From contig NZ_CP059197.1 of NCBI RefSeq assembly GCF_014251735.1, positions 362,501 through 426,500 on the forward strand: 64,000 nucleotides of DNA, read 5' to 3'. Source of the stretch: Blattabacterium cuenoti. GTDB lineage: Bacteria; Bacteroidota; Bacteroidia; Flavobacteriales; Blattabacteriaceae. The translations under genes and the position numbers were made by a program. The notes below the pieces were generated by a model. That model had not been told where the DNA came from and did no database searches. It saw only the letters and a list, made by a program, of their open reading frames with translations. Shown one piece after another: positions 1 through 64,000 of this stretch. Each line of letters starts with the position of its first letter. The first letter of the stretch is position 1.

Positions 1-255
1 CGCATTCGCTCGCCACTACTAACGGAATCACTTTTGTTTTCTCTTCCTCTAGATACTTAGATGTTTCAGTTCTCTAGGTTCGCCTTACTTTAAAAAAAGT
101 AATATCATATGATTAATATGATAGGTTGCCCTATTCGGAAATCTGCGGATCAATTTGTATGTGCCAATTCCCGCAGCTTATCGCAGCTTATCACGTCCTT
201 CATCGCCTCTCAGAGCCAAGGCATCCACCATACGCCCTTACTTAGCTTTCTTTAT
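1..255 (-). rRNA. rrl: 23S ribosomal RNA, 5' end only (cut by window edge)
   Basis: Read on the minus strand this matches the start of bacterial 23S rRNA: a conserved stretch for GGTGGATGCC and AGGCGATGAAGGACGTG lies near 170-240. The rest of the gene lies outside the window to the left. The exact 5' end was placed by similarity and may be off by several bases. It follows tRNA-Ala in the usual 16S-Ile-Ala-23S order. Confidence 0.93.
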
Positions 256-284
256 GCTATTTTCCCTTAATGTATTGTATGTTA

Positions 285-296
285 TGTTAAAGAACT
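285..296 (-). promoter_or_regulatory. boxA-like antitermination/processing element before 23S
   Basis: On the minus strand the 12-mer is AGTTCTTTAACA, which differs at two positions from the E. coli rRNA boxA (TGCTCTTTAACA). It sits between tRNA-Ala and 23S, where a second boxA is expected. A related copy lies before 16S at 2139-2150. A role in Nus-dependent antitermination is inferred from position and similarity only. Confidence 0.5.
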
Positions 297-307
297 TTTA
301 AAATAAA

Positions 308-381
308 TGGAGAATATCGGAATCGAACCGATGACCTCCTGCGTGCAAAACAGGCGCTCTAGCCAGCTGAGCTAATCCCCC
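308..381 (-). tRNA. tRNA-Ala (anticodon TGC)
   Basis: The minus strand folds into a complete 74-nt cloverleaf. The acceptor GGGGGAT pairs with ATTCTCC through two G-U wobbles, the loop TTTGCAC carries anticodon TGC, and the T arm is normal. CCA is not encoded. It lies in the 16S-23S spacer after tRNA-Ile, the standard bacterial arrangement. Confidence 0.96.
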
Positions 382-391
382 TCTCCATATA

Positions 392-465
392 TAGTCTCGC
401 GCGGAATTGAACCGCGGACCTCTACATTATCAGTGTAGCGCTCTAACCATCTGAGCTACGAGACT
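392..465 (-). tRNA. tRNA-Ile (anticodon GAT)
   Basis: The minus strand folds into a 74-nt cloverleaf with acceptor AGTCTCG/CGAGACT and anticodon GAT in the loop CTGATAA. The discriminator is A and CCA is not encoded. It lies 10 nt upstream of tRNA-Ala in the 16S-23S spacer and is excised from the rRNA precursor. Confidence 0.96.
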
Positions 466-480
466 GATATCAAAAAAAAA

Positions 481-511
481 CTTCTAGCCCGATTCTTCAA
501 AATTTTTTGAA
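481..511 (-). other. 16S precursor processing stem, 3' arm
   Basis: This arm can pair with 2091-2121 on the other side of 16S. The strands match over CTTCTA-GCC-GATTCT (one bulged A, one G-U pair) and again over ATTTTTT. A long stem bracketing 16S is the expected RNase III substrate. Complementarity is seen directly; cleavage is inferred. Confidence 0.65.
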
Positions 512-523
512 TAAAAAAAACTC

Positions 524-2066
<1,543 letters not shown>

Positions 2067-2090
2067 TAAATTAAAATACGCAAAAATCTT

Positions 2091-2121
2091 ATTAAAAAAT
2101 CCTCAGAATCAGGCTTAGAAG
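2091..2121 (-). other. 16S precursor processing stem, 5' arm
   Basis: Partner of the arm at 481-511; together they would close the 16S precursor loop. It lies between the boxA-like leader and the 16S 5' end, as in other bacterial rRNA operons. Confidence 0.65.
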
Positions 2122-2138
2122 CTCTTTAATACTATAAA

Positions 2139-2150
2139 TTACAAAGAACA
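2139..2150 (-). promoter_or_regulatory. boxA-like leader element before 16S
   Basis: The minus strand reads TGTTCTTTGTAA, similar to boxA (TGCTCTTTAACA) and to the copy before 23S at 285-296. It lies about 72 nt upstream of the 16S 5' end and downstream of the putative promoter. Function is inferred from position. Confidence 0.45.
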
Positions 2151-2187
2151 ACCTAAAAGTTTATAAAAAAAAACTTTTTAACATAGA

Positions 2188-2195
2188 CAAATGTA
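2188..2195 (-). promoter_or_regulatory. putative rRNA operon promoter, -7 element
   Basis: The minus strand reads TACATTTG, a full match to the Bacteroidota -7 consensus TAnnTTTG. A T-rich tract lies upstream but there is no clear -33 TTG. Transcription would start near 2181, ahead of boxA, the processing stem and 16S. The motif is short, so chance is possible. Confidence 0.45.
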
Positions 2196-2281
2196 TATAT
2201 ATTTTTTTTGTTAAAAAAAAAATAATCTAATTTTATCCAAAAAAAACCTAATAATTTCTAAATTATTTGCCAATCTAAATT

Positions 2282-3325
2282 ATGAGAACTTCAGATTTCG
2301 ATTTTGGTCTACCATTAGACCTTTTAGCTAATCAACCTGCTGAAGAAAGAGATGAGTCTAGGTTAATGATTATCGATAGAAAGAATAATAGCATTAAACA
2401 TCAAATATTCAAAAACCTGCACCAATATTTTGAAGAAGGTGATACTATTATTTTCAATAATACAAAAGTATTTCCTGCAAGACTATTCGGAAATAAAGAA
2501 AAAACAGAAGCAAAAATAGAGGTATTTTTACTTAGAGAATTAGATCCAATAGACAGGACTTGGGACGTCTTAGTTGATCCAGCAAGAAAAGTTAGAGTAG
2601 GAAACAAATTAAATTTTGGACACGGATTAACAGGAGAAGTTATAGACAATACAACTTCTAGAGGAAGAATATTGCAACTTCATTTCAATGGGATACACAA
2701 AGAACTCATAAAAAAAATTAAAGAATTAGGAAAAACGCCTTTACCAAAATATATCAAAAGACTACCAGATAAAAATGATGAAGAAAGATATCAAACTATT
2801 TATGCAAAGGAAGAAGGTTCTGTTGCAGCCCCTACAGCAGGATTACATTTTTCAAAACATCTATTAAAAAAATTAGAAATAAAAGGAATAAACTTGGTAG
2901 AGATAACCTTACATCTTGGATTAGGAAGTTTCTTACCCGTAGAAGTAGAAGATATTTCTAAACATAAAATGGATTCTGAAAAGTGTTTTATAAAAAGAGA
3001 AACATGTGATATAGTTAATCAAAGCATACAACAAAAAAAACGTATATGTGCTGTAGGTACTTCATCTATGCGAGCTATAGAAAGTTCTGTTTCTTCCAAT
3101 AAATATTTAAATCCATTTTCTGGATGGACTAACAAATTTATCTTCCCTCCTTATAATTTCAGTATAGCCAATTCCATGATTACAAATTTTCATATGCCAA
3201 AATCAACTCTATTAATGATGACAGTAGCATTTACTGGATATGATCTTCTTATGAAAGCATATAAAATAGCTACAAAAGAAAAGTACAGATTTTATTCATA
3301 TGGAGATTCAATGCTAATCTTATAA
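2282..3325 (+). CDS. queA: S-adenosylmethionine:tRNA ribosyltransferase-isomerase QueA
   Basis: QueA transfers the ribosyl part of SAM to preQ1 at the wobble base of GUN-anticodon tRNAs, giving epoxyqueuosine. At 347 aa it is close to the usual length (E. coli 356). Family hallmarks include the N-terminal [20 protein letters not shown]-like start (residues 5-24), [10 protein letters not shown] near 59-68 and the highly conserved [10 protein letters not shown] at 181-190. It is the first plus-strand gene after the divergent rRNA operon and is followed 51 nt later by the prenyl synthase. Retention of this tRNA-modification step in a reduced genome is notable. Start ATG is the first Met and leaves no room for a longer form. 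Confidence 0.96.
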
Positions 3326-3376
3326 AAGATTATAATTGTTTAAAAAAAACATAATATTAAATAAAAACTTGATATT

Positions 3377-4354
3377 ATGAAGAAAATACTTGAAAAAGTT
3401 AAAATATCTATAAATGAAGAAATGAAAACTTTTGAAAAACAATTCAATACCATTATAAAAAGTAACGTTCCTCTTGTAAATAAAATAACACATTATATTA
3501 TTCATAGGAAAGGAAAACAAATTAGACCTATGTTTGTCTTCCTAATTGCAAAAATGCTGGGACCTATCCAAAAAAAAACTTATCATACAGCTTCTCTAAT
3601 AGAATTGATACATACTGCTACTCTTGTTCATGACGATGTAATCGACAATAGTTATCTTCGTCGTGGTTCTTTTTCTATCAATGCTATATGGAAAAATAAA
3701 ATAGCTGTTTTGGTTGGAGATTACTTACTTTCTAAAAGTCTTTTATTAGCTACAGAAAATAATTATCATGATTTATTAAAAATTGTTTGCAGAACAATTA
3801 AAGATATGAGTGAAGGAGAATTATTACAAATGGAAAAATCTAAAAAATTAGATATCACTGAAAGAATTTATAATCAGATTATTTATCATAAAACAGCAAG
3901 TCTAATTGCAGCTTCTTGTGAAGGTGGTGCTCGTTCAGTAAATGCAAATGAAGATACCGCTTTAAAAATGCGAAAATTTGGTGGATTAACGGGTATTGCT
4001 TTTCAAATAAAAGATGATTTATTTGATTACAATGAATCTAATGAAAATTTAACAGGAAAACCTATTGGAATTGATTTTAGAGAAAAAAAAATGACTCTTC
4101 CACTCATTTATGCAATTCAAAAAGCATCTCAAAATGATCAAAAATGGATATTAAATTCTATAAAGAATTATGATGAAAAAAAAAGACATCAAATTATTGC
4201 CTATGTGAAAAAATACGGAGGTATAGAATATGCAATCCAAAAAATGATAAGAATACGTAATAATGCATTAAAAATACTGGATTCTTATCCAGATAGTACA
4301 ATCAAAAAATCTTTAAAAAAGATGGTGAATTTTATTGTCGAAAGGAATATATAA
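3377..4354 (+). CDS. ispB: Long-chain trans-polyprenyl diphosphate synthase
   Basis: Adds isopentenyl diphosphate units to a shorter allylic diphosphate to build a long polyprenyl chain. Length is 325 aa. The first Asp-rich motif DDVID is at residues 86-90 and the second DDLFD at 213-217, with GKQIRP near 46-51 and the conserved Lys-Thr at 172-173. A small residue (Ala81) five positions before the first motif is typical of long-chain rather than farnesyl enzymes. The product is probably the side chain used by MenA (37052-37957) for menaquinone. Exact chain length cannot be read from sequence. Lies between queA and topA, same strand. Confidence 0.9.
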   Translation: MKKILEKVKISINEEMKTFEKQFNTIIKSNVPLVNKITHYIIHRKGKQIRPMFVFLIAKMLGPIQKKTYHTASLIELIHTATLVHDDVIDNSYLRRGSFSINAIWKNKIAVLVGDYLLSKSLLLATENNYHDLLKIVCRTIKDMSEGELLQMEKSKKLDITERIYNQIIYHKTASLIAASCEGGARSVNANEDTALKMRKFGGLTGIAFQIKDDLFDYNESNENLTGKPIGIDFREKKMTLPLIYAIQKASQNDQKWILNSIKNYDEKKRHQIIAYVKKYGGIEYAIQKMIRIRNNALKILDSYPDSTIKKSLKKMVNFIVERNI

Positions 4355-4377
4355 TAATCATAGTTATAGAAAAAAAC

Positions 4378-6474
4378 ATGAAAAAAAACTTAGTAATTGT
4401 TGAATCTCCTACTAAAGCTAATACTATACAAATATTTCTTGGAGAAGAATTTCATGTTGTTCCAAGTTACGGACACTTGATAGATCTTCCAGAAAACAAA
4501 ATAGGAATCGATATAAATAAAAAATTCCAGCCTAATTATGTTATTCTTCCAAAAAAAAGAAAAATCGTTCAAAATTTGAAAACGTTAATAAAAGATTTCA
4601 ATCTAATTTGGCTAGCTTCTGATGAAGATCGTGAAGGAGAAGCTATTGCTTATCAAATTTATAAAACACTAAATATTCCTTCTAAAAAATTTAGAAGAAT
4701 AGTCTTTCATGAAATTACAAAAAAAGCTATTTTACATGCCATAAAAAATCCTAGATTAATTGATTATAATTTAGTTTATGCACAACAGGCGAGACGAATT
4801 CTAGATCGACTAGTTGGATTTGAATTATCTCCTATCTTATGGAAAAAGATCAATACGGGATTATCTGCGGGAAGAGTTCAATCTGCAGCACTCAGGCTTA
4901 TAGTAGAAAGAGAGCAAGATATTCAAGATTTCACACCAATTCCTGGATATCAAATATTTGGAGTTTTTACTAACAAAAAAAAAACAACTCTGAATGCAAG
5001 GTTAGAAAAAAAAATAGAAGGGGAAAAAAAAATGAAAAATATTTTGCAAGGATGTATTGATTCTTCTTTTTTTATTAAAAAAATTATAACCAAACAAGAA
5101 AAAAAAACTCCACCACCTCCATTTACAACTTCTTCTTTGCAACAAGCAGCTTGTGAAAAATTGAATTTTTCTATATCCAAAACTATGTTTTTGGCACAGA
5201 AATTATATGAAAATGGATACATTACATATATGCGTACAGATAGCACTAATTTATCTAAAGAAATTTTATCAGAAATAAAAAATTATATTCTTTCCTCATA
5301 TGGAAAACCATATTTATCTCCAAAAGAGTTTTCATCTAAAAAAAAATTTTCTCAAGAAGCTCATGAAGCTATCCACCCTACCGATATATTCAGAAGTTCT
5401 TTGGAAAATTTAGATACATATCAAAAACGTCTTTATCAACTCATATGGAAACGAACTATAATAGGACAAATGACGGATGCAAGAATTGAAAAAAAAGATT
5501 TTTATATTCAATCTTCAAATTTCGAGATACCTTTTGTATTTACCAAAAACACTATCATATTCGATGGATTTATGAAAATCCATGAAAATGAAAATATTAA
5601 AAAAAAAGAAGACAATTTATCAGAAATCAAAAAAGGAACTATCTTACAAAAAAAAGAAATTATAGCAAAACAAGTTTTTACAAAACATTTACCTAGATAT
5701 AACGAAGCTTCTTTAGTAAAAAATTTAGAAAAATTAGGAATAGGAAGGCCTTCTACTTATGTTCCTATCATTTCAACTATCCAAAAAAGAAATTATGTCA
5801 ATATGCAAAAATTTATTAAGAAGAAAGAATATCGAGAGTCTTTCATTCTTAAAAATCATACAATTATTGAAAAAAAAGATGAAATTCTAAATATAGAAAA
5901 AAATAAATTCATTCCAACTGAAATCGGAATTTTAACTACTAATTTCTTAAAAAAAAATTTTCAGGAAATTGTAGATTATGATTTCACGGCAAATCTAGAA
6001 AAAGAATTTGATAATATTGCTAAAGGAGAAGTTTCTTGGAACAAGATTATAAAAAATTTTTATGATGGATTTCATGAGAAAATAGAACACGTTGAAAAAA
6101 ACGTAGAAAAAATTCGTAAAAAACGTTTTTTAGGTATAGATCCAATATCTAAAAAAAAAATTTTCTCTCAAGTAGCCAGATTTGGGCCCATTGTTCAAAT
6201 GGGAGAATTTAAAGACAAAGAAAAACCTAAATTTTCTCCATTGATCGCAAGCCAAAAAATTGATACAATATCCTTACAAACTGCATTAAAACTTCTAGAA
6301 TTACCTAAATCTTTAGGATTTTTTGAAGAAGAAGAAGTCTTATTAAGAGTAAATAAATATAACATCTATATTAAACATAAAAATAAATCCATTCCAATTG
6401 AAGAAAAAGTTTTTTTCAATTCTTTTCATTTAAAGGATGCTATTGATGTGATAAAAAAAAATAGAGAAAAATAA
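4378..6474 (+). CDS. topA: DNA topoisomerase I (type IA)
   Basis: Relaxes negative supercoils through a 5'-phosphotyrosine intermediate. The TOPRIM domain spans about residues 1-140, with Glu9 in VESPTKA and the acidic triad D82, D84 and E86 in SDEDREGE. The catalytic Tyr284 lies in ITYMRTDS. At 698 aa it is shorter than typical free-living bacteroidete enzymes. One C-terminal repeat is visible (residues about 585-690), but there are no Cys4 zinc-ribbon motifs and no Lys-rich tail, so the C-terminus looks reduced. It starts 23 nt after the prenyl synthase and converges on the orphan gene at 6491. Confidence 0.95.
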   Translation: MKKNLVIVESPTKANTIQIFLGEEFHVVPSYGHLIDLPENKIGIDINKKFQPNYVILPKKRKIVQNLKTLIKDFNLIWLASDEDREGEAIAYQIYKTLNIPSKKFRRIVFHEITKKAILHAIKNPRLIDYNLVYAQQARRILDRLVGFELSPILWKKINTGLSAGRVQSAALRLIVEREQDIQDFTPIPGYQIFGVFTNKKKTTLNARLEKKIEGEKKMKNILQGCIDSSFFIKKIITKQEKKTPPPPFTTSSLQQAACEKLNFSISKTMFLAQKLYENGYITYMRTDSTNLSKEILSEIKNYILSSYGKPYLSPKEFSSKKKFSQEAHEAIHPTDIFRSSLENLDTYQKRLYQLIWKRTIIGQMTDARIEKKDFYIQSSNFEIPFVFTKNTIIFDGFMKIHENENIKKKEDNLSEIKKGTILQKKEIIAKQVFTKHLPRYNEASLVKNLEKLGIGRPSTYVPIISTIQKRNYVNMQKFIKKKEYRESFILKNHTIIEKKDEILNIEKNKFIPTEIGILTTNFLKKNFQEIVDYDFTANLEKEFDNIAKGEVSWNKIIKNFYDGFHEKIEHVEKNVEKIRKKRFLGIDPISKKKIFSQVARFGPIVQMGEFKDKEKPKFSPLIASQKIDTISLQTALKLLELPKSLGFFEEEEVLLRVNKYNIYIKHKNKSIPIEEKVFFNSFHLKDAIDVIKKNREK

Positions 6475-6490
6475 AAATTGATTAATTAAC

Positions 6491-6913
6491 CTAACCGTCA
6501 AAATATCTTTGATTTAAATATGTAGTAGGATATGCTTGATCATGTCCTGTTCTTTTTACGTGATCCAAATATTTCGGGATATAAGATAAAGCTTTTATTC
6601 TATCAGATAAAGACATTCTATTCCATAAGTTTTCCGCCATTTTTTTTTTACCTACTTTATATTTATAATCTGTCCAAAAACGATTGAAAGATAAATCTAC
6701 GGGAATTTCTTCTATAGAAAACGCTGCTTTTGCATTCTTCATTTTATTTATAATAGATTCATTATAAGGTAAATATTTTCCTATCCATATATAATGTGAT
6801 AAGGAAAGTTTCTCTGGAAACACTACTTCCCTCAAAAAACCATTCAAATCATACTTAAATATAATCTCTCCAGACACTAAAGGACTTCTAAATATATATT
6901 GTTTACCTTTCAT
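6491..6913 (-). CDS. Conserved flavobacterial protein of unknown function
   Basis: A 140-aa basic protein with no signal peptide or membrane segment. I recognise it as an orphan family conserved in flavobacteria: an N-terminal SPLVSGEIIFKYDLNG stretch (residues 10-25), then FW..YKYKVGKKKMAENLW (83-101) and a C-terminal YPTTYLNQRYF. The second half resembles the basic, Trp-containing C-terminal module of some phage and plasmid replication proteins, but this is only a pattern resemblance. It converges on topA with a 16-nt gap and has its own 5' spacer (6914-7157). Survival in a reduced genome suggests a useful role; function unknown. Confidence 0.75.
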   Translation of the reverse strand: MKGKQYIFRSPLVSGEIIFKYDLNGFLREVVFPEKLSLSHYIWIGKYLPYNESIINKMKNAKAAFSIEEIPVDLSFNRFWTDYKYKVGKKKMAENLWNRMSLSDRIKALSYIPKYLDHVKRTGHDQAYPTTYLNQRYFDG

Positions 6914-7111
6914 TCCTTTTTTTATTTCACTATCATTTATTAATTGTTTTCATAAAAAAGCACCATGAAGAACTTTCATAAAAAAATTGTTATATACAAA
7001 TGATAATGAGATATAAATATGAAATACACTAAAATGCAATAATGATTTAAAATATATAATAGACAAACTATAATAAAAGTTATAGATTTTTCTCAGATAA
7101 GAAATATATAC

Positions 7112-7140
7112 AAGATCTATCATTGGTAAGATCTTTTTTT
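7112..7140 (+). terminator. Hairpin followed by T-run (terminator-like) ahead of rsmI
   Basis: AAGATCT (7112-7118) and AGATCTT (7129-7135) form a perfect 7-bp stem with a 10-nt loop, followed by an unbroken T-run to 7140. This is the form of an intrinsic terminator on the plus strand. No gene precedes it on that strand within 600 nt, so it may end a small RNA, act in the rsmI leader, or be a leftover. The rest of the 6914-7157 spacer shows no tRNA, no ORF and no clear motif. Confidence 0.45.
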
Positions 7141-7157
7141 CATATATTTAAAATAAA

Positions 7158-7823
7158 ATGCTATATATCGTTCCTACTCCTATAGGAAATAGAGAAGATT
7201 TAACTTTTAGAAGCCTGCGAATATTAAATGAAGTAGATTTAATTTTAGCAGAAAATAATAAAATTTCTAAAAGATTATTGAGTTTCTATAAAATTAAAAC
7301 TCATATAAAAACTTATCATATTTATAACGAACATAAGATGATTCCTTCTATTTTAGAAAAAATAAAAAAAGGAAAAAAATTAGCATTAATTTCCAACGCG
7401 GGTACTCCAAGTATATCCGATCCAGGATTCCTACTTATTAGATCCTGTATTGAAGCTTCTATTTCTATAGAATGTTTACCTGGACCAACCGCTCTTATCC
7501 CAGCTATAGTGATTTCTGGATTTCCTATTAATGAATTTACTTTTATTGGTTTTTTACCCAAAAAAAAAAGGAAAACAAAACTAAATAATTTATCAAAAGA
7601 AAATAGAACAATCATCTTATATGAATCCCCTCATAGATTATTACGAACATTAAACGATTTAAAAGATTTTTTTGGTTTGAAAAGAAACATTGTCATCTGT
7701 AAAGAAATATCCAAAATGTTTCAGGAAACCTTAAGAGGAAATATTGAAGACATGATTCTACATTATAAAAATATAAAGAAAATATTGGGGGAATATGTCA
7801 TAATTATAGAAAGAAAGCTCTAA
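7158..7823 (+). CDS. rsmI: 16S rRNA 2'-O-methyltransferase RsmI (C1402)
   Basis: Methylates the 2'-OH of C1402 in the decoding centre of 16S rRNA, using SAM. The tetrapyrrole-methylase fold is recognisable from the N-terminal YIVPTPIGNREDLTFRS (residues 3-19), the SNAGTPSISDPGF motif near residue 79 and the LPGPTALIPAI motif near 110. Length is 221 aa, close to the family minimum. It starts 18 nt after a hairpin with a T-run. Its stop codon overlaps the asd stop by 4 nt on the other strand. Confidence 0.94.
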   Translation: MLYIVPTPIGNREDLTFRSLRILNEVDLILAENNKISKRLLSFYKIKTHIKTYHIYNEHKMIPSILEKIKKGKKLALISNAGTPSISDPGFLLIRSCIEASISIECLPGPTALIPAIVISGFPINEFTFIGFLPKKKRKTKLNNLSKENRTIILYESPHRLLRTLNDLKDFFGLKRNIVICKEISKMFQETLRGNIEDMILHYKNIKKILGEYVIIIERKL

Positions 7824-8818
7824 ACATATTTTTTTTCAATTAAAGATTCCGCTATTTGTATTGCATTTGTAGCTGCACCTTTACGCAAATTATCTGCTAC
7901 GATCCAAAAATTTAATGAATTTGAAAAAGAATAATCTTTACGAAAGCGTCCAACAAACACTTCATCCTTTCCGTGAGCTAATAATGGCATAGGATAAATA
8001 TTTTTACTTGGATTATCTTGAACCACAATTCCTTTTTTTTTCGAAAAAATTTCATAAATATAATCAATGTGAGGCTCTCTATTAAACGTGACATTCACAC
8101 TTTCCGAATGCCCACCTATAACAGGGACACGTACTGCTGTAGCTGTTATAGCTATGTTTTGATCATTCATGATTTTTTTTGTTTCTCTCATTAGCTTGAT
8201 TTCTTCTATGGTATAACCATTTTCTCCAAATGAATCACAATGTGGTAATACATTTTGATAAATAGGATGTGGGTATACTTTTTCATATTCATGATTCATT
8301 AATGATTCCTTTTCATGATTTAATTGATCTACAGCTTTTTTACCTGTACCTGTTACCGATTGATAGGTAGAAACAACAACACGATTTATTCCATATTCCA
8401 AATGCAAAGGATGCAAAATCATAACTAATTGTATCGTAGAACAATTCGGATTAGCTATAATCTTATCTCTTTTAGATAAAGAAGATATATTAATTTCAGG
8501 AACGATTAACTTTTTATCAGGATCCATTCTCCATGCAGAAGAATTGTCTATTACCGTAGTACCTATTTTTGAAAACTTAGGAGCCCATTCTTTAGAAACA
8601 TAAGATCCAGCAGAAAATAAAACAACATCAGGATTTTTTAAAAACAAATCTTGAATGCTAATTACTTGATATTTTTTTTCTCGAAAAAGAAATTTTTTTC
8701 CTATTGATTTTTCTGAAGCGGATATATACAATTCCTCTACTGGAAAATTTCTGGATTCTAAGACTTTCATCATTACACGTCCTACCATCCCTGTAACACC
8801 TACTATTCCTAATTTCAT
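7820..8818 (-). CDS. asd: Aspartate-semialdehyde dehydrogenase
   Basis: Reduces aspartyl phosphate to aspartate semialdehyde with NADPH, the branch point to diaminopimelate/lysine, threonine and methionine. Length is 332 aa. The Rossmann motif GVTGMVG lies at residues 7-13, the catalytic Cys126 in NPNCSTIQ, and a conserved GGHSE stretch in the C-terminal half. It overlaps rsmI by 4 nt tail to tail. A perfect -7 motif lies upstream at 8918-8925. It supports peptidoglycan synthesis and amino-acid supply by the symbiont. Confidence 0.96.
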   Translation of the reverse strand: MKLGIVGVTGMVGRVMMKVLESRNFPVEELYISASEKSIGKKFLFREKKYQVISIQDLFLKNPDVVLFSAGSYVSKEWAPKFSKIGTTVIDNSSAWRMDPDKKLIVPEINISSLSKRDKIIANPNCSTIQLVMILHPLHLEYGINRVVVSTYQSVTGTGKKAVDQLNHEKESLMNHEYEKVYPHPIYQNVLPHCDSFGENGYTIEEIKLMRETKKIMNDQNIAITATAVRVPVIGGHSESVNVTFNREPHIDYIYEIFSKKKGIVVQDNPSKNIYPMPLLAHGKDEVFVGRFRKDYSFSNSLNFWIVADNLRKGAATNAIQIAESLIEKKYV

Positions 8819-8917
8819 ATTATTAGATTTATTCCTCTATTTTATTATTATTACAAACTAATGATTAACATTATTTTCCATAATAAGCAAACTAAGGAAA
8901 AACAAGCAAAGCAGAAA

Positions 8918-8925
8918 CAAAGTTA
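8918..8925 (-). promoter_or_regulatory. putative asd promoter, -7 element
   Basis: The minus strand reads TAACTTTG, matching TAnnTTTG in the asd/gmk divergent spacer. The implied start near 8911 leaves a leader of about 90 nt. No clear -33 TTG is visible, and weaker one-mismatch copies lie nearby. Confidence 0.4.
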
Positions 8926-8979
8926 GGAAAATAAATTATAATATTCTTATTTTTTAATTCGATATCTTGAAAGATAACA

Positions 8980-9564
8980 ATGAAAAAAGGAAAGATGATT
9001 ATTTTGTCAGGTCCATCAGGATCTGGAAAAACGACTATTTCACAACATCTACTTTCAAAAATTCCAGAATTAAAATTTTCTGTCTCATGCACTACACGTC
9101 CTATAAGAAATAAAGAAAAACATGGAAAAGACTATTATTTTATTTCTACAAATAAATTTGTTTCCAAAATAAAAAAATATCAGTTTGCGGAGTGGGAAGA
9201 AGTTTACCCTAAACTATTCTATGGAACATTAAAAAGCGAAATATATAAAATATGGAACGACAATAAACATATTTTATTTGATGTAGATGTAAGAGGAGGA
9301 TTACATTTAAAAAAATTATATCCAGATAATTCTTTGTCTATATTTGTTTTAGTTCATTCCATAGAGATCTTAAAAAAAAGATTATTAAAAAGAAATCACG
9401 AAAATTTTTCTAAGATCAAAACACGTTTAGATAAAGCCAATATAGAATGGAAATATTCGAACTTATTTGATGTTATTTTGCTAAATATTAATTTGTATCA
9501 AACAAAAAGAAAAGCTCTAAATCTCGTATCAGATTTTATTTACAATCGGGGTGACTGGACTTGA
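8980..9564 (+). CDS. gmk: Guanylate kinase
   Basis: Phosphorylates GMP to GDP with ATP. Length is 194 aa. The P-loop GPSGSGKT is at residues 11-18, followed by the GMP-binding SCTTRPIRNKEKHGKDYYF region near 34-53 and EWEEVYPKLFYGT near 71-83. The last six codons and the stop (TGA, 9562-9564) lie inside the tRNA-Pro gene on the opposite strand, so the extreme C-terminus NRGDWT is dictated largely by tRNA sequence. Divergent from asd; the ATG follows 'gataaca' with no SD. Confidence 0.96.
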   Translation: MKKGKMIILSGPSGSGKTTISQHLLSKIPELKFSVSCTTRPIRNKEKHGKDYYFISTNKFVSKIKKYQFAEWEEVYPKLFYGTLKSEIYKIWNDNKHILFDVDVRGGLHLKKLYPDNSLSIFVLVHSIEILKKRLLKRNHENFSKIKTRLDKANIEWKYSNLFDVILLNINLYQTKRKALNLVSDFIYNRGDWT

Positions 9565-9620
9565 ACCAGCGACCACACGCCCCCCAGACGTGTACTCTAT
9601 CCAAACTGAGCTACACCCCG
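9546..9620 (-). tRNA. tRNA-Pro (anticodon GGG)
   Basis: The minus strand folds into a 75-nt cloverleaf: acceptor CGGGGTG/CACCCCG with the C1-G72 pair and A73 typical of tRNA-Pro, anticodon stem CACGT/GCGTG, and loop CTGGGGG giving anticodon GGG. CCA is not encoded. It overlaps the end of gmk by 19 nt on the opposite strand and follows tRNA-Asn by 5 nt, so both probably come from the rpiB transcript. It would read CCC/CCU; a TGG species is expected elsewhere. Confidence 0.92.
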
Positions 9621-9625
9621 AAGAG

Positions 9626-9699
9626 CTCCCCAGGCTGGATTCGAACCAGCGACACCCTGATTAACAGTCAGGTGCTCTAACCAACTGAGCTACTGAGGA
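9626..9699 (-). tRNA. tRNA-Asn (anticodon GTT)
   Basis: The minus strand folds into a 74-nt cloverleaf with acceptor TCCTCAG/CTGGGGA (one T-G pair), discriminator G, and loop CTGTTAA with anticodon GTT. It begins on the base directly after the rpiB stop codon, so RNase P cleavage would produce the rpiB mRNA 3' end. CCA is not encoded. Confidence 0.95.
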
Positions 9700-10137
9700 T
9701 TATCTTATTGGAATTTTTTCTATCCTTATTTTATGTCTTCCACCTTCAAAATCCGTTTTTAAAAATATTTCTACTATTTCCAAAACTTCTTTTTTACTTT
9801 CCACAAAACGCGCAGGTAAACTTAATACATTAGCATTATTATGTCTTCTCGCTAAAAATGCGATTTCTTTATTCCATACTAATGCCGCACGTATTTTTTG
9901 ATACTTATTAGCAGTCATAGCAGCTCCATTTCCGCTTCCACAAATAATAATCCCAAAATCCATTTCCCCCTTATCTACTGATTTAGCTGCAGGATGAATG
10001 AAATCGGGATAATCAACCTTCTTCCCATAACTAGAATAACCAAAATCCCTTATGTGATAACCTTTTTTAACCAGAAAACCAATTATCAGATGTTTATAAT
10101 CAATTCCTGTATGATCAGACCCTATTGCAATTTTCAT
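9700..10137 (-). CDS. rpiB: Ribose-5-phosphate isomerase B
   Basis: Interconverts ribose 5-phosphate and ribulose 5-phosphate in the pentose phosphate pathway. I chose the Met at 10135-10137 because the family begins MKIAIGSDHTG; the longer reading frame adds a low-complexity 16-residue leader. Length is 145 aa, the usual RpiB size. The catalytic Cys66 sits in CGSGNGAA and substrate-binding D8 and H9 are present. The stop codon touches tRNA-Asn without a spacer. Divergent from pgk. Confidence 0.95.
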   Translation of the reverse strand: MKIAIGSDHTGIDYKHLIIGFLVKKGYHIRDFGYSSYGKKVDYPDFIHPAAKSVDKGEMDFGIIICGSGNGAAMTANKYQKIRAALVWNKEIAFLARRHNNANVLSLPARFVESKKEVLEIVEIFLKTDFEGGRHKIRIEKIPIR

Positions 10138-10206
10138 CCACCCAATATAATATCCAATATAATAAAAAACATAATAAAAATACAATAAAAATTTATAAAT
10201 CTATAT

Positions 10207-10214
10207 TACTTTTG
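10207..10214 (+). promoter_or_regulatory. putative pgk promoter, -7 element
   Basis: TACTTTTG matches TAnnTTTG about 31 nt upstream of the first pgk start codon. Transcription would begin near 10222. No clear -33 TTG is visible. Confidence 0.45.
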
Positions 10215-10244
10215 TATATTTCATGTTTCGAATATTGCAATATT

Positions 10245-11453
10245 ATGATGGAGAATATAAAAACTGTAGATGATTTCAATTTTAAAAATAAAACAGCTTT
10301 AGTAAGAGTAGATTTCAATGTTCCTGTTAATAATACTTCTCAGATTATCGATGACACACGCATTTTATATAGTCTTCCTACTATTCAAAAAATAATTTCT
10401 GATTCTGGAAAAGTAGTTCTCATTTCTCATTTTGGAAGACCAAAAGGAGAATATTCAAAAATTTATTCTTTAAGATTCATCATCTCATATTTATCCGCAA
10501 AATTAAAAATACCTATAAAATTCTCGGAAAATTGTATAGGAAAAACAGTAGAAAAAAAAATTTCTGAATTAAAAAATGGAGAAGTATTACTATTAGAAAA
10601 CATTCGTTTTTACAAAGAAGAAGAGGATGGAAATGAAAATTTTGCTTTCCAATTATCCAAACTTGGAGATATTTATGTAAACGATGCTTTTGGAGTTTCT
10701 CATCGTTCACATGCTTCCATCACCATAGTTCCTAAATTTTTTGTAGAAAAAAAATGCATAGGATTTCTTATGAAAAAAGAAATTCAATCTTTAAAAAAAG
10801 TTTTAGGAAAAGGAAAAAACCCCATTACAATCTTATTAGGAGGAGCAAAAATTTCTTCTAAAATAGCTATCATTGAAAACCTCATTAACTTAGTGGATTA
10901 CGTATTAATAGGGGGTGGAATGTCATATCCTTTTATTAAAGCTCAAGGAGGAAAAGTAGGAGATTCTCTTGTAGATGAATACAAAGATCTTAAAATGTTG
11001 CAAAAAATTATTGAACAATATAAAAAACAAAATAAAACAAAAATTTTATTTCCAAAAGATGTTATTATCGCCGATTCTTTTAAAAATTCTGCAAAAACTA
11101 GAATCGTTTCTATTGACTCTATACCTAATGGTTGGATGGGATTGGATATAGGTCCTATATCTATAAAACATTTTTGTAAAATCATAAATTATTCTCGTAC
11201 AATTCTTTGGAACGGACCATTAGGAGTTTTTGAATTTCCAAATTTTTCTTCAGGAACTATTTCTATAGCAAAAGCTATCGTCATAGCTACTCAAAATGGA
11301 GCTTTTTCTTTAGTAGGAGGGGGTGATTCTATTGCTGCATTAAAAATGAAAAAATATGAAACTAAGATTAGTTGTTTGTCTACTGGGGGTGGAGCAATGT
11401 TAGAAAGTTTAAAAAATAAAATTCTTCCTGGAATAAAAGCAATCATTTCATAG
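10245..11453 (+). CDS. pgk: Phosphoglycerate kinase
   Basis: Transfers phosphate between 1,3-bisphosphoglycerate and ADP in glycolysis/gluconeogenesis. The family begins shortly before TVDDFNFKNKTALVRVDFNV, so the start is one of two adjacent ATGs at 10245 or 10248. The longer frame from 10125 would cross the promoter and rpiB. Length is 402 aa. Signatures are RVDFNVP near residue 19, SHFGRPKG near 65 and the Gly-rich nucleotide loop GGGDSIAAL near 361. With gpmI and eno, also in this window, it forms the lower triose pathway. Confidence 0.96.
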   Translation: MMENIKTVDDFNFKNKTALVRVDFNVPVNNTSQIIDDTRILYSLPTIQKIISDSGKVVLISHFGRPKGEYSKIYSLRFIISYLSAKLKIPIKFSENCIGKTVEKKISELKNGEVLLLENIRFYKEEEDGNENFAFQLSKLGDIYVNDAFGVSHRSHASITIVPKFFVEKKCIGFLMKKEIQSLKKVLGKGKNPITILLGGAKISSKIAIIENLINLVDYVLIGGGMSYPFIKAQGGKVGDSLVDEYKDLKMLQKIIEQYKKQNKTKILFPKDVIIADSFKNSAKTRIVSIDSIPNGWMGLDIGPISIKHFCKIINYSRTILWNGPLGVFEFPNFSSGTISIAKAIVIATQNGAFSLVGGGDSIAALKMKKYETKISCLSTGGGAMLESLKNKILPGIKAIIS

Positions 11454-11487
11454 TTATTCTTGTGAATAAATTTTTTTTTATTTTAAT

Positions 11488-11495
11488 TATATTTG
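11488..11495 (+). promoter_or_regulatory. putative sodA promoter, -7 element
   Basis: TATATTTG matches TAnnTTTG, 33 nt before the sodA ATG. A TTG lies at 11460-11462, about 25 nt upstream, slightly far for a -33 element. Transcription would begin near 11502. Confidence 0.45.
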
Positions 11496-11527
11496 TTCAT
11501 TACATTAAACATTAAATAATAAAGAAT

Positions 11528-12142
11528 ATGTCATTCAAACTTCCAAAATTATCTTATTCTTATAAAGATCTCGAACCTTATATAGATGAAAAAACTATGG
11601 AAATCCATTATATGAAACATCATGCAGGATATACTAACAATTTAAATAAAGCTATTGATGGAACAGATCTTGCTCTTCTTTCTATAGAAGAAATACTACG
11701 AAGATCTAATATTGAAAAACCAATAGTACGTAATAATGGGGGAGGGTTTTATAATCATAATTTATTTTGGGAAATATTAATTCCTCATTTAAATTACACT
11801 CCTCCAAGTAAATATATAAAGAACGTTATTGAAAAAGATTTTCAGTCTTTTGATTCTTTTAAAGAACAATTTTCTTCCACTGCTATGAATCGTTTTGGTT
11901 CCGGATGGGCTTGGTTATGTGTTAAAGAAAAAAAATTAACCATTTGTTCCACAGCTAATCAAGATAATCCGATGATGTTGGGGATAGGTTGCGAAGGAGT
12001 TCCTATATTAGGATTAGATGTTTGGGAACATGCCTATTATCTTCAATATCAAAATCGTCGTGCTGATTATATTTCTTCTTTTTGGAATGTGATTAACTGG
12101 AAGAAAGTAGAAAAAAATTATAAAGAAGCCATAGAAGAATAG
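11528..12142 (+). CDS. sodA: Superoxide dismutase (Mn/Fe family, probably Mn)
   Basis: Dismutates superoxide to oxygen and peroxide in the cytoplasm. Length is 204 aa with no signal peptide. Metal ligands are visible as His27, His77, Asp164 and His168 (in DVWEHAYY). Gln145 in the ANQDNPM context is typical of Mn-type enzymes. It has its own putative promoter at 11488. The stop codon is one base from the folB start, so the two are probably co-translated. Confidence 0.95.
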   Translation: MSFKLPKLSYSYKDLEPYIDEKTMEIHYMKHHAGYTNNLNKAIDGTDLALLSIEEILRRSNIEKPIVRNNGGGFYNHNLFWEILIPHLNYTPPSKYIKNVIEKDFQSFDSFKEQFSSTAMNRFGSGWAWLCVKEKKLTICSTANQDNPMMLGIGCEGVPILGLDVWEHAYYLQYQNRRADYISSFWNVINWKKVEKNYKEAIEE

Positions 12143-12143
12143 G

Positions 12144-12497
12144 ATGGGGAAGATTCTTATTGAAAATATAAGATTATTTGGGTTTCATGGATGTATGCCG
12201 GAAGAAGCATTTTTGGGATCATATTACACGGTAAATGTAGAAGTTGAATTAGATCTTTATAAAGCGTCAATGAGTGATGATCTATCAAAAACTATTGATT
12301 ATGCACATTTATATCGCATTGTAAAAGAAGAAATGGCTATTAATTCAAAATTATTAGAACATTTGGCTCAAAGAATCATTCAAAGAATCAAAAAATACAG
12401 AATGGATTTGGTTAAATCTACAAAAATAAAAATTTGTAAAGAAAATCCTCCTCTACAAAGCAGTGTAGATAGAGTTTGTATTGTTTTAGATGGATAG
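12144..12497 (+). CDS. folB: Dihydroneopterin aldolase
   Basis: Splits 7,8-dihydroneopterin to 6-hydroxymethyl-dihydropterin and glycolaldehyde in folate synthesis. Length is 117 aa, normal for FolB. The start ENIRLFGFHGCMPEE, the TIDYAHLYRIV stretch near residue 50 and the C-terminal KICKENPPL are typical. It is one base downstream of sodA and 22 nt upstream of tRNA-Cys, suggesting a single sodA-folB-tRNA-Cys transcript. Confidence 0.93.
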   Translation: MGKILIENIRLFGFHGCMPEEAFLGSYYTVNVEVELDLYKASMSDDLSKTIDYAHLYRIVKEEMAINSKLLEHLAQRIIQRIKKYRMDLVKSTKIKICKENPPLQSSVDRVCIVLDG

Positions 12498-12503
12498 ATT
12501 AGA

Positions 12504-12875
12504 TTATGATTGATGATTAGGCACTGTGGCCGATTGGAAAGGCAGAGGTCTGCAAAACCTTTTATAGCGGTTCGATTCCGCTCTGTGCCTCTTTATAATA
12601 TTCTCTTGTACTTTCTTCAATATATAAATATGATTTTCTATTTTCTTTGTATAAAAAAAATAATTGTACAAGAAACTTCTCTCTGTAATATTATATTTTT
12701 TATATATATTCTTCTCTTTATCTTCACAAGATGATCCATTCGAAGGATAAAAAAAATTATTTAAAAAAAGTTCTGTCATCAGATTTATCATTTTTTTCTG
12801 AGAAATAAGAAGACTGATAGGAATACTTTTTTCTGAAAAAATAAAAAAAAACAGTAATAGAATCATTTTTTTCAT
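12504..12875 (-). CDS. DUF4296-like small protein, probably decaying
   Basis: A 123-aa reading frame starting with a hydrophobic leader (MKKMILLLFFFIF). The pattern LISQKKMINLMTELFL (residues 23-38), then IYKKYNIT near 57-64 and SFLYNYFFYTKKIENHIYIL (67-86), fits the flavobacterial DUF4296 lipoprotein family as I remember it, which often lies near hemD. Two signs of decay are visible. The lipobox Cys expected after the leader is missing (FSEKS), and the last 25-28 residues are read from the antisense of tRNA-Cys, as if the original stop was lost. A -7 motif shared with hemD lies upstream (12944-12951). It may be a pseudogene; function unknown. Confidence 0.5.
   Translation of the reverse strand: MKKMILLLFFFIFSEKSIPISLLISQKKMINLMTELFLNNFFYPSNGSSCEDKEKNIYKKYNITERSFLYNYFFYTKKIENHIYILKKVQENIIKRHRAESNRYKRFCRPLPFQSATVPNHQS
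12520..12590 (+). tRNA. tRNA-Cys (anticodon GCA)
   Basis: Folds into a 71-nt cloverleaf with acceptor GGCACTG/CTGTGCC, discriminator T, loop CTGCAAA with anticodon GCA, and T arm AGCGG/CCGCT. The acceptor has a T6-T67 mismatch. CCA is not encoded. It lies 22 nt after folB on the same strand and is fully overlapped by a minus-strand reading frame. Confidence 0.93.
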
Positions 12876-12935
12876 TTACAAAATTATTTTACTTACTCAT
12901 TATCAGTTACATGTTAATTTTACCTAACTTTTTTG

Positions 12936-12951
12936 TAAATTTGCAAATTTA
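12936..12951. promoter_or_regulatory. Perfect 16-bp palindrome with two opposed -7 elements
   Basis: TAAATTTGCAAATTTA equals its own reverse complement. Each half reads TAAATTTG on its strand, a full TAnnTTTG match, so it can serve as -7 element for hemD (plus, start near 12950) and for the DUF4296-like gene (minus, start near 12937). A TTG on the minus strand at 12974-12976, 22 nt away, could be the minus -33. It could also be a symmetric operator. Activity is inferred. Confidence 0.5.
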
Positions 12952-12987
12952 AATATTTATTCTTGTGATTATTCAATTAATGATATA

Positions 12988-13731
12988 ATGAAGATCAATA
13001 ATATTCTTATTTCACAACCTTTTACAAGTCACAATTCTCCCTATATAGAACTCAGCAAAAATGAAAATGTAAAAATAGATTTTAGATCTTTCATAGAAGT
13101 AAAAGGTGCATCATCTACTGATGTAAGAAAACAAAAAATAAACTTTTCTGATTTTACTGTAGTACTTTTCATAAGCAAAAAATCCATAGATCATTATTTT
13201 AGACTGGCAGAATCAATGCGCTTTAAAGTTCCTATTTCTATGAGATATGTTTGCCAAACAGCTGCTATAGCCTATTATTTACAAAAATATATAGTATATA
13301 GAAAAAGAAAAATATTCATTGGGAAGAAATCTTTTCAAGATATACTCCCTTATATTAAGAAACATTCAAAAGAAAAATTTCTTTTCCCATCTTCAGATAT
13401 ATTAAAACCAGAAATACCAAAAATGTTAAATAAACTTAATATTTTTTGGAAAAGAGCTATTTTATACAAAACTACTTATAGCGACTTATCTGATTTAAAG
13501 AATATTTATTATGATATCTTAGTTTTCTTTAGCCCAGCGTGTATCAAATCTTTATTTCAAAATTTTCCTAATTTTGATCAAAATCAAAACAACATAAAAA
13601 TCGCAACTTTTGGTAAAAATACCTTAGATGCAGCTTACAAAGCTGGATTAAAAATAGAAATAAAAGTCCCAACTCCAAAATATCCTTCTATGGCTAAAGC
13701 TTTAGAAAAATACATACAAAAATATCGATAA
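12988..13731 (+). CDS. hemD: Uroporphyrinogen-III synthase
   Basis: Cyclises hydroxymethylbilane with inversion of ring D to uroporphyrinogen III, the last shared precursor of heme and siroheme. Length is 247 aa. The sequence is divergent, as in all HemD proteins, but the two-lobe pattern is recognisable: VVLFISKKSIDHYF near residues 57-70, a linker around ILYKTTYSDL near 164-173, and FFSPACIKSLF near 184-194. In this window its product can feed CobA (28422) and the fused dehydrogenase (23490) to make siroheme for CysI. It ends 3 nt before glmS, tail to tail. Confidence 0.85.
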   Translation: MKINNILISQPFTSHNSPYIELSKNENVKIDFRSFIEVKGASSTDVRKQKINFSDFTVVLFISKKSIDHYFRLAESMRFKVPISMRYVCQTAAIAYYLQKYIVYRKRKIFIGKKSFQDILPYIKKHSKEKFLFPSSDILKPEIPKMLNKLNIFWKRAILYKTTYSDLSDLKNIYYDILVFFSPACIKSLFQNFPNFDQNQNNIKIATFGKNTLDAAYKAGLKIEIKVPTPKYPSMAKALEKYIQKYR

Positions 13732-13734
13732 AAA

Positions 13735-15585
13735 TTATTCTACCGTTACAGATTTTGCCAAATTCCTTGGCTGATCTACATTTTCTCCACGTATAAAAGC
13801 TATCTGATAAGCTAATAATTGAAGAGGGATGACCGTGACTAATGGACTAAGCTCTTCAGATATTTTTGGAACATGTATTACATGATCTGCTAACATGCTT
13901 ACTTGTATATCTCCTTCATTAACTATTGCTATTATTTTTCCTTTTCTTGCTTTAATTTCCTCAATATTTCCTATAATCTTATCATAACATCCTTTTTTTG
14001 TAGCTATAATTACAACAGGCATATTTTCATCTATTAAAGCAATAGGTCCATGTTTCATTTCTGCAGCAGGATAACCCTCAGCATGAATGTAGGAAATCTC
14101 TTTCAATTTCAAAGCTCCTTCTAAAGCTACTGGAAAATTTATCCCTCTACCTAAATAAAGAAAATTATTTACACGGTGATATACTTTAGATATTTTTTTT
14201 ATAGTTTCATCCATTTTTAATGTCATACTCACTTTATCTGGAATAGAACCCAGTTCTTGACATAAATATTTGTAACGACTATTTGTAATCGCTGATCTAT
14301 GTTTTCCTATTTTCAAAGCTAGTAAAACAAGAACAGTGATTTGTGCTGTAAAAGCTTTTGTAGAAGCAACTCCTATTTCAGGTCCTGCATGTGTATAAGC
14401 TCCTGCATCTACAATTCTTGCTATAGATGAGCCTACTACATTACAAATTCCAAAAACAAAAGCTCCTTTTTTCTTGGCTAATTTTAAAGCAGCTATAGTA
14501 TCTGCGGTTTCTCCAGATTGGGAAATAACGATAACAATATCCCTTTTTTCTATAATAGGATTCCTATATCTAAATTCAGAAGCATATTCTACTTCTACTG
14601 GAATACGAGCCAATTCTTCTAATAAATACTCTCCAATTAAACTAGCATGCCATGAAGTACCACAAGCTACTATGGTAATACATCTAGCATTAATGAATAC
14701 GTCTTTATTAGATTCAATTCCATCAATACAAATAACTCCATCTGCAATTAACAATCGACCACGTAAAGTATCTAAAATAGTTTTTGGCTGTTCATAAATT
14801 TCTTTTAACATGAAATATTTATATTCCCCTTTTTCAATTTGTTGAAGATTAATTTGAAGTTCTTTAATAATTGGATTAAGTTTGTGATTATCTATAATCT
14901 GACGAAGATCTAATTCTTTATTCTTTCTAAGAATAGCCATTTCACCATCTTTCAAATAAAGAGCATTTTTAGTATAATCAATAAAAGGGATTGGGTCAGA
15001 AGCAATGAAAAATTCCCTTTCATTTATTCCCAATGCTAGAGGACTTCCTAATTTTGCAATAACAATTCTTTCTGGATGAGATTTTTCCACTATAGCTATA
15101 GAATATGCTCCAATTACCTCATTCAGAGAGACTCGTACTGCTTCTTCCAAAGATAATTTATTTTTTTTTTGAATATATTCAATCAAATTTACTAAAACTT
15201 CCGTATCCGTTTTACTTTTAAAAGTGAAACCATTTTTCAACAAAATTATTTTAATAGCATGATAATTTTCTATAATTCCATTGTGAATTAAAATAAGTTC
15301 ATTAGAATTAGAAACATGAGGATGTGCGTTAATATCATTCGGTATTCCATGTGTTGCCCATCTAGTATGTCCTATTCCTGTTGTTCCTTTTATTTGAATT
15401 TTGCAAGAGGAAATCTTTTTCTCTAATTCATCAACTTTTCCTTTAGTTTTATATAGATTATATCCATTTTCATAAAAAATAGCTATTCCAGAACTATCGT
15501 ATCCACGATATTCCAATTTTTTTAATCCATTAATAAGAATTGGATATGCTTCTCTATATCCCAAATAACCAATTATACCACACAT
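13735..15585 (-). CDS. glmS: Glucosamine-6-phosphate synthase (isomerizing, glutamine)
   Basis: Makes glucosamine 6-phosphate from fructose 6-phosphate and glutamine, the entry to peptidoglycan precursors. Length is 616 aa. The N-terminal Cys2 (MCGIIGYLGYREAYP) is the amidotransferase nucleophile, and HTRWATHG is near residue 73. Two SIS domains follow (TIVACGTSWHASL and SQSGETADTIAAL in the first, LGRGINFPVALEGALKLKE in the second), and the C-terminus ends NLAKSVTVE. It is followed on the same strand by nothing before hemD and preceded by the GT5-like gene 41 nt upstream. Confidence 0.97.
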   Translation of the reverse strand: MCGIIGYLGYREAYPILINGLKKLEYRGYDSSGIAIFYENGYNLYKTKGKVDELEKKISSCKIQIKGTTGIGHTRWATHGIPNDINAHPHVSNSNELILIHNGIIENYHAIKIILLKNGFTFKSKTDTEVLVNLIEYIQKKNKLSLEEAVRVSLNEVIGAYSIAIVEKSHPERIVIAKLGSPLALGINEREFFIASDPIPFIDYTKNALYLKDGEMAILRKNKELDLRQIIDNHKLNPIIKELQINLQQIEKGEYKYFMLKEIYEQPKTILDTLRGRLLIADGVICIDGIESNKDVFINARCITIVACGTSWHASLIGEYLLEELARIPVEVEYASEFRYRNPIIEKRDIVIVISQSGETADTIAALKLAKKKGAFVFGICNVVGSSIARIVDAGAYTHAGPEIGVASTKAFTAQITVLVLLALKIGKHRSAITNSRYKYLCQELGSIPDKVSMTLKMDETIKKISKVYHRVNNFLYLGRGINFPVALEGALKLKEISYIHAEGYPAAEMKHGPIALIDENMPVVIIATKKGCYDKIIGNIEEIKARKGKIIAIVNEGDIQVSMLADHVIHVPKISEELSPLVTVIPLQLLAYQIAFIRGENVDQPRNLAKSVTVE

Positions 15586-15626
15586 TCTAACTGATCAAAT
15601 TAGAACTTTTTTACTTTTTTTCAATC

Positions 15627-16442
15627 TTAATCTGTTTCCAAAACAGTTTCTTTATAAAATTGTTGATAAACGGTTTCTATTTTTTCTACAGGATAATATT
15701 TTAATACTAATAACTTATTTTCATCTATATAATCTTCTATTTCTTTAGGAAAAGAAAGATCTCCTTTAATTATAGCATCAGAAAAAAACATACATAATTT
15801 TATCAGATTAAAATAATTTGGATTTTCTAACAATTTTAATTTTCTAGATTTAATTCCATCAAATTTTACTTTTTTAATAATATCCTTATTGATAGTTCCT
15901 TTAAAAGGATTATTATAAATGGAAGCGACTATTTTCGTATTCTGATAGACAGGATCATTCTTATAAAAATTCTTAATATATAGTGGAATAAAAGAACTAA
16001 TCCAACCATATATATGAATAATATCTGGCTTCCAATTCAATTTTTTAACAGCTTCCAAAACTCCTTTTGTAAAAAAAAGAGCTCTTTCATCATTATCATG
16101 GAAAAATATTCCATTTTCGTCTTCATATATAGCTTTCCTTTTAAAATATTCTTCATTATCTATAAAATAAACTTGCAGTCTTGCATCAGGAATAGATGCG
16201 ACCTTAATTAACAAAGGTTGATCCATCTCATTAATAATCAAATTCATTCCCGACAAACGAATGACTTCATGCAGTTGATGTCTTCGTTCATTTATCACTC
16301 CAAAACGTGGCATGAATATACGTACATCGTTTCCTATAGACTGCATAAACTTGGTAGCCTTTAAAACTGATAAGGAAATAGGATTCTCTGAAGAGAAAGG
16401 AAATAAATCTGAAGAAACATATAATAGACGTTTACCTGTCAT
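15627..16442 (-). CDS. Stand-alone glycogen-synthase N-terminal domain (GT5-like)
   Basis: A 271-aa protein matching only the first Rossmann domain of glycogen/starch synthases: LLYVSSDLFPF (residues 5-15), VRIFMPRFGVINERR near 37-51 and the PDIIHIYGWISSFIPLYIK stretch near 139-157. The KTGGL loop that contacts ADP-glucose is absent and there is no second nucleotide-binding domain. Glycogen synthase activity is therefore doubtful. Short proteins of this kind are common in Bacteroidota beside cell-wall and pantothenate genes, with no firm function known to me. It lies just upstream of glmS, probably in one transcript. Confidence 0.8.
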   Translation of the reverse strand: MTGKRLLYVSSDLFPFSSENPISLSVLKATKFMQSIGNDVRIFMPRFGVINERRHQLHEVIRLSGMNLIINEMDQPLLIKVASIPDARLQVYFIDNEEYFKRKAIYEDENGIFFHDNDERALFFTKGVLEAVKKLNWKPDIIHIYGWISSFIPLYIKNFYKNDPVYQNTKIVASIYNNPFKGTINKDIIKKVKFDGIKSRKLKLLENPNYFNLIKLCMFFSDAIIKGDLSFPKEIEDYIDENKLLVLKYYPVEKIETVYQQFYKETVLETD

Positions 16443-16492
16443 CTTAGAGCAATTTTGTTATGTTTGATATATATTAAAAAAACGGATCATTG

Positions 16493-16500
16493 CAAAGATA
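16493..16500 (-). promoter_or_regulatory. putative promoter of the GT5-like/glmS unit, -7 element
   Basis: The minus strand reads TATCTTTG, matching TAnnTTTG, about 50 nt before the ATG at 16442. CAA triplets (TTG on the minus strand) lie 12 and 25 nt upstream, neither at ideal spacing. Confidence 0.4.
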
Positions 16501-16610
16501 ATAAATAATATCCAATACATAGCTGCAAATGAAAAATGTATAATATTTATTTTTTCCAAATTACTTGTAGATTGTAGATTTTTAAATGTTAATTGATATG
16601 TTTTTTTATC

Positions 16611-18566
16611 ATGAAATCAGAGAATAAAATCAATAAATTTGTCACGCCATATAATAATAATTTAGCTATTGGATTTATTAATATTACTAGTTATGGATAC
16701 GCTTTTGTAAATATAGAAAGATTTCCTAAAGACATTTTTATTCCTAAAAATAAAACGAATAGAGCTATAGAAGGAGATTTAGTACAAGTAAAATTAAAAA
16801 GTCGTAAATCAGGAAGAAAAATAGAAGGAGAAGTCATAAAAATTATAAAAAGAAAAAGAAAGAATTTTACTGGAATATTAAAAATAGAATCTAAATCTCA
16901 ATATGCATCAGTTATAGTACACAACAATGCTATTCACGTGGATATATTTATTCCAAAAAACGAATTAAAAGGATATATACATAATGAAAAAGTATTGGTG
17001 AATATCGTAGAGTGGCCAAAAAATTCCAAAAATCCTTTAGGAAAAATCATTAAAGGATTTGGAATATCTGGAGAATATAAAACAGAAATTTTTTCTTTAT
17101 TGTCTGAATATGAAATATCCTATGAATTTCCTAAAGAAGTAGAGACAGAAGCAAAAGAAATAGTACTAAAAAAAAATTCAGATATAAATATGAGAAGAGA
17201 TATGCGGAATATTAATACTTTCACTATAGATCCTATTGATGCAAAAGATATCGATGACGCACTTTCCATTAGAAAATTAAATTCTAATACTTGGGAAATT
17301 GGAATTCATATAGCTGATGTCTCTTATTATGTAAAAGAAGGAAGTTTTTTGGATCAAGAAGCATATACACGTGCTAATTCGATTTATTTGGTAGGAAAAG
17401 TGATTCCTATGCTTCCAAAAACATTATCCAATGATCTTTGTTCTTTACACCCTGAAAAAGATAAACTAAGTTTTTCTTCCATTTTTAATATGAATAATCA
17501 AGGAAAAATTTTAAAAAGTTGGTTTGGAAAAACTATTATACGATCAAATAGAAAATTTACATATGAAGAAGTACAAAAAATCATCGAAAGAAAAAAAGGA
17601 GATTATCACGAAGATATTTCCACTCTATTCTTTTTTTCTAAAATTTTAACCAAAAATAGACTAAAAAATGGATCAATTTCTCTAGAAAAAGTAGAAATAA
17701 AGTTTCATTTGGATAAAAAAAATAATCCTACTAGATTATATTTAGAAAAAAGTAATGAAGCACATCGTTTAATAGAAGAATTTATGCTATTAGCTAATAG
17801 AAAAATTTCAGAATTTGTTAGCTTAAATTTAGATGGAAAACCATCTAATAGAACTTATATCTATAGAGTTCATGATGAACCAGATTTTCAGAAAATTTTT
17901 GTTTTAAAAAAAATAATAGAACCTCTAGGTTATTTTTTAGATATAAAAAATCTAAAAACATCTATTAATCATTTATTAAAAAGTATTCAAGGAAAACCAG
18001 AACAAAATATGATCGAAAATTTGATTCTTAGAACTATGAGCAAAGCTAAATATTCTACAAAAAATATTGGACACTATGGACTATCTTTTATTTATTATAC
18101 CCATTTTACTTCTCCTATTAGGAGATATTCAGATATCATAGCCCATCGTTTGTTAAATTATTATTTAACAAAAAATAATAATAAACTGAAATCCATAGAA
18201 TTTTATGAAGAACAATCTAAGCACTGCAGTGAAAAAGAACGTTTAGCAATAGATGCAGAAAGAGAATTTTTAAAATATTTACAAGTTAAATATATAAAAA
18301 AACACCTCGGAAAAGAATTTGATGGAATTATTACAGGATTTACTGAATGGAGTATTTATATTGATTTACTCGTATTCCAAACAGAAGGAATGATCCGATT
18401 GCGTAATATACAAGAGGATATATACACGTTACATTCCAATAATTATAGCATAATTGGTAGAAAAAAAAGAAAAATTTACTATCTAGGAGATAGAGTTAAA
18501 GTCAAATTGATTGACGCGAATATAGAAAAAAAACAAATTACTCTTGGTTGGATAAATAAAGAGTGA
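16611..18566 (+). CDS. rnr: Ribonuclease R (RNB-family 3'-5' exoribonuclease)
   Basis: Degrades structured RNA from the 3' end and helps in rRNA quality control. The ATG at 16611 is preferred over the in-frame TTG at 16593. Length is 651 aa, shorter than E. coli RNase R (813), mainly because the N-terminal helix-turn-helix region is absent. The cold-shock-like domains come first, then the RNB core with TIDPIDAKDIDDALS near residue 205 holding the catalytic Asp cluster. TSPIRRYSDIIAHR is near 500, and a C-terminal S1 domain near 560-650. Converges on coaD with a 12-nt gap. Confidence 0.94.
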   Translation: MKSENKINKFVTPYNNNLAIGFINITSYGYAFVNIERFPKDIFIPKNKTNRAIEGDLVQVKLKSRKSGRKIEGEVIKIIKRKRKNFTGILKIESKSQYASVIVHNNAIHVDIFIPKNELKGYIHNEKVLVNIVEWPKNSKNPLGKIIKGFGISGEYKTEIFSLLSEYEISYEFPKEVETEAKEIVLKKNSDINMRRDMRNINTFTIDPIDAKDIDDALSIRKLNSNTWEIGIHIADVSYYVKEGSFLDQEAYTRANSIYLVGKVIPMLPKTLSNDLCSLHPEKDKLSFSSIFNMNNQGKILKSWFGKTIIRSNRKFTYEEVQKIIERKKGDYHEDISTLFFFSKILTKNRLKNGSISLEKVEIKFHLDKKNNPTRLYLEKSNEAHRLIEEFMLLANRKISEFVSLNLDGKPSNRTYIYRVHDEPDFQKIFVLKKIIEPLGYFLDIKNLKTSINHLLKSIQGKPEQNMIENLILRTMSKAKYSTKNIGHYGLSFIYYTHFTSPIRRYSDIIAHRLLNYYLTKNNNKLKSIEFYEEQSKHCSEKERLAIDAEREFLKYLQVKYIKKHLGKEFDGIITGFTEWSIYIDLLVFQTEGMIRLRNIQEDIYTLHSNNYSIIGRKKRKIYYLGDRVKVKLIDANIEKKQITLGWINKE

Positions 18567-18578
18567 TTAATCAATTAA

Positions 18579-19046
18579 TTAAATTCTTACATAAGGAGGA
18601 ACAAAAATAGTGTAATCACCACCATTTTTCATGATTTCTCTTACAATTCTAGAACTTATATAAGATCTTCCGTGAGAAGAAAGAATAAAAACAGTTTCGA
18701 TACAATTTCTATTCTCTAATTCTCTATTAGCATAAAAAACTTTCCTTTCAAATTCAAAATCTAATTGATCTCTTAGACCTCTCAATATAAATTGAGCCTT
18801 TTTTTTTCTACAAAAAGAGATAGTCATCCCTTGAAATAAATCTATTTCTATTTTAGAAAATCCTAAAAAAGTTTTTTGTATCCATTCCTTTCTCTTGTTA
18901 ATAGAAAACATATTATTTTTTTCTGAGTTTTTTCCAATAGCTATAACAATTTTATCAAACAAATTTAAAGATCTTATAATGACATCATAGTGTCCTAAAG
19001 TTATTGGATCAAAAGAACCAGGAAATACGGCTATTCTCTTATTCAT
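18579..19046 (-). CDS. coaD: Phosphopantetheine adenylyltransferase
   Basis: Joins 4'-phosphopantetheine and ATP to dephospho-CoA, the fourth step of coenzyme A synthesis. Length is 155 aa. The nucleotidyltransferase motif GSFDPITLGH lies at residues 10-19 (TxGH form), LRGLRDQLDFEFE is near 88-100, and the C-terminal ISSRIVRE provides the second ATP-contact motif. Divergent from ricT, separated by 70 nt. Confidence 0.96.
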   Translation of the reverse strand: MNKRIAVFPGSFDPITLGHYDVIIRSLNLFDKIVIAIGKNSEKNNMFSINKRKEWIQKTFLGFSKIEIDLFQGMTISFCRKKKAQFILRGLRDQLDFEFERKVFYANRELENRNCIETVFILSSHGRSYISSRIVREIMKNGGDYTIFVPPYVRI

Positions 19047-19088
19047 ATCTATAAATATAAAAAAAAATAAGAAGCAGAATAAAAGTTT

Positions 19089-19096
19089 TATTTTTG
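19089..19096 (+). promoter_or_regulatory. putative ricT promoter, -7 element
   Basis: TATTTTTG matches TAnnTTTG, 20 nt before the ricT ATG, which would give a very short leader of about 13 nt. It may drive the ricT-mrcA-serA unit. Confidence 0.4.
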
Positions 19097-19116
19097 TTTT
19101 TTAAATCATTAAAAAA

Positions 19117-20175
19117 ATGGAAAAATTATGTTCCGGTTGTTTAAAACACGGATGTACTAATAATAATAGAAATAATATGTTTCAAAAAAAACAATGTATT
19201 AAAAAACTACATGTAGTAGATTGGTTATCTAATATTAAACCTCCTTTTTTATTAGATAATTGTGATCTTGTAGAAGTACAATTCAAAAATGATAGAAAAG
19301 AATTTTTCCATAATACAGAAAAAATAAACCTTTGCAAAGGAGATTTTGTTACTGTAGAATCTAAATCTAGTGGGTATGACATAGGCATAGTAACTTTGAC
19401 CGGAGAATTGGTCAGATTACAAATCCGCAACAAAAAAAGCACTTCAATTTATTCAAATATAAGAAAAATATACAGAAAATCCACAGAAAAGGAGATAAAC
19501 ATATGGAATTTATCCAAAAAGAAAGAATTGAAAAGTTTTTTAAAGGCTAAAAAAATTGCAAAAAGTTTAAATCTATCCATGAAGATTTGTGATGTGGAAT
19601 ATCAAGGAGATGGTGAAAAAGCTACTTTTTATTATACGGCTGAAGACAGAATTGATTTTAGAAAGTTAATTAAAGAATTAGCTTTAGCTTTTCGCATACG
19701 TATAGAGATGCGTCAGATAGGATACAGACAAGAAGCAGCAAAAATCGGAGGAATCGGTTCTTGTGGTCGTGAACTTTGTTGTTCGACATGGTTAACAAAT
19801 TTTAAGAGTGTCACTACTAATTCAGCTAGATATCAACAACTATCTATAAATATGGAAAAATTAACTGGACAATGTAGTAAATTAAAATGTTGCCTAAATT
19901 ATGAATTAGATGCTTATTTATCAGCTATAAAAGATTTTCCAGATATTAATTGTAAAATACACACAGAAAAGGGAATAGCACAATGTATGAAGATTGATGT
20001 GTTCAAAAAACAAATGTGGTTTTCTTATATTAAAAATACAAATACTTGGTTTAGAATAGAAATAAAAAAAATCAAAGAAATTTTGGAAAATAATAGAAAA
20101 AATAAAATTTCTCCTCCTCTAGAGAAATTATCAACAATTGACGTGATTCAAAAAACAGAATTAACATTCAAATAA
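19117..20175 (+). CDS. ricT: PSP1-domain protein RicT (YaaT-like)
   Basis: A 352-aa cytoplasmic protein with the PSP1 domain. In Bacillus, RicT/YaaT belongs to an Fe-S-containing complex that assists RNase Y-dependent RNA maturation. Here the Cys-rich N-terminus (C6, C9, C14) and the conserved GGIGSCGRELCCSTWL (about residues 211-226) and GQCSKLKCCLNYE (about 249-261) are all present, consistent with metal or Fe-S binding. CDVEYQGDGEKATFYY near 165 is the typical PSP1 stretch. In free-living flavobacteria the next gene is usually gldH; here mrcA follows directly after 33 nt. The role in this organism is inferred. Confidence 0.87.
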   Translation: MEKLCSGCLKHGCTNNNRNNMFQKKQCIKKLHVVDWLSNIKPPFLLDNCDLVEVQFKNDRKEFFHNTEKINLCKGDFVTVESKSSGYDIGIVTLTGELVRLQIRNKKSTSIYSNIRKIYRKSTEKEINIWNLSKKKELKSFLKAKKIAKSLNLSMKICDVEYQGDGEKATFYYTAEDRIDFRKLIKELALAFRIRIEMRQIGYRQEAAKIGGIGSCGRELCCSTWLTNFKSVTTNSARYQQLSINMEKLTGQCSKLKCCLNYELDAYLSAIKDFPDINCKIHTEKGIAQCMKIDVFKKQMWFSYIKNTNTWFRIEIKKIKEILENNRKNKISPPLEKLSTIDVIQKTELTFK

Positions 20176-20208
20176 CAGATATTTAGAATATTAATTAAAA
20201 AAAAATAA

Positions 20209-22527
20209 GTGTCTAATAAAAAAAATACAAAAATAAATTTTTACTTTCGTTTGCTTCTTTTTTACTTTTGGTTTTTCTTTTTTATAGGTATAGGAGTTAC
20301 TTTTATAATTTTTTATGCGGCTTATAAAGGTTATTTAGGTACTTTGCCTAGTACAAAAGATATTGAAAATCCTATAATGGAAGTTGGATCAGAAGTATAT
20401 GATGCAAATGGTATTTTATTAGGAAAATTTTTCTCAGAAAATAGAACTTTGATTACTTATCAAAAACTTCCAAAAAATCTTGTTAACGCTCTCATCGCAA
20501 AAGAAGATATTCGTTTCAAACATCATTCCGGAATAGATGCAAAATCTCTCCTTAGAGCTATTTTTTCCTTGGGGAAAAAAGGAGGAGGAAGTACGATTTC
20601 TCAACAATTAGCCAAACTTTTATTTACAGGTCCATCTGCAAAAAATAAATTACAAAGAATGCATCAAAAACTTTTAGAATGGGTAATGGCTATAGAATTA
20701 GAAAAACGTTATACAAAAGAAGAAATCATTACAATGTATTATAATAAATTTGATTTTTTATATAATGCAAAAGGAATAGAAACAGCCGCACATACTTATT
20801 TTAATAAAAAAGCTTCCGAACTTAATTTAGGAGAATGTGCGACATTGGTAGGGATGTTAGAAAATCCCTCTTTATATAATCCAAAATTATATCCTGATAG
20901 AGCTAAGAAACAACGAAATTTAGTTTTATATCAGATGAAAAAGTATGATTTTATAAACAATAGGAGATATCAAAATGAGTTAGAAAAACCCGTTAAAATA
21001 AATTTTAAAATACAAAAAAAAGATTTTGAATTATTAACTTATTATGGTGAATTTCTAAAAAAAGAAATTCAAGAAGCATTAGATGATTACGAAAAAAAAA
21101 CCGGACAAAAACTGAACCTTTATTCTAGCGGTTTAAAAATATATACATCTATTGATGCAAAAATGCAAGACTATGCCGAAAAAGCAGTAAAAAAACATCT
21201 TAGTCAATTGCAAGTTTTATTTAATAATTCTCAAAAGAAAAATAAAAATGCTCCATTTTTAAATATCACTCCAGAAAAAACAAAGAGAATTCTTTCATCA
21301 GCTATGCATAGAACTCAACTTTATCAATATTTACGACAAAAGGGAATTTCGGAAGAAAAAATTATAGAAACGTTTAAAAAACCACAAAATACAAAATTGT
21401 TCACATGGAATGGATATAAAAAAGTATTCATATCTCCATGGGATTTCATCCGCTATCAAAAAAGCATAATCCAAGCTGGATTAATTTCTATAGAAGCCTC
21501 TACGGGATATATAAAAGCATGGGTTGGAGGTATAGATTTCAATTATTTCCAATATGATCATGTAGCAAAAACACAACGTCAAGTGGGTTCTGTTTTCAAA
21601 CCTATTTTATATGCAGCCGCAATCAATGAATTGCATTATACTCCTTGTACAAAAATATCAAATGAAAAATTTCATTTAGGAAAATGGAGTCCTAGAAATT
21701 CCAATGGAAAATATGGAGGTTTTTTAACATTAAAAGATGGTTTAGCTCTATCTGTTAATACTATTTCTGCTCGTATTCTTTCTCAAATAACTACAGGTCC
21801 AGTGATTAGTTTAGCAAGAAAAATGGGAATAGAATCCTTAATTCCTCAACATCCATCTATAGCTCTTGGATCTGCGGATTTAACTTTATATGAAATGACA
21901 GGAGCTTTTAATACATTTACTAATTATGGAATTTATGTCAAACCCAGTATTTTAGTAAAAATAGAAGATGAATATGGAAAATTAATTAAAGAACATATAG
22001 ATCTTAGTAGGAGACAAGTATTTAGTGAAGAAGTAGCATATATTATGTTAAAATTAATGCAAGGAGTAGTACAATATGGAACCGCTAAAAGATTACATAA
22101 ATATAATTTTTTTGTAGGAGATATAGCAGGAAAAACAGGTACAACTAACGAAAATTCGGATGGATGGTTTATAGGGATGACTCCTAATTTAACTACTGGG
22201 ATTTGGGTTGGGTGGGAAGATAGATTCGCTCATTTTGAAAGCATAAAATTAGGACAAGGAGCAAACATGGCATTGCCTATATGGGCATATTATATGAGGA
22301 GTCTATACAAAGATTCCAGTTTAATCTATCATGAAAAATTATTATTCCACAAACCAGAAAATTATCATTGGGATAATTGTGAAGAAGATCACAATAGTGA
22401 TAAAGAAAAAAACAAAAATATATTAAAGAATGTTATAGATTTCGATGAAAGTTTAAACACTGAAAATAGTATTAAAAATGATGGAAGTTTTAATTCCGAA
22501 AATGGAAGTAAAAATGATGATCAATAA
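20209..22527 (+). CDS. mrcA: Penicillin-binding protein 1A (bifunctional)
   Basis: Polymerises and cross-links peptidoglycan at the inner membrane. The GTG start is forced: an in-frame TAA lies directly before it and the next Met is far inside. Length is 772 aa. One membrane anchor spans about residues 13-36. The glycosyltransferase domain carries KEDIRFKHHSGID near 96-108 and GGGSTISQQLAK near 125. The transpeptidase domain has SVFK near 461, SVNT near 518 and KTGT near 640. The C-terminal 35 residues are Asn/Asp/Glu/Ser-rich. It implies the symbiont still builds a wall. Confidence 0.95.
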   Translation: MSNKKNTKINFYFRLLLFYFWFFFFIGIGVTFIIFYAAYKGYLGTLPSTKDIENPIMEVGSEVYDANGILLGKFFSENRTLITYQKLPKNLVNALIAKEDIRFKHHSGIDAKSLLRAIFSLGKKGGGSTISQQLAKLLFTGPSAKNKLQRMHQKLLEWVMAIELEKRYTKEEIITMYYNKFDFLYNAKGIETAAHTYFNKKASELNLGECATLVGMLENPSLYNPKLYPDRAKKQRNLVLYQMKKYDFINNRRYQNELEKPVKINFKIQKKDFELLTYYGEFLKKEIQEALDDYEKKTGQKLNLYSSGLKIYTSIDAKMQDYAEKAVKKHLSQLQVLFNNSQKKNKNAPFLNITPEKTKRILSSAMHRTQLYQYLRQKGISEEKIIETFKKPQNTKLFTWNGYKKVFISPWDFIRYQKSIIQAGLISIEASTGYIKAWVGGIDFNYFQYDHVAKTQRQVGSVFKPILYAAAINELHYTPCTKISNEKFHLGKWSPRNSNGKYGGFLTLKDGLALSVNTISARILSQITTGPVISLARKMGIESLIPQHPSIALGSADLTLYEMTGAFNTFTNYGIYVKPSILVKIEDEYGKLIKEHIDLSRRQVFSEEVAYIMLKLMQGVVQYGTAKRLHKYNFFVGDIAGKTGTTNENSDGWFIGMTPNLTTGIWVGWEDRFAHFESIKLGQGANMALPIWAYYMRSLYKDSSLIYHEKLLFHKPENYHWDNCEEDHNSDKEKNKNILKNVIDFDESLNTENSIKNDGSFNSENGSKNDDQ

Positions 22528-22536
22528 TCAATTGAT

Positions 22537-23493
22537 ATGATAAAAAGAATATTAATTTTAGATAAAGATCATCCTTACATCATATACAAATTAAGAAAAG
22601 AGGGATTTATTTGCGACGAAAATTATTTTGATCCTATAGAAGAAATTACAAAAATTATCTCCCTATATGATGGAATCATTTTAAGAAGTAGATTAAAAAT
22701 AAATAAAAACTTGCTCAAAGAAGCAAAAAAATTAAAATTTATAGCTCGTATCGGATCTGGAGTAGAAAATATAGATAAAGATTATGCTTATAAAAAGAAG
22801 ATCATCTTGATTTCTACTCCAGAAGGAAATAAAGATGCAGTGGCCGAACATGCCATAGCTATGCTTTTATCTATAATGAATCATCTTTTTATTTCTAACC
22901 AAGAAATCAGAAAAGGCAAATGGAATAGAGAACCTAATAGAGGAAGAGAAATTAAGGGAAAAACTATAGGAATTATTGGATATGGAAATACTGGAAAAGC
23001 TTTTGCTAAAAAACTTTCAGGATTCGAAGCTACAATATTATGTTATGACATTTTACCTAAAGTCGGAGATATTTATGCACAACAAGTAGACATGAAAACG
23101 ATTTTTATGAAATCAGATATAATTAGTTTACACGTTCCTTACACACGAAAAACTAAAGGAATGATTAACGAAGATTTTATAAAAAATTTCAGTAAACCTT
23201 TTTATTTTATTAACACATCTCGTGGAGGATGTGTCCTTACTGATCATTTAGTACAAGCGTTAAAAAATGGAAAAATATATGGAGCATGCTTAGATGTGAT
23301 AGAATACGAAAGATGTTCTTTTGAAAATTTTTTTCATCATCGAAAACTCCCAAAAAATTTTTTTGATCTTATTCATTCTAAAAAAGTTATTATGACACCG
23401 CATATAGCTGGATGGACCAAAGAATCAAAATATAAAATGGCTCAAATCATTGTAAAAAAAATTCTTTCTATAAATAAAAAAACTCTATGTTAA
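22537..23493 (+). CDS. serA: D-3-phosphoglycerate dehydrogenase-type 2-hydroxyacid dehydrogenase
   Basis: Probably oxidises 3-phosphoglycerate to 3-phosphohydroxypyruvate, the first step to serine. Length is 318 aa: a catalytic domain with ARIGSGVENID near 70-80 (catalytic Arg region), and the NAD-binding motif GIIGYGNTGKAF near 147-158. The catalytic His is in TPHIAGWT near 288-295. There is no C-terminal ACT domain, so no serine feedback by that route. Serine would feed CysE in the adjacent cysteine operon. The substrate is inferred from similarity and could be another 2-hydroxyacid. Overlaps the permease gene by 4 nt tail to tail. Confidence 0.85.
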   Translation: MIKRILILDKDHPYIIYKLRKEGFICDENYFDPIEEITKIISLYDGIILRSRLKINKNLLKEAKKLKFIARIGSGVENIDKDYAYKKKIILISTPEGNKDAVAEHAIAMLLSIMNHLFISNQEIRKGKWNREPNRGREIKGKTIGIIGYGNTGKAFAKKLSGFEATILCYDILPKVGDIYAQQVDMKTIFMKSDIISLHVPYTRKTKGMINEDFIKNFSKPFYFINTSRGGCVLTDHLVQALKNGKIYGACLDVIEYERCSFENFFHHRKLPKNFFDLIHSKKVIMTPHIAGWTKESKYKMAQIIVKKILSINKKTLC

Positions 23494-24965
23494 ATATTAA
23501 AAAAACAATTATATAAAACTCTAATACTCCAAATTATAACTAAAAATCCTATAGAAAAACACATAATTTTTAAAGGAAGTTTTCCTGATATTTTTGCAGC
23601 TAAAGGAGCTGCAAAAAAACCACCGAAAACTAATCCAAAAACGATTTTCCAATAATGAATTCCTAATAAAGAAAAAAAAGTTAATGTACTAGAAAGAGTT
23701 ACAAAAAATTCAGATAAACTTACCGATCCTATTACATATTTTGGGGTTCTTCCCTTAGATATTAACGTACTAGTAACAAATGGACCCCATCCACCGCCTA
23801 CAAAAGAATCCAAAAAACCTCCAAATCCAGCTAACCATCCTATTCTCTTCGCCTTTATAGGTTTTTTACTCCATGCAGTTAACAATATTCTAATACCCAA
23901 AAAAAAAGTGTAAAAAGCTAACATAGGTTTTATATAAAAAGCATAACTATCTCCATATTTAGATAATAAAAAAGCTCCAAGAATAGAACCTATAACTCCT
24001 GGAACTAATAATATTTTGAACAGCTTTTTATTTACGTTTCCCATTTTATAATGACTTAATCCAGAAATTCCACTAGAAAATATTTCTGCGGTATGTATAC
24101 TAGCGCTAATTGATGAAAGAGGAATACCTAAGGTCAGCAATATTGTGGTACAAGTAAGCCCATATCCCATCCCTATAGCCCCGTCAACAAGTTGAGCAAA
24201 AAATCCAGTAACCACCAGATATAAAAAACTGATATCAAGATGATAAATCAATTTTTGATAGAAAACTTTTATATCTATATGTGATAAAAATAAGCAACAC
24301 ATTGTTACTAATGGAACAATTAAAAAAAATTTTAAAAGATTCTTTTTAAATCTTTTTTTATGTTGTTCCGGATAAAATGGATTTTTTAACCATTTTATAG
24401 TTAATGTATTAAGAACTTCTACTTTGTAATCAAAATCTCCTTTTAATTTTTTTCGTATTTTATGCATATTTATCAATACTTCATCCAATTCATAAGGAAT
24501 AACCTCTGTAAAAATCTCTTTTAAACGTTTAGCTATGGTGGGAGATTTCCCATTAGTAGATATGGCTATTTTCAAGTTCCCTTTTTGTACTATAGATCCA
24601 AGATAAAAATCACAAAGTTCCGGTACATCCGATACATTTACCAATTTATGCATTTTCTTTGCATCTTTCTTAATTCTTTTACTAAGCATGGGATCATTTA
24701 CGGCGACAATGATCACATCCATATTTTTTAAATCAGATGATCCATATACTTTTTTAGTTAATCTTATAGAATTAAATATTTTAGCTAATTCATAAACTTT
24801 TTGATCAATATGATAAGCTATTAAATTTACTTCTGTATCAGGATTATTTCGTAATACAGTTTTTAATTTTTCCAAAGCTGTTTTTCCACCACCAATAATT
24901 AAAAGGGAAAGTCTTTCTAATTGTAAAAATATAGGAAAAAGTCTATTATTTTCTTTCTTTATCAT
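23490..24965 (-). CDS. Precorrin-2 dehydrogenase (CysG-N/Met8) fused to a TSUP-family permease
   Basis: A two-part protein of 491 aa from the Met at 24965; a start at 24989 would overlap cysI by 13 nt. Residues 1 to about 190 match the siroheme-synthase N-domain: FPIFLQLERLSLLIIGGGKTA is an NAD-binding motif, VAVNDP is near 88, VSDVPELCDFYLGSIV near 111-126 and STNGKSPTIAKRLKE near 135-149. It should oxidise precorrin-2 and insert iron. The rest has about eight membrane spans and TSUP (TauE/SafE) motifs (FFAQLVDGAIGMGYG, GGFLDSFVGGGWGPF). It ends the sulfur operon. The permease may move sulfite or sulfate; direction is unknown. Confidence 0.88.
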   Translation of the reverse strand: MIKKENNRLFPIFLQLERLSLLIIGGGKTALEKLKTVLRNNPDTEVNLIAYHIDQKVYELAKIFNSIRLTKKVYGSSDLKNMDVIIVAVNDPMLSKRIKKDAKKMHKLVNVSDVPELCDFYLGSIVQKGNLKIAISTNGKSPTIAKRLKEIFTEVIPYELDEVLINMHKIRKKLKGDFDYKVEVLNTLTIKWLKNPFYPEQHKKRFKKNLLKFFLIVPLVTMCCLFLSHIDIKVFYQKLIYHLDISFLYLVVTGFFAQLVDGAIGMGYGLTCTTILLTLGIPLSSISASIHTAEIFSSGISGLSHYKMGNVNKKLFKILLVPGVIGSILGAFLLSKYGDSYAFYIKPMLAFYTFFLGIRILLTAWSKKPIKAKRIGWLAGFGGFLDSFVGGGWGPFVTSTLISKGRTPKYVIGSVSLSEFFVTLSSTLTFFSLLGIHYWKIVFGLVFGGFFAAPLAAKISGKLPLKIMCFSIGFLVIIWSIRVLYNCFFNI

Positions 24966-24976
24966 TATGAGATATA

Positions 24977-26662
24977 TTAAACAATCCATTGTTTTCTAAG
25001 AGAAAAATTTCCAAAATTTTCTCCTAAAAATCTTTCTTTTCGAAAAACACCAAAAATTAGATCAAGTTCCTTCAAAATAGAAGATTCATCCATATTTTTT
25101 TTATAAAGTTTATTCAAACGTGTCCCCTCCTTATTCGCTCCTAAATATAGATTATATAACCCATAAGAAACTCCTATCAAACCAATTTCCGCTAGATAAG
25201 GACGTGAGCATCCATTAGGACATCCAGTCATACGAATAATAATCTCTTCTTTTTCCAATTGATATTTTTTTAAAATATGCTCAATTTTGTCTATTAAATT
25301 AGGTAAATAACGTTGTCCTTCCGCCAAAGCTAAAGGACATGTATTAAAAGCTACACAGGCCATAGAGTTCTTTCTTATAGAGGATATATTTTTCATATAA
25401 TTGATAATTCCATATTCCTCAAGAATAGATTGTATTTTTTCTTTATGATTGACCTGAATATCAGTTAATGTTATATTCTGATTACAAGTGAATAAAAAAT
25501 TACATATTTGAAGTTCTGCTATTTTTAACAAAGCAGATTTTAAATGAACAGATTTTCTATCAAAAACTAATCCGTTTTCTATAAAAAAAGTATAATTCCA
25601 TAATTTTTTATTGTTCTGAATCCAACAAAAATAATCCGTTCTTTCTGTAAAAACAAAAGGATGTTCTTTTTCTAAAGAGAAACTAATTCTTTTTTCCAGT
25701 TCTTTTTTAAACCAATCAATTCCATAATTATCTATAGTGTATTTTAAACGAGCCAATTTTCGATCCTTTCTATTTCCATAATCACGTTGAATTGTCAATA
25801 TCTCGTATACTATTTTTAATGTTTTTTCTTCCGAATCTGAAAATCCAATTACCGTACCTAATCTAGAATAAGTTTTAGGATTACCATGTGTAGTAGATAA
25901 ACCCCCTCCTACTGATATATTAAATCCTTTTAATTGATAATTAAAAGGATCTATAATAGCAATTAAACCTATGTCATTAGCAAAAACGTCTACATCATTA
26001 TTAGGAGGAACAGCTATAGCTATCTTAAATTTTCTAGGTAAATAATTTTCTTTATAAAGAGGCTCTTTATTTTCTTTTTCCAGAATTTTTTCTTCATCTA
26101 ACCAAATTTCATAATAAGCCCTTGTTTTTGGAAGTAACATTTTACTAATTTTAGAAGCATAATCATATATTTCTTCATAAGAATGTTTTCCCACATATGT
26201 ACTGCATATTACATTTCTATTAACATCACCACAAGTAGCTATAGAATCCAATTTAGAAAGATTAAAAGATTGAATAGTAGGTTTTATTTTAGATTTAATC
26301 AATCCATGCAATTGAACAGTTTGTCTAGTCGTTATTTTAATTACTCCTGTTGAATTTTTTTCTGAAATCTGATGGATAGCTATCCATTGTTTTGAATTAA
26401 TAAGACCTCCTGGAATTCGTAAACGAATCATAAAAGAATATAAACGATCTAATTTTTTCTTAGAACGTTCTTCTCTTATATCTCTATCATCTTGTTGATA
26501 TAATCCATGAAATTTTACAACAATTTGATCTTTATCATAAAAACCACCAAACAGTTCCTCTTTCAAGCTGTCTACAATAGACCCACGAAGTCCTTTGCTT
26601 TCTTTTTTTATTTTTTCCTCTACCGTTGTCATTTTTTTTTTATAATCACGATCTTTTATCAT
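24977..26662 (-). CDS. cysI: Sulfite reductase, hemoprotein subunit
   Basis: Reduces sulfite to sulfide with six electrons from CysJ, using coupled siroheme and [4Fe-4S]. Length is 561 aa (E. coli 570). Cluster ligands are visible near the C-terminus as CVAFNTC and GCPNGCSRPYLAEIG (about residues 430-490). RIPGGLINSKQW and TTRQTVQLHG in the N-terminal third are siroheme/substrate-pocket motifs. Alternative start Met is at residue 11. It lies 29 nt after cysJ and overlaps or nearly touches the fused siroheme-synthase gene, so the enzyme and its cofactor maturation are made together. Confidence 0.96.
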   Translation of the reverse strand: MIKDRDYKKKMTTVEEKIKKESKGLRGSIVDSLKEELFGGFYDKDQIVVKFHGLYQQDDRDIREERSKKKLDRLYSFMIRLRIPGGLINSKQWIAIHQISEKNSTGVIKITTRQTVQLHGLIKSKIKPTIQSFNLSKLDSIATCGDVNRNVICSTYVGKHSYEEIYDYASKISKMLLPKTRAYYEIWLDEEKILEKENKEPLYKENYLPRKFKIAIAVPPNNDVDVFANDIGLIAIIDPFNYQLKGFNISVGGGLSTTHGNPKTYSRLGTVIGFSDSEEKTLKIVYEILTIQRDYGNRKDRKLARLKYTIDNYGIDWFKKELEKRISFSLEKEHPFVFTERTDYFCWIQNNKKLWNYTFFIENGLVFDRKSVHLKSALLKIAELQICNFLFTCNQNITLTDIQVNHKEKIQSILEEYGIINYMKNISSIRKNSMACVAFNTCPLALAEGQRYLPNLIDKIEHILKKYQLEKEEIIIRMTGCPNGCSRPYLAEIGLIGVSYGLYNLYLGANKEGTRLNKLYKKNMDESSILKELDLIFGVFRKERFLGENFGNFSLRKQWIV

Positions 26663-26691
26663 CTTATTTTCAAATTTTTTTTTGGAAAAAA

Positions 26692-28374
26692 TTAATATAC
26701 ATCTTTCAAATAGCGTCCAGCTTCTTTCATTTTTTTTATAAAAAACTCTGGAGAAGTACGGCCAATTTCTTTTATCACACGATATATCGTATTCTCAACA
26801 TCTATACTCATAGGTGTTTTTTTTCCACAAATGTATACATACGCCCCATTCTCTATCCATGTAAAAAATTCCTGACGATTTTCCCATATTTTATTTTGTA
26901 CATATATTTTTTCTTCTTGATCTCTAGAAAAAGCAAGACTAACACGATGAAGTACTCCATTTTTTTTCCAATTTTGAACTTCTGTTTGATATAAAAAATC
27001 AGAAGCAAAATGCTGATCTCCAAAAAAAAGCCAATTCTTTCCAGAAGCTCCTATTGCTTCTCTTTCATATAAAAATGAACGAAATGGAGCTATCCCTGTT
27101 CCAGGTCCAATAAGAATAATATCTTTGTCTGATTCTGGTAACTTAAATAAGTAATTTTTATGAATAAAAAAAGATAAAATATCACCTTCCTTTAATTTAG
27201 AAAGAAAATCAGAACAATAACCATATTTAATTTTTTCACCTATTTGAAATTGATGACGTGATACTGTAATGTGTATCTCAGAATCATGAACTCTTGGAGA
27301 AGAAGAAATAGAATATAATCTAGGTTTTATAGGATCCATAATTTGAACTAAGTCTTCTGGTTGATTTCGATTTTTCATAGGAAAATTCTTTAAAAGATCA
27401 AAAAGATCCCATTCTTTATCATAAGGAATGTCTTTTTTTACCAACGCTGAATATTTTTTCAATACAATTGTAGACAAATGAAAAATATTTGCTTCTTTTT
27501 TTAAAAAATCAAACATATTTTTCATTTTATTTGAAGTATTATCATTTTTATTTTGAAAAAAATTCATAATCTTTTGTACTTCTTCTGAAGGGTTTTCTGC
27601 TATAATGCCTACCGAATCCCCTGGTTCATAATTGACTTCATCAGGGTTTTTGATTAAAATTTCAATATGATGAATTTCTTTGTTAGAACCTCTTCCTTTA
27701 TCGTTTAAAAGTGTATTAGTTAAAATAGTTCCATAAATTTTTTTTTTTTTCACGTTTTTTTTGATAAATTCTTCCTGAATTTTCCCTTTCTCAAAAAAAT
27801 TTACAATTTTCGTAAACCATTCTTCTGCTTTATCTTCAAAATCTACATCACATTTTTGTAACGGAATTAGTCTAGTAGCTCCCACTTCATGTAAACGTCT
27901 ATCTACATCTTCTCCTGCTTTGCAAAAGAAAGGATAAGAACGATCGCCTAATGCTAATACACTATATTTCATACTATCTAAACGAAGATCTTTCTCTTGA
28001 TGAATAAAATCAAAAAAAGATTTAGCAGATGATGGAGGTTCTCCTTCTCCATGTGTACTAATAATTATGAAAAAATAATTTTCTTTTTTTAAATCAATCA
28101 AACGGTATTGATCTAAACTTATTAATTTTATTTGTAATTTTTTATCTTTAGCTTTCTTAACAAGAGAAAAAGCTAAATTTTTTGCATTTCCGGTTTCTGT
28201 CCCATAAACAAGTGTAATTTTTTCTTTAAACTTTATCAATTTTTTTGAATTTTCATTTGAATTTTCATAGGAAGAAATTATTCCAGATAAAAATCCAGAC
28301 ATCCAAATAATTTCTTCTTTAGAAGAATTTTTTATGAATTCAATGAATGCTTTATTTTTTGATTCAGATAACAT
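26692..28374 (-). CDS. cysJ: Sulfite reductase [NADPH], flavoprotein subunit
   Basis: Passes electrons from NADPH through FAD and FMN to CysI. Length is 560 aa, near E. coli CysJ (599). The domain order is as in the family: an FMN flavodoxin domain near residues 50-200 (VYGTETGNAKNLA near 55, STHGEGEPPSS near 107), an FAD-binding domain with PRLYSISSSP near 353, and an NADP domain with GPGTGIAPFRSFL near 424 and the C-terminal DVY. Position between cobA and cysI fits its role. Confidence 0.95.
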   Translation of the reverse strand: MLSESKNKAFIEFIKNSSKEEIIWMSGFLSGIISSYENSNENSKKLIKFKEKITLVYGTETGNAKNLAFSLVKKAKDKKLQIKLISLDQYRLIDLKKENYFFIIISTHGEGEPPSSAKSFFDFIHQEKDLRLDSMKYSVLALGDRSYPFFCKAGEDVDRRLHEVGATRLIPLQKCDVDFEDKAEEWFTKIVNFFEKGKIQEEFIKKNVKKKKIYGTILTNTLLNDKGRGSNKEIHHIEILIKNPDEVNYEPGDSVGIIAENPSEEVQKIMNFFQNKNDNTSNKMKNMFDFLKKEANIFHLSTIVLKKYSALVKKDIPYDKEWDLFDLLKNFPMKNRNQPEDLVQIMDPIKPRLYSISSSPRVHDSEIHITVSRHQFQIGEKIKYGYCSDFLSKLKEGDILSFFIHKNYLFKLPESDKDIILIGPGTGIAPFRSFLYEREAIGASGKNWLFFGDQHFASDFLYQTEVQNWKKNGVLHRVSLAFSRDQEEKIYVQNKIWENRQEFFTWIENGAYVYICGKKTPMSIDVENTIYRVIKEIGRTSPEFFIKKMKEAGRYLKDVY

Positions 28375-28421
28375 TTTTTTTCAAGTTTAAAACAGAGATG
28401 AATTACAAAAAAAACAAAATA

Positions 28422-29234
28422 TTAAGACACAAAATAATTTTTTTTAGGAAAAAAATATAGATCAGAAGTCCATTTAAATTTTCTATGTAAATTGACCGTT
28501 TTTCCTATAATTACTAAAGATGGAGATAAAAATTTTTTTTCTTTTCTTATTAATTCTTTACAATTGTAAAGGGAACTTGTATAGACCTTTTGCATCGGTG
28601 TAGTAGCTTGTTCCACTATTGCTACCAATTTATCTGTATAAATATTTCTTTTATTCATTATCAATTTATCAAAAATATAGTCCAATTTTTGAATACACAT
28701 ATAAAATACTAACGTATCCGAAGTCTTCATAAATTCAATCCATTGATCTTGACGAATAGAGTTTGGATCATGAAGTGTAATAAAACGAACTGAAGAAGCG
28801 TATCCCCTTGCTGTAAGAGGAATCCCTGTGTAAGCAGCAGCACCTACAGCTGCAGTAACTCCTGGAATGATTTCATAAGAAATATCATATTTTTTTAATT
28901 CAATTAATTCATCCATAATATTAGAAAAAATAGAAACATCTCCCCCTTTTAGTCTAACTACATATTTTCCTTGCAAAGCATGATAAATCATAATGTCATT
29001 GATTTTTTTTTGAGTCAGATATAATGGATTCTCATTTCTACTACTACTACAATATGTAGAGCGTTTTCCTACATAAATAATTTTTCTTTTAGAATTTGAA
29101 TATTTTTTTAGTATTTCAGGACTGACAAGACGATCTACTAATATCACTTCGGATTTTCTTAAATGATAAACGGCTTTAATAGTTATCAAATCAGGATCTC
29201 CTGGACCTGCGGAAATAAAAATAACCTTTTTCAT
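28422..29234 (-). CDS. cobA: Uroporphyrinogen-III C-methyltransferase
   Basis: Methylates uroporphyrinogen III at C2 and C7 to precorrin-2 with SAM, the first committed step to siroheme. Length is 270 aa. Family motifs are ISAGPGDPDLITIKA (residues 7-21), LVDRLVSPEIL near 36, VVRLKGGDVSIF near 92-103 and YEIIPGVTAAVGAAAYTGIPLT near 119-140. The dehydrogenase/ferrochelatase step is supplied by the fusion protein at 23490 and the substrate by HemD at 12988, so the siroheme route is complete in this window after hydroxymethylbilane. Confidence 0.95.
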   Translation of the reverse strand: MKKVIFISAGPGDPDLITIKAVYHLRKSEVILVDRLVSPEILKKYSNSKRKIIYVGKRSTYCSSSRNENPLYLTQKKINDIMIYHALQGKYVVRLKGGDVSIFSNIMDELIELKKYDISYEIIPGVTAAVGAAAYTGIPLTARGYASSVRFITLHDPNSIRQDQWIEFMKTSDTLVFYMCIQKLDYIFDKLIMNKRNIYTDKLVAIVEQATTPMQKVYTSSLYNCKELIRKEKKFLSPSLVIIGKTVNLHRKFKWTSDLYFFPKKNYFVS

Positions 29235-29247
29235 TTTTTTTTATGAT

Positions 29248-30162
29248 TTATGAATCAAAAAGATCTTCCACAGATAAATATCTCTCTCCAGTATCATAAT
29301 TAAATGTCAGTATTGTCGAATTTTCAGAAAAATTGGATAATTTTTTCGCAATAGCAGACAATACAGCTCCTGTAGAAATTCCTACCAAAATTCCTTCTTT
29401 CTTTGCCACCTTACGAACATAACTAAATGCTTCTTCTTTAGATACTAAAAAAGTTCCATCTAGTATTTTAATATTTAAAATGGATGGAATAAAACCTGCA
29501 CCTAACCCTTGTAATGCATGAGGATTAGGTGTCCCCCCAAATATTACCGAAGATTCTATAGGTTCTACAGAAAATATCTTTATAGTTGGAAATTTTTTCT
29601 TTAATACTTCTCCTATTCCAGTAATATGTCCTCCAGTTCCTACTCCTGTAATAAAATAATCAATTCCATCAGGAAATGATTCTAAAATTTCCTTAGCCGT
29701 AGTATATTTATGTATATTAGAATTAGAAATATTGTCGAATTGTTTTGGCATCCATGAATTTGGAATAGAATTCACCAACTCTTCCGCTTTTTGAATAGCT
29801 CCCTTCATTCCTTCTTCTCTAGGAGTAAGAACAAATTTTGCTCCATAAACTGAAAAAATTTTTCTTCTTTCAACACTCATAGATTCAGGCATTACTAAAA
29901 TAAGACGATATCCTTTCACAGCAGATACCATTGCCAATCCAACTCCAGTATTTCCAGAAGTAGGCTCAATGATAGTATCTCCATTCTTAAGAATTCCTTT
30001 TTTCTCTGCATCCTCGATCATGGATAATGCTATTCGATCCTTAATGCTTCCTCCTGGATTATTTTTTTCCAGCTTCATCCAAACTTTATGATTTGGATAT
30101 AAACGAAGAAGACATACATGAGGTGTATTTCCAATAGTATGCAAGATACTTTCTGCTTTCAT
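29248..30162 (-). CDS. cysK: Cysteine synthase (O-acetylserine sulfhydrylase)
   Basis: PLP enzyme that replaces the acetyl group of O-acetylserine with sulfide to give cysteine. Length is 304 aa. The PLP lysine lies in [12 protein letters not shown] near residues 34-45, and the substrate loop [12 protein letters not shown] is near 66-77. The PLP phosphate loop [11 protein letters not shown] near 172-182 is intact, and GISTGA is near the C-terminus. cysE is the next gene upstream, 21 nt away, the common pair. CysK and CysM types cannot be separated with certainty by eye. Confidence 0.95.
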
Positions 30163-30183
30163 CTTTATATTTTATTTTTTTTA

Positions 30184-31017
30184 TTATATCATATAGTTAA
30201 TAGGATCGGGAAAAGGATTGTTATTTCGCATCCTTATTTCGCTTTTTTGATAAACTATAGAATATGGAGGGATACTATGTGTGACCCATACATTTCCACC
30301 AATAACACTATCATGTCCAACTATCGTCTCTCCTCCCAATATAGTAGCTCCAGCATAAATAGTAACTTTATCTTCTATAGTAGGATGACGTTTCTTATTT
30401 GCTAATTTTTTATCTACATAAACAGCTCCTAAAGTGACCCCCTGATATATTTTCACTTTATTTCCTATTTTCGTACTAGATCCTATCACTATTCCTGTTC
30501 CATGATCTATCACAAAAGCTTTTCCGATTTCTGCAGCGGCATGAATATCGACACCCGTTTTACTATGAGCATATTCTGTTATTAGTCGAGGGAGAATTGG
30601 AACTTTTAAAATCCACAGTTGATGAGCCATTCTATATAATGCAGTAGCAAAAAATCCGGGATATGACAAATAAATTTCTTCTATTACGGTTGCAGCTGGA
30701 TCAAAATCTAAAATAGCATTAGCATCTGTCACTAATGTTTGATAAATATTAGGAATTTTTTCAAAAAAATTTTTTGTAAATGTTTTTGATTGATTTTCTT
30801 CAAAATTTAATTCTAAAAGAATATGATGCAACTCGTGTTGTAATATTTGATAATTTTTATTTAAAGATTTTCTGTTTTCTAAAATATTCTGATCAGGGGT
30901 AAAAAGTAGATGAAATAAACCTTCTACAAATTTTTCGGACATCTTTTTATGAGGAAAAGGATAAAATCCTTTTTTTTTATTTTCAAACAAATTATTTAAA
31001 AAATCTGAATTAGACAT
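30184..31017 (-). CDS. cysE: Serine O-acetyltransferase
   Basis: Acetylates serine with acetyl-CoA to O-acetylserine. Length is 277 aa. An N-terminal helical region spans about residues 1-150, followed by a left-handed beta-helix of hexapeptide repeats, GVDIHAAAEIGKAFVIDHGTG and GNKVKIYQGVTLGA. The catalytic Asp-His pair is in DHGTG near residue 169 and the loop with GGNVWVTHSIPP is near the C-terminus. The form is the longer EpsC-like type with an N-terminal extension. It feeds CysK directly. Confidence 0.93.
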   Translation of the reverse strand: MSNSDFLNNLFENKKKGFYPFPHKKMSEKFVEGLFHLLFTPDQNILENRKSLNKNYQILQHELHHILLELNFEENQSKTFTKNFFEKIPNIYQTLVTDANAILDFDPAATVIEEIYLSYPGFFATALYRMAHQLWILKVPILPRLITEYAHSKTGVDIHAAAEIGKAFVIDHGTGIVIGSSTKIGNKVKIYQGVTLGAVYVDKKLANKKRHPTIEDKVTIYAGATILGGETIVGHDSVIGGNVWVTHSIPPYSIVYQKSEIRMRNNNPFPDPINYMI

Positions 31018-31037
31018 AATAAAAAATTATTCAAAAT

Positions 31038-32276
31038 TTACTCGATCATACAAGCGGCTATTGTGGCATAACTCGTTTCATCTATCAAAATAGAAGCTCC
31101 ATTATCTCTTATCTTTTTATAAGAATCAAAAGGAATTGGTTTGGATGTTTTTATTCTCACTTTTACTAAATCATTTAATCCTACATTATCTGGATTTCTC
31201 TCTTTTTGAAAAGTATTCACATTTATGCGATAAATAATATCTGTAATCACAATTGGAATTTGAAAACTGTGAATTTGAAATAAATATCTTTTTTTTCGTT
31301 TCAAACGACTATTCTCCATCCAACAAAGAACAGCATAAAAATCTTGAGAGACCTTAGGTTGATCATCGTCATTCTTTACAAGAATATCACCACGAGAGAT
31401 ATCTATTTGATCTTCTAAATACATAATTATGCTTTGAGGAGCAAATGCTTCTTCAATTCGTTTTCCACCCATTTCCATATACTTTATTTTTGTGTGCAAA
31501 TTAGTGGGATAAACAATGATTTCATCTCCTTTTCTATAAATACCACTGATAATTTTCCCTGCATATCCACGTAAGTAATTATTAAGTTCTCTTGATCGAA
31601 TAATATACTGAATTGGAAATCTAGATGGTTCTAAATGAGGTTCTTTTTGAATCCATATATTTTCTAGCAAGGAAAGAATGCTAGGGCCTCTATACCATTT
31701 CATATTGGAAGATTTATCTACTACATTATCTCCATTTTTTGCACTAATCGGAATTGTTTCTATATTTTTCAAACCGACTCTATGAGCAGTGATTTGATAT
31801 TGACGAATTATATCTTTGTATATTTCATAATCATAACCAATCAAATCCATTTTATTAATAGCTAAAATAATTTTTGGAATATTCAATAATCCGAGAATTA
31901 AAGAATGTCTTTGTATTTGTTCTACTATTCCATAACGAGCATCTACCAATATAATTGCTAAATCTGCGTGAGAAGCACCCGTTACCATATTTCTAGTATA
32001 TTGAAAATGTCCTGGAGTATCTGCTATAATAAATTTTCTTTTAGATGTAGAAAAATATTTATAAGCCACATCAATAGTTATGCCCTGTTCTCTTTCAGCT
32101 CTTAACCCATCTGTTAACAATGATAAATCTATTTGATTTTCATTATCCACATGTTTTTCCGTAATCATAGATAATTGATCTGTCAATACAGAATGACTAT
32201 CATATAATAAACGTCCAATAAGAGTACTCTTTCCATTATCTACACTCCCTGATGTGATGAACCTTAAACTATCCAT
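31038..32276 (-). CDS. cysN: Sulfate adenylyltransferase, GTPase subunit
   Basis: GTP hydrolysis by CysN drives CysD to make adenosine phosphosulfate (APS) from sulfate and ATP. Length is 412 aa, without the C-terminal APS-kinase domain of CysNC fusions. EF-Tu-like motifs are G1 SGSVDNGKSTLIG (residues 9-21), G2 region EQGITIDVAY (63-72), G3 DTPGHFQY and G4 NKMD near residue 146. With no cysC in the operon, sulfate is probably reduced from APS rather than PAPS. It lies 18 nt after cysD. Confidence 0.96.
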   Translation of the reverse strand: MDSLRFITSGSVDNGKSTLIGRLLYDSHSVLTDQLSMITEKHVDNENQIDLSLLTDGLRAEREQGITIDVAYKYFSTSKRKFIIADTPGHFQYTRNMVTGASHADLAIILVDARYGIVEQIQRHSLILGLLNIPKIILAINKMDLIGYDYEIYKDIIRQYQITAHRVGLKNIETIPISAKNGDNVVDKSSNMKWYRGPSILSLLENIWIQKEPHLEPSRFPIQYIIRSRELNNYLRGYAGKIISGIYRKGDEIIVYPTNLHTKIKYMEMGGKRIEEAFAPQSIIMYLEDQIDISRGDILVKNDDDQPKVSQDFYAVLCWMENSRLKRKKRYLFQIHSFQIPIVITDIIYRINVNTFQKERNPDNVGLNDLVKVRIKTSKPIPFDSYKKIRDNGASILIDETSYATIAACMIE

Positions 32277-32294
32277 GAATATATATGTTGTATA

Positions 32295-33203
32295 TTAAAA
32301 ATATCCTTGTTTTTTTCGATCTTCCATAGCAGTATCCGATAGAGAATCATCAATTCTTGTCTGACCTCTTTCACTTATTCTCGTATCTAAAAGTTCTTGA
32401 ATGATTTGTTCTACATTTTTTGCATTTGACTCAATGGCTGCTGTACAAGTCATATCTCCTATAGTACGATACCGTAAGTTTTTTCTACAGATGACTTCAT
32501 CTGGATTAGGTTGAATGAATTTCGATATGGCCATCCATTTTCCTTGAAAATTAAAAGCATCTCTTTGATGTGAAAAATAAATAGAAGGTAATAAAATATC
32601 TTCTTTTTGTATATAATTCCATACATCTAATTCGGTCCAATTACTAATGGGAAAAACACGTATATTTTCTCCATTTCGTATTTTTCCATTGTAAACATTC
32701 CACAATTCAGGTCTTTGTAATTTTGGATCCCAAGATCCAAATTCATTTCGAATGGAAAAAATCCTTTCTTTAGATCTCGCTTTTTCTTCATCCCTGCGTC
32801 CGCCACCAATACATGCATCAAATTGAAATTCTTCAATTGTATCTATAAGTGTATAAGATTGTAAAATATTTCTGTTGGGAAATCTTCCTTTAGGTTCAGA
32901 TAAATTCTTACGTATTATAGTGTCCTCTACTTTACGTACAATAATTTTTTCTTCAATATTTTTCACTAAAAAATCTCTAAAGTCTAATGTTTCAGGAAAA
33001 TTATATCCCGTATCAATGTGTACCAAAGGAAATGGTAACTTTCCTGGTCTAAAAGCTTTTAAAGCTAAATGAACTAATAAAATAGAATCTTTACCTCCTG
33101 AAAATAATAAAGCCGGTCTATCAAATTGTCCTGCTACTTCCCTATAAATATGAATGGTTTCTGATTCTAATTGTTCCAAATAGTTTAAATAATAAGTTTT
33201 CAT
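32295..33203 (-). CDS. cysD: Sulfate adenylyltransferase, catalytic subunit
   Basis: Adenylylates sulfate to APS together with CysN. The family begins near YLNYLEQLESETIHIYREV, so the Met at 33203 (302 aa) fits best; the Met at 33221 adds six residues. The PP-loop motif SGGKDSI lies near residues 34-40, DACIGGGRRDEEKARSKER near 125-143, and FPISNWTELDVWNYI near 190. The C-terminus with TRISERGQTR is typical. It lies 9-27 nt after cysH depending on the start. Confidence 0.96.
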   Translation of the reverse strand: MKTYYLNYLEQLESETIHIYREVAGQFDRPALLFSGGKDSILLVHLALKAFRPGKLPFPLVHIDTGYNFPETLDFRDFLVKNIEEKIIVRKVEDTIIRKNLSEPKGRFPNRNILQSYTLIDTIEEFQFDACIGGGRRDEEKARSKERIFSIRNEFGSWDPKLQRPELWNVYNGKIRNGENIRVFPISNWTELDVWNYIQKEDILLPSIYFSHQRDAFNFQGKWMAISKFIQPNPDEVICRKNLRYRTIGDMTCTAAIESNAKNVEQIIQELLDTRISERGQTRIDDSLSDTAMEDRKKQGYF

Positions 33204-33230
33204 ATGTTCCTTTTGATGCATTTTGTATCA

Positions 33231-33965
33231 TTAATTTCTTATATTTTTTAAGTGTAATCCACACTCTTTCTTTACAGAATTCTCTTCCCACCACCATCGT
33301 CCACTACGATAACTTTCTCCACTTTTAACCGAACGTGTACATGGTGCACATCCTATACTTAAATACCCATTATTATATAAACGATTATAAGGAATGTTAT
33401 ATTTTTTAATAAGTTTTATTATTTGGTCGGACTTCCAATTAAAAAGAGGATGATATTTTATTAATTGATAATTAGAATCCCATTCTAAAAAATTTAAATT
33501 TTTTCTTTCAATAGAATGTTCTGAACGTAATCCAGTAACCCAAATTGCATTTCCTTGCAAAGCCCTTTTTAAGGGTTCTACTTTTCGTAGAAAACAACAT
33601 TTCATTCTATTTTGAACGTTTTCATAAAAAGAATTAGGTCCTTTTTCGGATAAAAATTTTTCTAATTTTTTAGTATCCGGATAATATGCAGAAATGGAAT
33701 AATTGTAAAACTTATTTGTATCTGACCAAACTTGATAAGTTTCTTTAAAAATCCTACCCGTATCTAGGGTGAATATTTTTATAGGAATTTTTCCATTTAG
33801 AATAAAATGAGAAATCAATTGATCTTCAATGTTAAAACTGGTAGAAAAAACTATTCTTTCAGGAAAAATCTCTGAAAGAATTTTTAACTTTTCTTCTATA
33901 GAAAAAGATTCAATTTTTTTAGCAATATCAGACAAACATTTCTCGGATGGATTTCGCAATTTCAT
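33231..33965 (-). CDS. cysH: APS reductase (CysH family, Fe-S type)
   Basis: Reduces activated sulfate to sulfite with thioredoxin or glutaredoxin. Length is 244 aa. The PP-loop region STSFNIEDQL lies near residues 51-60. Two Cys pairs are visible: CC in RMKCCFLRKVEPL near 122-134, and CAPC near 207-210, followed by the catalytic KKECGLHL at the C-terminus. The CC...CxxC set holds a [4Fe-4S] cluster and marks APS rather than PAPS reductases, which agrees with the absence of cysC. It is first in the operon, behind a spacer with inverted repeats. Confidence 0.93.
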   Translation of the reverse strand: MKLRNPSEKCLSDIAKKIESFSIEEKLKILSEIFPERIVFSTSFNIEDQLISHFILNGKIPIKIFTLDTGRIFKETYQVWSDTNKFYNYSISAYYPDTKKLEKFLSEKGPNSFYENVQNRMKCCFLRKVEPLKRALQGNAIWVTGLRSEHSIERKNLNFLEWDSNYQLIKYHPLFNWKSDQIIKLIKKYNIPYNRLYNNGYLSIGCAPCTRSVKSGESYRSGRWWWEENSVKKECGLHLKNIRN

Positions 33966-33985
33966 ATTTTTTATTCATTACCATT

Positions 33986-34024
33986 TCTTCTTTGAAGAAG
34001 AAGATTAATCATTACAAATTAATC
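33986..34024 (-). promoter_or_regulatory. Inverted repeats in the leader of the sulfur operon
   Basis: Two symmetric elements lie upstream of cysH. GATTAAT/ATTAATC (34003-34009 and 34018-34024) is a perfect 7-bp inverted repeat with an 8-nt spacer. It overlaps a one-mismatch -7 motif (TTAATTTG on the minus strand), which would suit an operator. TTCTTC/GAAGAA (near 33986-34003) is a hairpin in the presumed mRNA leader, about 20 nt before the ATG. Either could regulate the operon; no regulator is visible here. Confidence 0.35.
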
Positions 34025-34037
34025 TTCCATATAACCA

Positions 34038-34080
34038 AAAAAAATAAAAAACCCTTCGAATTATCTATCAAATCAAAGGG
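34038..34080 (-). terminator. Intrinsic terminator of the men operon
   Basis: On the minus strand CCCTTTGA pairs with TCGAAGGG (one G-U pair), directly followed by TTTTTTATTTTTTTT. It sits about 75 nt after the menE stop and before the cysH leader, so it separates the menaquinone and sulfur operons. It is the clearest intrinsic terminator in the window. Confidence 0.8.
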
Positions 34081-34155
34081 AGGCTTGTTACAGATCGCAA
34101 TTTTAATTTACAAATATATAAAGAATTGTAGAATTTATTATGAGATCATAAAATT

Positions 34156-35205
34156 TTATTCATTAAGAAGAAGATTTTTTATTACAAAATTCCTTATTTC
34201 TTTCCTTTTCAATTTTCCAAAAGAATTTTCTATAAAATTTTTTACGAAAAAAATTGCTCTCGGTTTATAAAATTTTTTTTTTCCAATAAACACATGTTGA
34301 GGTATTTTAACAGAAAAAAAACTACCCTCAATAATTAATACTATTTTTTCTCCCAAAATTTTATCGGGAATTGAAGAAATTAAAAATCTTCTATGAGAAG
34401 GAATAAATGAATATATTTCCTTTTCTATTAATTCAGGAAGTATTTTAATCCCTCCACTATTAATAATATTATCAAATCTACCTATCCAATTAAATTCATG
34501 ATCAGAAATCAAATGAACCATATCATTGGTTTGAATAAAGGATTCCATATTATATATCCCTAAACAATTCCTTTTATCTATACTTAGATAGACATCATCG
34601 AATGATTGAAAATATGGAACACGATCTAATCCATTAATCTTTCTCAAGGCTATATGACCCAATGTTTCTGTCATTCCATAGGTAGCATAACATATCGTTG
34701 ATATTTTTTGTAATCTTTCTTCTAATTCAACAGAAACAGAACTGCCCCCTATCAAAACAATTCGGATTTTATACAAATGATTTATACTTGAAAAAACTTG
34801 CATAGGTACCATGGATGCAATATCAAAAAATTCTTCAATATTTTCTAATGGAGTAGATGATGGCGGAATACAATAGATATTCCACTGAAATATCATTGCA
34901 CGTATCAAAAACATTTTACTCGCTATAGAATCTGGAGATAGACATAATAAACCTATAGTTCCTCTTTTTTTGAGATTTAAAAAATTTACGGTTCTTTTTG
35001 CCGATTCATACATCCATTTTTTTTTCATAAAAATCCTTTTAGGATTACCCGTGGTTCCAGAAGTAAAACCCATTAATACTGTTTGATTTTTTTCATTCCA
35101 ATTCTTTAAAAAAGAAAGAATAGATTCTTGCCATTGATACAATGGATGTCCTTTTAAAACTAAATTAGTAACAGATATTTTATTTGAAGAAAAATAAATC
35201 CACAT
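34156..35205 (-). CDS. menE: o-Succinylbenzoate-CoA ligase
   Basis: Activates o-succinylbenzoate with ATP and CoA for menaquinone synthesis. An AMP-binding enzyme with the phosphate loop GFTSGTTGNPKRI near residue 47, YGMTETLGH near 180, and the hinge and C-terminal GRFDNIINSGGIKILPELIE near 248. Length is 349 aa from the Met at 35205, which gives a 2-nt gap to menC. Starts at 35232 or 35253 are possible but overlap menC by 25 or 46 nt. Last gene of the men operon, followed by a terminator. It is short relative to general acyl-CoA ligases, as bacteroidete MenE proteins are. Confidence 0.92.
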   Translation of the reverse strand: MWIYFSSNKISVTNLVLKGHPLYQWQESILSFLKNWNEKNQTVLMGFTSGTTGNPKRIFMKKKWMYESAKRTVNFLNLKKRGTIGLLCLSPDSIASKMFLIRAMIFQWNIYCIPPSSTPLENIEEFFDIASMVPMQVFSSINHLYKIRIVLIGGSSVSVELEERLQKISTICYATYGMTETLGHIALRKINGLDRVPYFQSFDDVYLSIDKRNCLGIYNMESFIQTNDMVHLISDHEFNWIGRFDNIINSGGIKILPELIEKEIYSFIPSHRRFLISSIPDKILGEKIVLIIEGSFFSVKIPQHVFIGKKKFYKPRAIFFVKNFIENSFGKLKRKEIRNFVIKNLLLNE

Positions 35206-35207
35206 TC

Positions 35208-36275
35208 CTAGAAAATACTCTTTATATTCCATTGATGCAAAGGATTGTACCAAATAAAACCTTTTTTTATATAAATAGGAGAAAAAAGATCATTATAAAA
35301 ATATCCTACATTTAACCCATGTATTCCTCTACTATTTTTATATTTTTGTTCAATTTTAAAGGTCCATTGAGCCATCGTATTAATTCCTATATGACTATCC
35401 AAAGAAGAACTAATCCACCATACTATTCCTCTTTTATTAGCTTCTAATATCCATTCTTTACATCCGGAAAACCCTCCACATACACTTGGTTTTAACACTA
35501 TATATTGAGGTTTTATCGTATCCAACAATCTTTTTTTCAATTTTAAATCATTAATACCTATTAATTCTTCATCTAATGCTATGGGGATTTTTGATACTTT
35601 GCATATTGTAGACATTTCTTTCCAATTCCCAGATCGTATAGGTTGTTCTACCGAATGAATAATATTTATATCACAAAGCTTATTTATACAGGATAAAGTA
35701 TCTTCTTTCCTTTTAAAAGAACCATTTGCATCCATTGATATTTTTATATATGGATATTGATTTTGAATTTTTTTTAACAAAAAATACAAGTATTGATTAT
35801 GAAAAAAAATTGGACTTATTTTCATTTTGATGAATGAGAATCCTTGAAATATTTCCTTTTCTATTTCATGTTCTGTATTCTTTATAGAAGAATACCATAT
35901 CAAACTATTTATAGAAAGCCCTATTTTACCATTAGTAAATTTAGAATCATATAAAATTGGAAACTTTTTCTTTAAATACAAAAAAGCCTGTTCCAATCCA
36001 AATAAAATCGAAGAATAAGAAATATAAGAACGATAATAATCGATTTCTGTTTTCTTTATAGCGTTTATTTTTCTAGAAACAAACAACAATTCTTTTTCGT
36101 AAAAATTTAAATTAGTTACTTTTTCCAATAGTGGATTGCATTCTCCAACTCCTATTTTTTCTTCTTTTTTTATAATCAAAAACCAGATTATACTATAATC
36201 AAATGTCTTATTGGCATTTTTCACTTTTTCTTTGAAAAAAAATTGATATTTTTTTAGTTCAGATCTTACCATCAT
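35208..36275 (-). CDS. menC: o-Succinylbenzoate synthase
   Basis: Dehydrates SHCHC to o-succinylbenzoate. Length is 355 aa, enolase superfamily. The visible active-site set is the KMKIS lysine (near residue 150), metal ligands in DANGSF near 180, EQPIRSG near 209 and LDEEL near 235, and the second lysine in LKPSVCGGF near 258-266. It follows the metallohydrolase by 26 nt and runs into menE. menD, menF and menH are not in this window and would have to lie elsewhere. Confidence 0.93.
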   Translation of the reverse strand: MMVRSELKKYQFFFKEKVKNANKTFDYSIIWFLIIKKEEKIGVGECNPLLEKVTNLNFYEKELLFVSRKINAIKKTEIDYYRSYISYSSILFGLEQAFLYLKKKFPILYDSKFTNGKIGLSINSLIWYSSIKNTEHEIEKEIFQGFSFIKMKISPIFFHNQYLYFLLKKIQNQYPYIKISMDANGSFKRKEDTLSCINKLCDINIIHSVEQPIRSGNWKEMSTICKVSKIPIALDEELIGINDLKLKKRLLDTIKPQYIVLKPSVCGGFSGCKEWILEANKRGIVWWISSSLDSHIGINTMAQWTFKIEQKYKNSRGIHGLNVGYFYNDLFSPIYIKKGFIWYNPLHQWNIKSIF

Positions 36276-36301
36276 ACATATGATAAACTTATCATAATCT
36301 C

Positions 36302-37006
36302 TTATACCCTTATAGATTCTCCCATTTTTAATAAAAATAATTCTTTTCCATTTTCAAAAAATTTATTTTTTGCCTGTTCTTTATCAATTTCTATAGATTC
36401 AAAAGTGTCGTAATGCACTCCCAATATTTTATTACACTGCAGAAAATTTGAAGCCATAATAGCTTCTTCTACATCCATAGTATAAACACCTCCTATAGGA
36501 AGAATAGATATTTTTAATTTTCCAAAAGTAGGAATGAGACTCATTTCTTTTGTCAAAGAAGTATCTCCGGATATATATATATTTCCTTTTTTTGTATGTA
36601 AAAGAAAACCTCCAGGATTTCCTCCATAAGTTCCATCATTAAAAACACTAGAATGAACGGCCCAAACATACTTTAATTTTCCAAACGGAAAAGATATAAA
36701 AGATCCATAATTTATTCCATAAGTTTTTAATCCTTTTTTTTCAAAAAAATTGGATATTTCATAGTTTGAAATCACCATAGAATTTAACTTTTTTGCAAAT
36801 AATTCAACATCACATATATGATCATTATGTGCGTGAGTGATTAAAATGTAATCAACTTTATTAAATTGACGAATAGTGTTATTTAGTAATGATGTATTTT
36901 TTTTGAATATAGGGTTATCCGAAAAAAATGGATCTATTAACAAATAGATTTTTTCTATTTCTAATAGACATGTACTATGTGTAAAAAAAGTTATTTTCAT
37001 TTTCAA
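36302..37006 (-). CDS. Metallo-beta-lactamase-fold hydrolase (UPF0173 type) inside the men operon
   Basis: A 234-aa soluble metal-dependent hydrolase. It begins MKITFFTHSTCLLEI and has LLIDPFFSDNP near residues 24-34. The zinc-binding ITHAHNDHICD near 56-66 (HxHxDH) is followed by YISGDTSL near 149 and a late VHYDTF. These fit the UPF0173 family, whose substrate is not established. It lies between menA and menC in what looks like one transcript. An esterase or thioesterase role in menaquinone synthesis is a hypothesis only. Start Met1 or Met3. Confidence 0.88.
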   Translation of the reverse strand: MKMKITFFTHSTCLLEIEKIYLLIDPFFSDNPIFKKNTSLLNNTIRQFNKVDYILITHAHNDHICDVELFAKKLNSMVISNYEISNFFEKKGLKTYGINYGSFISFPFGKLKYVWAVHSSVFNDGTYGGNPGGFLLHTKKGNIYISGDTSLTKEMSLIPTFGKLKISILPIGGVYTMDVEEAIMASNFLQCNKILGVHYDTFESIEIDKEQAKNKFFENGKELFLLKMGESIRV

Positions 37007-37051
37007 ATTATATATTATATAAGTGTTACAATATAATTTTTTGCATTTTAT

Positions 37052-37957
37052 TTAATAAATAAAGCTTCCAAATCCTATACACATGGAATAAAAAAAAGTA
37101 ATTAAAACTAATTTTTTTAATTCTGAAGTAAAACCCTTATAATTTTTCATGAAAAAAATTTTCTTTAAATGTTGTGCAAAAAAAGGAATACTTAATATAA
37201 AAAAAAACCATTGATAAATATTTTTGTAAGTTAAATAAATAAACCATCCTCCTAAAAATAGAGAAATTAATATAGAAAAAATATGATATAATTTTGCATA
37301 TTTAATACCTAATATTCCAGCTATTGTATATTTTCCATTTTTATAATCATTTTTTATATCTCTCATATTATTAACATTTAAAACAGAAAGACTCAAAAAT
37401 CCTATTGATAATGATAAAAAAAGCATTTCCGAGGAAAATACATAAGTATACAAAAAATAACTTCCTTCTACAGAAACTAAACCAAAAAAAATCAAAACAA
37501 ATAAATCTCCCATTCCCACATATCCATATGGATAAGGGCCAATAGTATATTTGATTGAACTATATATGCAAATTAAAAGACCCATAAAATAAATTAGAAA
37601 AATAAAAACACCTTTTGTATTTAAAGATTTGTAAATTAAAAATATACCGGATAAAAAAGATAATATAGAAAATATATTTATAGCTCTTTTCATAGCTAAC
37701 AAAGAAATTAACCCTCTTTGAACAATTCTTTTTGGTCCAATTCGATGATTATTATCTATTCCTTGAATGCTATCTCCATAATCATTTGAAAAATTAGCCA
37801 ATATTTGCAATAATATAGCAGTAAAAAGACACTGAAAGTAAGTAATAAAATCTCCAAATCCTTGAGATTTAGAAATTAAAAAACTTAAAGTAATTCCGGA
37901 AAAAGAAAGGAGTAATGTTTGAAAACGAATGGCATAAAACCAATATTTTAATTTCAT
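37052..37957 (-). CDS. menA: 1,4-Dihydroxy-2-naphthoate polyprenyltransferase
   Basis: Membrane enzyme that attaches a polyprenyl chain to DHNA, giving demethylmenaquinone. Length is 301 aa with about eight or nine membrane spans. UbiA-family motifs are [14 protein letters not shown] near residues 56-69 and [14 protein letters not shown] near 198-211, both Asp-rich and Mg-diphosphate-binding. The prenyl donor could come from the synthase at 3377. It overlaps the menB stop by 4 nt, suggesting translational coupling. Confidence 0.94.
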
Positions 37958-38778
37958 AAAAATCTTGGAAATTTCTTAAAATTTGGATTTCTTTTTTCTA
38001 AAAAAGCATCTTTTCCTTCTCTAGATTCTTCCGTTAAATAAAACATTAAAGTAGCATCTCCAGCTAATTGCATTAATCCATGTTGTCCATCTAATTCTGC
38101 ATTTAAACAACGTTTAATCATTCTTAAAGACATTGGACTTCTCTTTTGTATCGTTTGACACCATTCTATAGTTGTTTTTTCTAAATCATTCAAAGGAACT
38201 ACTTTATTAATCAAACCCATTTTGAATGCCTCTTCTGCAGAATATTTTTTACACAAAAACCACATTTCTCGCGTTCTTTTCTGACCAATATGACGTGCTA
38301 AATAAGAAGAACCGAACCCTCCGTCAAAAGATCCTACTTTAGGTCCAACTTGACTAAAAATAGCATGATCTGATGCTATAGTTAAATCACAAACTACATG
38401 TAAAACATGTCCTCCTCCCACAGCAAAACCATTGACCATTGCAATGACTGGTTTAGGTATTTCTCTTATTTTCTTATAAAAATCTAAAATATTTAATCTA
38501 GGAATTCCATCTTTTCCTAAATATCCACCATAACCCCTAGTTTTTTGATCTCCTCCAGAACAAAAAGATTTATTTCCAGATCCAGTAATAATCAATACAT
38601 CAATATCTTTTCTATCATAACATATATCTATAGCATCGATCATTTCTTTCACAGTTTCTACACGAAAAGCATTATGACATTCAGGCCGATTTATTTCTAT
38701 TTTAGAGATTCCTTTCCAAAAAAGAAATAAAATATCTTCATATTTTTTTATTGAAATCCAATTTATTGTAGAATGCAT
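37954..38778 (-). CDS. menB: 1,4-Dihydroxy-2-naphthoyl-CoA synthase
   Basis: Cyclises o-succinylbenzoyl-CoA to DHNA-CoA. Crotonase fold, 274 aa from the Met at 38778; the longer frame adds a low-complexity leader of 13 residues. [15 protein letters not shown] lies near 72-86, [18 protein letters not shown] near 113-130 and GSFDGGFG near 148-155, with the Asp characteristic of MenB. It is first in the men operon; a -7-like motif with one mismatch lies just upstream. Confidence 0.96.
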
Positions 38779-38846
38779 ATTAAAATTGATGTTTATTTTT
38801 ATATACCAAAGTAACAAAAAAAATCATTTTTTTTAATAATGTTATT

Positions 38847-39257
38847 ATGTTCCGTAATATTTTTTCCATAATAATAGGATTATTAGTAAGTCTTGCTGAA
38901 ATTCTTTATGCTATAAAATGGATAAAAAAGTGGTTTATAACAATACAATTTATTCCACTGAAAAAATTACAAAATGTATTTTTTTATGCTCCTCCTGAAT
39001 TTTTTATAACTTTATTTTTTTTCTATATTATTAGCGCTTTAATAGGAGGAATAACTACGGCATTTTTTGTCCAAAACGCTAAAAAAGCTTATGCATTATT
39101 AACTGGTTTTATTTTATTTATTATTGCTTTCATTCACATATTTTTATATACTTTACCATTGTGGTTTAAAATAATTATCCTTCCTATTTTTTTCCCATTT
39201 TCATATTTAGGAGGAGAATTTGTAGAATTTTTACAAAGGAAGAAATGGATAAACTAA
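38847..39257 (+). CDS. Small four-helix membrane protein of unknown function
   Basis: A 136-aa hydrophobic protein. Four membrane spans can be drawn: residues 3-23, 51-75, 83-103 and 107-126. A conserved-looking loop contains PEFF..LFF..ISALIGG and a late PLWF....LPIFFPFSYLGG. It resembles a small membrane family I remember from Bacteroidota, without a known function. It is the only plus-strand gene between menB and dnaK. Its last 27 nt overlap the end of nhaD, tail to tail. Confidence 0.7.
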   Translation: MFRNIFSIIIGLLVSLAEILYAIKWIKKWFITIQFIPLKKLQNVFFYAPPEFFITLFFFYIISALIGGITTAFFVQNAKKAYALLTGFILFIIAFIHIFLYTLPLWFKIIILPIFFPFSYLGGEFVEFLQRKKWIN

Positions 39258-40493
39258 CAAATATAAAAATCCAGATAAATATCCTATTATAGCTAGCCAA
39301 CTAATTTTTTTCAAATACCAAAAAAAATCTATTTTTTCCATTCCCATAGCTGCTATACCGGAAGCAGATCCTATAAGAAATATACTGCCTCCCGTTCCGG
39401 ATACATAAGCTATATGATGCCAAAACTCATGATCTACAGGATAAGAAAACATGGCAATAGTAGCTGCTACTAATGGAACATTATCTATAACAGAAGATAT
39501 TAATCCAAATAAAAATGTAGTTACTTTCCATGTAGAAACTATATGGCTAATCCAACGAGATAAATTATATAATACACCTAAATATTCTAAAGCTGAAACA
39601 GAAAGTAATATTCCGAAAAAAAATAAAATACTAGAAAAATCTATATTTTGAAATACTTCTTCTATAGAAAAATTTTTTTTTTGCATATTAATGATCAATC
39701 CTAGTATTCCAAGAGAAAAAATCATCCCCATATATGGAGGAAGACCAGTTATAGTTTTAAAAATAGGAACAAATAATAAAAGACATAATCCTATATTTAA
39801 TATCCAAAAACCTTTTTTACGATCTATTTTTGATAACTGACTTTTTTCTATTTGAATAATTCCATCAAAAATGGGCATTAATGAACCGATTAGCGTTGAA
39901 AAGAACATACATAAAGCAGATGGAATAAAGATTCTTTTAACAAGATTAAAAGTAGTTACATTCTTAGATATCCATAACATTGTAGTAGTAATATCACCTA
40001 TAGGTGACCATACTCCACCTGCATTTGCAGATATGATAACTAAACCTAAATAGTATAAACGTTCTTTATAATCATAAATTACTTTTTTTAAAATGGTTGC
40101 TACAACTATGGTTGCTGTTAAATTATCTATAATAGCAGATAAAACAAAAGATAATAAACTTATTATCCATAAAAATTTTCGTTTTGTATTAGTATGAAAT
40201 AAATTCCTTAATACTTCAAAACCAGAATATTTATCAATAATAGAAATAATTGACATGGCCCCAATAAGAAAAAATACTATTTCAGATGCTTTTCCTAAAT
40301 GGAATAATAAAAAAATTTGAGGGTCTTTCCATTTATTATTTAATTCAAAAATAGGAATATTCCAAAACATAATTAAAGACCAACAAACAGAAGCCATAAG
40401 AATAGATGGAATAACCTTATTCAAGGATATTGTATTCTCAAGAGTAATAAAAAAATATCCAATAATAAAAATCAATATTATCATTGATTCCAT
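39231..40493 (-). CDS. nhaD: Na+/H+ antiporter, NhaD type
   Basis: Exchanges sodium for protons at the inner membrane. Length is 420 aa with about 11 membrane spans. Ion-transporter-superfamily motifs typical of NhaD are present: AIIDNLTATIVVATIL near residues 120-135, NAGGVWSPIGDITTTMLW near 155-172 and SVIDNVPLVAATIAMF near 330-345. The two Asp-Asn pairs are the likely ion sites. It starts 39 nt after eno and may share its transcript, or have an unrecognised promoter. Confidence 0.92.
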   Translation of the reverse strand: MESMIILIFIIGYFFITLENTISLNKVIPSILMASVCWSLIMFWNIPIFELNNKWKDPQIFLLFHLGKASEIVFFLIGAMSIISIIDKYSGFEVLRNLFHTNTKRKFLWIISLLSFVLSAIIDNLTATIVVATILKKVIYDYKERLYYLGLVIISANAGGVWSPIGDITTTMLWISKNVTTFNLVKRIFIPSALCMFFSTLIGSLMPIFDGIIQIEKSQLSKIDRKKGFWILNIGLCLLLFVPIFKTITGLPPYMGMIFSLGILGLIINMQKKNFSIEEVFQNIDFSSILFFFGILLSVSALEYLGVLYNLSRWISHIVSTWKVTTFLFGLISSVIDNVPLVAATIAMFSYPVDHEFWHHIAYVSGTGGSIFLIGSASGIAAMGMEKIDFFWYLKKISWLAIIGYLSGFLYLLVYPFLPL

Positions 40494-40532
40494 AGTTTAT
40501 TTATTGGAGATAATAAAAAAAAAATTAATAAT

Positions 40533-41813
40533 TTATTTCCATCCTGGATAATGAGAATTTTTACCTAGCGCATCTTCGATACGTAATAATTGATTATATT
40601 TTGAAGTCCTTTCAGAACGACAAATAGAACCTGTTTTGATTTTTCCAATATTTAATGCTACAGATAAATCAGCTATAAAAGGATCTTCTGTATCTCCAGA
40701 ACGATGAGAAATAATGTTATAATATCCATTTACTTTTCCTGTATTTATGGTTTCTATTGTTTCTGTCAATGTTCCCACTTGATTTACTTTGATAAGAATA
40801 GAATTGGCTATTCCTTCCTTTATCCCCTCATTTAATTTTTCTACTTTTGTTACAAATAAATCATCTCCAACTAATAAAACTTCTTTTCCTAATTCTCTAG
40901 TTAATATTTTCCATCCTTCCCAATCATTTTGATCCATTCCATCTTCAATGGATATAATAGGATAACGTCTTGTTAAATAAGACAAATAATTAACATGTTC
41001 CTCTTTCGATCTTTCTATTTTCTCTTTATTTCCATTTTCAAATTTAGAATAATTATATTTGTTATCTTGATAGAATTCAGATGCTGCACAATCTAAAGCC
41101 AAACCTATTTCTTCATAAGGTTCATAGTTAGCCTGATGTATTGCTTCCATAACATTATCTAATACATCTTCAATTCCATTAAAATTAGAAGAAAAACCAC
41201 CCTCATCCCCAACATTTGTTGATAATCCTTTTTTAGATAAAATATTTTTTAGTTTATAAAAAACTTTATATCCCATTTGAAGTGCATCAAGAAATGTATT
41301 AGCTTTCATGGGAACTATCATAAATTCTTGAAAGGCTATAGGAGCATCTGAATGCCTACCACCGTTTACAATATTCATTAATGGAATTGGCAGTACATGT
41401 GCATGTACTCCTCCTATATATTTATAAAGAGGTATATTTAGCTCATTAGAAGCTGCTTTTACTACAGCTAAAGAAACTCCTAAAATTGCATTAGCTCCTA
41501 ATCTTTTTTTATTTTTCGTTCCGTCTAAATCTAATATTAATTTATCGATAGATATTTGATCCATTACAGAATAACCAATTAGTTCTGGAGATATAATATT
41601 GTTTACATTATGAACCGCTTTCATTACTCCATTTCCTAAAAATTTATCTCCACCATCGCGCAATTCAAAAGCCTCATTTTCTCCTTTTGATGCTCCAGAT
41701 GGAACACAGGCACGTCCTAATATATTTTTTTCTGTCACTACATCTACTTCTACAGTAGGATTTCCTCTAGAATCTAATATTTGTCTAGCTTTGATAGTTT
41801 TAATTTTACTCAT
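40533..41813 (-). CDS. eno: Enolase
   Basis: Interconverts 2-phosphoglycerate and phosphoenolpyruvate. Length is 426 aa. Visible are ARQILDSRGNPTVEVDV near residues 10-26, the Glu and Asp metal ligands with SIEDGMDQNDW near 285, VGDDLF near 311-316 and the catalytic lysines in ILIKVNQVG and SHRSGDTED. It begins 8 nt inside rplQ, so its translation is coupled to ribosomal protein synthesis. Last gene of the large translation block before nhaD. Confidence 0.97.
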   Translation of the reverse strand: MSKIKTIKARQILDSRGNPTVEVDVVTEKNILGRACVPSGASKGENEAFELRDGGDKFLGNGVMKAVHNVNNIISPELIGYSVMDQISIDKLILDLDGTKNKKRLGANAILGVSLAVVKAASNELNIPLYKYIGGVHAHVLPIPLMNIVNGGRHSDAPIAFQEFMIVPMKANTFLDALQMGYKVFYKLKNILSKKGLSTNVGDEGGFSSNFNGIEDVLDNVMEAIHQANYEPYEEIGLALDCAASEFYQDNKYNYSKFENGNKEKIERSKEEHVNYLSYLTRRYPIISIEDGMDQNDWEGWKILTRELGKEVLLVGDDLFVTKVEKLNEGIKEGIANSILIKVNQVGTLTETIETINTGKVNGYYNIISHRSGDTEDPFIADLSVALNIGKIKTGSICRSERTSKYNQLLRIEDALGKNSHYPGWK

Positions 41814-42261
41814 GGTTATTTTTACCTATTTGATCCTCCTTCTTCCTTTTTTTACTATTACTACGCCTTACTGATTTCCTATTTTTTTTAGAATTATAAA
41901 TATCATTAAAATCAACTAATTCAATCATAGATAACTTAGCCATATCACCAAAACGAGATTGAATTTTTATAATTCTTGTGTATCCACCAGGACGTTCACG
42001 TACTTTTTGAAAATGCTCTCTAAAAAGTTCTGATACTGCAAATTTATCTCTTAATAATGCAAATATATTTCTTCTAGAATGAAGAGTTTTTATTTTAGAT
42101 TTAGTAATAATAGGTTCTATATATTGTTTTAAAGCTTTTGCTTTGGCTAAAGTTGTAAAAATTCTTTTTTCTTTAATCAAAGATGAAGACATATTAGAAA
42201 GAAGAGATTTTCTATGTCCAAATTTTCGTCCTAAATGATTATTTTTTCTTCTATGATTCAT
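41806..42261 (-). CDS. rplQ: 50S ribosomal protein L17
   Basis: Large-subunit protein near the exit tunnel. Length is 151 aa, with HRRKNNHLGRKFGHRKSLL at the N-terminus and RERPGGYTRIIK near residue 89. The C-terminal 25 residues form a Lys/Arg-rich tail longer than in E. coli (127 aa). It follows rpoA by 11 nt, the usual alpha-operon order, and overlaps the eno start by 8 nt. Confidence 0.97.
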   Translation of the reverse strand: MNHRRKNNHLGRKFGHRKSLLSNMSSSLIKEKRIFTTLAKAKALKQYIEPIITKSKIKTLHSRRNIFALLRDKFAVSELFREHFQKVRERPGGYTRIIKIQSRFGDMAKLSMIELVDFNDIYNSKKNRKSVRRSNSKKRKKEDQIGKNNHE

Positions 42262-42272
42262 AAATCAAAAAC

Positions 42273-43271
42273 CTATTCTTGATTTAATTTGTACTCTAAA
42301 ATATCCATTCCAAAATATAAACCCTTCTCTTTCATTTTACTTTCTAGTTCATCCAAAGATTTTTTACCAAAATTTCTCATTTTTAACATATTAGACCTAT
42401 TACATGTCACTAAATCTGCTACAGATTGTATAGATGCAGATTTTAAACAATTTTTTGTCCGTACAGATAAATCCATATCGGTCAATTTAGATTTTAATAA
42501 TGCACGCATACGTAAAAATTCTTCATCATACTTTCTTTCTTTGCTGATTTCTTCATGTTCTTTCTTTCCTATTTTTTCATAAGAAAAAATAGAAAAATAT
42601 TTTATTAAAATTTGAGAAGCCTCCATTAAAGCTGTTTTTGGAGACATAGATCCATCTGTTCTTATTTCCAATGAAAGACTTTCAAAGTCGGTTTTCTGAC
42701 CTACACGACAATTTTCTATTGTATATTTCACATTTTTGATAGGTGTATAAATGGAGTCTATAGGAATATTCCCTATTAAATCATCATTATTTTTCTTATT
42801 TTCTTCTGCTGGAACATAACCTCTTCCTTCTTCAATAGTGAAACTCATTTCTAATGGAATAGATTTTTCTTTATGACAAATGATTATATCCGTATTTAAA
42901 ACTTGAAAACTAGAAATAAATTCATTTAAAATTTTTCCAGTAATTTTTTCTTTATTTTTCACTAATACATTGACTGTTTCTTTTGTAACTCCTTTTACTT
43001 TACGTTTAAAACGAATTTTTTTGAAATTTAATACGATTTCAGTAACATCTTCTACTACACCTTCTATAGTAGAAAATTCATATTTTACTCCTTTAATTCT
43101 TATGGAAGTTACCGCAAACCCTCTTAAAGATCCTAAAAGAACTCTTCTTAAAGCATTTCCCAACGTAAGACCATAACCCGGCTCTAAAGGTTTTAAATGG
43201 AAAACCCCTTTTTGATCTGTAAATTCCGATATTGTGATTCTATCAGGTTTAACAAAATCTAAAATAGCCAT
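42273..43271 (-). CDS. rpoA: RNA polymerase alpha subunit
   Basis: Scaffold for RNA polymerase assembly. Length is 332 aa. The N-terminal dimerisation domain includes EPGYGLTLGNALRRVLL near residues 31-47. The C-terminal domain (about 255-332) retains the helix-hairpin-helix region KNCLKSASIQSVADL and NFGKKSLDELESKM, so DNA and activator contacts may persist. It lies between rpsD and rplQ. Confidence 0.98.
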   Translation of the reverse strand: MAILDFVKPDRITISEFTDQKGVFHLKPLEPGYGLTLGNALRRVLLGSLRGFAVTSIRIKGVKYEFSTIEGVVEDVTEIVLNFKKIRFKRKVKGVTKETVNVLVKNKEKITGKILNEFISSFQVLNTDIIICHKEKSIPLEMSFTIEEGRGYVPAEENKKNNDDLIGNIPIDSIYTPIKNVKYTIENCRVGQKTDFESLSLEIRTDGSMSPKTALMEASQILIKYFSIFSYEKIGKKEHEEISKERKYDEEFLRMRALLKSKLTDMDLSVRTKNCLKSASIQSVADLVTCNRSNMLKMRNFGKKSLDELESKMKEKGLYFGMDILEYKLNQE

Positions 43272-43285
43272 AATATAATTTTTCC

Positions 43286-43894
43286 TTATTTTGAATATAA
43301 TTCAACAATGAGTTGTTCTTTAATATTTTCAGGTATTTGTTTCCTTTTTGGCACAATTCTAAATATTCCAAACATATTTTTTTCATCTAAAATTAACCAT
43401 TCTACCAAAGAACCTATTTTATTATTTATAGATTCCAATATAACTGGATGTTTTTTAGATTTTTCTCTTATACCTATCTTATCTCCAGGTCTTAATCTAA
43501 AAGAGGGAATATTTACTATACGATCATTGACTGTAATGTGCCTATGAGAAATTATTTGACGAGCAGAAGATCTAGACGGTGCAAATTTTAGTCTAAATAT
43601 AATATTATCCAAACGAGATTCACATGCTTGTAATAATAATTCTCCAGTAATCCCTTTTTTTTTCGCAGCTTCAAGAAATAACCTCTTAAATTGACGTTCT
43701 AATATACCGTATGTATATTTCGCTTTTTGTTTTTCTATTAGTTGTATAAAATATTCCGAACGTTTTCCTCTACGACGATTATTTCCATGTTGACCGGAAG
43801 GGTATTTTCTTCTTTCAAAATACTTGTCTTCTCCGTATATACATTCTCCAAACTTTCGAGATATTTTTGTTTTTGGTCCTATATATCTTGCCAT
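43286..43894 (-). CDS. rpsD: 30S ribosomal protein S4
   Basis: Primary 16S-binding assembly protein. The Met at 43894 (202 aa) matches the family start [13 protein letters not shown]; the longer frame would overlap rpsK. The S4 RNA-binding domain covers about residues 90-150 ([29 protein letters not shown]). The N-terminal zinc-binding Cys set found in some lineages is absent, with only one Cys there. Order rpsK-rpsD-rpoA is normal. Confidence 0.97.
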
Positions 43895-43904
43895 AAAAAA
43901 AATA

Positions 43905-44297
43905 TTAAACTCTTCTCCTTTTAGGAGGACGACAACCATTATGTGGTAAAGGAGTTATATCTTTTATTAAAGTAATCACAATTCCAGAATTACTTAATGC
44001 TCGTATAGCAGCATCTCTACCAGCACCAGGACCTTTTACCTTAACTTCTACCTTTTTTATTCCTGCATTTAATCCTTCTTTTGCTACATTCTCTGCGGCT
44101 ATCTGAGCTGCATAAGGAGTATTTTTCTTAGATCCTTTAAAATTCATTTTTCCAGCAGAAGACCAAGCTATTACTTCTCCTTTTTTATTTGTCAGTGTAA
44201 TAATGATATTATTAAATGTAGATTGAATATGAGCAACTCCCAATGTATCTACGATAACAGATCTTTTTTTATTATTACCCAATGATGATTTGACCAT
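43905..44297 (-). CDS. rpsK: 30S ribosomal protein S11
   Basis: Platform protein of the small subunit. Length is 130 aa. [19 protein letters not shown] near residues 23-41, [13 protein letters not shown] near 89-101 and the invariant C-terminus [12 protein letters not shown] are all present. It follows rpsM by 3 nt and precedes rpsD by 10 nt. Confidence 0.98.
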
Positions 44298-44300
44298 ATA

Positions 44301-44681
44301 TTATTTCGCTGCTTTTTTCTTATTTGCTACAGTCTTTTTTCTACCTTTTCTAGTCCTACAATTATTTTTTGTTTTCTGACCTCTTAAAGGTAAACGTTTT
44401 CTATGTCTAGTTCCTCTATAACAACCGATATCCATTAATCTTTTAATACTTAATTGTATTTCAGATCTTAACTCTCCCTCTATTTTCACATAACTTGAAA
44501 TATATTTCCTAATGTTACTAATTTCTTCATCAGACCAATCCATAACCTTAACATTTTCGTCTATTCCAACAGACGATAAAATTTTCTTAGATAAACTTTT
44601 GTTTATTCCATATAAATACGTAAGTCCAATGATCCCCCTTTTAGATTTAGGTAAATCTACACCTGATATTCTAACTGACAT
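44301..44681 (-). CDS. rpsM: 30S ribosomal protein S13
   Basis: Head protein contacting P-site tRNA and L5. Length is 126 aa. It begins [16 protein letters not shown], followed by [16 protein letters not shown] near 19-34. The helix-two-turn-helix region and the Arg-rich stretch [19 protein letters not shown] near 87-105 are typical, and the tail is Lys-rich. It follows rpmJ by 13 nt. Confidence 0.98.
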
Positions 44682-44694
44682 ATAAAATTAACGA

Positions 44695-44811
44695 TTAACC
44701 TTGTTTTTGTTTAAACCTAGGATTTTTTTTATTGATAATCCGTAAACGTCCTTTTCTTCTGATTATTTTACAATTACCAGTTCTTTTTTTTAAAGAAGTT
44801 CTTACTTTCAT
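44695..44811 (-). CDS. rpmJ: 50S ribosomal protein L36
   Basis: A 38-aa gene found by reading the infA-rpsM gap. The protein starts [19 protein letters not shown] and ends NPRFKQKQG, both diagnostic. Only one of the four zinc ligands remains (Cys14), so this is the zinc-free form. It stabilises the 23S core. The infA-rpmJ-rpsM order is standard in Bacteroidota. Confidence 0.95.
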
Positions 44812-44821
44812 ATTTTCATAA

Positions 44822-45037
44822 TTAATATCTATATGTTATTCTTCCTCTTTTTAAATCATAAGAAGACATTTCTAATCTAACTTTATCTCCAGGTAATATT
44901 TTTATATAATGCATTCTCATTTTTCCAGAAATATGTGCCTTAACAATACATCCATTTTCTAATTCAACACGGAACATAGCATTTGGAGAAGATTCTATGA
45001 TAGTTCCATCAACTTCAATATGCTTTTGTTTAGCCAT
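44822..45037 (-). CDS. infA: Translation initiation factor IF-1
   Basis: Binds the A site during initiation. A single OB fold of 71 aa from the Met at 45037 ([11 protein letters not shown]); the longer frame adds an unconserved leader. [11 protein letters not shown] and [19 protein letters not shown] are the conserved core, ending GRITYRY. It lies between secY and rpmJ. Its retention matters here because initiation appears not to use Shine-Dalgarno pairing. Confidence 0.97.
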
Positions 45038-45082
45038 AGAATATATATATTTAATACAAAATCCAATATACAAAAATTATTA

Positions 45083-46480
45083 CTATAATTTACTACTGCT
45101 AACAGGATATCTACTGTTACGATTTTTCATCATCATCAAATCATCATAATAATAATTCAATAAGTATATATTAACTTGTTGCATAATGTCTAAAATTACT
45201 CCAACTACAATTAACAAAGAAGTTCCTCCATAAAATAATGCAAAATTTTGAGTCACACCTAAACGAAAAACTATAGATGGAAGTATGGCTATTATAGCTA
45301 GTAATATAGCTCCAGGAAACGTAATTTTTGATAAAATGGAATCTATATATTCTGCTGTTTCTTTTCCTGGTTTTATCCTCGGAATATGTCCTCCGTTTCT
45401 TTTCAAATCATCAGCCATTTGATTTACTGGAATTGTAATTGCTGTATAAAAAAAAGTAAAAATTATTACCAATAGAGAAAAAGTCAAATTATAACACAAC
45501 CCATAAACATCTTGAAAAAGATAAAAGAATTTTTTTATTTTATCATTATGAACATAGTCATAAAAAGTTAAAGGAAAAAGCATAATAGCCTGAGAAAAAA
45601 TAATAGGCATTACACCTGCTGCCGTCATCTTTAATGGAAGATATTGATGTTTTTTATGAATTAATTTAGAATCAAAACCTAAATAATGAGAAACATATTG
45701 CACAGGAATTTTTCTGATAGCTTGAATAATTACAATAGTAAATAAAATTACTAATAACCACAATAAAATTTCAAGAAACAAAACGATTAACCCTCCACTT
45801 CCGACTTCCAATTTACTAAAAATTTCTTTAGCTATGGCATCTGGAAAACGAGCAATAATTCCGGACATGATAATTAAAGATACCCCATTTCCTATTCCTT
45901 CTTCTGTTATTTTATCCCCTAACCACATAGTAAACAATGTTCCAGAAGTTAGAATTACAATTCCTATTGTCCAAAATAAAGTTTTTCCATAAAAAGTATT
46001 TATTTTCAATAGATAAGTATTCGATAAAATTGGATTTGAAAAAGGAATAAACTGTTTAGTTAAAGAAATTAAATATAAAGGAGCTTGTATTAAACATATA
46101 CCTACAGTCAACCATCTCGTAAGAAAATTAATTTGTCTTCTTCCACTTTCTCCATCTCTTTGCAATCTTTGCAAATAAGGAATAATTAGACACATTAATT
46201 GTATAATAATAGATGCAGATATATAAGGCATAATACCCAAAGCAAAAATAGAAGCACGATTAAAAGCACCTCCTGTAAAAGAAGAAAGAATTTGCATAAG
46301 ACCTCTAGAACTCGAGTTAAGACTTCCTAAAAAATCACTAATTCCTAATGGATTAATGCCCGGAATAGGAATGTAAGCTCCAAAACGGTATACTAATAAG
46401 AAACTTAAAGTTGTTATGATCTTCTTTCGTAATTCTTTTGCATTCCAAATATTATAAAATGTAACCAAAAAATTATTCAT
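45083..46480 (-). CDS. secY: Protein translocase channel subunit SecY
   Basis: Central channel of the Sec translocon. Length is 465 aa with ten membrane spans. It begins with a short amphipathic stretch and then FRFGAYIPIPGI-type sequence near residues 31-42. RDGESGRRQINFLTRW near 109-124 and the cytoplasmic loop MADDLKRNGGHIPRIKPGK near 353-371 are typical. It follows rplO in the spc cluster, separated by 32 nt. Confidence 0.97.
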   Translation of the reverse strand: MNNFLVTFYNIWNAKELRKKIITTLSFLLVYRFGAYIPIPGINPLGISDFLGSLNSSSRGLMQILSSFTGGAFNRASIFALGIMPYISASIIIQLMCLIIPYLQRLQRDGESGRRQINFLTRWLTVGICLIQAPLYLISLTKQFIPFSNPILSNTYLLKINTFYGKTLFWTIGIVILTSGTLFTMWLGDKITEEGIGNGVSLIIMSGIIARFPDAIAKEIFSKLEVGSGGLIVLFLEILLWLLVILFTIVIIQAIRKIPVQYVSHYLGFDSKLIHKKHQYLPLKMTAAGVMPIIFSQAIMLFPLTFYDYVHNDKIKKFFYLFQDVYGLCYNLTFSLLVIIFTFFYTAITIPVNQMADDLKRNGGHIPRIKPGKETAEYIDSILSKITFPGAILLAIIAILPSIVFRLGVTQNFALFYGGTSLLIVVGVILDIMQQVNIYLLNYYYDDLMMMKNRNSRYPVSSSKL

Positions 46481-46512
46481 AACTGTTCATTATGATTTCA
46501 ATTTATTTTACT

Positions 46513-46977
46513 TTACATAAATAATGGTTCTCCACCTACTTCTTTTATAAAAGTAACAGCGTTTTTACTAAATTTGTTAGCCTCTATTTTTAAAGACGAT
46601 TTTAATTTTTTTTTTCCTGCTAAAATCTTTATTAAATCATTTTTTTTTCTAACTAAATTATTATCTAGCAATACTTGTTTATTAATGACTTTGTCATCCG
46701 AAATTTTTCCTTTATTGATCAAATTTTGTAAAGTATCTAAACTAATTATAAAATATTTTTTTTTAGAAACATTTTTAAATCCAAATTTTGGAATTCTTCT
46801 TTGTATAGGCATTTGTCCTCCTTCAAAACCATGTTTTTTAGAATATCCAGAACGAGATTTAGCCCCCTTATGTCCTCTTCCACAAGTACCTCCTTTTCCA
46901 GATCCTTGTCCTCTTCCAAGTCTAATTTTTTTTTTTCTAGATCCTATCTTAGGCGTCAAAAAATTTAATAACTGCAT
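46513..46977 (-). CDS. rplO: 50S ribosomal protein L15
   Basis: Assembly protein of the large subunit. Length is 154 aa. The N-terminal Gly/Arg/Lys-rich extension ([18 protein letters not shown], residues 22-39) and [17 protein letters not shown] near 51-67 are typical. It lies only 17 nt after rpsE: the gene for L30, normally between them, is absent. Confidence 0.97.
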
Positions 46978-46994
46978 AATTAAAAAATTTAATT

Positions 46995-47522
46995 TTATCC
47001 ATTAAATACTTTATTAATAGAAATTCCTCTTTGTTGAGCTATTGTTTTTACGTCTCTCATATAAGTAAGAGCCTTTATTGTAGCCTTAATAACATTATGT
47101 GGATTAGATGATCCTTTGGATTTAGATAAGACATTTCTCAACCCTACAGCCTCAAGAACAGCTCTAAGAGGACCTCCTGCTATAATTCCGGTTCCTTCAG
47201 ATGCAGGTTTAATAAGAATATTAGCTCCACCATATTTAGCTTCTTGCTCATGAGGAATTGTTCCATTGGATATGCAAACTTTACACAAACTTCTTTTAGC
47301 TTGTTCTCCGGCCTTGTGGATCGCATCTGGTGCTTCTTTAGATTTTCCAAAACCATAACCAACCATTCCATTTTCATTCCCTTTAATAACAATAGCACTA
47401 AAACTGAAATATCTTCTCCCTTTAGTTACTTTACAAACTCTAGTCACTCCTACTAATCTTTCTTTCAATTCTAATCCTGAATATCTTGTTTTTTTTTCTT
47501 TTTCAGATAAAAATGTAACCAT
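46995..47522 (-). CDS. rpsE: 30S ribosomal protein S5
   Basis: Decoding-fidelity protein of the small subunit. Length is 175 aa. The dsRNA-binding-like N-domain includes [21 protein letters not shown] and [17 protein letters not shown], and the C-domain has [18 protein letters not shown]. Order rplR-rpsE is normal; the expected rpmD after it is missing. Confidence 0.98.
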
Positions 47523-47539
47523 ACTTATTATTTAATAAT

Positions 47540-47875
47540 TTAAAAATCTAAACCCATCTCTCTTATTCCTTCTGCTAAAGATTTTATTCTTCCATGATAT
47601 AAATATTTTCTCTTATCAAAAACAACTTTTTCTATTTTCAACATTTTTGCTCTCTTTCCCAAAAGTTTTCCTACTTCATTAGATAATTCTATTTTTGTTT
47701 TCTTTTTATCTGTAAACACTTTTTCTCTAGATGAAGATGAAACTAAAGTTTTTCCAGAAAAATCATCAATTAATTGTACATATATAGCCTTATTACTTCT
47801 AAAAACAGATATTCTAGGTCTATTAGAAGTTCCAAATATTCTCTTCAATTTTTTCCGATCTTTTTTTTTTATCAT
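47540..47875 (-). CDS. rplR: 50S ribosomal protein L18
   Basis: 5S rRNA-binding protein. Length is 111 aa. RISVFRSNKAIYVQLIDD near residues 21-38, and the C-terminal FDKRKYLYHGRIKSLAEG and REMGLDF are family hallmarks. It follows rplF by 4 nt. Confidence 0.97.
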   Translation of the reverse strand: MIKKKDRKKLKRIFGTSNRPRISVFRSNKAIYVQLIDDFSGKTLVSSSSREKVFTDKKKTKIELSNEVGKLLGKRAKMLKIEKVVFDKRKYLYHGRIKSLAEGIREMGLDF

Positions 47876-47879
47876 ACAA

Positions 47880-48425
47880 TTAAGCAGATTTTCCCGTTTT
47901 TCTACGTATTTCCTCTTTTAGATATCTAACCCCTTTACCTTTATAAGGTTCTGGTTTTCTTAACGAACGAATTTTGGCAGCTATCAAACCCAACAATTGT
48001 TTATCATGAGATTTAAGAACAATAATAGGGTTTTTTCCTTTTTCTGTTTTTGTTTCTATGTAAATTTCCTTAGGAATTTGAATCATGATATTATGAGAAT
48101 AACCTAAATTCAATTCTAATATTTCACCATGAAAAGATGCTCTATATCCTATTCCTACTAATTCTAACTCCTTTTTAAATCCTTTAGAAACTCCTTTTAT
48201 CATATTATAAATTAATACACGATACAATCCATGTAAAGATTTAGATTTTTTATCTTCTTGAATTCTATTTAAATGTAGTTTATTTTCCTGTACAGTCAAT
48301 TTAATTTGATCAGAAATTTCTTGGCTTAAAACACCCAACTCTCCCTTTATTATTATTTTATTGCCAATGATTTTTAAATTTACATTTTCAGGAATAGAAA
48401 TCGGATTTTTTCCAATTCTAGACAT
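47880..48425 (-). CDS. rplF: 50S ribosomal protein L6
   Basis: Large-subunit protein near the factor-binding site. Length is 181 aa with the usual two similar domains. It starts MSRIGKNPISIPENV, and GVSKGFKKELELVGIGYRA near 78-96 and PEPYKGKGVRYLKEEIRRK near 157-175 are diagnostic. It follows rpsH by 13 nt. Confidence 0.98.
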   Translation of the reverse strand: MSRIGKNPISIPENVNLKIIGNKIIIKGELGVLSQEISDQIKLTVQENKLHLNRIQEDKKSKSLHGLYRVLIYNMIKGVSKGFKKELELVGIGYRASFHGEILELNLGYSHNIMIQIPKEIYIETKTEKGKNPIIVLKSHDKQLLGLIAAKIRSLRKPEPYKGKGVRYLKEEIRRKTGKSA

Positions 48426-48438
48426 ATGTAATTATATT

Positions 48439-48828
48439 TTAATAAACGTAACACAAAATTTCACCTCCCAACTTATTTTTTCTAGCTTGTTTATCCGTTA
48501 TAACACCATGAGAAGTAGAAATAATTGCTATTCCCAATCCATTTAACACACGAGGTAATTTTTTGTATTTAAAATATCTTCTTAACCCAGGTTTACTTAT
48601 TCTGATTATTTTTTGAATCACAGATATATTTTTGTAATATTTTAAAGCTATTTTAATTATTTCTACTTTTTTATTTTCTAATTTATAATCCAGAATATAA
48701 CCATTATCCAATAAAACTTTAGTAATTTCTTTTTTTAACTTTGAAGAAGGCACTTCTAAAAGAGGATGTTTGGCAAGACTAGCATTTCTAATTCTAGTTA
48801 AAAAATCAGCAATAGGATCAGTATACAT
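48439..48828 (-). CDS. rpsH: 30S ribosomal protein S8
   Basis: Early-assembly protein that binds the central domain of 16S. Length is 129 aa. It starts [16 protein letters not shown], and the C-terminal [33 protein letters not shown] region is intact. It lies between rpsN and rplF. Confidence 0.98.
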
Positions 48829-48844
48829 AATTAGTATTTTTTTA

Positions 48845-49114
48845 TTACCAACTTGCCTTTTTTATTCCAGGAATAAGGCCTTGAGAAGCCATATTTCTAA
48901 AAACAATACGAGATATCCCAAATTGACGCATATATCCCCTAGATCTTCCTGTAATTGAACATCTATTTCGTAAACGAACAGGCGAAGCATCTCTTGGTAA
49001 TCTCTGCAACAACTCATAATTCTGAGAATCTTTTAAAAACTTTCGTTTTTTTGCATATTTTAATACCATTTTTTCCCTTTTTCTTTGTCTTGCTTTTACA
49101 GATTCTTTAGGCAT
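48845..49114 (-). CDS. rpsN: 30S ribosomal protein S14
   Basis: Head protein of the small subunit. Length is 89 aa, the longer zinc-free form (only one Cys, in [13 protein letters not shown]). [14 protein letters not shown] near residues 39-52 and the ending IPGIKKASW are typical. It lies 9 nt after rplE. Confidence 0.97.
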
Positions 49115-49123
49115 TTTTATTTT

Positions 49124-49675
49124 TTATTTATTCTTAAACGGAATTCCAAAATGAGATAAAAGACTTTTAGCTTCTGTATTTGTTTTAGCAGAAGTAGCAA
49201 AAGTAATATTCATTCCCATATTTTTTTTAATTTGATCGATATTTATTTCAGGATAAATCACTTGTTCAGATATCCCCATATTATAATTTCCATTTCCATC
49301 AAAACTATTTATTTTTACTCCATTAAAATCTCTTACTCTTGGCAAAGAAACAGTAATAAGTCTTTCTAAAAATTCATACATCTTAATTCTTCTTAAAGTA
49401 ACTTTTACACCTATAGGCATTCCTTTTCTTAATTTAAATCCAGATTCATCATGCTTTGAATAACAAAAAATAGCTTTTTGACCTACAATAGCCGTAATTT
49501 CTTCCATAGAGGAATCTAAAAGTTTTTTATTCAACACAGAAATTCCTACACCTTGATGGAGAACTATTTTTTTCAATTTAGGAACTTGCATAACAGAAGT
49601 ATATTCAAATTTTTTCATCAAAATTGGAATAATTTTTTCTTTATACAATTTTTTTAGCCTAGGTTGATAAATCAC
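49124..49675 (-). CDS. rplE: 50S ribosomal protein L5
   Basis: 5S rRNA-binding protein that bridges to the small-subunit head. Length is 183 aa. [18 protein letters not shown] near residues 36-53, [20 protein letters not shown] near 80-99 and [13 protein letters not shown] near 133-145 are conserved. Overlaps rplX by 4 nt. Confidence 0.98.
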
Positions 49676-49890
49676 GATTTTTCCTTTTTAAGATTAGATA
49701 TATGTATCGGAGCTTCTTTTTCTATTATGCCTCCTTTAGGTTTTTTTGCACTAGGCTTAACATGTTTTTTGACCATATTAATTCCATGTATAATTGCCTT
49801 TTTTTTTTTTGGAAAGACTCGAATAACAAGACCTTTACTTCCTTTAAAATTTCCTGACAAAATAGAAACTTTATCTCCTTTTTTTATCAT
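49672..49890 (-). CDS. rplX: 50S ribosomal protein L24 (short form)
   Basis: Assembly initiator of the large subunit. It starts [20 protein letters not shown], a KOW motif. At 72 aa it is clearly shorter than most bacterial L24 (about 100 aa). The KOW core and [14 protein letters not shown] are kept, but the C-terminal part is missing. The stop overlaps the rplE start (ATGA), so the short form is tied to the operon and is not an obvious frameshift. Confidence 0.95.
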
Positions 49891-49902
49891 AAATAATTGT
49901 TT

Positions 49903-50274
49903 TTATAAAACCTCTTGAGCTAAAGAAATAATTTTCATATACTCTTTATCTCTTAATTCCCTAGCTACAGGACCAAAAACTCTAGTTCCCATTATCTCTC
50001 CAGATGGATTAATAAGAACACACGCGTTATCGTCAAAGCTTATATAAGACCCATCTTTTCTTCTTGTTTTTTTCTTTGTTCTAATTATTACAGCTTTAAC
50101 TACTTGACCTTTTTTAACAACATTTCCACCAGACACAGCTTCTTTTATTGTAACGACAACAGAATCACCCAATGAAGCATATCTTTTTTTAGTACCACCT
50201 AAAACTCTAATAATCAAAACTTCTTTAGCACCTGTATTGTCTGAGACCTTACATCTAGATTCCTGTTGTAACAT
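49903..50274 (-). CDS. rplN: 50S ribosomal protein L14
   Basis: Interface protein of the large subunit. Length is 123 aa. It starts [20 protein letters not shown], and [19 protein letters not shown] near residues 84-102 and the C-terminal [10 protein letters not shown] are typical. It follows rpsQ by 1 nt, so the two are tightly coupled. Confidence 0.98.
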
Positions 50275-50275
50275 T

Positions 50276-50566
50276 TTATGATTTTTCTAAAATAGAAACT
50301 AATCTCCAACATTTTTTTTTACTAAGAGGACGTATTTCCATGATACTAACCTTGTCGCCATTTTTAGATACATTTTTTTCATCATGAACCATATATTTTT
50401 TCTTTTTCAGAATGCTTTTTCCATAATACTTATGTTTTACTTTTTTGATTTCAGAAACAATAATTGTCTTATCCATTTTATCACTAGTTACTATACCTAT
50501 TCTTTGTTTTCTAATATTTCTAATAGTATTAGAAGAACTTTTATTGTTCTTCTTTTCATCAACCAT
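50276..50566 (-). CDS. rpsQ: 30S ribosomal protein S17
   Basis: OB-fold 16S-binding protein. Length is 96 aa with an Asn/Ser/Lys-rich N-terminal extension of about 15 residues. [27 protein letters not shown] and [20 protein letters not shown] are the family core. Overlaps rpmC by 8 nt. Confidence 0.97.
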
Positions 50567-50753
50567 TTCTTCTTTTATTTAATTCTGTTTTTAATTTAGC
50601 CACATTTTTTCTAAAAATTCTAATTTTCATAGGATTTTTAATTAATCCAAAAGCATGATCAAATTTCATCTTTTGACAATTATTTTTTTGCTCTTTTATA
50701 TGATTTTTAATATCTCCATCGGATAAAACTTTTATATCGAAATATTTCATCAT
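50559..50753 (-). CDS. rpmC: 50S ribosomal protein L29
   Basis: Small helical protein at the exit tunnel, where it helps dock chaperones and SRP. Length is 64 aa, normal for the family. [20 protein letters not shown] near 39-58 is the recognisable core. Overlaps rplP by 4 nt and rpsQ by 8 nt. Confidence 0.95.
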
Positions 50754-51169
50754 TTTATATTTTCTTTAGAAAATACAAATTTCATTTTGATAGGAAGTTT
50801 TTGAGAGGCTAATCTTAATGCTTCTTTAGCAATTTCCATTTCAACTCCATCTATTTCAAATAATATTCTACCAGGTTTGACTACAGAAACCCAAAACTCT
50901 ACAGGTCCCTTCCCCTTTCCCATACGAACCTCCTGTGGTTTTCTTGTAGCTGGCTTATCCGGAAAAATATTTATCCACAATTTTCCTTCTCTTTTCATGT
51001 ATCTGGTAGCTGCAACACGAGCAGCTTCTAATTGTCTAGATGTAATCCATGCTCCTTCTAAAGCTTTTATTCCATATAACCCCCTTGACAAAGCAATTCC
51101 TTTTGAGGAATTTCCACGTATACGTCCTTTTTGTTTTTTTTTATATTTCGTTTTTTTTGGTTGTAACAT
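50750..51169 (-). CDS. rplP: 50S ribosomal protein L16
   Basis: Supports the A-site tRNA at the peptidyl-transferase centre. The family starts [11 protein letters not shown], so I take the Met at 51169 (139 aa); a Met three codons upstream is less likely. [20 protein letters not shown] near residues 82-101 is diagnostic. It lies between rpsC and rpmC. Confidence 0.97.
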
Positions 51170-51179
51170 TATTTCCAAT

Positions 51180-51887
51180 TTATAATTTTTTCTTCCTAAA
51201 AAAAGAAGCTTTATTATTAGAAAAACGATGTCTTTTTTGCATTACAAATAAAGGTGATAATTCTCTTTTTCCATATATTTCTCCTTTCATAATCCAAACT
51301 TTAACCCCAATACTTCCATATACGGTATGAGCTACTGCCATATGATAATCCACATCTGCACGAAAAGTACCAAGAGAAATTCTACCTTCTTTATAAGATT
51401 CACATCTTGCCATTTCAGCACCATTTAATCTACCAGATATTTGTATTCTTATTCCTTGAGCATTCATTCTCATAGCAGAAAGTATGGATAATTTTATGGC
51501 TTTTTTATAAGAAATTCTATTTTCTAATTGTCTGACCAAATTTTTCGCTACTAATGGGGCATCTAATTCAGGACGTTTCACTTCAGAAATATTAATTTGA
51601 ACTTCTTTTTTCGTAAGTTTTTTTAATTCTTTCCTAACTGTATCCACTTCATCTCCACCTTTTCCTATAACAAGAGCAGGACGTGATGTCCTAATAGTTA
51701 TGGTTATAAATTTTAGAGTTCTCTCTATAAAAATACGAGAAACTATTCCTTTTGGAAGACGAGCCTCTATATATCTTCTTACTTTAAAATCTTCTTGAAT
51801 TCTATCTTTATAATTATTACACCAACTGGATTGCCATCCCATAATAATGCCAAGACGGTTAACAATTGGATTTGTTTTTTGTCCCAT
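51180..51887 (-). CDS. rpsC: 30S ribosomal protein S3
   Basis: mRNA-entry protein. Length is 235 aa. It starts [18 protein letters not shown], has a KH domain with [18 protein letters not shown] near 75-92, and a C-domain with [19 protein letters not shown] near 156-174. It follows rplV by 9 nt. Confidence 0.98.
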
Positions 51888-51896
51888 ATAATTTAT

Positions 51897-52259
51897 TTAT
51901 CTTTTCTCTAAAAAAACTAAGATTTTACTTGATTTTTTTCTGATTCTATGACCTCTTCCTTGAGGTACTGGGCGCAATCTTTTCAAAGTCTTACCTTGAT
52001 TGACTGTAATTTTTTTTATATACAAGGAAGATTTCTTATCAGAAAATGATAAGTTTGGATATTTCCTATGCCAATTAGACAATACTGAAAGAAGTAATTT
52101 TCTCAAAAAAGAAGAAACTTTTTGTTTTTTACTGTACTTCAATATATCTAAAGCTTTTTGAATCTCTTTATTCCGAATTAGATTAACTAATAATCTCATT
52201 TTTCTCGGAGCACTGCGAACCTCATTCAAAGAAGCAGATATTATAGCTTTATCTTCCAT
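51897..52259 (-). CDS. rplV: 50S ribosomal protein L22
   Basis: Lines the exit tunnel. Length is 120 aa, slightly longer than E. coli (110). RSAPRKMRLLVNLIRNKEIQ near residues 15-34 and the C-terminal loop KRLRPVPQGRGHRIRKKSS are conserved. It follows rpsS by 30 nt. Confidence 0.97.
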   Translation of the reverse strand: MEDKAIISASLNEVRSAPRKMRLLVNLIRNKEIQKALDILKYSKKQKVSSFLRKLLLSVLSNWHRKYPNLSFSDKKSSLYIKKITVNQGKTLKRLRPVPQGRGHRIRKKSSKILVFLEKR

Positions 52260-52289
52260 TCCATATTATTTGCTTACTGTTGTCAAGTT

Positions 52290-52574
52290 TTAATTCTTAA
52301 TTTTTAATTTGCTTTTAGATCCAGCATGTCCTCTAAAAGTTCGAGTTGGTGCAAACTCTCCTAATTTGTGTCCAATCATATTTTCCGTAATATACACATT
52401 AACAAATTGTCTTCCATTATGAACTGCAAAAGTTTGTCCTACAAAATCAGGCAAAATAGTTGATGGCCTCGACCAAGTTTTAATAATAGATTTTTTTTCA
52501 GATTTAATATTATTCAAAACTTTATTATACAATTTTTGAGAAACATATGGACCTTTTTTTAAAGATCTTGCCAT
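52290..52574 (-). CDS. rpsS: 30S ribosomal protein S19
   Basis: Head protein near L5 and S13. Length is 94 aa. It starts [19 protein letters not shown], and [20 protein letters not shown] near 52-71 and [12 protein letters not shown] near 74-85 are hallmarks. It follows rplB by 6 nt. Confidence 0.98.
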
Positions 52575-52580
52575 AAAATT

Positions 52581-53405
52581 TTATTTTTTTCTTCGTTGTA
52601 AAATATATTTATCCGAATATTTCTTTCTAGCACGAGTCCTAAAACCTTTAGAAGGTAATCCCCTTCTATTTCTAGGAATTCCACCAGATGCTTTTCCTTC
52701 TCCACCTCCCATTGGATGATCTACAGGATTCATTGCTACTCCTCTTGTTCTAGGTCTTTTGCCATAATGTCTACTTTTTCCAGCCTTTCCATATGTTTCT
52801 AATTGATGATCTGGATTAGAGACTATTCCAATAGTAGCCATACAATTAATCATTACCATTCTTATTTCTCCAGAAGGAAATTTAATAGTTGCATATTTTC
52901 CATCTTTCGCAAACAACTGTGCATAAGCTCCAGCACTTCTAGCTATTTTAGCACCTTGTCCAGGTTTTAATTCTATACAAGAAATATTAGTTCCCAAAGG
53001 GATTTCGTTCAAATAAGTAGAATTTCCTATATCAAAAGGGACATTTCTTCCAGAAATTACTTTTTGCCCTACTTTGAATCCATCCATAGCAATAATATAT
53101 CTCTTTTCTCCATCTTTATAATGAAGTAAAGAAATAAAACAAGACCGATTTGGATCGTATTCTATAGATTTTATGATAGCATATATTCCAAATTTTTTTC
53201 TTTTAAAGTCAATAATTCTATATTTTCTTTTATGTCCTCCTCCAAAATAACGCATAGTCATTTTTCCATAATTATTTCTTCCTCCCGATTTACACTTCCC
53301 TTTTGTCAAAGATTTTTCGGGATAAAATTTTGTAATTTCATTAAATTTATTGACTATTCTAAAACGTTGACTAGATGTTATTGGTTTTAACTTTCTTATT
53401 GACAT
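52581..53405 (-). CDS. rplB: 50S ribosomal protein L2
   Basis: Core protein of the peptidyl-transferase region. Length is 274 aa. It starts [16 protein letters not shown], with an N-terminal OB-like domain, a C-terminal SH3-like domain and the essential [20 protein letters not shown] stretch near 222-241. It follows rplW by 5 nt. Confidence 0.98.
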
Positions 53406-53410
53406 TAAAT

Positions 53411-53695
53411 TTATTTTTTATTAAAAAAATCAATTTTTTGATTTTCTTTCAATTGAATAATCGCTTTTTTCAATCTATTCGTTCTACCGTATAAAAATCC
53501 TTTTTTGGTATATTTCGATTTATTTTTTCTAGAATAAATCATTGTTCTGATTTTTTTAACAGAAACTCCAAATATTCTAAATATTTCCTTTTTTATCTGA
53601 TTTTTATTACAATCAATATATACAGAAAACGTATAACAAGAATCTTCTTCTTTCAAAGAAGACTTTTCTGTAAGAAAAGGTTTAATTAAAATCAT
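53411..53695 (-). CDS. rplW: 50S ribosomal protein L23
   Basis: Exit-tunnel protein and docking site for trigger factor and SRP. Length is 94 aa. [20 protein letters not shown] near residues 5-24, [16 protein letters not shown] near 38-53 and a basic loop [12 protein letters not shown] are typical. Order rplD-rplW-rplB is standard. Confidence 0.96.
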
Positions 53696-53706
53696 GAATT
53701 TGTAAT

Positions 53707-54339
53707 TTATGAAACATTTAAAAATTTTTCTATTCTTTTTACCGAACTTTCAGAAAGTATAATATATGAATAATTTAATAAAAAATAGCTATTCAATTCT
53801 TCCGCATTTAACAACTTAAAATTTTTTAAATTTCTAGCAGATAAATATAAGTTCTTATTTGTTTTTTCTACAATCATCAATGATTTTTCATTGATTAATT
53901 GTAATGACTTTAATATATTTAGAACCAATTTGGTTTTTGGTTTTTCCAATTGAAAATCTTCTATAATTTTTACTTGGTTCATTTTTAATTTATGTTCTAT
54001 AATATTTTTTCTTACCAAATTTTTTGTTAATTTGTTAATTTTCAATGAATAATCTCTCGGTTTTGGACCAAAAACCCGTCCTCCTCCTCTAAATAGAGGA
54101 TTTTTTACATCTCCTTTCCTAGAACCTCCAGTTCCTTTTTGTCTATGTAATTTTTTTCTACTTCCAGATATATCTCCTCTCTCTTTAGATTTGTGTGTTC
54201 CTTGACGTTGTGCAGATAAATACCTTTTTATCTCTAAATAAATAGGATGATCATAAGATTTTTTAGAAAAAAATTTTTCATTAAATTGAACTCTGCGATT
54301 AGTACAATTTCCTTTAATATCTAAAATTTTTAGTTCCAT
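53707..54339 (-). CDS. rplD: 50S ribosomal protein L4
   Basis: Tunnel-constriction protein. Length is 210 aa. [20 protein letters not shown] and [20 protein letters not shown] near residues 43-82 form the characteristic loop, followed by [19 protein letters not shown]. The C-terminal half is AT-driven and Lys-rich. Overlaps the end of rplC by 10 nt. Confidence 0.97.
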
Positions 54340-54962
54340 TTTTTTTTCTTAATCATTAAATATGAATTTTTATTACCAGGTACCGATCCCTTCAATATAA
54401 GAATATATTCAGTTACATCAATTTTTAATATTGTTAAATTTTTAATAGTTACATGTTTTCCTCCCATTCTTCCAGCCATTTTTTTTCCTTTAAAAATTCT
54501 AGATGGATCGGAACCAGCCCCAACAGATCCAGGCGCTCTTAATCTATTATGTTGTCCATGACTGCTTTCTCCCACACCTGAAAACTTGTGTCTTTTTACT
54601 ACTCCTTGAAATCCTTTTCCTTTACTAATTCCTTTCACATCTACTAATTCTCCTTCCATAAAAGAATTTAGATTTATTTGACTACCTAATTTTATAGAAT
54701 GAATTGAACCATCTTTAAATTCCAACAGTTTTTTTTTTGGAATAATACCAGATTTTGTAAAATGGCCTTGTAAAGCCTTAGTCGTATGTTTTTCTTTTTT
54801 ATCGATGATTCCCAATTGAATTGCCAAATAACCATCTTTTTCCATTGTTTTTATCTGTGTCACATAACAAGGACCGACTTTCACAATAGTACATGGTATA
54901 TTTTTTCCATTTTTAGAAAAAATACTAGTCATTCCAAGATTTATACCTATTAAACCAAACAT
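54330..54962 (-). CDS. rplC: 50S ribosomal protein L3
   Basis: Early-assembly protein reaching toward the peptidyl-transferase centre. Length is 210 aa. It starts [19 protein letters not shown], and [20 protein letters not shown] near 119-138 and [18 protein letters not shown] near 159-176 are diagnostic. It follows rpsJ by 11 nt. Confidence 0.98.
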
Positions 54963-54973
54963 TTTTATTTTTA

Positions 54974-55279
54974 TTATACTTTAATTTCTGCTTCTACCCC
55001 ACTCGGTAATTCTAATTTCATCAATGCATCTACTGTTTTAGATGAAGCATTGTGAATTTGTAAAAGTCTTTTATGAGTAGGAAGTAAGAATTGTTCTCTT
55101 GATTTTTTATTAACATGAGGAGAACGTAATACTGTAAATATTTTCTTTTCGGTAGGCAATGGAACCGGTCCATTAAGTACTACTCCTGTAGGTAAAACAG
55201 AATTCACTATTTTTTCAGCTGACTTATCTAATAAATTATAATCATAAGATTTCAATTTTATTTTTATATCATGACCCAT
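54974..55279 (-). CDS. rpsJ: 30S ribosomal protein S10
   Basis: Head protein, also NusE in rRNA antitermination, relevant to the boxA-like sites of the rRNA operon. Length is 101 aa. [20 protein letters not shown] near residues 6-25, [20 protein letters not shown] near 41-60 and [19 protein letters not shown] at the end are typical. It follows fusA by 25 nt; tuf does not intervene, as usual in Bacteroidota. Confidence 0.98.
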
Positions 55280-55304
55280 GGTATTGATATTGTTAATTTT
55301 TTTT

Positions 55305-57428
55305 CTATTTTTTTTTCAATTTTTTATTATGTTCTCTATAATTATTATTTCCTATTATAATGTTATCCATAATATTTTTTGGAACTACATCATAATGAGA
55401 AAATTCCATAGTAGAAGTTCCTCTTCCAGAAGATAGAGTTCGTAATACAGTTACATATCCAAACATTTCAGATAATGGAACAACACCTTGAATTATCTTT
55501 ATATTTCCACGATTACTTAAATTTTGAACTATCCCCCTTCTACGATTTAAATCTCCTATAACATCTCCCATATTTTCTTCTGGAACTAATACTTCCAATT
55601 TCATAATCGGTTCTAATAGAATAGGTTTCGCCTTTTTTGCTGCTTCTTTAAACCCATACTTTGCAGCTATTTCAAAAGATAGCTGATCAGAATCTACTGG
55701 ATGATAAGAACCATCTAAAATAGTAATTTTCGCATTTTCTATCTCATATCCGGAAATAGGACCATTTTTCATCATTTCTTTACATCCTTTTTCTATAGAT
55801 GGAATATATTCTTTAGGAATATTACCTCCCTTTATTTTATTAACAAATTCTAAACCGGACTTACCTGGCTCACCTGACTCTAAACGAAATAAAATATCTG
55901 CAAATTTTCCACGACCCCCTGTTTGTTTTTTATAAACTTCCCTATGTTCTACTATACCTGTTAGAGATTCTTTATATTCTACTTGCGGTTTTCCTTGATT
56001 TACTTCTACTTTAAACTCCCTTTTCATTCTATCTACAAGAATTTCTAAATGCAATTCACCCATTCCGGATATAATAGTTTGTCCTGTATAATTATCTGTA
56101 CGAACTTGAAAAGTTGGATCTTCTTCCATTAATTTAGATAATGCTAAACTCATCTTATCTATATCTGATTTTAATTTAGGTTCTATAGCCAAACCAATTA
56201 CTGGTTCTGGAAAAGAAATATTTTCTAAAATAATTGGAAATTTTTCGTCACATAAAGTATCTCCCGTTTTAATATCTTTAAATCCCACTACAGCAGCAAT
56301 ATCTCCAGCACCTATCTCACAAATGGAATTTTGTTTGTTAGCATGCATTTGATATATGCGAGAAATACGTTCTTTATTTCCAGATCTTGTATTTAAACTA
56401 TATGATCCAGCATTAATCTTTCCAGAATAAACTCTAAAAAAAGCTAAACGACCTACAAAAGGATCACTAGCTATCTTAAAAGCCAAAGCAGAAAATGGTT
56501 CTTCTTCACTTGGCTTTCTTGTTTCTTTTGTTTGATAGTTCGGATGAACCCCTACGATATCTTTTACTTCTAACGGAGAAGGTAAATAACGACATACCGC
56601 ATCTAATATGGCTTGTACTCCTTTATTTTTAAAAGACGATCCACACAAAACAGGTATTATTTTCATCTTGATAGTATTCTTTTGCAAAGAATAAATAATA
56701 TCATCTTCAGAAATGGAATAATTATCATATAAGAATTTTTCCATAATAAAATCATCATGCTCCGACAATGATTCAATCAGTTTATTGTGATAATGTTTTA
56801 CCATATTTTTCATTTCAGATGGGATAGGTATTTCTTGATATGAAACTCCATAATTATTATCATCCCAAACAATAGCTTTATTCGCTATTAAATCTATCAC
56901 TCCTATAAAACTATCTCCAGATCCAATAGGGATTTGCAACGGAACAGAATTAGCTCCTAACATCTTTTCCATTTGTAGACATACATTAAAAAAATCAGCT
57001 CCTTGACGATCCATTTTGTTTACGAATGCGATTCTAGGAATATCGTATTTATCTGCTTGTCTCCATACTGTTTCTGATTGAGGTTCCACACCATCAACTG
57101 CACTAAATAAAACAATCATTCCGTCTAATACTCTCAAAGATCTTTCTACTTCTACTGTAAAATCAACATGACCTGGAGTATCAATAATATTAATTTGATA
57201 CTTCTTATTTTTATAAACCCAATTACAACATGTGGCTGCAGAAGTAATGGTTATTCCACGTTCTTGTTCTTGTAACATCCAATCCATGGTTGCTGCCCCA
57301 TCATGAACTTCTCCAATTTTATGATTTATTCCTGTATAAAATAAAATCCTTTCTGTAGTTGTAGTTTTTCCTGCATCAATATGTGCCGCTATACCTATAT
57401 TTCTTGTATACTTTAAATCTTTTGACAT
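55305..57428 (-). CDS. fusA: Elongation factor G
   Basis: GTPase that translocates tRNA-mRNA. Length is 707 aa. G motifs are [15 protein letters not shown] near residues 14-28, [10 protein letters not shown] (56-65), [18 protein letters not shown] (83-100) and [10 protein letters not shown] near 137-146. Domain IV has the long insertion around [14 protein letters not shown] near residue 501. It follows rpsG by 4 nt in the str cluster. Confidence 0.98.
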
Positions 57429-57432
57429 GATA

Positions 57433-57909
57433 TTAAAATCTAAAATGTGAAAAGGCTTTATTGGCTTCGGCCATTTTATGTATACTTTCTTTCCTTTTTA
57501 TTGCTTCTCCCTGTTCCCGAAAAGCATCTAATATTTCATAAGCTAATTTATTAGCCATTGTTTTTTCATTTCTAATAGATGCACAAGATATAAGCAATTT
57601 CATTGCTTTTGTGATTTTACTATTAGAAGAAATAGGAACGGGAACTTGAATATTTGCCCCACCCATCCGACGACTTCTTACTTCTACATGAGGCATTACA
57701 TTTTTTAACCCAACCTTCCATATTTCTAATGCGGATTTCTCTTCTTTCTCCTTTATGTGATCGATTCTTTTCATAGCATCATAAAATATTTTATAGGCTA
57801 AACTTTTTTTCCCATTTTTCATTAAATGATTAACAAAACGTGTGACCAAAGAATCGTTAAATTTTGGATCAGGAAAATATACTTTTCTTTTTCTTTTCGT
57901 TTTTCTCAT
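57433..57909 (-). CDS. rpsG: 30S ribosomal protein S7
   Basis: Primary head-assembly protein, cross-links to E-site tRNA. Length is 158 aa. It starts [19 protein letters not shown], and [20 protein letters not shown] near residues 69-88 and ALEIWKVG are typical; the C-terminus ends KAFSHFRF. It follows rpsL by 3 nt. Confidence 0.98.
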
Positions 57910-57912
57910 TTT

Positions 57913-58290
57913 TTATTTCTTATTTTCTATTTTAGCCCCATATTTACTTCGACTTTTTTTCCTTCCATTTACTCCGGCTGTATCCCTAGCGCCACGCACT
58001 ATCTTATATTTTACTCCTGGTAAATCTTTTACTCTTCCTCCTTTTACCAAAACGATAGAATGTTCTTGAAGATTATGTCCTTCCCCAGCAATATAGCTAA
58101 TAACTTCTTTCCCATTTGTAAAACGAACACGAGCTACTTTTCGCATAGCAGAATTTGGTTTTTTTGGAGTGGTCGTATAAACACGTATACATACTCCTCT
58201 TCGTTGAGGACAAAATCCTAATGCTATAGACTTTCTCTTTTTTGAAACGGAAGATCTACCTTTTCTAATTAATTGTTGTATAGTGGGCAT
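57913..58290 (-). CDS. rpsL: 30S ribosomal protein S12
   Basis: Decoding-centre protein. Length is 125 aa. It starts [18 protein letters not shown], and [18 protein letters not shown] near residues 40-57 and [15 protein letters not shown] near 83-97 are conserved. The lysines associated with streptomycin sensitivity, in TPKKPNSA and GGRVKDLPG, are present. It begins the str cluster, 60 nt after map. Confidence 0.98.
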
Positions 58291-58350
58291 AATATATATA
58301 TCAGAATTAGAACGTAAATTATATTATTTATAAATTTTTAAGAAATAAAA

Positions 58351-59160
58351 TTAATTAATTTTTTCATTTTGAAAAGATTCTTCTTCTAAAGATTGAATAT
58401 TAAGTTCTTGGTATATGTACCGATAAGTAGAAAGTAAACATGGATATCCATCTACAATAGCAACATTATGTTCAAAATGTGCAGATATATCTTTATCAGA
58501 AGTAGTGACAGTCCATCCATCATCATGAAAAACAACTTTTGAATTACCTCTGTTAACCATAGGTTCAATCGATAAGACATAACCTTCTTGTAATTTTAAT
58601 CCTTTTCCTTTTACACCAAAATTAGGAATTTGAGGATCTTCATGCATTTTTCTCCCTAGACCATGTCCTACAAGATCTTTTACTATACTATACCCATAAC
58701 TTTCAATAAAAGATTGTATAGAATAACCTATATCCCCAATAAAATTCCCCTCTTTACACTTAGATAAACCTATATATAAAGACTCCTTTGAACGATTAAG
58801 AAATTTTCTGACATTATTTGTCACTTTCCCAACTTCAAATGTATAGGCATGTTCTCCATAAAAACCATTCATATAAACTCCACAATCTATAGATAATATA
58901 TCTCCGTCACGTAGAGGTTCTTGATTGGGGATCCCATGTACAACTTGAGAATTAGGAGAAACACATAAAGTGTTTGGATAATCATATAAACCTAAAAATG
59001 CTGGAATTCCACCATGATCACGAATAAAACTTTCTGCAAGATGATCTAAATAAAGTGTGTTGATACCAGGTTTTACTTCTTTAGCTAACATCCCTAATGT
59101 TTTAGATGCTAAAACAGCACTTTTTTTGATGAGAATTATTTCTTCAATGGTTTTTATCAT
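58351..59160 (-). CDS. map: Methionine aminopeptidase, type I
   Basis: Removes the N-terminal Met from new proteins. Length is 269 aa. Metal ligands are visible in LSIDCGVYMNGFYGEHAYTF near residues 88-107 (two Asp), GHGLG near 164-168 with the catalytic His, SIEPMVNRG near 198-206 and the late Glu before the C-terminal tail. No N-terminal zinc-finger extension. It begins 17 nt inside gpmI, so translation is coupled, and lies ahead of the ribosomal str genes. Confidence 0.97.
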   Translation of the reverse strand: MIKTIEEIILIKKSAVLASKTLGMLAKEVKPGINTLYLDHLAESFIRDHGGIPAFLGLYDYPNTLCVSPNSQVVHGIPNQEPLRDGDILSIDCGVYMNGFYGEHAYTFEVGKVTNNVRKFLNRSKESLYIGLSKCKEGNFIGDIGYSIQSFIESYGYSIVKDLVGHGLGRKMHEDPQIPNFGVKGKGLKLQEGYVLSIEPMVNRGNSKVVFHDDGWTVTTSDKDISAHFEHNVAIVDGYPCLLSTYRYIYQELNIQSLEEESFQNEKIN

Positions 59161-60697
59161 AATTTTCTATAATAGAATTTCCACTCATTATACAAGGTTT
59201 AGGTAAACCCATTAATTGAAGAATAGTAGGAGAAACGTCAGATAAAACAGCTTCTTTTCTCAATACATTTTTTTTTCTAAATACTGGATCTAAAAGAATG
59301 AAAGGAACTAAAGAATTCGTATGAGTCGTATTTGGGCTACCATCTGGATTAATCATACAATCAGCATTTCCATGATCTCCAACTATAATAACTGTATATG
59401 AATTTTTTATAGATTCCTCGGAACAAACTTTCGTACAATTATCAACAAATTCACATGCTTTGATAGTTTCAAGCATTTTTCCAGTATGACCTACCATATC
59501 TGGATTCGCAAAATTTAAACAGATGAAATCTGTTTCTTTTCTCCTTAATTCAGGAATAATTTTATTCACTATTTTTTTTGCACTCATTTCTGGTTTTAAA
59601 TCATAAGTAGAAATTTTAGGAGAATTGCATAAAATACGAGTTTCTCCATTAAATGGTTTTTCCCTACCTCCCGAAAAGAAAAAAGTTACATGGGGATATT
59701 TTTCTGTTTCAGCAATACGAATTTGCTTTTTCCCATTTTTTTCCAATACTTCTCCCAAAGTATTTGATAAATTTTTTCTTTCAAATAGAACATAAACATT
59801 TTTGTATTCAGGATTGTAACACGTCATTGTTACATAGTATAAATTCATCTTTTGCATGTCTTTTAAATAGGAATTACCATTACTTTTATTGATTAATAAT
59901 TCAGTGATCTGTCTTGAACGATCTGAACGAAAATTGAAGCAAAGAACAATATCTCCTTTTTCTATTTTGGAAAATGGATTTCCAAAAGAATCTCCAACTA
60001 TTATAGGAGTTATAAATTCATCAGTGATTCCTTTATCATAAAAAGAGTTCATACATTCTAAAATATTATCCGTATAAAAACCCTTAGAATGAACCAATGC
60101 ATTATATGCTATTTTAGTTCTTTCCCACCTTTTATCTCTATCCATGGAATAATACCTTCCAATAACCGATGATAATTTTCCCACAGATATTTTTGTTTTT
60201 TCTAATAGTTTTTTTATATATTTTATTCCAGTTTTAGGAGAAGAATCTCGTCCATCTGTAAATGCATGTATAAATACATTTTTAATGTTTTTTTCATTAG
60301 CTGCATCTAATAAAGCAAAAAGATGATTTATATGTGAGTGAACACCTCCATCAGATAATAATCCAATTAAATGAATTTTTTTTCCAGAATAAGTGACATA
60401 ATCTAGTATAGGATTAACTTTTTCGATAAATATTTTGTTTTTAATGGATTCATCTATTTCTTCTAAACTTTGAATGACTTTTCTTCCGGATCCTAAATTT
60501 ATATGACCGACTTCTGAATTCCCCATTTGACCATCAGGTAGTCCAACAGGAATTCCAGAAGCGTGTAATTTACTGAAAGGATATTGTTGATAACAATAAT
60601 CTATAAATGGAGTATGAGCTTGATCAATGGCTGAATAGAAAGAATTTGAATTCGATAAACCCCATCCATCCAATATAATCAATATTAATTTTTTCAT
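59144..60697 (-). CDS. gpmI: 2,3-Bisphosphoglycerate-independent phosphoglycerate mutase
   Basis: Interconverts 3- and 2-phosphoglycerate using Mn2+. Length is 517 aa. The catalytic Ser is in GQMGNSEVGHINLGSG near residues 56-71, after ILDGWGLSNS near 7-16. Metal ligands are in FNFRSDRSRQIT near 254-265, NFANPDMVGHTG and VGDHGNADCM toward the C-terminus. It lies between tsf and map, so a glycolytic gene is embedded in the translation block. Confidence 0.97.
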   Translation of the reverse strand: MKKLILIILDGWGLSNSNSFYSAIDQAHTPFIDYCYQQYPFSKLHASGIPVGLPDGQMGNSEVGHINLGSGRKVIQSLEEIDESIKNKIFIEKVNPILDYVTYSGKKIHLIGLLSDGGVHSHINHLFALLDAANEKNIKNVFIHAFTDGRDSSPKTGIKYIKKLLEKTKISVGKLSSVIGRYYSMDRDKRWERTKIAYNALVHSKGFYTDNILECMNSFYDKGITDEFITPIIVGDSFGNPFSKIEKGDIVLCFNFRSDRSRQITELLINKSNGNSYLKDMQKMNLYYVTMTCYNPEYKNVYVLFERKNLSNTLGEVLEKNGKKQIRIAETEKYPHVTFFFSGGREKPFNGETRILCNSPKISTYDLKPEMSAKKIVNKIIPELRRKETDFICLNFANPDMVGHTGKMLETIKACEFVDNCTKVCSEESIKNSYTVIIVGDHGNADCMINPDGSPNTTHTNSLVPFILLDPVFRKKNVLRKEAVLSDVSPTILQLMGLPKPCIMSGNSIIENYDKNH

Positions 60698-60704
60698 CTT
60701 TAAA

Positions 60705-61526
60705 TTACGGAAAAGTTATTCTATTATAAATGTTGATCTTTAAATTCTTATTAAATTTATTCATGTATTCCTGAATAGTTATTTTGTTATCCTTTATATA
60801 TTTTTGATTGATAAGAGTATTATCCAATATAAATTTTCTAATCTTTCCTAAGATAATTTTCTCCTTCACGTTATTTGGTTTATTTTCTTTTTCCACCTGA
60901 TGAAAAATGATTTCCTTTTCTTTTTCTATGATGGAATCTGGAATTCCTTTTTCATCTATAGCTATGGGATTCATAGCCGCAATATGCATAGCAATGTTTT
61001 TAGCTATAGTTGAGTTAATTCCATCATGAGATGAAAACCCTACTAAAGTGGCTATTTTATAATTGTTATGAATATAATTTGTCACAAATGGAGATTCTAT
61101 TCTTTCAAATATTTTCAATTCTATTTTTTCACCCACCACACCCATTTTTTCTATGATCAAGTCTTGAATTTTTTTTCCATGATAATAACTAGATAAAAAC
61201 TTTTTTTTATTATTATGTCGTAAAGAAATCTTCGATAACATGGACAAAAAATCTAAAAAACATTTGCTTTTGGAAAGAAAATCAGTTTCACAACTTAATC
61301 CAATGGTAACTCCAAAAGTTTCATCGTCATTAATTGAAGAATATAATGCTCCTTCTTTCACATCCAAAAAAGAACGCTGTATTGCTATATTTTCCCCTTT
61401 TTTTCTTAAAAAATTGATTGCTTTATCAAAATTTCCATTAGACTTTATCAAAGCATCTTTACAATCCATAATTCCAATACCGGTTAATTCTCTAAGTTTT
61501 TTTATTTGATTAGCTGAAACTTTCAT
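60705..61526 (-). CDS. tsf: Elongation factor Ts
   Basis: Guanine nucleotide exchange factor for EF-Tu. Length is 273 aa. The N-terminal UBA-like domain has KLRELTGIGIMDCKDALIK near residues 10-28; the core follows with SCETDFLSKS near 78-87 and the IAMHIAAMNPIAI stretch near 182-194. It overlaps the rpsB stop by 4 nt, the classical rpsB-tsf pair. Confidence 0.97.
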   Translation of the reverse strand: MKVSANQIKKLRELTGIGIMDCKDALIKSNGNFDKAINFLRKKGENIAIQRSFLDVKEGALYSSINDDETFGVTIGLSCETDFLSKSKCFLDFLSMLSKISLRHNNKKKFLSSYYHGKKIQDLIIEKMGVVGEKIELKIFERIESPFVTNYIHNNYKIATLVGFSSHDGINSTIAKNIAMHIAAMNPIAIDEKGIPDSIIEKEKEIIFHQVEKENKPNNVKEKIILGKIRKFILDNTLINQKYIKDNKITIQEYMNKFNKNLKINIYNRITFP

Positions 61527-62266
61527 GATTTTTCAGACATTTTTCCATTTTTTAATTCATGTTTATCCGTTTTTCCTATAGGAGCAATGCTACTTTCTTG
61601 AATAGCTTTTGTTATGAATCTTAAAATGATATCAATAGATTTAGAAGAATCATCATTAGATGGAATAGGAAATTGAATTCCATTTGGATTTGTATTAGTA
61701 TCCACCATAGCAAAAACAGGTATATTTAATTTTATGGCTTCTGATAAAGCTATTTTTTCTTTATATGGATCTACTAAAAAAATCCCACCAGGTAAGTGAT
61801 TCATTGAAGATATACTACCTAAATTTTTGTATAACTTTGCATATAATCTGCTTATTAATAATCGTTCTTTTTTAGACAAAGTATCAAATGTTCCATTTTT
61901 TTTCATTTTTTCTATATTATTCATTTTTTTCACAGATCTACGAATGGTTGTAAAATTTGTTAGAAACCCTCCTAACCATCTTTCTGTAACACAAGGCATA
62001 TTTACACTTTTAGCATAGAAAAAAACTTTTTCCTTAGCCTGTGCTTTTGTTCCTACTAATAATATTTTTTTTCCCATAGCTACTATTTTTTTTAAACCTA
62101 TACAGGCTTCTTGCAGCTTTATGATAGTTTTCGATAAATCTATGATATGAATTCCTCCTTTTTTCATAAAAATAAAAGGACGCATATTTGGATTCCATTT
62201 ACGTGCAATATGTCCAAAATGAACCCCAGCTTTCAATAAATCTTGAGTACTGATTTTTGTTTCCAT
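61523..62266 (-). CDS. rpsB: 30S ribosomal protein S2
   Basis: Late-assembly small-subunit protein. Length is 247 aa. LKAGVHFGHIARKWNPNMRP near residues 11-30, VTERWLGGFLTNFTTIRRSV near 94-113 and PVFAMVDTNTNPNGIQFPIP near 184-203 are conserved. It follows rpsI by 15 nt and is coupled to tsf. Confidence 0.98.
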   Translation of the reverse strand: METKISTQDLLKAGVHFGHIARKWNPNMRPFIFMKKGGIHIIDLSKTIIKLQEACIGLKKIVAMGKKILLVGTKAQAKEKVFFYAKSVNMPCVTERWLGGFLTNFTTIRRSVKKMNNIEKMKKNGTFDTLSKKERLLISRLYAKLYKNLGSISSMNHLPGGIFLVDPYKEKIALSEAIKLNIPVFAMVDTNTNPNGIQFPIPSNDDSSKSIDIILRFITKAIQESSIAPIGKTDKHELKNGKMSEKS

Positions 62267-62281
62267 TTTTATTATAATTTT

Positions 62282-62659
62282 TTAACGTTTTGAAAACTGA
62301 AATTTTTTTCTCGCTTTTTTTTTACCAAATTTTTTTCTTTCAACTTCTCTAGAATCACGAGTTAACAGTCCTTCAGATTTTAATAAACTTCTATTATTTG
62401 GATCAAATAAGCAAAGAGCACGAGATATAGCTAGACGAATAGCTTCAGCTTGACCATTAAAACCTCCTCCATTCACTTTAATCTTTATGTGAAATTTTTT
62501 ATTATCTATTTTTTTTAATGGATATAAAATTTTTCCGTGAACATTTTTTGGAAAATAATTCTCATAATTTTGAGAATTTATTAAAATAGATAGTTTTTCT
62601 CCTGATTCTAAATATATTCTAGCAAGAGACCTCTTTCTTCTCCCTATGGAATGTATCAT
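62282..62659 (-). CDS. rpsI: 30S ribosomal protein S9
   Basis: Its C-terminal tail contacts P-site tRNA. Length is 125 aa. SIGRRKRSLARIYL near the N-terminus, VNGGGFNGQAEAIRLAISRA near residues 63-82 and RDSREVERKKFGKKKARKKF near 101-120 are typical. The final Ser-Lys-Arg is intact (QFSKR). It follows rplM by 5 nt. Confidence 0.98.
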   Translation of the reverse strand: MIHSIGRRKRSLARIYLESGEKLSILINSQNYENYFPKNVHGKILYPLKKIDNKKFHIKIKVNGGGFNGQAEAIRLAISRALCLFDPNNRSLLKSEGLLTRDSREVERKKFGKKKARKKFQFSKR

Positions 62660-62664
62660 TTTTA

Positions 62665-63117
62665 TTATATATTATTTGTAATTAAAATAGGTTTTTGCGC
62701 CTGATGTTTATGTTCTGACCCTTGATAAATATGAAGATTTTTAATTATTTGATGTCCTAAACGATTTTTTGGAAGCATTCCCTTAACAGCATTGTAGATT
62801 AATAATCTTGAATCTTTATTAAAAACTTCTTTTACAGAGGTGATCTTTTTACCTCCAGGATAACCAGTATGACGGACATATTTTTTATAATCCCATTTTC
62901 TTCCAGTTAGTTTAATTTTTTCAGAATTAATTACAATAACATGATCTCCACAATCCACATGTGGAGAAAAATTAGGTTTATGTTTTCCTCGTATCCTTAA
63001 TGCTATTTTTGAAGAAAAACGTCCAAGACACTGATCAGAGGCATCCATAATTACCCACACCTTTTCCTCAACAGAACTTTTTTTTCCAGAAATAGTTTTA
63101 AAACTTAACGAATCCAT
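62665..63117 (-). CDS. rplM: 50S ribosomal protein L13
   Basis: Early-assembly large-subunit protein and first gene of the minus-strand translation block. Length is 150 aa. WVIMDASDQCLGRFSSKIA near residues 21-39, HTGYPGGKKITS near 87-98 and AVKGMLPKNRLGHQ near 119-132 are conserved. A -7-like motif with one mismatch (TTTCTTTG) lies about 30 nt upstream on the minus strand. Confidence 0.98.
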   Translation of the reverse strand: MDSLSFKTISGKKSSVEEKVWVIMDASDQCLGRFSSKIALRIRGKHKPNFSPHVDCGDHVIVINSEKIKLTGRKWDYKKYVRHTGYPGGKKITSVKEVFNKDSRLLIYNAVKGMLPKNRLGHQIIKNLHIYQGSEHKHQAQKPILITNNI

Positions 63118-63250
63118 TTTTTAATTTTAAACATAATATAAGATTTTTTCAAAGAAAAATTTTATTTAAGTGACTTTTTGTCATATAAAAACTTATTTTC
63201 TTTTTGATTATAAGCTTATTATTGTCATAGATTCTATAACTTCATTTAAG

Positions 63251-64000
<750 letters not shown>

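Follow-up and report, generated by a model that had tools for sequence, protein, structure and literature searches.

A single open reading frame in this genome of the cockroach symbiont Blattabacterium cuenoti is a genuine fusion of a siroheme synthase with a membrane permease of the TSUP family, and it stands at the end of a complete assimilatory sulfate operon. We consider it most probable (about 0.7) that its product is a two-job protein of this operon, making siroheme with one half and importing sulfate with the other, and that the halves are joined as an operon economy. In the mechanism we infer, the N-terminal half would oxidise precorrin-2 with NAD+ and insert iron to yield siroheme for CysI, while the C-terminal half would act as a TSUP secondary carrier, bringing sulfate (possibly also sulfite) inward for CysDN and CysH. 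The two would be joined since both belong to the same Bacteroidota operon, by a flexible linker that leaves them able to work apart.

Coordinates refer to the window, that is, the whole 64,000-nucleotide stretch of DNA that was analysed. The fusion gene was delimited from its open reading frame and Pfam matches, and its parts are as follows.

23490..24989, minus strand: fusion gene, siroheme synthase (precorrin-2 dehydrogenase/ferrochelatase)–TauE/SafE TSUP permease
24390..24947, minus strand: siroheme-synthase half, residues 15-200, with a Rossmann NAD-binding domain, Asp121, Asn118, Pro150 and a helical region at 167-202
24240..24389, minus strand: linker plus lead-in helix, about residues 201-250, of which 203-223 are predicted to be disordered and 216-237 form the helix
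23499..24233, minus strand: transport half of the TauE/SafE TSUP type (residues 253-497), built of two inverted repeats and carrying the conserved motif GGGWG at 398-402

The preferred start is the ATG at 24965, which matches the starts of relatives and gives a protein of 491 residues; an ATG at 24989, giving 499 residues, is possible. The first-pass annotation had read here one frame joining a siroheme-synthase domain to a TauE/SafE permease, and Pfam, TIGR01470 and conservation in six Blattabacterium genomes confirm it. All the domain matches lie above their curated cut-offs within the single protein: NAD_binding_7 at residues 20-132 (whole-protein E 1.6e-22; 80.5 bits against 22.1), Sirohm_synth_M at residues 137-158 (E 1.1e-9; 38 bits against 25) and TauE (PF01925) at residues 259-486 (E 4.8e-33; 115 bits against 32.6; covering 2-232 of the 237 profile positions), while TIGR01470 cysG_Nterm reaches 102 bits where 62 are required. 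The whole frame is open in six Blattabacterium genomes, and pairwise dN/dS within the genus is about 0.1-0.2 for the TauE half and about 0.15-0.25 for the CysG_N half. An open frame in six genomes together with low dN/dS in both halves excludes a chance join of two domains.

Residues D121, N118 and P150 of the fusion align with D104, N101 and P133 of CysG and are invariant in 63 full-length fusions; the position of CysG Ser128 is taken by Thr145. The catalytic Asp is D104 in CysG and D144 in Met8p, P133 of CysG forms the tetrapyrrole platform, and the D104A substitution in CysG abolishes both the dehydrogenase and the chelatase activities (PMC7018833). Because the catalytic residues are conserved with respect to CysG, the siroheme-synthase half is expected to be catalytically active, a prediction made from its sequence. 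An AlphaFold2 model built with 63 sequences (mean pLDDT 84.6, pTM 0.59) contains a well-defined Rossmann domain, a linker whose residues 203-223 fall below pLDDT 50, a lead-in helix at 216-237 and a TauE half composed of two repeats, each with a broken re-entrant helix and three long helices; no confident interface between the halves is present in this model. The first-pass count of about eight spans was therefore nearly right, the number standing approximately but the arrangement being one lead-in helix followed by two repeats. Positive charges cluster ahead of helix 216-237 and again within loop 372-382, a distribution that suggests a cytosolic siroheme-synthase half. Foldseek matches the fold to the CysG-B module of 6veb, 1pjq and 3dfz with a probability of 1.00, and for the model as a whole the convincing matches are siroheme synthases only, with 6veb, 1pjq, 3dfz and 1kyq as the best. 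A sequence search with the TauE half gave no solved-structure match. Residues 253-497 are faintly like the undecaprenyl-pyrophosphate phosphatase BacA/UppP (E 0.06 by Foldseek, with a TM-score of 0.55 to the target), and re-entrant repeats are common to both.

The operon runs in the order cysH-cysD-cysN-cysE-cysK-cobA-cysJ-cysI-fusion, tightly packed on the minus strand, with the fusion as the last gene; beyond it lies a convergent gene for a 2-hydroxyacid dehydrogenase (serA-like).

33231..33965, minus strand: cysH, APS/PAPS reductase
32295..33221, minus strand: cysD, sulfate adenylyltransferase small subunit
31038..32276, minus strand: cysN, sulfate adenylyltransferase large subunit
30184..31017, minus strand: cysE, serine acetyltransferase
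29248..30162, minus strand: cysK, PLP-dependent cysteine synthase
28422..29234, minus strand: cobA/cysG-A, uroporphyrinogen-III C-methyltransferase (makes precorrin-2)
26692..28374, minus strand: cysJ, sulfite reductase flavoprotein
24977..26662, minus strand: cysI, sulfite reductase haemoprotein (siroheme user), overlapping the longer fusion start by 13 bases

Precorrin-2, the product of cobA, is the substrate of the fusion's N-terminal half. CysH carries the cysteine motifs KCCFLRK and GCAPCTR, a CC...CxxC pattern typical of iron-sulfur APS reductases. If CysH is of this type, as its sequence suggests, it would explain why APS kinase, called a missing step in the paper on the Blattabacterium Bge genome (PMC2768785), is not needed.

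The genome is a single 642,499-base contig and holds one TauE protein only. Profile searches of it found neither BPD_transp_1, the permease of ABC importers, nor EI24/CysZ, and neither SulP nor CysT was found in four Blattabacterium genomes including this one. The multi-span proteins scanned with Pfam comprised PiT, NhaD, Nramp, SDF, TrkH, MIP, MATE, MarC, TerC, ABC exporters and housekeeping proteins. By this census, which is near-complete but not complete, the genome's only dedicated candidate for a sulfur-oxyanion carrier is the TSUP half. The first-pass statement that the operon has no canonical sulfate permease was thus borne out, and it extends to the whole genome for SulP, the CysTWA ABC components and EI24/CysZ. 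CysP of Bacillus is a sulfate carrier of the PiT type, but we hold the PiT protein unlikely to serve here, as it is present in all 49 Blattabacterium genomes, including the 41 that lack intact cysI, cobA and cysD; a protein resembling CitMHS was rejected as a carrier as well, being NhaD. The Blattabacterium literature that we searched names no sulfate carrier, and the fusion offers one candidate gene for it, linked by the fusion itself to a cofactor enzyme.

The TSUP half probably imports sulfate. TSUP function is not readable from sequence alone (PMC5840216), but there are solid experimental precedents. A Corynebacterium glutamicum mutant in cysZ (Cg3112, DUF81/TSUP) fails to grow on sulfate and sulfite and is rescued at high sulfate (PMC1266029), while the TauE-family protein TK06_RS10770 complements a cysA mutant of E. 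coli, and cofitness with sulfate adenylyltransferase is seen for its relative (PMC11535334). Since sulfate importers of the TSUP family are known experimentally, sulfate uptake is the best reading. The suggestion in the first-pass annotation that the permease is the sulfate or sulfite carrier is accordingly plausible and gains strength from these precedents, from the operon and from the lack of another dedicated candidate in the census, although one Blattabacterium genome described below keeps the operon with no such permease. By setting the permease apart from the canonical CysZ, the same annotation made an exception of what has a precedent, because the Corynebacterium CysZ is itself a TSUP protein (PMC1266029, PMC5840216).

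Comparison across the genus adds several natural dissections of the fusion. Intact cysI, cobA and cysD occur together in 8 of 49 Blattabacterium genomes, six of which have an intact fusion; in the Bge genome (G042) it is split, and in G047 only the enzyme half is left. TauE scores above its cut-off in 7 of the 8 genomes with intact cysI/cobA/cysD versus 1 of the 41 without them (G028), an association (Fisher p 7e-7, uncorrected for the kinship of the genomes) that is partly expected for genes adjoining in one operon and that we regard as supporting, not decisive. G028 (L084 6849-13740) has lost cysD and cobA, its cysJ is split, and cysI has been brought by a deletion into mid-fusion sequence, with the permease frame left open. 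We reject it as a case of TauE serving without the pathway, because it is close to G030 and G005 (dS about 0.2) and the decay of its operon looks recent.

In Bge (L083 12807-14290) the two halves are adjacent open frames of 208 and 282 residues; what breaks the fusion is a single-base frameshift where the linker has nine consecutive A. As a demonstration that the gene has split, this case is weakened, since a frameshift at nine A may be a sequencing error or be bypassed by transcriptional slippage; the genome was sequenced by Sanger plus 454 (PMC2768785), and rescue by slippage has been proposed for Blochmannia and Buchnera (PMC3017870). G047 (L082 13149-13781) keeps the siroheme half alone as a 210-residue frame, with all cys genes open. 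Its permease half has been deleted down to short C-terminal scraps (downstream of 13781; L041 2130-2380), no other TauE and no SulP were found in it, and its CysG_N and cysI diverge no faster than in relatives. Either another sulfate route exists in this genome or the lineage is starting to lose the pathway, and the chief argument against the permease as the sole gate comes from G047. The sampled free-living genomes likewise speak against a sole importer, as SulP is found in 26 of 26, once as a match to a 49-position fragment only. TauE stands alone in G228-type genomes. The halves of the fusion are thus separable in nature.

Beyond Blattabacterium the fusion is widespread, and this genome is one host among many. 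Among 84,980 species genomes scanned, at least 593 candidate fusion loci were confirmed, and at least 79 of the best 80 carry the fusion in one frame. The hosts among these 80 are mostly Bacteroidota and include Chitinophagaceae, Hymenobacter, Rufibacter, Saprospiraceae, Niastella, Chryseobacterium and Flavobacterium cauense; one MAG named Ignavibacteria and one named Thermoanaerobaculia (Acidobacteriota) also appear (L128, L186), through either transfer or a misbinned contig. The genomes sampled with a full fusion are Chryseobacterium (g8), one Flavobacterium-like genome and members of families f17, f18 and f23, and in other Flavobacterium-type genomes the genes are unfused in one operon, TauE-cysH-cysD-cysN-SiR-cobA-CysG_N. 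The first-pass belief that related fusions occur in other flavobacteria is true and understated, the fusion being common in free-living Bacteroidota and reaching far beyond the flavobacteria. Our literature search found no description of a siroheme synthase–TSUP fusion, and we report it as a fused variant of known families.

A short form of about 430 residues occurs in g45 and g34, which belong to the same family as Chryseobacterium (Weeksellaceae), and in G494 (L055-L063, L105). It retains the Rossmann part at about 26-31% identity but has lost the catalytic Asp, Sirohm_synth_M and the helical region, and the gene sits in a cysH-cysD-cysN-short operon. An NIR_SIR enzyme is absent in all seven g45/g34 genomes tested, whereas G494 has NIR_SIR and also a full fusion alongside the short form. 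In the TauE tree the short forms fall at several positions among the full fusions, which points to an enzyme half that has decayed more than once. Close pairs nevertheless show purifying selection on the remnant (dN 0.05/dS 0.68; dN 0.14/dS 1.06), although it has diverged several times further than the permease where the pairs are more distant. The integrity of the enzyme thus tracks the need for siroheme and that of the permease tracks sulfate activation, and something still keeps the dead domain.

True exporters (TauE/SafE) belong to the TSUP family too, and the direction of transport cannot be read from sequence. The membrane half could be an exporter of sulfite or another sulfur anion, a safety valve against toxic sulfite for times when CysH outruns CysI, with the siroheme half keeping CysI charged, in which case each half would serve to limit sulfite. 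The Pfam family is named for sulfite and sulfoacetate exporters, and in 38 of the 79 named loci (the best of at least 593) the gene directly upstream is cysI; the short-form genomes, with cysH, cysD, cysN and a permease but no siroheme sulfite reductase, might accumulate sulfite, and G047 lives without the TSUP permease. Yet the operon holds assimilatory genes only, sulfonate-degradation genes being absent from it, Blattabacterium has yielded no other sulfate importer, and both of the closest cys-linked experimental precedents import sulfate (PMC1266029, PMC11535334). The neighbourhood fits uptake too: a TonB-dependent receptor or DUF2490 protein lies within 3 kb on the same strand in 55 of these 79 loci, and in none of them did the opposite strand show a TonB receptor. 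TonB-dependent receptors are importers and abundant in Bacteroidota, so that such neighbours favour inward transport with the reservation that they are common there anyway. Across L067-L070 and L108-L187 such a receptor, of about 958 residues in Chryseobacterium, or a DUF2490 protein often shares the operon with the fusion. On balance we regard export as unlikely.

The join of the two halves is best read as operon economy, given the disordered linker, the two frames of Bge, the enzyme without a permease in G047 and the short forms with a dead enzyme. STAS or RCK domains regulate other carriers, and the N-terminal half might similarly be kept as a sensor, a Rossmann/tetrapyrrole-binding domain that makes the gating of sulfate uptake depend on the state of NAD(H) or siroheme. 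The strongest hint of a regulatory role is the short form of g45 and g34, where the selected remnant persists with neither catalytic Asp nor helical domain in genomes that lack siroheme sulfite reductase; the scatter of short forms over the TauE tree also counts for it. Against gating stand the faster evolution of the remnant in more distant pairs, the two separate frames of Bge, the solitary TauE of G228-type genomes, and the model's disordered linker and lack of a confident interface. We judge such a sensor to be improbable as the reason for the fusion; that the siroheme-synthase domain doubles as a cytosolic NAD-binding regulator of sulfate uptake, or serves in some lineages as nothing else, and would thus be a so far unrecognised sensor of enzyme origin on a TSUP carrier, we put forward tentatively and think unlikely. 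The first-pass idea that the fusion brings siroheme maturation to the membrane beside the substrate gate, with cofactor delivery, sulfite reductase and sulfate entry as one assembly, could draw on the retention of the fusion in six Blattabacterium despite genome reduction and in many free-living Bacteroidota, but the linker, Bge, G047, the short forms and the unfused Flavobacterium-type operon speak against it, and this least supported purpose of the join is very improbable. The natural dissections (Bge, G047 and the Weeksellaceae short forms) make operon economy versus regulatory coupling directly testable.

The fusion resembles several known systems in part. With CysG-B, Met8p and SirC its enzyme half shares the Rossmann fold, the Sirohm_synth_M segment, the catalytic Asp, Asn118 and the platform Pro150. 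In contrast to CysG, its fusion partner is a membrane carrier and not a SAM methyltransferase (cobA being a separate gene here), Thr145 replaces Ser128, and a CysG_dimeriser Pfam match is absent. CysZ of C. glutamicum likewise belongs to the TSUP family, and its gene closes an assimilatory sulfate operon (cysIXHDNYZ) with a putative siroheme gene, cysY, as neighbour (PMC1266029); that CysZ, likened by description, differs in being stand-alone and from another phylum, and the adjoining cysY is a SirB-like chelatase, not CysG-B. TK06_RS10770 and Ac3H11_578 are likewise TauE-family proteins linked to sulfate assimilation genes (PMC11535334), but they are stand-alone and proteobacterial, and are again likened by description. 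Free-living fusions often adjoin a TonB-dependent receptor or DUF2490, and the sampled genomes hold SulP, whereas Blattabacterium has no SulP and its fusion adjoins no such receptor. The full fusions of Cnuella takakiae, Rufibacter, Hymenobacter, Niastella, Chryseobacterium and Flavobacterium cauense share its domain order at about 40-58% identity; free-living full fusions are mostly about 480-590 residues long, and many have the same cysI neighbourhood.
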